From a virus, in the IMG/VR virus record IMGVR_UViG_3300008266_000642, positions 1 through 20,299 of that record: DNA of 20,299 nt, one strand, 5' to 3'. Below are positions 1 through 20,299 of this stretch, piece by piece; the first letter of the stretch is position 1, and each line of letters begins with the position of its first letter. The position numbers were made by a program, and so were the translations under genes. The notes beneath the pieces are model-generated. The model was given only the letters and a program-made list of their open reading frames with translations. It ran no database searches and was not told where the DNA came from.

Positions 1-477
1 AATACTTATCCTTTATCAAAATTAAACCCATCAGAATATGAAGTAATGATTGCTATTGCTGATCCCGAAGTTCGTTCAAAAATAGCATTTCTTTTATCCC
101 CCTTTACAACCTTTTTTACATTTATTCACCCTACTGCTCTTATTATGGATAAAAATATAGAAATAGGAGAAGGTAGTTTTATTGGGGCTTATTCAATATT
201 AACAACAAATATTAAAATTGGAAAACATGCGATATTAAATAGAAACAACCATATAGGACATGGTTGTGAAATTGGAAATTATTTTAGCGCTATGCCTGGG
301 GCTATTGTGTCAGGTGATGTTAAAATTAATGATTGTGTTTATTTAGGAACAAATTCTTCTATTAAAGAAAAATTATCTATAAGTAAAAACATTACAATCG
401 GATTAAATACAGGGATAACAAATAATATTAATGAACCTGGAACATATTATAGATCATCTTATTTGACTAAAAAATGA
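1..477 (+). CDS. NeuD/PglD-like sugar O-acyltransferase, 5'-truncated
   Basis: The frame is open from base 1, so the first ATG at 46 is probably internal and the true start lies left of the window; 158 residues are visible. The body is a left-handed beta-helix of hexapeptide repeats: an IHPTA segment like the one opening the NeuD/PglD acyltransferase core, then imperfect I-G-x-x-x-x turns (IEIGEGSFIGAY, IKIGKHAIL, CEIGNYFSAMPGAIVSGDVKI). The HIGHGCEIG segment is where PglD-type enzymes carry the catalytic histidine. Known members acetylate a sugar amine or hydroxyl (bacillosamine or sialic acid precursors) using acetyl-CoA in the cytoplasm. The N-terminal nucleotide-sugar-binding Rossmann-like part is mostly missing because of the window edge. 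It is the first gene of a glycan cassette, with its stop overlapping the next start (ATGA). Family fairly sure; substrate unknown. Confidence 0.8.
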   Translation, partial: NTYPLSKLNPSEYEVMIAIADPEVRSKIAFLLSPFTTFFTFIHPTALIMDKNIEIGEGSFIGAYSILTTNIKIGKHAILNRNNHIGHGCEIGNYFSAMPGAIVSGDVKINDCVYLGTNSSIKEKLSISKNITIGLNTGITNNINEPGTYYRSSYLTKK

Positions 478-1151
478 TACACATATTATACAGACATACA
501 CAACATATCTCAGGTAGAGGTAAAAATAGACCTGAATGGTTTAGTTATGAAAATAGTTTAAATAATATATTAAAAACAATAGAAAATAGAAATGATATTA
601 CATTTCATTTAATATATGATGGCAAATATACTGGTAATGATTCAAGAATACACAAAGTAATTGAATTTACAGGAGGTTCAGATAAGGCATCATTCTTTTA
701 TACTTGGAATTATGCAAAATTATTAGAATTACAAGATAAAGATTTAGTATATTTTTGTGAAAATGATTATTTACATGTAGATGGTTGGATAGATAAAATT
801 TTAGATTTATTTAATACATTTAATATACCGGGTTATGTATCATTATACGATCATGGAGATAAATATACTTTACCACAATACTTAGACTTACAAAGTCAAA
901 TTTATGTAACCTCAACAAGTCATTGGAGAACAGTTCCATCTACTTGTGGGTCATTTGTTGTAAATAAACAAATATTATTAGAAGATCATGATATTCATAC
1001 AACCTTTTATAGTGATCATGATAAATTTTTAGAATTAGCAAAAATCAGAAATCGTATTGTAATATCACCAATGCCAAGTTTATCAACACATTGTGAATTA
1101 GAATGGTTATCACCTATAATAAATTGGAAAAATGTTAATAGCAACACTTAA
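474..1151 (+). CDS. GT-A-like glycosyltransferase (putative)
   Basis: A 225-residue protein starting at an ATGA overlap with the upstream acyltransferase. I see a GGSDKASF segment (about residues 67-74) and then hydrophobic strand LVYFCENDYLHVDGW (about 91-105), where the E-N-D triad occupies the place of the DxD metal/nucleotide-sugar motif of GT-A enzymes. The second half has a cysteine/serine segment (STCGSFVV) and a YSDHDK motif that could contribute the acceptor side. No signal peptide or membrane helix is evident, so a cytoplasmic enzyme is expected. The family resemblance is weaker than for the two other transferases in the cassette, and the nucleotide sugar and acceptor cannot be told. 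The 3' end overlaps the next gene by 20 nt. Confidence 0.6.
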   Translation: MIHILYRHTQHISGRGKNRPEWFSYENSLNNILKTIENRNDITFHLIYDGKYTGNDSRIHKVIEFTGGSDKASFFYTWNYAKLLELQDKDLVYFCENDYLHVDGWIDKILDLFNTFNIPGYVSLYDHGDKYTLPQYLDLQSQIYVTSTSHWRTVPSTCGSFVVNKQILLEDHDIHTTFYSDHDKFLELAKIRNRIVISPMPSLSTHCELEWLSPIINWKNVNSNT

Positions 1152-1854
1152 TCATAATCTACCAAATTGGACAGATAATTTGGTAAATCAACTTAAAAAA
1201 GACCCTTTATTTTCCCAATGTGAATTAATGGTAGTAGATAATGGTTCAAAAGAACCTTTAGCCCAATCAACAACACACCAACTTGAAGAAAATATATTTT
1301 TTGGAGGTGGATTTAATGTAGTATTAGATTATTTTCTTTCAACTAATCATGATTATTTATATTTTTTAAATAATGATTTAATATTTCATGGTCCTTCATT
1401 TTTAACTACCTCATTGCGTGAGGCAAAAGAATCAGATGCTGCTGTTTATTCCCCAACTGTCATAAATGCCTCAATAGAACAATGTCATTGGAAACAAATG
1501 TGGAATTGGGGAAAAGGTTTACGTAAAGTAAAATGGATTGATTTCCAATCACCACTACTCAGACGAGATATCTTAGAAAAGATCCAACAATTCCCAAATG
1601 AATTAATTTATGGATGGGGATTAGATTTTTATACTGGTTGTATAGCAGAAACATTAGGATTAAAAACAATTATATCAGATACTAATACAATTACACATAT
1701 GAATTCATTAACATTTAAAGAAAATAAAATTAATATTGGGATTAATGAATTTTGTAGGAATGCAGAAACAAATATGAATCAATACTTTATGAATTCTGAA
1801 TATAAATCATTGTATTCTGAATTAAGAACATATGGAGAAATATATAATATATGA
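1132..1854 (+). CDS. GT2-family glycosyltransferase
   Basis: A 240-residue GT-A protein. The N-terminal nucleotide-binding half shows the usual signature: MVVDNGSK (residues 33-40), a glycine-rich FGGGFN stretch (57-62) and YFLNNDLIF (77-85), whose N-N-D corresponds to the DxD-type metal site and resembles rhamnosyltransferase-like GT2 proteins. A later LIYGWGLDFY segment fits the acceptor-side GWGxE/D-type motif. It begins inside the previous gene (20-nt overlap) and ends in an ATGA overlap with the methyltransferase, so the cassette is probably translated as one coupled unit. Likely role is adding a sugar to a glycan or a glycosylated phage or host component; the acceptor is not visible from sequence. 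Confidence 0.75.
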   Translation: MLIATLNHNLPNWTDNLVNQLKKDPLFSQCELMVVDNGSKEPLAQSTTHQLEENIFFGGGFNVVLDYFLSTNHDYLYFLNNDLIFHGPSFLTTSLREAKESDAAVYSPTVINASIEQCHWKQMWNWGKGLRKVKWIDFQSPLLRRDILEKIQQFPNELIYGWGLDFYTGCIAETLGLKTIISDTNTITHMNSLTFKENKINIGINEFCRNAETNMNQYFMNSEYKSLYSELRTYGEIYNI

Positions 1855-2540
1855 TACAATTAAAAGGCACAAAAATAGTCGAAGTTCCATATTTTATTAA
1901 TCAGATAATTGATACTAATAAATCTATTTTAGTTATTGGTGAATGTCATGGTGGAAATGAAGGAATTTCTGAATCATTATTAAAGTTAGGTTGTATAAAT
2001 GTTACAACTACAGATATATTAGAATCATCTACAGATTCATGGCTTAAAAAAAATACTAATTGGCAGCATATCAAAACAGATTTTATAAAATTTGATGAAT
2101 CTATAAAGTATGATTATCTAATATCAGTATCTGTGTTTGAACATTTTGGAATGTTCTGGGAAGGTAAAGCATATGATATTGATAGTGAATTAGAAGATAT
2201 TGTTTTATGGAATCATGATATACATGGGATTAATAAAGCATGTAAACTTCTTAAAGATAAAGAATCTAAATTAATCATAACACTTCCTGCAGGACCTTAT
2301 ATGAATTATGAAGAATCAGGATATCCATTTTTACGATATTATGATTATAAGAGACAACAACGCATTAAAAATGAATTACATAAGCATGGATATTTTATTT
2401 CAAATGAAAAATTTTTCTTTTCAAATGATTTTACTAATTGGGAAGAAGTGTCTTCAGAAATTAATGATCCAAAATACTATTCGTATTACAATATTTACAC
2501 TCCTAATGTTATTTGGGGTTTAACAATACAAAAATTATGA
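1851..2540 (+). CDS. Class I SAM-dependent methyltransferase
   Basis: A 229-residue Rossmann-fold methyltransferase. Motif I is ILVIGECHGGNE (residues 26-37), the acidic end of strand beta-2 is VTTTDI (51-56), and the motif IV region is YDYLISVSVFEHFG (87-100), with the xxEHFG form common in sugar and small-molecule methyltransferases. LIITLPAGPYM further on looks like strand beta-5. Nothing resembles a DNA target-recognition domain or a DPPY/NPPY motif, so DNA N-methylation is unlikely. In this neighbourhood an O-methyltransferase acting on a glycan is the simplest reading, but the substrate is inference. Start and stop form ATGA overlaps with both neighbours. Confidence 0.75.
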   Translation: MIQLKGTKIVEVPYFINQIIDTNKSILVIGECHGGNEGISESLLKLGCINVTTTDILESSTDSWLKKNTNWQHIKTDFIKFDESIKYDYLISVSVFEHFGMFWEGKAYDIDSELEDIVLWNHDIHGINKACKLLKDKESKLIITLPAGPYMNYEESGYPFLRYYDYKRQQRIKNELHKHGYFISNEKFFFSNDFTNWEEVSSEINDPKYYSYYNIYTPNVIWGLTIQKL

Positions 2541-3712
2541 TATCATTTATTATTCCAAGTTATAACAACTTAAAACATTTAAAAAATGTTTATATTTCTA
2601 TTAAAAAACATGAACCTGAAGCTGAGGTAGTACTATTAGATGATGGTTCAACAGATGGTACTTGGGAATGGATACAACAACAAGATTGTATTAAATATAG
2701 AAGTGAAAAAAGAATAGGTCATACTATTTTATATGATAAAGGAATAGAATTAGCTACAAATAATATAGTAGGTATTTTACATGCTGATATGATTGTAGGA
2801 CCTAATTATGTTAAAAATCTTTTAAAACATTTAAAACCTCTAACTGTAGTTTGTGGTACAAGAATTGAACCACCATTACACCCAGAAGGTAAAGAAAAAA
2901 TTATTAAAGATTTTGGTCTTGATTTTGATACTTTAAATATAGATGCTTTTGAAAAATATGTTTTAGAAGTACAAGAAGAATTTAAAGATCAAACTACAAA
3001 AGGAATGTTTGCACCTTGGATTTTATATAAAGAAGATTTTCAATCAATAGGAGGACATGATCCATTATTTGCTCCATTTCCATACGAAGACTCAGACATA
3101 TTTCAAAGATGGATTTTAAATGGATATGAATTAATTCAAAGTAGAGATGCTTTTGTTTATCATTTAACTTGTAGAGGTCATAGATGGAATGAACAAGTAG
3201 GTAAAGATGATGATTATTATAAAATAGTATCTCAACGTGCAGCTAGAAATTATTTACGTAAATGGGGTTCTTGGATCAAAAATGATGAATACCAATATCC
3301 TATAATTCCTCCAAAATATAATATTAATTTTAAAGTAACTCATTGTAATCTTCAACTTTTAGAATTACTTGAACCATGGTGTGATAAGATTTTTATTAGA
3401 GATGATATGGATATTATTATCCCAGAATATATTAAAAAAGAACAACCCAATACTAAATTTAATTTAAAAAATAGAGTTAAATATATTAATGATTATTGTG
3501 AATGTGATATATTGGTAGAATTTGATGGAAATAAAATTACTCAAAATTCGTTTAATATTATTCAAAATTTATCCCAAATAATACAAGGATCAGGAGAAAT
3601 AGGAGAATTTGGACTTGATATTTTTAAGATTAAAATTAATAATCTTAATACATATGAAAAAAATTTAATTAAAGTAGAGAATCCTATATTTATTGAAAAC
3701 AGGAATGTATAA
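2537..3712 (+). CDS. GT2-family glycosyltransferase with C-terminal extension
   Basis: I place the start at ATG 2537, which overlaps the preceding stop as ATGA like the other cassette junctions and gives a 391-residue protein opening MISFIIPSYN, the standard GT2 first strand; an in-frame ATG at 2513 would add eight residues. GT-A motifs are VVLLDDGSTDGT (31-42) and LHADMIVGPN (81-90), whose HAD serves as the DxD-type site; PFPYEDSDIFQRW later carries the ED acceptor-side motif. About 120 residues after the transferase domain are not recognisable and rich in Asn, Ile and Lys. It closes the cassette: the next gene starts 12 nt downstream and is not a sugar enzyme. Substrates unknown. Confidence 0.82.
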   Translation: MISFIIPSYNNLKHLKNVYISIKKHEPEAEVVLLDDGSTDGTWEWIQQQDCIKYRSEKRIGHTILYDKGIELATNNIVGILHADMIVGPNYVKNLLKHLKPLTVVCGTRIEPPLHPEGKEKIIKDFGLDFDTLNIDAFEKYVLEVQEEFKDQTTKGMFAPWILYKEDFQSIGGHDPLFAPFPYEDSDIFQRWILNGYELIQSRDAFVYHLTCRGHRWNEQVGKDDDYYKIVSQRAARNYLRKWGSWIKNDEYQYPIIPPKYNINFKVTHCNLQLLELLEPWCDKIFIRDDMDIIIPEYIKKEQPNTKFNLKNRVKYINDYCECDILVEFDGNKITQNSFNIIQNLSQIIQGSGEIGEFGLDIFKIKINNLNTYEKNLIKVENPIFIENRNV

Positions 3713-3724
3713 TTTAAGCCTAAA

Positions 3725-4036
3725 ATGAAAAAACAAAAATTATTTATACCCTCTATAACTATATCACACATTCCTGAATCAGAATTAGGTGAATATTTTA
3801 CTCAACCTGAATTTGAGAAAGGGATATTTGATGTTGTTTTTCATTCAATAAAACATTATTCCAAATTTAAAAGTGCTAAATCAGCAGAATTATTTGAAAT
3901 AAAAGAACTTGATAAAATAGTATCAATTCCTCGTTCAGAATGGAAAACTAGTTTAAGTGCCTCTTTATCATATTTTGAAAAAAAACAAGATTATGAAAGA
4001 TGCGCAGAGTGTAAAAGTTTAATAGATAACATTTAA
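3725..4036 (+). CDS. Hypothetical protein with UVR-like C-terminal helix pair
   Basis: A 103-residue protein without a recognised full-length family. The last 25 residues (about 78-102, SASLSYFEKKQDYERCAECKSLID) resemble the UVR helical hairpin of UvrB/UvrC/ClpC-type proteins, in which an E/K-rich turn and a D-Y-E-x-A/C-A-x-x-x-x-x-I pattern mediate protein-protein contact. The rest is polar, with several short hydrophobic stretches and no membrane helix. It starts 12 nt after the glycosyltransferase and may be transcribed with it. Role unknown; an adaptor function is only suggested by the UVR-like end. Confidence 0.6.
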   Translation: MKKQKLFIPSITISHIPESELGEYFTQPEFEKGIFDVVFHSIKHYSKFKSAKSAELFEIKELDKIVSIPRSEWKTSLSASLSYFEKKQDYERCAECKSLIDNI

Positions 4037-4046
4037 TATCAGTTTT

Positions 4047-4454
4047 ATGGAAAAAGATGGTCATGAAAAACATCTTAAAGATGTATTGGGAAAACTCACA
4101 GGTGCTAACATTGATATATCCCCTAAAAAAAATTCTATTGAAAGTAAAAAAAGAAAATCATTTTGTATTGCAATTAATATATTATTTTCATTAAGAAATA
4201 GGGATTTAGAATTGTTTGAAGATTATGGAATTAATCTTGAACAATATAGTAATCCGTTCTATGATATTATTAATAATCTGTTTGATTACTCATTTAATAA
4301 ATCACAAATGGCATTAATTCAATGGTGGATTTATGATAGATTTAATGAAGATGGTACCCAAACATGTTTAATAGATAAAAATACAAATCAACAAATACAG
4401 ATAACATCTCCTGAATTGTTGTATGAGTATGTAAAAGAGTTAAAAAATGCATAA
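4047..4454 (+). CDS. Hypothetical protein
   Basis: A 135-residue protein, unrecognised. The N-terminal 45 residues are basic and polar. The middle is helical and hydrophobic (SFCIAINILFSL; FYDIINNLFDYSF), and a compact SQMALIQWWIYDRFNED segment near residue 95 contains the most distinctive residues. No cysteine cluster, signal peptide or clear membrane span is seen. It starts 10 nt after the previous stop and its last 8 nt overlap the next gene (ATGCATAA), which suggests it is co-translated with the HTH/zinc-finger protein downstream. Confidence 0.6.
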   Translation: MEKDGHEKHLKDVLGKLTGANIDISPKKNSIESKKRKSFCIAINILFSLRNRDLELFEDYGINLEQYSNPFYDIINNLFDYSFNKSQMALIQWWIYDRFNEDGTQTCLIDKNTNQQIQITSPELLYEYVKELKNA

Positions 4455-5094
4455 AAAGTTCTTATCTAAAGAAGATATTGAACGAGCACAAAAACACACT
4501 AAATCTAATAAAGCAGCTGCTCGTTTTCTAGGTTGTTCATATTCACATTATCAAATGTATGCTAAATTATACAAAAATGATAATGGTGAAACCTTATGGC
4601 ATTCTCATAGAAATAGAGGAGCAGAAGGTGTTGGTCGATTAGGTTATAATATTACTAAAAGTAGAAAATTTCAATACCCATTACTTGATATACTTAATGG
4701 AACAATCCCCTTTAACTATTCAGAAAATTTAGATATATTAAAATATAAATTAATATTTGAAGGTTTCCTACCAGAATGTTGTAATAATTGTGAATTCAGA
4801 GAAAGGCGTGTAACTGATTTAAAAGTACCTTTAATATTAAATTTTAAAGATAGTAATAGAAAAAATTGGAAATTGGAAAACCTCGAATTCCTTTGTTATA
4901 ATTGTTATTTCCTTAATGTGGGAAATGTATTTTCAGAAAAGGAACTTGACGCATTAGAAGATTATGGTGTAACAGATTATACAAGAGAAAAAATTATCCC
5001 TAATTTAGATATTGATAAAACTATTACTTGGGAGAAAAAAGATAAAGAGAAAGAAAAAGATGATTTAGATGATATAATATTTATTAGAAAATAA
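4447..5094 (+). CDS. HTH plus degenerate HNH-type zinc-finger protein
   Basis: A 215-residue two-part protein. Residues 8-42 look like a helix-turn-helix (KSNKAAARFLGCSYSHYQMY, an AARFLG turn typical of resolvase/homeodomain-like HTHs). Residues 104-157 match the layout of HNH nucleases: a C112-x2-C115 knuckle, a PLILNFKDS segment, N-W-K-LENLEFLC and a second knuckle C150-x2-C153. In active HNH enzymes the PLxxHHxDG segment supplies the general base and metal ligand; here those positions read N-F, and the usual final C-H is C-Y. The zinc fold seems kept but the catalytic histidines are missing. The tail is highly charged (KKDKEKEKDD). A DNA-binding regulator derived from a homing-type HNH protein is my inference. 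Confidence 0.7.
   Translation: MHKKFLSKEDIERAQKHTKSNKAAARFLGCSYSHYQMYAKLYKNDNGETLWHSHRNRGAEGVGRLGYNITKSRKFQYPLLDILNGTIPFNYSENLDILKYKLIFEGFLPECCNNCEFRERRVTDLKVPLILNFKDSNRKNWKLENLEFLCYNCYFLNVGNVFSEKELDALEDYGVTDYTREKIIPNLDIDKTITWEKKDKEKEKDDLDDIIFIRK
5077..5084 (+). promoter_or_regulatory. ATATTTAT element upstream of 5097 gene (weak)
   Basis: ATATTTAT followed by TAGAAAA, 12 nt before the ATG at 5097. It resembles the element seen before the tail genes, but lies inside the coding end of the preceding gene, so chance occurrence is plausible. Confidence 0.25.
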
Positions 5095-5096
5095 TT

Positions 5097-5408
5097 ATGG
5101 AAGAAAAGACCCCAAACAAAAAACCAAAAACCACAGAAACATCACAATCTGAATCTTCAATATCTTTAGATTATGAAAAAACAAAAACATTTAAAGAATT
5201 ACTTGAATTGGTTAATTTAAAACCTGAAAAGAAAAACTATAGACAACTTTTTGATTTTTATTCTAATATAAATAATATTGAAGATCTAAAACAATATTTT
5301 GGTGGTAATTACCAGTATATTATTAATAACTATTTTAGTGGTATAGATATTAACACTCTACCTAAAATAATGAAACTGTTAAATAACATTGAATATATAG
5401 CGCGTTAA
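5097..5408 (+). CDS. Hypothetical protein with disordered N-terminus
   Basis: A 103-residue protein not recognised. Residues 1-30 are a low-complexity K/T/S/E/P stretch likely to be disordered; residues 30-103 are predicted-helical in character (KTFKELLELVNLKPEKKNY, DFYSNINNIEDLKQYF, LPKIMKLLNNIEYIAR). No motif, membrane helix or cysteine pair is visible. It starts 2 nt after the previous stop (TAA-TT-ATG), and its own stop lies inside the first of three hairpins, so it is likely the last gene of its transcription unit. Confidence 0.6.
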   Translation: MEEKTPNKKPKTTETSQSESSISLDYEKTKTFKELLELVNLKPEKKNYRQLFDFYSNINNIEDLKQYFGGNYQYIINNYFSGIDINTLPKIMKLLNNIEYIAR

Positions 5409-5471
5409 TTATTAACGCGTTACACGCGTCATATTATAGTAATATGTAATATTTGGGGACCTCAAGTCCCC
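5398..5471 (+). other. Three consecutive hairpins in the 5409-5510 gap
   Basis: Three perfect inverted repeats follow each other. The first, 5401-5419, is CGCGTTAAT-T-ATTAACGCG, extendable by G-U, A-U and U-A pairs to 5398-5422 and covering the stop codon at 5406. The second, 5430-5446, is CATATTA-TAG-TAATATG. The third, 5455-5471, is GGGGAC-CTCAA-GTCCCC. None is followed by a clear run of T, so a classical intrinsic terminator is not supported. They could be a transcript-end or processing structure, an operator pair, or a structured leader for the gene at 5511. The GC-rich stems are conspicuous in such AT-rich DNA. Confidence 0.6.
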
Positions 5472-5510
5472 ATCATACATTTACAACATAGTTAATTAAA
5501 ACACATACCT

Positions 5511-5720
5511 ATGTACAACGAAAATGTAAAAAGAGCTGTTTTCCTTCAATTGAAAGCAAACACTCAAATTGATCAATTTGGTCAAGCAAACAATGAAACC
5601 ATTAATGAATTAATGGAATTAGTTGATAATTTTGATGAAGGGGAGGAATCAGATTTTGTTGAATTATACAACATTGAAATAGGAAATCTTCCTATTTTTC
5701 CAAACGATGATATTTTTTAA
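5511..5720 (+). CDS. Small acidic hypothetical protein
   Basis: A 69-residue acidic protein, unrecognised. The middle (NETINELMELVDNFDEGEESDF) is glutamate/aspartate-rich and helical in pattern, and the end is PIFPNDDIF. No membrane segment or cysteines are present. It is preceded by the hairpin gap and an A-rich leader with no Shine-Dalgarno sequence, and its TAA is followed after one base by the start of the next small gene (TAATATG). It looks like the first gene of a small-protein unit reaching to 6577. Confidence 0.55.
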   Translation: MYNENVKRAVFLQLKANTQIDQFGQANNETINELMELVDNFDEGEESDFVELYNIEIGNLPIFPNDDIF

Positions 5721-5721
5721 T

Positions 5722-5805
5722 ATGAAAATCCATCCAGAAAACATTCTAGCCGCAGGTCTAGGGATATTAGCACTATTTTTAATTTTATACCATTTTTCAA
5801 AATAA
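5722..5805 (+). CDS. 27-residue single-helix membrane peptide
   Basis: A very short open frame, MKIHPENILAAGLGILALFL and then ILYHFSK. After a polar start it has an uninterrupted hydrophobic stretch of about 16 residues (roughly 8-23) ending in a short charged tail, the shape of a one-pass membrane peptide. The start follows the previous stop by one base (TAATATG), the same junction seen at 6133-6139 and 10290-10296, and the next gene begins 15 nt later; such regular packing argues for a real gene. Function cannot be told; holin-like, host-membrane interaction or superinfection-related roles are possibilities only. Confidence 0.55.
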   Translation: MKIHPENILAAGLGILALFLILYHFSK

Positions 5806-5820
5806 AAAACCAAATAAATT

Positions 5821-6135
5821 ATGAGCAGCAAAATTGAATTGAAATTCGAAAATTTCGAAGGTTACATTGATGTAGATGATAACAACTACACAGTTATTAA
5901 ACAAATCTCTTACATTAGTGATGGGAAAAGAGGTCGAAGAAAAGAAGAAGATAAACCTAAAGTGGGAGAAAATAAAATTAAAGAAGAAGTTTTAGGGCAT
6001 TGTTCTTCTTTAGATAAAGCAATTAATGTTATTATTCGAAATGTGGTATCAAATAAAGATTTAGTAGTTGATTTGAAAGGATATATTACTGAATATAAAT
6101 CATTGATTGATAAATTAACTAAACAATTGGTTTAA
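5821..6135 (+). CDS. Hypothetical protein
   Basis: A 104-residue protein, not recognised. The first 30 residues form a beta-type segment (KIELKFENFEGYIDVDDNNYTVIKQI, quoted here in part), followed by a strongly basic loop GKRGRRKEEDKPK (about 36-48) and a helical C-terminal half (SSLDKAINVIIRNVVSN; LKGYITEYKSLIDKLTKQL). The basic loop could contact nucleic acid, but no domain is identifiable. The leader is A-rich without a Shine-Dalgarno sequence, and the stop is separated from the next ATG by one base. Confidence 0.6.
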   Translation: MSSKIELKFENFEGYIDVDDNNYTVIKQISYISDGKRGRRKEEDKPKVGENKIKEEVLGHCSSLDKAINVIIRNVVSNKDLVVDLKGYITEYKSLIDKLTKQLV

Positions 6136-6136
6136 T

Positions 6137-6319
6137 ATGGAAGATCTAATAAAATTTTGTAAGCAATTTTATCATCTTATAATGCTTAATTTAGTATTTT
6201 ATTTAATACTTTATTTCATTACTGGACAAAATAATCCGATTGAATGGCATTGGTCTGTAAAAACCATTGCAGTTTTTATAGAATTTGGAATAATTAATCA
6301 AATTAATAAAATTAATTAA
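6137..6319 (+). CDS. Small membrane protein
   Basis: A 60-residue protein with a strong hydrophobic segment at about residues 12-30 (HLIMLNLVFYLILYFITG) and a second weaker one at about 41-55 (VKTIAVFIEFGIINQI), joined by a polar loop containing tryptophans. Two short helices would place both termini on the same side. It is linked to the previous gene by a TAATATG junction. Size and topology are compatible with a small holin or a host-membrane effector, but there is no family motif and no lysis gene next to it, so I leave the function open. Confidence 0.6.
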   Translation: MEDLIKFCKQFYHLIMLNLVFYLILYFITGQNNPIEWHWSVKTIAVFIEFGIINQINKIN

Positions 6320-6326
6320 TATTTAT
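6319..6326 (+). promoter_or_regulatory. ATATTTAT element before 6332/6341 gene
   Basis: ATATTTAT followed by TGAAAA, overlapping the preceding stop codon and lying 5 nt before ATG 6332 or 14 nt before ATG 6341. The 14-nt distance matches the tail-gene examples and would favour the later start. Moderate to weak on its own. Confidence 0.3.
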
Positions 6327-6331
6327 TGAAA

Positions 6332-6577
6332 ATGGAAACAATGGCTCCTCCAAAAAAAGATTCGTTAACTTCTTATATTAAGAGAATGAAAACAGCTGAA
6401 TGGATATATTCCATTATAGATTCATGTCAAACCAAGGACCATTTTGATTCTGCCTGGAATTTGATTAGAAACTTTCAAAATATCTCCTCCAGTAATTCAA
6501 TTATATCTCAAGGTTTAATTAAATATTACTGTGAAAAGTATAATGATGTAATTGAAAATAATGAGAATAATAAATAA
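6332..6577 (+). CDS. Hypothetical protein
   Basis: About 81 residues from ATG 6332; an alternative ATG at 6341 (opening MAPPKKDSL) is 14 nt after an ATATTTAT element and may be the true start, and a TTG at 6326 is also in frame. The body is helical, with MKTAEWIYSIIDSCQTKDHF as its most distinctive part, followed by WNLIRNF, and the end is asparagine/glutamate-rich. I recognise no family. It is the last gene before the large structured gap. Confidence 0.55.
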   Translation: METMAPPKKDSLTSYIKRMKTAEWIYSIIDSCQTKDHFDSAWNLIRNFQNISSSNSIISQGLIKYYCEKYNDVIENNENNK

Positions 6578-6598
6578 TACTGGGTGGTATTTCAAATG

Positions 6599-6607
6599 TG
6601 TGGATAA
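6599..6607 (-). promoter_or_regulatory. DnaA-box sequence TTATCCACA
   Basis: The + strand reads TGTGGATAA, the exact complement of the consensus DnaA box TTATCCACA. It lies in the loop between the GGGTGG and CCACCC arms. Only one perfect copy was noticed, so its function as a DnaA site is a hypothesis. Confidence 0.45.
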
Positions 6608-6618
6608 CATCTCCACCC

Positions 6619-6666
6619 TCCTGTATTTACATAAACTCAAACCCCCTGTATCTAAACCCCTGTATC
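6619..6666 (+). repeat. CCTGTAT iteron-like repeats
   Basis: TCCTGTAT at 6619-6626, CCCCTGTATC at 6643-6652 and CCCCTGTATC at 6657-6666. The last two are 14 nt apart and identical over ten bases; the first is 24 nt further left and matches over CCTGTAT. Such short spaced direct repeats resemble initiator or repressor binding sites. Confidence 0.55.
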
Positions 6667-6670
6667 ATAT

Positions 6671-6691
6671 CCCATATTTCCCTACCCACCC
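6671..6691 (-). other. G-quadruplex motif on the minus strand
   Basis: On the + strand CCC-ATATTT-CCC-TA-CCC-A-CCC; the minus strand therefore reads four GGG runs with loops of 1, 2 and 6 nt, a canonical intramolecular quadruplex pattern. The CCCC tracts at 6643-6660 add further runs nearby. Striking in DNA this AT-rich. Confidence 0.6.
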
Positions 6692-6710
6692 GTTAGGTAT
6701 ATAGTAGAAT

Positions 6711-6777
6711 TTAGTTATGTATTTTTAGGTTTTTTAGGTTAAACGTTTAAAGGGACCAAATAGATTAGTTATGTATT
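6711..6777 (+). repeat. 13-bp direct repeat pair and tandem TTTTTAGGT
   Basis: TTAGTTATGTATT occurs exactly at 6711-6723 and 6765-6777 (54 nt apart). Between them TTTTTAGGT is repeated in tandem at 6722-6730 and 6731-6739. Together they frame the palindrome at 6739-6750. Confidence 0.55.
6739..6750. promoter_or_regulatory. Palindrome TTAAACGTTTAA, operator candidate
   Basis: A perfect 12-bp palindrome midway between the two 13-bp direct repeats and about 80 nt upstream of the SAP-HTH protein gene. A dimeric DNA-binding protein site is plausible; autoregulation by the downstream gene would be the simplest guess. Confidence 0.4.
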
Positions 6778-6831
6778 ATTTGGAGATTGCAAATTTTGGT
6801 TATATATTAATAGAAATTAAAAATAAATGTT

Positions 6832-7185
6832 ATGAAAAATTTACTTGAAGAAAAAAAGAAAAAGTTATCAAAATTGAGTGTTAGTGAGCTTAAAGGTAAA
6901 GCTAAACATTATGAGATCCCGTTCCTAGGTGTAAGTCAAACAGATTTAATTGAAAAACTGGCGGAATTTGAGTATAAAGTCGAAAATCCGAGTATTTCGT
7001 TGCCTACAATTGTGGATAATAGAGGTCGCAAGTCTTCTATATCAGATAAGGTGCGTGAAATGCATTTTGATAAGGGAATGAAATTTAGTGAAATTGCTAA
7101 AGAAATGGGAATGAAACCCCAACACGTACGGAATATTTGTGTTTATGAAAGAAAAACACTTCCATACAGAACAGGAAGTAAGTAA
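6832..7185 (+). CDS. SAP-like plus HTH DNA-binding protein
   Basis: A 117-residue basic protein. Residues 14-46 (beginning KLSVSELKGKAKHYEIPFLG) fit the SAP/HeH helix-extended-helix pattern, with LSVSELK, a glycine turn and DLIEKL. A linker with RGRK (64-67) could touch the minor groove. Residues 71-107 (KVREMHFDKGMKFSEIAKEM, then GMKPQHVRNIC) are a helix-turn-helix of the Sin/resolvase or sigma region 4 type. It is the first gene after the large structured gap and may regulate it or the following genes. Leader A-rich, no Shine-Dalgarno sequence. The two DNA-binding parts are visible; the target is inference. Confidence 0.68.
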   Translation: MKNLLEEKKKKLSKLSVSELKGKAKHYEIPFLGVSQTDLIEKLAEFEYKVENPSISLPTIVDNRGRKSSISDKVREMHFDKGMKFSEIAKEMGMKPQHVRNICVYERKTLPYRTGSK

Positions 7186-7202
7186 TTATTAAAAATATCT
7201 AA

Positions 7203-7976
7203 ATGAATAAATATGAATTAACAGCGGAACAAATTTCCGCGAATTGGGAGAAATTCCTTTGCATTATTAGGGATGATTTTGATCCTGATCGATCGGAAGT
7301 TTTATTAGAATTTTATAAAAAATTCGAAGACCGATTTATCCTCCTACCAGCATCAACTATGAACCACTATCATAACTGTATTCCAGGTGGTTATATTGAT
7401 CATATTTTAAGGGTAAGAGAATGCGCTATTAAACTCCACACTCTGTGGCAAGAAATGGGTGCTGATGTTTCAACATATACTCTTAAAGAGTTAATATTTG
7501 TAGCATTACATCATGATTTAGGGAAATTTGGTACATTTGAACATGAATCATATCGACCTAATCCTTCAGAATGGCACGTAAAAAACCAGGGAGCTATTTA
7601 TGAAATAAATAACAAAATGGCATTTATGAGTGTTCCTGATAGAGGGTTATTTTTATTACAGTCAATGGGGATTGAATTAACCGAAAATGAATGGTTAGGA
7701 ATTAAATTACATGATGGTTTATATGATGATGGTAATGAATATTATTTCATGGCTCAAAGACCTGAAACAAAATTACGTACTCATTTACCAATTCTAATTC
7801 ACCATGCTGATCATATGGCTGCTAGAATTGAATATGAAAAATGGGCTAATACTGAAAGTCCATTAGAGAAAAAACAACCAGTTAAATTTAGACCCCAAAA
7901 TTCAACTAAAGGTAGAAGTAATGGGTTAGTAGGAAGTATTAATAAAACAACATTTAATAAATTTTTTGAAGATTAA
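7203..7976 (+). CDS. HD-domain phosphohydrolase
   Basis: A 257-residue HD superfamily enzyme with the metal-binding set in order: H67 in GGYIDHILRV, the H104-D105 doublet in ALHHDLGKFG, H170 in KLHDG and D203 in HHADHM. HD proteins use a divalent metal to remove phosphates from nucleotides or cyclic nucleotides, or act as phosphodiesterases. The spacing suggests a single catalytic domain across about residues 45-215 with a basic tail. It lies with regulatory genes ahead of the tail block, as expected for early or middle functions such as nucleotide-pool adjustment or breakdown of a signalling nucleotide; the substrate is not visible. An alternative ATG is at 7212. Confidence 0.8.
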   Translation: MNKYELTAEQISANWEKFLCIIRDDFDPDRSEVLLEFYKKFEDRFILLPASTMNHYHNCIPGGYIDHILRVRECAIKLHTLWQEMGADVSTYTLKELIFVALHHDLGKFGTFEHESYRPNPSEWHVKNQGAIYEINNKMAFMSVPDRGLFLLQSMGIELTENEWLGIKLHDGLYDDGNEYYFMAQRPETKLRTHLPILIHHADHMAARIEYEKWANTESPLEKKQPVKFRPQNSTKGRSNGLVGSINKTTFNKFFED

Positions 7977-7988
7977 AAACAAAACATT

Positions 7989-8276
7989 ATGGAAGGATTA
8001 ACAATAGCGATAATATGTGTATTAGTAGTAGTAGGAATACTAGTATATGTTGTATTTAATTTACTAAGAAAGAATGAACGTCTTGAAGAAAAAATTTTAA
8101 TTCAAGATGAATATTTAATCTCATTAGAAAATACATTAGATGATTTTATGGAATCTCAGAAAGAAGTTCTAGAAAAATATAATCTAAAAGATGATGAAGA
8201 ATTAGGAGGAATGTATAGACCATTATTTTCTCTCTCTCAGCAATTAAAGAATTATAAAAAGGCATTAAATAATTAA
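7989..8276 (+). CDS. Membrane-anchored coiled-coil protein
   Basis: A 95-residue protein with one strong N-terminal membrane helix (about residues 4-27, TIAIICVLVVVGILVYVVFN), followed by a positively charged LLRKNERLEEK stretch and a helical, heptad-like region (EEKILIQDEYLISLENTLDD, EVLEKYNLKDD), ending in a second short helix. The basic residues after the helix suggest the C-terminal part faces the cytoplasm. The start is 12 nt after the previous stop with a leader AAAACAAAACATT. This layout occurs in spanins and in inner-membrane adaptors, but no lipobox is present and the function is unknown. Confidence 0.6.
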   Translation: MEGLTIAIICVLVVVGILVYVVFNLLRKNERLEEKILIQDEYLISLENTLDDFMESQKEVLEKYNLKDDEELGGMYRPLFSLSQQLKNYKKALNN

Positions 8277-8296
8277 TTTACAAAATAACACAAAAC

Positions 8297-9019
8297 ATGA
8301 GTAGAATTCCTAAGAATCCTAATAAAGATAAGAAAAATAAGAATTACTTTAACCCTGAAACAGAACAAGCAATTGTTGATTATTTTAAATCAGAAGATCA
8401 AAATTTTAGGAATAGAATATTTGAAGAAAAAATTTATTATGCTTTATATAAATTATCTGAAAATTTAATTCATACATATAAATTTTATTATATGGATGTT
8501 GATTCAGTTGAGGATTTGAAACATGAATTAATTGCTCTTTTTATTGAAAAATTTCCATATCTTAACCCAGAAGAAGGTAAAGCATATTCATATTTAACTC
8601 GTACAGGATATAATTATCTAGTTGCATATAATATTAAAAACTATAAGAAAGTTAAAGAAAAACGAGAACTAGATGATGTAGATAATGAGAGAAATATAAT
8701 GAAGGAAATTTATAGAGACGATCTTAAATGGAATTTAGCTACATTCTTTGATAAATATATAAACTTTATGGATGAAAATATTCCATTATTATTTAGTAAT
8801 CCATTAGATATTAAAATTGCATATGCCGTTTTAGAATTATTTAAGAAAAGAGAAAATATAGAAGTATTTAATAAAAAAGCATTATATATTTTTATTAGAG
8901 AACAGGTACCTGAAATTGCTGAGAAGACAACAATATTAACAAATGTTGTTAAAAAAATGGATAAGAAATTTAATGCTATGTTTAAATTCTACGAAAAAAC
9001 AGGAAAAATTTTAGGATAG
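8297..9019 (+). CDS. T4 gp55-like late sigma factor (putative)
   Basis: A 240-residue protein. Residues about 41-118 resemble sigma region 2 in the compact form seen in T4 gp55: a helical start (FEEKIYYALYKLSENLIHTY), a YMDVDSVEDLKHELIALFIEK core-binding helix, then F-P-Y-L-N-PEEGKAYSYLTRTGYNYLV, which lines up with the N-P-F-A-Y-F-x-x-I segment of gp55, followed by a basic KNYKKVKEKRE. The rest is charged helices without a recognisable region 4. The position directly before the tail genes, and the recurrent ATATTTAT element upstream of those genes, agree with a late-transcription role: host RNA polymerase directed to phage late promoters. Identity by sequence alone is moderate. Confidence 0.62.
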   Translation: MSRIPKNPNKDKKNKNYFNPETEQAIVDYFKSEDQNFRNRIFEEKIYYALYKLSENLIHTYKFYYMDVDSVEDLKHELIALFIEKFPYLNPEEGKAYSYLTRTGYNYLVAYNIKNYKKVKEKRELDDVDNERNIMKEIYRDDLKWNLATFFDKYINFMDENIPLLFSNPLDIKIAYAVLELFKKRENIEVFNKKALYIFIREQVPEIAEKTTILTNVVKKMDKKFNAMFKFYEKTGKILG

Positions 9020-9020
9020 G

Positions 9021-9036
9021 ATATTTATCGATAAAA
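9021..9036 (+). promoter_or_regulatory. Candidate late promoter element
   Basis: ATATTTATCGATAAAA, ending 6 nt before ATG 9043 (the ATATTTAT core ends 14 nt before it). It matches 15 of 16 bases with the element at 14939-14954. It lies in the only gap between the sigma-factor gene and the first tail-block gene. Confidence 0.5.
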
Positions 9037-9042
9037 CAAACC

Positions 9043-9414
9043 ATGGCTAGTAAATTTGATCAAAAAATATTTAAAGATAAAACCTTTTCAGGTTTATTAG
9101 AAGATATTTATAATGATTCAAAGAAAAAAGAAAAAACTATTGAATCCTTAGTTAAAGAACTTTCTCTTCAAATTACAGATCCAGGAACTGCTACAGTAAT
9201 AGTTCCTCTAATAACAGGTTATCTTGAATTATCTGTAAAAAATTCTGATAACCTAGTTAAAATGGCTGGTATTATACAACGTTTCTTAAATAGTTCTAAT
9301 AGTAATGATGATGAAGGGGGTAGTTTAATATCAGAAAAAGAGAAAGAACAATTAATGAGAGATATAAAAGAACTTACCAGCGTTGCTGGAGAAATTGAGG
9401 ATAGTATAAAATGA
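9043..9414 (+). CDS. Hypothetical protein, first gene of tail block
   Basis: A 123-residue helical protein, unrecognised. It starts MASKFDQKIFKDKTFSGLLE, then a charged segment (NDSKKKEKTIESLVKEL), a moderately hydrophobic middle (TATVIVPLITGYLELSVKN) and a serine/asparagine/acidic linker before a final glutamate/lysine-rich helix. No membrane span long enough to be convincing. Its ATG is 14 nt after the core of the candidate late promoter and its stop overlaps the next start (ATGA), so it is probably co-translated with the hub protein; a chaperone or minor baseplate role is possible but not shown. Confidence 0.6.
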   Translation: MASKFDQKIFKDKTFSGLLEDIYNDSKKKEKTIESLVKELSLQITDPGTATVIVPLITGYLELSVKNSDNLVKMAGIIQRFLNSSNSNDDEGGSLISEKEKEQLMRDIKELTSVAGEIEDSIK

Positions 9415-10292
9415 GTTTAAACGGATTAAAAGGATCAGGAAAATTAAATCTTAAATCTCCATATAGATTAGGAAATTTTACTCCTTCTTTAAATACAGGA
9501 AATACAGGAAATATTTCCTCCCCATCATCCTCTCCTTCTTTAACATATGCTAGAGTAAAAGATGTATGTACTTCTCCTGATCATCCATTATATAATACTT
9601 TAGGAATTAAAAGTTTAGGTGCTGTTGTTTTACAAAATATATCATCAAATATATTAACAGGAGATGAACAAGAAGTAAATTACTCTAATTCAGGTCTTTT
9701 TATAGCATTTCCTTTATTTCCTAATATAAAAAATTATCCATTAAAGGGAGAAATAGTAATAACATTATTCGCTCCAAATTTCACCAGTCAAAATACATCT
9801 ACTAATGTTTCTTCATATTACATATGTCCCGCTAATATATGGAATAATACGCATCATAACGCTTTACCAGATACTAGAGGTAGTGAAGAAAATCAAAGTA
9901 TTACTACTAATGAAACCTATTATAATGATATTCCTTCTAATGAAGGATCTACAGAAATAGGACAAGATATAGAATTAGGAGATTTCTTTACTGAAAGTGA
10001 ATATATAAAAAATTTATTACCATATGAAGGAGATATTATATATGAAGGAAGATTTGGTAATAGTATTAGATTTAGCTCAACAAATAGAGATACTAATATA
10101 AATAATAACTGGTCTGAAGCTGGAGATAATGGTGATCCTTTAACAATTATAAGAGTAAAAAAATTCACCATAGAAGATGCATCAGTAGGTCTAGAAGAAA
10201 CTCCACCTGCTTTAGAAGATATTAATAATGATGATTCATCAATTTGGATTACTAGTACTCAAAAAATTCCTATAGATATAAATTTCTTATAA
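9411..10292 (+). CDS. Baseplate hub/OB-fold-like structural protein
   Basis: A 293-residue protein. The start is basic and then serine/asparagine-rich (to about 45). A beta-rich body follows: FIAFPLFPNIKNYPLKGEIV (about 97-116), VITLFAP, a variable N/T-rich loop, then EGDIIYEGRFGNSIRFSSTN (206-225) and DPLTIIRVKK. A G-E-V/I strand followed by GRFGNSIRF is what I associate with the OB-fold N-domain of gp5-like baseplate hub proteins, which connects the tail tube to the needle. The following two genes encode a peptidoglycan peptidase and a needle-like protein, so it looks like the OB-fold module of a split gp5. Overlaps the preceding gene by ATGA. Fold assignment is moderate. Confidence 0.55.
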   Translation: MSLNGLKGSGKLNLKSPYRLGNFTPSLNTGNTGNISSPSSSPSLTYARVKDVCTSPDHPLYNTLGIKSLGAVVLQNISSNILTGDEQEVNYSNSGLFIAFPLFPNIKNYPLKGEIVITLFAPNFTSQNTSTNVSSYYICPANIWNNTHHNALPDTRGSEENQSITTNETYYNDIPSNEGSTEIGQDIELGDFFTESEYIKNLLPYEGDIIYEGRFGNSIRFSSTNRDTNINNNWSEAGDNGDPLTIIRVKKFTIEDASVGLEETPPALEDINNDDSSIWITSTQKIPIDINFL

Positions 10293-10293
10293 T

Positions 10294-11253
10294 ATGGCTT
10301 CACAAAATTCAGTAGGAGTAAATAATAGTACTATCCCTCCAGTACCAACCATTCCACCTCCCCAACAACCTGAAATTTCTCCTGTTCAACAAGATCAAGA
10401 ACAAGTCCAAACGGAATTAACAAGTACAACTGAAGAAACTATTACCCCTTTAGTTACAGGTTCAATTATAGAAGAAGAAACAGAAGGAGTTATTTATGTA
10501 CTAGATAGTGATGAAGAATTTGTTGAAGAATCATTTACTGAAGAATTAATTAATATAGTTGAAGATGAATCCCAATATCAAGATTTCTCTGCTCCTCCAA
10601 ATACTATAGTAGATAAAGATATAGAAAAATATCCTTCTTTAGGCCCCCCATTTGCAGATAATAAAATGATAAAACGTATTAAATGTAGATTAGTAGATGG
10701 AAAACCGGTAAAAGAGGAATTAATAATACCCTTTATTAATATGAAAGAAGCTTGTTTAAATGAAACAAGGATCCCATTACTAATAACTAGTGGTTACAGA
10801 CCAGCATATGAAAATATTATTTATAAAAATAAAAAAATTGCCCAATCTCAAAGAGAATTAAGAGAACAAAATGTTATTAATAAAGGAAAATATAAGGAAG
10901 TATGGAAATATACTACTACTGTAATATCAACAGGTAAACAAATAACTCTTACTTCTGGATATTTCAAACCAGAAACAGCAGCCGCAGGTAGTTCTAACCA
11001 TGGTAATGGTGATGCCTTAGATTTTAATACAGGAACAAGAAGAGCTCTTTCAGGATTTGGCCCTTTAAATGAAATATTATATACATGGTTAATTAATAAT
11101 TCATGGAAATATGGGTTTGTAAGAACTGTATCAAATGAAGAATGGCATTGGGAGTATTTACCTACCTTATCAGGAAAAACTCCTACAAATCCCTATGTTG
11201 TATTAAAAAAATCAAACGATAATCGATTTTATTCCGATCTAAATATAGTATGA
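10294..11253 (+). CDS. Tail-associated M15 peptidase (D-Ala-D-Ala/endopeptidase type)
   Basis: A 319-residue protein. Residues 1-115 are proline-, glutamine- and glutamate-rich and probably disordered. Residues about 125-295 form an M15 (VanY/L-Ala-D-Glu) zinc peptidase: LLITSGYRP (R169), the S-x-H-x-x-G-x-A-x-D box as SSNHGNGDALD with ligands H236 and D243, and EEWHWEY with ligand H285 and the catalytic glutamate at E282/E283. Such enzymes cut peptide bridges of peptidoglycan. Encoded between OB-fold-like and needle-like baseplate proteins, it is likely carried on the tail and opens the wall during injection rather than serving as a lysis endolysin. It starts one base after the preceding stop (TAATATG) and ends in an ATGA overlap. 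Confidence 0.82.
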   Translation: MASQNSVGVNNSTIPPVPTIPPPQQPEISPVQQDQEQVQTELTSTTEETITPLVTGSIIEEETEGVIYVLDSDEEFVEESFTEELINIVEDESQYQDFSAPPNTIVDKDIEKYPSLGPPFADNKMIKRIKCRLVDGKPVKEELIIPFINMKEACLNETRIPLLITSGYRPAYENIIYKNKKIAQSQRELREQNVINKGKYKEVWKYTTTVISTGKQITLTSGYFKPETAAAGSSNHGNGDALDFNTGTRRALSGFGPLNEILYTWLINNSWKYGFVRTVSNEEWHWEYLPTLSGKTPTNPYVVLKKSNDNRFYSDLNIV

Positions 11254-11735
11254 GTTATACACCTGCAATCCCCTCAGAATTCTCCGAACCTCAGATTATA
11301 TTTCAATCTGATAGAGTATTACTTAATGCTAAGAATGATAGTATTCTATTATTTGGAGATAAAGCCATTATATTAACTTCTAGAGGTAATACTCACTTAG
11401 ATAGTACTGGTACAATTATATTAAATTCAACAGTAGATAAAAAAATACAATTAGGAAAAGAAGCAAGTGAACCTTTATTATTAGGTAATAAAACAATGAA
11501 TGAGTTAAATACATTTTTAACCCAACTAAATACATTTCTAATTCAAATGAATACATTTACTAATAGTTTAAATGCTGTTGTAGTTACTACCCCTGCAGGA
11601 CCTGGATCTTTAACCCCAGGTATTACTCCTATAACATCTAATTTAACCTCAGCTATTTCTACATTCCAATCAACTGTTAATAGTTTTAAAGGAAAATTAG
11701 AATCATTAAAAAGTAAACAAAATTTTACCTTATAA
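11250..11735 (+). CDS. Needle/spike-like baseplate protein (gp5 C-terminal type)
   Basis: A 161-residue protein in two halves. Residues 14-80 are short alternating beta segments (PQIIFQSDRVLLNAKNDSIL, LFGDKAIILTSRGNTHLDS, TGTIILNSTVDKKIQLGKEA) of the kind found in the triple-stranded beta-prism of gp5 and VgrG needles. Residues 86-106 are three 7-residue units (LNTFLTQ, LNTFLIQ, MNTFTNS), probably a trimeric coiled coil, followed by a proline/glycine-rich linker and a last helix (LTSAISTFQSTVNSFKGKLE). It overlaps the M15 peptidase by ATGA. A trimeric membrane-piercing needle is the most likely role; a fibre-type protein is an alternative. Confidence 0.55.
   Translation: MSYTPAIPSEFSEPQIIFQSDRVLLNAKNDSILLFGDKAIILTSRGNTHLDSTGTIILNSTVDKKIQLGKEASEPLLLGNKTMNELNTFLTQLNTFLIQMNTFTNSLNAVVVTTPAGPGSLTPGITPITSNLTSAISTFQSTVNSFKGKLESLKSKQNFTL
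11505..11567 (+). repeat. Three 21-nt in-frame repeats
   Basis: The units share AATACATTT and lie exactly 21 nt apart (AAATACATTT at 11507 and 11528, GAATACATTT at 11549), encoding three successive L/M-NTF-containing heptads. Confidence 0.6.
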
Positions 11736-11737
11736 TA

Positions 11738-11745
11738 ATATTTAT
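11738..11745 (+). promoter_or_regulatory. Candidate late promoter element
   Basis: ATATTTAT followed by ACTAAA in the 24-nt gap before the gene at 11760; the core ends 14 nt before the ATG, the same distance as at 9021. Confidence 0.45.
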
Positions 11746-11759
11746 ACTAAATCGATTTT

Positions 11760-12161
11760 ATGAAGTTATCTGTTTTTAAACAACTAATCAAAGAAGCAAT
11801 CAGAGAAGAATTACAAAGTGAATTGAAACAAATGGAAAGACGTATTTTAAAAGAAATGCGTCAGGGAAATAAAATTGAACATATTTCCCCTACCCCCTCT
11901 ATATCAACTCCTGCACCTGTTAATAAAATTGATACAGAGCAAAAATCTGCTTTAAGAGAAATGTTTTTGCAAAAAATGGGAGGACCGTTAGGAGAAATAA
12001 TGTCTGAAACTGTTAATAAAATTGATTTTACAAGTGAAGATTTATTTGAAGAAGATTCAGCTCCTTCAGTATTAGATGGACCTTTAAATTTCTTAAATAA
12101 AGATTATTCATCAACTTTAAAAGCAATGGAAAATTCTCAAAAACAAAGAAATAATTCTTAA
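11760..12161 (+). CDS. Hypothetical virion-region protein with REE-type N-terminus
   Basis: A 133-residue protein, unrecognised. It begins with an amphipathic helix, LSVFKQLIKEAIREELQSEL (residues 3-22), followed by another charged helix, a proline/threonine/serine linker and two helical pieces with GGPLGEIM and SVLDGPLNFLNKD. The N-terminal helix resembles that of the gene at 14514 (LRQIIREEI), and both genes directly follow an ATATTTAT element. It sits between the needle-like protein and gp25. Gene position suggests a baseplate assembly or minor structural role, not a shown function. Confidence 0.6.
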   Translation: MKLSVFKQLIKEAIREELQSELKQMERRILKEMRQGNKIEHISPTPSISTPAPVNKIDTEQKSALREMFLQKMGGPLGEIMSETVNKIDFTSEDLFEEDSAPSVLDGPLNFLNKDYSSTLKAMENSQKQRNNS

Positions 12162-12163
12162 TT

Positions 12164-12583
12164 ATGCCTCTTAGAAGACAAAGGGATATATTTAAAATTG
12201 AACCTATAGATACTCAAAAAAGTACTGCTGTAGGTATAAGTTATCCTTTTGATAATAGAATATTTAATTCTACTTATACTACTAGAGAACAACTAAAATC
12301 AAATTTAATTAATTATCTTTTAACTAATAAAGGAGAAAAATTATTTGATCCTAATTTTGGAGCAGATTTAAAATATCAATTATTTGAACCAATGAATGAT
12401 ACTAGTCAATTTAGAATAACTAGTGCTCTAACTGAAGAACTTGAATTTTATATACCTCAAATAAAAATATCTGCATTCAATTACAATCCTGTTTTTGATA
12501 AAAACCGAGTTGAGATAAATATTGAATTTATATATTTATTGGATAATGCTACAGACACAGTTAATATACAAGTAAATGGCTAA
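12164..12583 (+). CDS. gp25: Baseplate wedge protein gp25 (GPW/gp25 family)
   Basis: A 139-residue member of the GPW/gp25 family, the sheath-initiating wedge protein of contractile tails. It shows ISYPFD (25-30), a helix TREQLKSNLINYLLTNKGEK and the family hallmark LLTNKGEKLFDPNFGADLKY, followed by LFEP; the C-terminal half is two beta strands (IKISAFNYNP, VEINIEFIYLL). Size is that of T4 gp25 (about 130 residues). It begins 2 nt after the previous stop (TAA-TT-ATG) and overlaps the gp6 gene by 8 nt, reflecting the gpW-gpJ order conserved across contractile-tail phages. High confidence. Confidence 0.92.
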   Translation: MPLRRQRDIFKIEPIDTQKSTAVGISYPFDNRIFNSTYTTREQLKSNLINYLLTNKGEKLFDPNFGADLKYQLFEPMNDTSQFRITSALTEELEFYIPQIKISAFNYNPVFDKNRVEINIEFIYLLDNATDTVNIQVNG

Positions 12584-14453
12584 TAATACTAATCTTCCAA
12601 AAGAGATAAAATATATAGGTAAAGATTTTAATAATTTAAAACAAAATCTAATTGATTTTGCTAAAACATATTATCCTCAAACCTATAATGATTTCACCAC
12701 TTCTTCTCCAGGTATGATGTTTATGGAAATGTCTTCATATGTTGGAGATGTTTTATCATACTATTTAGATACTCAAATACAAGAGAATTTTATATTATTT
12801 ACCAAAGAAAAGGAAAACTTATTAAATTTAGCATATTTTTTAGGATATACACCAAAATTATCAACAGCAGCTGTTGTTGAATTAGATGTATATCAACTAT
12901 TACCCTCTAAATTAAGTGGAAGTACATACCTACCAGATTTTGACTATACATTAAGAATAGAAAAAGAAGCCTCAATAACTCCTAAATCAGCAACAGGGGT
13001 ATCATTTCTTACTCAATCCCCTATTAATTTTGCTCTTTCGAGTTCAATAGATCCTACCGAAATTTCAGTTTATCAATATGATATTTCAAATAATCCTACA
13101 TATTATTTATTAAAGAAAAAAGTAAAAGCAATATCTGCTAATATTAAAACAATTGAATTTAGTGTAGGAGAAATTCAAAAATATCTAACAATAAACTTCT
13201 CAGACAGTAATATGTTAGGAATTTTAGATATTACAGATAGTGATGGAAACAAATGGTATGAAGTACCATATCTTGCACAAGATACAATTTTTGAAGAAAT
13301 TGCTTTAGATCCTATGACTAATCCTGATTATGATGATATAAAAGGTGATGCTTCATATATGCTTAGACTTAAAAAAGTATCAAGAAGATTTGTAACAAGG
13401 ATAAAAGGAGATAATAGTATTGATATTCAATTTGGAGCAGGTACTAGTTCAGATGATGATGAAGTAATAACCCCTAATCCAGATAATGTTGGTTTAGGAT
13501 TAGTAGATAGTTTATCTAAAATTGATTTAGCATATGATCCTACTAATTTTATTTATACAAAAACATATGGTATTCCTCCCTCAAATACAACTTTAACAAT
13601 TAGATATTTAGTAGGAGGAGGAGTAGAAGCAAATATACCCTCAAATACATTAAATTCTAAAAAATTAGTAACAGTAACTAATCCTCTTCCAAACTCATCT
13701 TTAAAATCACAAATAATAGATTCACTAGCATTTAATAACCCTGCAGCAGCAGATGGTGGGAAAAGTGGTGATACTTTAGATGATATTAGATTAAATTCAA
13801 TATCAGCATTTTCAACTCAATTAAGAGCTGTAACTAAAGATGATTATTTATTACGGGTTTTAAGTATGCCTGCTAGATATGGTAGTATTGCTAAAGCTTT
13901 TATTACTAAAGATGATCAATTAAATGTATTTAATAATGAAAGAATACCAAACCCCTTAGCTCTTAATTTATACGTATTAAATTATGATAATAGTAAAAAA
14001 TTAACTCTAGCTTCTGATATATCAAAAACCAATCTTAAAACATATCTAAGACAATATAGAATGGAAACAGATGCTATTAATATACTTGATGGATATATTA
14101 TTAATGTTGGTTTAAAATTTGATATTACAGTATTAAGTAGCTTTAATAGTCAAGAAGTTTTAGTAAATTGTATAAATGCACTAAAAACATATTTTGATAT
14201 TAGTAAATGGAATTACAATCAACCTATCCTTATAACAGATGTTATTAATACAATAGCATCAATAAAAGGTGTTCAGTCAGTAATAGGAATTAGATTTGAA
14301 AATAAAGTAGGAGAAGATTTAGGGTATAGTAAATATAGTTATGATTTAGAAAGTGCTACTAAAAATGGTGTTATTTACCCATCTATGGACCCTGCAATAT
14401 TTGAAATAAAATACCCTGATCAAGATATAGAAGGAAGAGTAGTAACATATTAA
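12576..14453 (+). CDS. gp6: Baseplate wedge protein gp6 (gpJ-like)
   Basis: A 625-residue protein, close to the roughly 660 of T4 gp6. The N-terminal part has the family's best-kept block: FTTSSPGMMFMEMSSYVGDV followed by LSYYLDTQ (about 40-67), then NLLNLAYFLGYTP. A long beta-rich middle contains RFVTRIKGDNSIDIQFGAG and GVEANIPSNTL, as in baseplate J proteins, and the C-terminal dimerisation part has VTKDDYLLRVLSMPARYGSI and TDVINTIASIKGVQSV. gp6 dimers clamp gp7 and gp25 into the wedge and form the inner baseplate ring. Overlaps gp25 by 8 nt. Its end is followed by a 60-nt gap with a promoter-like element. Confidence 0.92.
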   Translation: MANNTNLPKEIKYIGKDFNNLKQNLIDFAKTYYPQTYNDFTTSSPGMMFMEMSSYVGDVLSYYLDTQIQENFILFTKEKENLLNLAYFLGYTPKLSTAAVVELDVYQLLPSKLSGSTYLPDFDYTLRIEKEASITPKSATGVSFLTQSPINFALSSSIDPTEISVYQYDISNNPTYYLLKKKVKAISANIKTIEFSVGEIQKYLTINFSDSNMLGILDITDSDGNKWYEVPYLAQDTIFEEIALDPMTNPDYDDIKGDASYMLRLKKVSRRFVTRIKGDNSIDIQFGAGTSSDDDEVITPNPDNVGLGLVDSLSKIDLAYDPTNFIYTKTYGIPPSNTTLTIRYLVGGGVEANIPSNTLNSKKLVTVTNPLPNSSLKSQIIDSLAFNNPAAADGGKSGDTLDDIRLNSISAFSTQLRAVTKDDYLLRVLSMPARYGSIAKAFITKDDQLNVFNNERIPNPLALNLYVLNYDNSKKLTLASDISKTNLKTYLRQYRMETDAINILDGYIINVGLKFDITVLSSFNSQEVLVNCINALKTYFDISKWNYNQPILITDVINTIASIKGVQSVIGIRFENKVGEDLGYSKYSYDLESATKNGVIYPSMDPAIFEIKYPDQDIEGRVVTY

Positions 14454-14480
14454 AAATTTATTAAAGAAAAAAAAAACCAT

Positions 14481-14488
14481 ATATTTAT
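14481..14488 (+). promoter_or_regulatory. Candidate late promoter element
   Basis: ATATTTAT followed by TATAAATC in the 60-nt gap after gp6; the core ends 25 nt before ATG 14514, a longer distance than the other copies. The upstream sequence is A-rich (AAAGAAAAAAAAAACC). Confidence 0.4.
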
Positions 14489-14513
14489 TATAAATCAAAT
14501 AAATTAAACTAAA

Positions 14514-14882
14514 ATGACAAAATTAGAATTACGCCAAATTATTAGAGAAGAAATCTCTAAGGTATCAAAAGAAAACATTTTATCTTTTCTTAAAGCAAAC
14601 AAACAGGAACTTATAAACAAATTAATCAAAAAATTCCCAGGTATGAAAGATAATGAAGATGATGAAGAGTCTGTATATGATTATAAAATAGTACAAGGTG
14701 CTAATGCTGATGGAAAAAGGGATTCAGAAATAGCAGGTTTACTTAGTCCTGAATCTGGAGAGATGGTTGGATTAGATTTTTCATTTAATCCAAAGAAAGT
14801 AAAGGATGAATATGGAGATGCTGATAATTTTAAATTAACTATAGCAGGTAAACCTGTTTATGGAATTTCATATAATATGTAA
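14514..14882 (+). CDS. Hypothetical protein with REE-type N-terminus
   Basis: A 122-residue protein, unrecognised. It opens TKLELRQIIREEISKVSKEN, an amphipathic helix very like that at the start of the 11760 gene, then a lysine-rich helix (FLKANKQELINKLIKKFPG), an acidic NEDDEESVYD stretch and a beta-type second half (KIVQGANADGKRDSEIAGLL; FKLTIAGKPVYGISYNM). No catalytic motif is visible. It appears to be a single-gene unit: a promoter-like element lies before it and a strong terminator 20 nt after its stop. Its compact unit within the tail block suggests a separately controlled or moron-like gene; function unknown. Confidence 0.6.
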   Translation: MTKLELRQIIREEISKVSKENILSFLKANKQELINKLIKKFPGMKDNEDDEESVYDYKIVQGANADGKRDSEIAGLLSPESGEMVGLDFSFNPKKVKDEYGDADNFKLTIAGKPVYGISYNM

Positions 14883-14902
14883 AATAAATAATCAATAATA
14901 TT

Positions 14903-14930
14903 AAAGGTACTATTTTATAGTACCTTTTTT
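14903..14930 (+). terminator. Rho-independent terminator
   Basis: Perfect 10-bp stem AAAGGTACTA / TAGTACCTTT with a 5-nt loop (TTTTA, 14913-14917), running into six consecutive T (14925-14930). It follows the stop at 14882 by 20 nt and precedes a promoter-like element at 14939, a typical unit boundary. Confidence 0.82.
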
Positions 14931-14938
14931 AATTTCAG

Positions 14939-14954
14939 ATATTTATTGATAAAA
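14939..14954 (+). promoter_or_regulatory. Candidate late promoter element
   Basis: ATATTTATTGATAAAA, one base different from the element at 9021-9036, directly after the terminator; the ATATTTAT core ends 17 nt before ATG 14964. Best-supported copy because it follows a terminator. Confidence 0.52.
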
Positions 14955-14963
14955 TATTCCTAA

Positions 14964-16067
14964 ATGATTTATATTTTTAATCCTATAAAAGACTCTACCA
15001 TATTTGAGAATGAAACCTCTCAAAACACAGGATTAGATGAAATATTAGAATTATCTAATGGTGTAAATGAAAATTCATCAAATACCACCTCTCGAATCCT
15101 AATTAAATTTGATACTAGAGAAGAATTAGATAACATAGTAACCTCAGGATTATTATCATCTACCCAAACCTCATCTTTAACATATAAATTAAAATTATTT
15201 GCAACTGAACATTCAGAAATTCCTTTAGATTTTAATATTGAATGTTATTTAGTATCTCAAAGTTGGAATATGGGAACTGGTAGATTAAATAATTCCCCTA
15301 TTAATACAACGGGAGTTAGTTGGAAATATCGAACAGCTGCAGCAGATAATGTACAATGGTTAACCTCATCTTTTACTGCAGGATCTACCGGATCTTATTC
15401 AGGATCAATTTATGGTGGAGGTAATTGGTATACTACACCATATACTACATTTTCATTTATTTATCAAACAACTGATCCTATATTTAATGTAACTCAATTA
15501 GTTAGTCAATCAATAAATAATATTACATCTAATGATGGATTTATTATTAAACTTACCGAATCTTTAGAACGAAGAGATGATTTATTAAAATCACTTAAGT
15601 TCTTTAGTAAAGACTCTCATACAATATACCCTCCACAAATGTGGATAATGTGGGATGATTCTTCATATATTACTTCATCTGCCCAAACCTTAGTAAATTC
15701 AGATTCAATAACAGTTAGATTTAAAAATTTAGATAGTGAATATAAAGAAACAGATATTGTAAAATTTAGATTATATTCTAGACCCCAATATCCTACAAGA
15801 GATTTTACAACATCTTCATTAGTTATTCCTAATTATATTTTATCAAGTGCTTCATATTATGCTATTGAAGATATATATACTAAAGAAAGAATTATAGATT
15901 TTGATACTACCTATACCAAAATCAGCTGTGATAATACAGGAAGTTATTTTAATATTTATATGGATGGATTACAAACTGAAAGAATGTATAAATTCCTTAT
16001 AAAAACTAATGTTGGGGGAATTACCAAAATTTTAGATGATAACTATCATTTCAAAGTTACAAGATGA
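14964..16067 (+). CDS. Virion structural protein with DNRLRE-like N-terminus
   Basis: A 367-residue beta-rich protein. The opening resembles DNRLRE-type modules: IFNPIKDSTIFE (4-15), then N-x-G-L-D-E-I-L-E-L (21-30) and TSRILIKFDTRE (42-53), a pattern in which a conserved S-R-x-L-I-K-F-D strand follows the first hairpin. A long tryptophan-, glycine- and serine-rich part follows (WNMGTGRLNN, SIYGGGNWY), then strands near the end (KFLIKTNVGG). It sits between gp6 and the gp7-like gene, so a baseplate or short-fibre component is likely; the T4 genes at this place (7-12) show no obvious match to it. Ends in an ATGA overlap with the next gene. Assignment to virion by context; DNRLRE similarity moderate. 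Confidence 0.6.
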   Translation: MIYIFNPIKDSTIFENETSQNTGLDEILELSNGVNENSSNTTSRILIKFDTREELDNIVTSGLLSSTQTSSLTYKLKLFATEHSEIPLDFNIECYLVSQSWNMGTGRLNNSPINTTGVSWKYRTAAADNVQWLTSSFTAGSTGSYSGSIYGGGNWYTTPYTTFSFIYQTTDPIFNVTQLVSQSINNITSNDGFIIKLTESLERRDDLLKSLKFFSKDSHTIYPPQMWIMWDDSSYITSSAQTLVNSDSITVRFKNLDSEYKETDIVKFRLYSRPQYPTRDFTTSSLVIPNYILSSASYYAIEDIYTKERIIDFDTTYTKISCDNTGSYFNIYMDGLQTERMYKFLIKTNVGGITKILDDNYHFKVTR

Positions 16068-17758
16068 GTGATAAAGAAGTAAAAGTAAGTAAAACATTAT
16101 ATGGAAAGCAAACCTATGCTAATTCCATTGATACTGAATTTTCCCAATATCTTAATTCAACTTCCCAAATTGATTTAGATAGATTTTTTGCTGAATATGA
16201 AAATGTTTTTTATTTTATCCCTAAAGAAGGAGAAATAAATAGTCATCAGTACTTAATTAGTAGAAGTTTAGAATATTTAAGAAATACATTTCCATATGAT
16301 ATAACTGATTTTTATAACAATAAATTAAATAAACAATTATTAAAAAATAATACAGGACAAAACGGAACTAATAATTGGATAATCCAAGAAGGTATTTTAA
16401 AATCTAAAAAATTTGATATTCCTTCATTAAGAGCAGGAGGATATCCACAAGATGCTTTAGGATATGCATCAATAGGTTATCTTTCACCTATTAATTTCAC
16501 CTCAGAATATGAAAAATACGAAGGTGAAATAATAAATTCTGAAGATCAATATTTTACATACTTAGCAGGTCCTGATTCTAATGATGATTCTATAATAACT
16601 AAAGCATATCAAGATTTTAATCTATCAGATATAAAAGATGAAGTATTAGGAATAAGTTTAAAAGATATAGTATCAAAAAATATTACAGAAGTAATAATTA
16701 ATGGTGAAACTAAAACAATTAAAAAAGTATATCCCGAACTATTTGCTTGGTTTATAACAGATGCAATTGCTCATTTTGTTAATAATCATACATATCGTCA
16801 TCCTAATCCAAATGGGGGAGGAACCGTTGATACGGAGGGTGTATTTGCTGGGGTTAGATCATCTTATAATTTAACTGATGGGAATGACCCTATACAATCA
16901 CAAGTATTTAGATTCTTTACAGATGATGAAACTTGGTTAGTACTTAATTTTTTGGATGAAAATGACAATTTAATAGAATATTTTGGTATAAAAAACCCAT
17001 CAGCTGAAGGATTACCTACTACAAATTTCCCAGAGTATTATGATTTAAGAAGTTTTTATACATATGCTCCTGGAATCCCACCAATGAATGGAGGTTATAT
17101 AGCTGATTATAGACCTGAAGTTACAAGTTTAGTAGTATATAATGGTATTGGAGGATGTCCTTTACCATGGTATGGAAATGATGATTTAATAAATGGTTTT
17201 AAATTAGATAATTCTATATCACATAATAAGAATTTTAATTTAACTAATCATTTTCATGACATCCCTTCTAATACTAAAACAATTAGAGTTGAAGTAGTAT
17301 TTAAAAGAAGAGGAGATTATAAAGAAATAAGAGTAGATAATGGTAATGAAACAGGATTTAATTCACCAAACTCAGGCAGATGTTCAGCATATATAAGTAA
17401 TATATATTTTGGACTAAATATAATGTTTGAAGATGATGAGAGAGATAAAATTTATTATAAACCAAATAATATTTACCCTGTTTGTGATAGTAAGTATTTT
17501 GAAAAAGATATAAATGAAGAAGATATTGAAGGATTTAATGTGATTGATTTTACAGCAAATATTAGTAATAATGGATTTTTAAGTAATAATAATAATTTAA
17601 ATGGGATAGGAGTAAATCAGATTTTAAACTCTACAGGATCAAATACTACTCCTAATAATCCTAATAATCCTAATAATAATTTATTGAATCCACAAATAAC
17701 CTTTAATGGAAATAATGGTTCATCAAATCCACAAACATTTGGGTTTACAATGTTTTAA
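16064..17758 (+). CDS. Putative baseplate/tail structural protein
   Basis: A 564-residue protein, unrecognised. It starts with a basic segment and a GKQTYANSIDTEFSQYL stretch; the middle has glycine/aromatic-rich parts (AGGYPQDALGYASIGYLSP; HRHPNP-like NNHTYRHPNPNGGGT; PMNGGYIADYRPE) and strands suggesting a beta-sandwich, followed by an RVEVVFKRRGDYKEIRVDNG strand pair. The last about 80 residues are Asn/Pro/Gly/Ser-rich and include three P-N-N repeats, probably a flexible tail. No signal peptide or enzymatic motif. Overlaps its upstream neighbour by ATGA and precedes the gp7-like gene by 30 nt, so it is most likely another component of the wedge periphery. Confidence 0.6.
   Translation: MSDKEVKVSKTLYGKQTYANSIDTEFSQYLNSTSQIDLDRFFAEYENVFYFIPKEGEINSHQYLISRSLEYLRNTFPYDITDFYNNKLNKQLLKNNTGQNGTNNWIIQEGILKSKKFDIPSLRAGGYPQDALGYASIGYLSPINFTSEYEKYEGEIINSEDQYFTYLAGPDSNDDSIITKAYQDFNLSDIKDEVLGISLKDIVSKNITEVIINGETKTIKKVYPELFAWFITDAIAHFVNNHTYRHPNPNGGGTVDTEGVFAGVRSSYNLTDGNDPIQSQVFRFFTDDETWLVLNFLDENDNLIEYFGIKNPSAEGLPTTNFPEYYDLRSFYTYAPGIPPMNGGYIADYRPEVTSLVVYNGIGGCPLPWYGNDDLINGFKLDNSISHNKNFNLTNHFHDIPSNTKTIRVEVVFKRRGDYKEIRVDNGNETGFNSPNSGRCSAYISNIYFGLNIMFEDDERDKIYYKPNNIYPVCDSKYFEKDINEEDIEGFNVIDFTANISNNGFLSNNNNLNGIGVNQILNSTGSNTTPNNPNNPNNNLLNPQITFNGNNGSSNPQTFGFTMF
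17651..17677 (+). repeat. Three tandem CCTAATAAT units
   Basis: A perfect 9-nt tandem repeat, three copies, in frame in the 3' part of the 16064 gene and encoding P-N-N x3. Slippage-prone and likely length-variable between relatives. Confidence 0.7.
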
Positions 17759-17788
17759 CCATTTTACATATAGAAATATAAACTTATA

Positions 17789-20299
17789 ATGACTGGATAT
17801 AGAATAATAACAGACCCAATAAACAATGTAAAGAAAATTGTTCGTTATGATGAACAAGATATTAATTCTGTTTATTCTCAAACTTCAAGAAGAAAATTTG
17901 GTTTACAAGGAGACTATGTAGAAACATTTATTTATAATGTATCTAATAATTTATTAGTTTCTGTATTAGATAATCAAAATATTATAAGAAAATTTGATAA
18001 CCCTGATGTAAACTATACAGATGATATTATAATTCAACCTGAAGATGATTTAATTATTAATGGGTTACCTTCAGGAAAATATAATTTAATATATAATTTC
18101 TTTAGACCGAAACTTACTCCTCCTCAATCTAAATGTATATTAAAAGAAATTAGTCCTGATAGAAAAGAGATTAAAATTCAAAATTTAAATGTTTCCCAAC
18201 AAGCATTAAAATCAGTATTAACTGAATATATTAATGAAAGAGCTTCTACTAATTACTATAAAGATTTTCTTTTAAATTTTGGTGATAATAATTTAATTGT
18301 TGGGGTTAATATAAATTACAGTCCGGATTCTAATGAAATTCCTTTCCCGTTTTACATTAAATTATATAAACCACTTCCTTCTAATATAAAAGTAAATGAT
18401 GAATTTAACATTGTTGAAGAAATATCAGAAAGTATTATATTTGAAAATGTAACAATAATATCTACTTTTTCACCTACAGCAGGAATCCCATTAAGAGGTC
18501 CTAATTTTGGGTTAACAAATTTATCTTCACCAAATTCAACAGAATATTTAAGTTATGATGATATATTATCATCTAATAATCCTACAATATCTCAATTACT
18601 AAATTCAAAACTTAATCCTGATGGAATATCAATTCCTATAAATTATACAGAATATCAAAACTTTGTACATTTTTCCTCAGCAAAAGAAAGATTACTAAAT
18701 TTTGTATATAAATTAAGATTAATAGAATCATATAAAAGTGAACTTGGGAATCTTAATTCAGTATTAGGCCCCACTTCAAGTTCATCAGAAATATCTACTA
18801 ATGTTGAAATAATACAAAGTAAAATTGATAACACAATTAGTGGATTTGATGGGTATGAAAAGTATTTATATTTTGGAACAGGTTCAAAATCTTTTCCTAA
18901 ATCTACTTCTACCCTTCCATATTCTTTATATTCAATCACATCATCACAAGCTTTAGAATGGATTGGGGATGATGATAGTTACAGCCAATATTATGGAGGA
19001 CAATTATATAGTGCTTCATATTATGATAATAATGAAAATCCTAGTAATTTATTAAATACAATACCTCCTTATATAAGAGAAAATTCTATTAATGAAGGAT
19101 ATGAGTTATTTATTTCTATGATGGGTCATTATTATGATCACATTTGGACTTACTATAAATCAGTAACAGATTTATATAATGCTCAAAGTTCTCTCAATAA
19201 AGGTATTTCAAAAGATTTAGTATTTTATGCTTTAAAATCATTAGGTATAACAGTATACCAAAATGATTATGATATTTGGAGTTATTTTACAGGAACAGAT
19301 AGTAGTGGTAGTTTTCAAGCATATCAAACTAGCTCACAAGAAACCTTAATATATGAAAATCCTGAATCTTTAGCTAGAGAAAGTATTACTAAAGAAATAT
19401 GGAAACGAATATATCATAATATACCTTATCTTTTAAAAACTAAAGGTACTGAAAGAGGATTACGTGCTTTAATTAATTGTTATGGTATTCCTTCCACAGT
19501 ATTAAGAATTAAAGAATTTGGAGGTCCAGAAGTTGAAGGGAAAGAATCATTTTATGAAATAGATAAATTTACTTATGCTCTTGATGTAACGGGAGGAGAT
19601 TTAAATTTATTTGATACTTCATATTCACCAACAGCATCCCTACCTACAATTGAAATACCATGGGATTCTTTAAATCGCTCAAACTCACCAGTACCTGATT
19701 CAATTGAATTAAGATTTAGAGTAAAAGGTACACCTACTTCTAATAATTTATACCATTCTCAATCATTATTCCAAATCCAACCTTCAGGTTCTTCTAATGT
19801 AAAAGTAGGAGTACAATTATTATATGATAATGATTTGTTTTATACTACTAAAGGAACCTTAAATCTTTTAATATCTGGTACACAAGGATATACTAAAGCT
19901 ACAATAAGTGGAGCTCCTGTATTTGATGAAGGGTGGTGGAGTTTATTAGTAACTCGTAATCAAACTTTACCATATTCTTCAACAGGTTCAAATGTTACTT
20001 ATACAATGTATCTTAAAAATAGTTTAGATACATCTGCTTTCTTTGAATATTCTTCCTCAATATCAATTAATGGAGCTACTTCTTCTTCTTATAATTTAAG
20101 TTGGAATGAAACTTCTTCATTAGCTACTTTATATTTAGGAGGTTATAATAATAATAATGTAATCTGTACTGGAAGTAATAGATTTCAAGGTTATTTCCAA
20201 GAATTAAGATATTGGAATAAACCATTAGATGAAACTTCATTTGATTATCATGTTATAGCAGCTGAATCATATCAAAAACAAAACCCAACAGCTTCTTTT
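17789..20299 (+). CDS. gp7/gpI-like baseplate wedge protein with LamG-type domain, 3'-truncated
   Basis: ATG 17789 opens a frame that stays open to the last base, at least 837 residues; there is no stop in the window. The N-terminal 500 residues are beta-rich and unrecognised. Residues about 535-570 read KEIWKRIYHNIPYLLKTKGT followed by ERGLRALINCYGIP, with the K-G-T at 552-554: the same helix-KGT-helix signature as P2 gpI, the simple-tail counterpart of T4 gp7. After it, about residues 630-825 look like a concanavalin/LamG-type jelly roll (IELRFRVKGTP; GWWSLLVTRN; LYLGGYN; FQGYFQELRYWNKPLDE). It follows gp25 and gp6, as gpI follows gpW and gpJ. gp7-like wedge role by motif and synteny; the LamG-like part may bind glycan. 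Confidence 0.78.
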   Translation, partial: MTGYRIITDPINNVKKIVRYDEQDINSVYSQTSRRKFGLQGDYVETFIYNVSNNLLVSVLDNQNIIRKFDNPDVNYTDDIIIQPEDDLIINGLPSGKYNLIYNFFRPKLTPPQSKCILKEISPDRKEIKIQNLNVSQQALKSVLTEYINERASTNYYKDFLLNFGDNNLIVGVNINYSPDSNEIPFPFYIKLYKPLPSNIKVNDEFNIVEEISESIIFENVTIISTFSPTAGIPLRGPNFGLTNLSSPNSTEYLSYDDILSSNNPTISQLLNSKLNPDGISIPINYTEYQNFVHFSSAKERLLNFVYKLRLIESYKSELGNLNSVLGPTSSSSEISTNVEIIQSKIDNTISGFDGYEKYLYFGTGSKSFPKSTSTLPYSLYSITSSQALEWIGDDDSYSQYYGGQLYSASYYDNNENPSNLLNTIPPYIRENSINEGYELFISMMGHYYDHIWTYYKSVTDLYNAQSSLNKGISKDLVFYALKSLGITVYQNDYDIWSYFTGTDSSGSFQAYQTSSQETLIYENPESLARESITKEIWKRIYHNIPYLLKTKGTERGLRALINCYGIPSTVLRIKEFGGPEVEGKESFYEIDKFTYALDVTGGDLNLFDTSYSPTASLPTIEIPWDSLNRSNSPVPDSIELRFRVKGTPTSNNLYHSQSLFQIQPSGSSNVKVGVQLLYDNDLFYTTKGTLNLLISGTQGYTKATISGAPVFDEGWWSLLVTRNQTLPYSSTGSNVTYTMYLKNSLDTSAFFEYSSSISINGATSSSYNLSWNETSSLATLYLGGYNNNNVICTGSNRFQGYFQELRYWNKPLDETSFDYHVIAAESYQKQNPTASF

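Follow-up and report, generated by a model that had tools for sequence, protein, structure and literature searches.

A putative contractile-tail spike encoded by three genes, with an exchangeable cell wall enzyme slot between base and needle

The textbook example of a cell-puncturing device is T4 gp5, and our understanding of why its enzyme is cut from the needle comes from that one phage. Proteolysis between Ser351 and Ala352 severs the chain within the stretch linking the lysozyme to the needle; the lysozyme is about 10% active with the needle present, and loss of the needle restores its activity (PMC3004832). The lysozyme occupies residues 174-339 of gp5 and the first antiparallel needle strands occupy residues 389-427 (PMC4576200). 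A gp5-like spike carrying a wall hydrolase is already known, as are hub hydrolases in other arrangements, since RaK2 gp078 and Anabaena phage A-1(L) gp15 place such enzymes differently in their hub proteins (PMC3622015, PMC10966104). Here, we analyzed a 20.3-kb virus fragment (20,299 nt, IMG/VR record IMGVR_UViG_3300008266_000642; hereafter, the window), in which three consecutive genes carry comparable modules.

Three genes in a baseplate operon

The three open reading frames (Table 1) are present as the initial annotation had described them. It had also called them overlapping genes, which is true of the M15/needle pair, whereas the base and M15 genes abut with a gap of one nucleotide. Because a small gene, gp25 and gp6 lie downstream, the three-gene locus represents the hub section of a baseplate operon for a contractile tail.

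Table 1. Features of the spike locus and its neighbors in the window
Feature	Positions	Strand	Description
Conserved small gene 5′ of base	9043..9414	+	Overlaps base via ATGA; same position in L003, L004 and L005
Spike base gene	9411..10292	+	293 aa; predicted disordered N-terminus, OB fold ~43-155, second beta domain/neck ~205-290
Base/cassette junction TAATATG	10290..10296	+	1-nt gap (sequence); same junction in L003
Cassette gene	10294..11253	+	319 aa; acidic proline-rich linker 1-125, VanY-type M15 zinc peptidase 146-290
Cassette/needle junction ATGA	11250..11253	+	4-nt overlap (sequence); also where sister contig L002 ceases to match the window
Needle gene	11250..11735	+	161 aa; predicted ~78 extended residues, then a helical hairpin and a strand at the C-terminus
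Conserved small gene between needle and gp25	11760..12161	+	Same position in relatives
Baseplate wedge protein gp25	12164..12583	+	Pfam GPW_gp25 2.4e-8; phrog_261 1.6e-18
Baseplate wedge protein gp6	12576..14453	+	phrog_10646 3.3e-19; phrog_219 9.7e-16

Two trivial origins of the split were considered. A sequencing error was ruled out by the same three-gene order in the relative L003 and by the 97 non-identical split loci among the matches listed. A programmed frameshift joining the chains was also rejected; the spacing at the needle junction is mixed across loci (most commonly -1 and +1 nt), and a single type of frame change could not join the chains in all of them.

The surroundings hold several further features. 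Close to the baseplate genes, window:8297-9019 encodes a conserved protein of 240 aa that looks like a phage late sigma factor by eye and has no Pfam match. Genes for a hexapeptide transferase and a family-2 glycosyltransferase stand before the tail genes (window:1-3712) and perhaps serve surface or virion sugars. Most relatives carry an extra gene of ~260-870 aa between the needle and a 120-aa gene (for example, L005:10393-11508 and L039:2756-3580), many copies of which look helical; it is absent from the window and L003, and Mel-JY01 encodes an endolysin/chitinase-like protein at this place.

Base, needle and enzyme

In three sequenced phages with the same operon (Mel-JY01, immuto and LR756508), homologues of the 9411 and 11250 products form one chain with no enzyme between them, and one chain is likewise found in 108 of the IMG/VR loci listed. 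Therefore, the two products are the base and needle of one spike, and the earlier proposal that the flanking genes encode parts of a single device was borne out. The last residues of the window's base (...TSTQKIPIDINFL) coincide with the point at which the fused chains enter their needle part, and the needle homologue makes up the C-terminal part of the fused spike chain. As regards a separate, full gp5 gene elsewhere in the genome, all 11 of the longer relatives compared carry just one base gene, the two matches in immuto being pieces of one gene.

The 9411 product matched no Pfam or PHROG family. Its AlphaFold model, built with 94 homologues, shows an OB fold and a second small beta domain, with a mean pLDDT of 78.7 and core blocks near or above 90. 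Thus, the OB-fold-like character given to this protein in the initial annotation was recovered in the predicted model but describes only part of it, since the model reaches past the OB fold. All listed chains aligning with the model over more than 110 residues are spikes of contractile machines, among them T4 gp5, VgrG, P1, P2 gpV, Mu, PVC, AFP and others, with Z values of 5.4-6.4. Its structural matches are mostly OB-fold proteins and spikes, at Z values of 5-6.4, which are below the level excluding chance, and at Foldseek E values of at least 0.18; given these modest scores, the spike fold serves as support, not proof. A PDB search with the sequence profiles of base and needle matched no spike.

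The needle model (AlphaFold, pLDDT 88) comprises ~78 extended residues with almost no internal strands, followed by a helical hairpin, and the extended stretch is predicted to resemble one chain of an intertwined beta-helix. In Foldseek, the PDB matches of the monomer were all helical and BFVD gave no meaningful match, as expected for a model of one chain of a putative trimer. DUF2345, a domain known from VgrG proteins, scored 15.9 bits against the window's needle, under the Pfam cut-off of 30.7, and was weakly matched by 21 of 94 needle homologues.

For the middle protein, the annotated M15 peptidase with zinc ligands H236, D243 and H285 was confirmed. Pfam VanY matches residues 146-290 at 34.4 bits (cut-off 25), the three ligands align with invariant residues of a homologue (L148), and 9 of 10 homologues retain the complete set. 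Among solved structures, D-alanyl-D-alanine carboxypeptidases come closest (E 0.004). We take the 10294 product as a putative peptidoglycan peptidase. Used alone as a query, the M15 sequence found few relatives. Among the loci listed, VanY-M15 domains homologous to the window's are fused to the base in nine and form a separate protein only in the window; because of these fusions, the M15 enzyme belongs with the spike. One base-fused M15 homologue (L200:3753-5117) lacks the stretch holding the first two zinc ligands; it may have lost activity and been retained in a structural role.

An exchangeable slot between base and needle

We scanned IMG/VR with base and gp6 alignments, each of which gave at least 570 confirmed relatives, and took a census of the 208 non-identical loci that hold both base and needle among the matches listed. 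In 111 of these, base and needle are fused and enzyme-free, joined by a linker of at most 25 aa; the other 97 are split. An insert lies between base and needle in 80 of the split loci listed, fused to the base in 59 and encoded by a separate gene in 21, and in none of the 80 does it share a chain with the needle. The remaining 17 split loci have no recognised insert and include one with a 2.2-kb gap (L220).

Inserts were typed by Pfam domains at E values up to 0.001 in 74 representatives, which yielded Peptidase_M15_3 in 24, Amidase_2 in 12, VanY in 9, C39_2 in 6 and Glucosaminidase and SLT in 1 each; PHROGs added a lambda-type endolysin and an amidase. The L003 and L232 inserts share a Cys...GHIG...EFNT pattern, which suggests a papain-like hydrolase. 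By these assignments, most inserts are wall hydrolases, and the enzymes found in the slot are of eight or more kinds (M15_3, VanY-M15, Amidase_2, C39, transglycosylase, glucosaminidase, lambda-type endolysin and papain-like). Three insert groups (L086, L228 and L047) were not recognisable as enzymes with Pfam or PHROG. Two loci have unusual base genes. L101:1247-4222 holds two tandem base genes, fused to a lambda-type endolysin and a C39 peptidase, respectively, followed by one needle gene, and could encode a spike with mixed enzymes. In L110:1-1529, the base frame is interrupted before a glucosaminidase cassette, by either a sequencing error or decay of the gene.

Exchange of the cassette can be followed in two close relatives. 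Of the listed matches that span the complete slot, L003 is the closest to the window, with 75% identity in gp6, 73% in the needle and ~55% in the base. Its linker is homologous to the window's and has been kept (score 125, shuffles 41 +/- 8), whereas its enzyme domain is unrelated (score 34, shuffles 35 +/- 6). The linker of the Mel-JY01 endolysin has no detectable homology to that of the window. In L002, only 27 of 5076 positions differ from the window from the needle on (99.5% identical), and the match breaks at the needle start codon; the 46 bases 5′ of it are unrelated to the window and end another reading frame. These 46 bases are all of the L002 cassette that the contig contains, and they are absent from other contigs. 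The contig ends just 5′ of the breakpoint (L002:1-46 versus window:11204-11249), as if differences between strains in the cassette had interrupted the assembly. On the base tree, there were at least 6 changes of insert state, at least 19 of insert class and at least 8 between separate and base-fused forms. On these comparisons, exchange of the cassette is both recent and repeated.

Immuto infects Flavobacterium, and of three genome-collection contigs two were binned as Winogradskyella and Flavobacteriaceae; the recorded source of Mel-JY01 is Microcystis. The hosts are probably Bacteroidota, and the slot would then represent a collection of wall enzymes matched to such hosts. It also suggests a way for a phage to switch the enzyme that breaches the wall while leaving the rest of the tail as it is.

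Putative mechanism and comparison with known spikes

Overall, we consider it probable that the three genes encode a contractile-tail spike consisting of a base, a tail-borne peptidase at the junction slot and a needle, with a gene boundary replacing the T4 cut. The 9411 product would form the spike base (OB fold and neck), and the 11250 product would form the needle that continues it, assembled as trimers in the virion. The 10294 product would be a peptidoglycan peptidase carried on the tail at the base/needle junction, and the linker is the obvious candidate for holding this separate protein in place. The junction would act as a slot that is empty in fused spikes and elsewhere occupied by a lysin, either fused to the base or encoded by its own coupled gene, and often replaced. 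By analogy, the gene boundary would do the job of the T4 cut, with base and enzyme staying with the tube; the needle would pierce and fall off, and the peptidase would then open the wall.

We propose this role for the boundary because none of the 80 inserts among the loci listed is fused to the needle, though 59 are fused to the base; this difference between the two sides of the slot is what speaks most strongly for a functional role. A test of enzyme/needle separation on independent pairs was not significant, with too few pairs, and the rule is not statistically proven because there are few independent changes of state. A Fisher p-value for insert versus split was set aside, as related loci are not independent. 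Since this large spike family has had base, enzyme and needle joined, split and exchanged many times, the rule that enzyme and needle never share a chain is directly testable. We tentatively extend the proposal to widespread uncultivated T4-like baseplates, in which an enzyme/needle gene boundary with an exchangeable lysin slot might, with somewhat less than even likelihood, substitute for maturation cleavage.

The boundaries may instead exist, unrelated to needle shedding, because recombination can then exchange the cassette between a conserved base gene and a conserved needle gene. The breakpoint of L002 at the needle start codon and the repeated changes of insert class on the base tree are what such exchange would leave. 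However, the base-side boundary is missing for most inserts and the needle-side boundary for none among the loci listed, and exchange alone predicts no such asymmetry, so that we regard this explanation as a serious alternative but unlikely on balance. It is quite improbable that the M15 gene lies in the baseplate operon by chance and encodes an ordinary endolysin or another protein that is not part of the virion. Although it is a separate gene in the window and M15-type domains are annotated as endolysins in other phages, its homologues are fused to the base in nine loci, the linker recurs in L003 ahead of a different enzyme domain, and the same slot is filled throughout the 80 loci listed.

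The initial annotation read the locus as a T4 gp5 hub split into three genes, with the lysozyme swapped for an M15 peptidase and the modules in the same order. That base, enzyme and needle belong to one spike was upheld; a simple split of gp5 with a swapped lysozyme was not, because no enzyme separates base from needle in the unsplit relatives, and the slot of split relatives takes many enzyme kinds. A descent from a gp5-type single chain, split and refitted with M15 in place by the window's phage, would account for the same general modules and the similar neighborhood before gp6, and gp5 (1k28) does align to the base model over 149 residues (model 40-293, gp5 6-441). Nevertheless, we found no detectable homology to gp5 when base, needle and fused spike were compared with 7 gp5 sequences by hhalign (probability <1, E 0.25-0.4), and the enzyme is absent from all 111 fused relatives listed. 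The slot also appears to lie elsewhere. The alignment reaches gp5 residue 441, beyond the lysozyme, which suggests that the second beta domain of the base matches the first needle strands of gp5; judged from these alignment ranges, the slot probably sits after the neck, that is, after the first beta-prism strands, and the T4 lysozyme before it. Such a descent is therefore improbable.

Returning to the putative three-gene spike, its predicted base fold (OB plus strands) aligns with VgrG, P2 gpV, P1, Mu, pyocin and PVC-type spikes over 114-137 residues, and the weak DUF2345 signal in the needle is a further likeness to the VgrG type; in contrast, a gp27-like part is missing from the chain of the fused relatives. 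The literature searched describes no such spike with a slot for an enzyme between its neck and needle, nor did we find, in the openly accessible literature, a slot with at least eight enzyme kinds apart from the needle chain. The Far-T4 reference phage RM378 gave no base match and one needle-like match (E 5e-7). The enzyme follows the beta-helix in RaK2 gp078 and lies within the hub protein itself in A-1(L) gp15, whereas the slot in the window precedes a separate needle gene. The cassette resembles VanY-type M15 peptidases in Pfam score and zinc ligands and differs in its acidic linker and its place in a tail spike operon.

The closest comparison is with T4 gp5. An OB-type base, a peptidoglycan hydrolase and a needle at the hub are known in T4 and predicted here; gene 5 also precedes gene 6 in T4, and gp25 and gp6 are directly downstream here. 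In both, enzyme and needle end on separate chains, through a cut in T4 and through a gene boundary here. However, one gene in T4 corresponds to three in the window, the lysozyme within the T4 chain to a separate M15 peptidase gene, and the window's needle is predicted to end in a helical hairpin. The locus falls outside the gp5 family by sequence and by the lysozyme, and by analogy it would work like gp5. What appears new, on the genes compared, is a readily exchanged lysin cassette slot in a gp5-like spike, with the enzyme kept apart from the needle chain.
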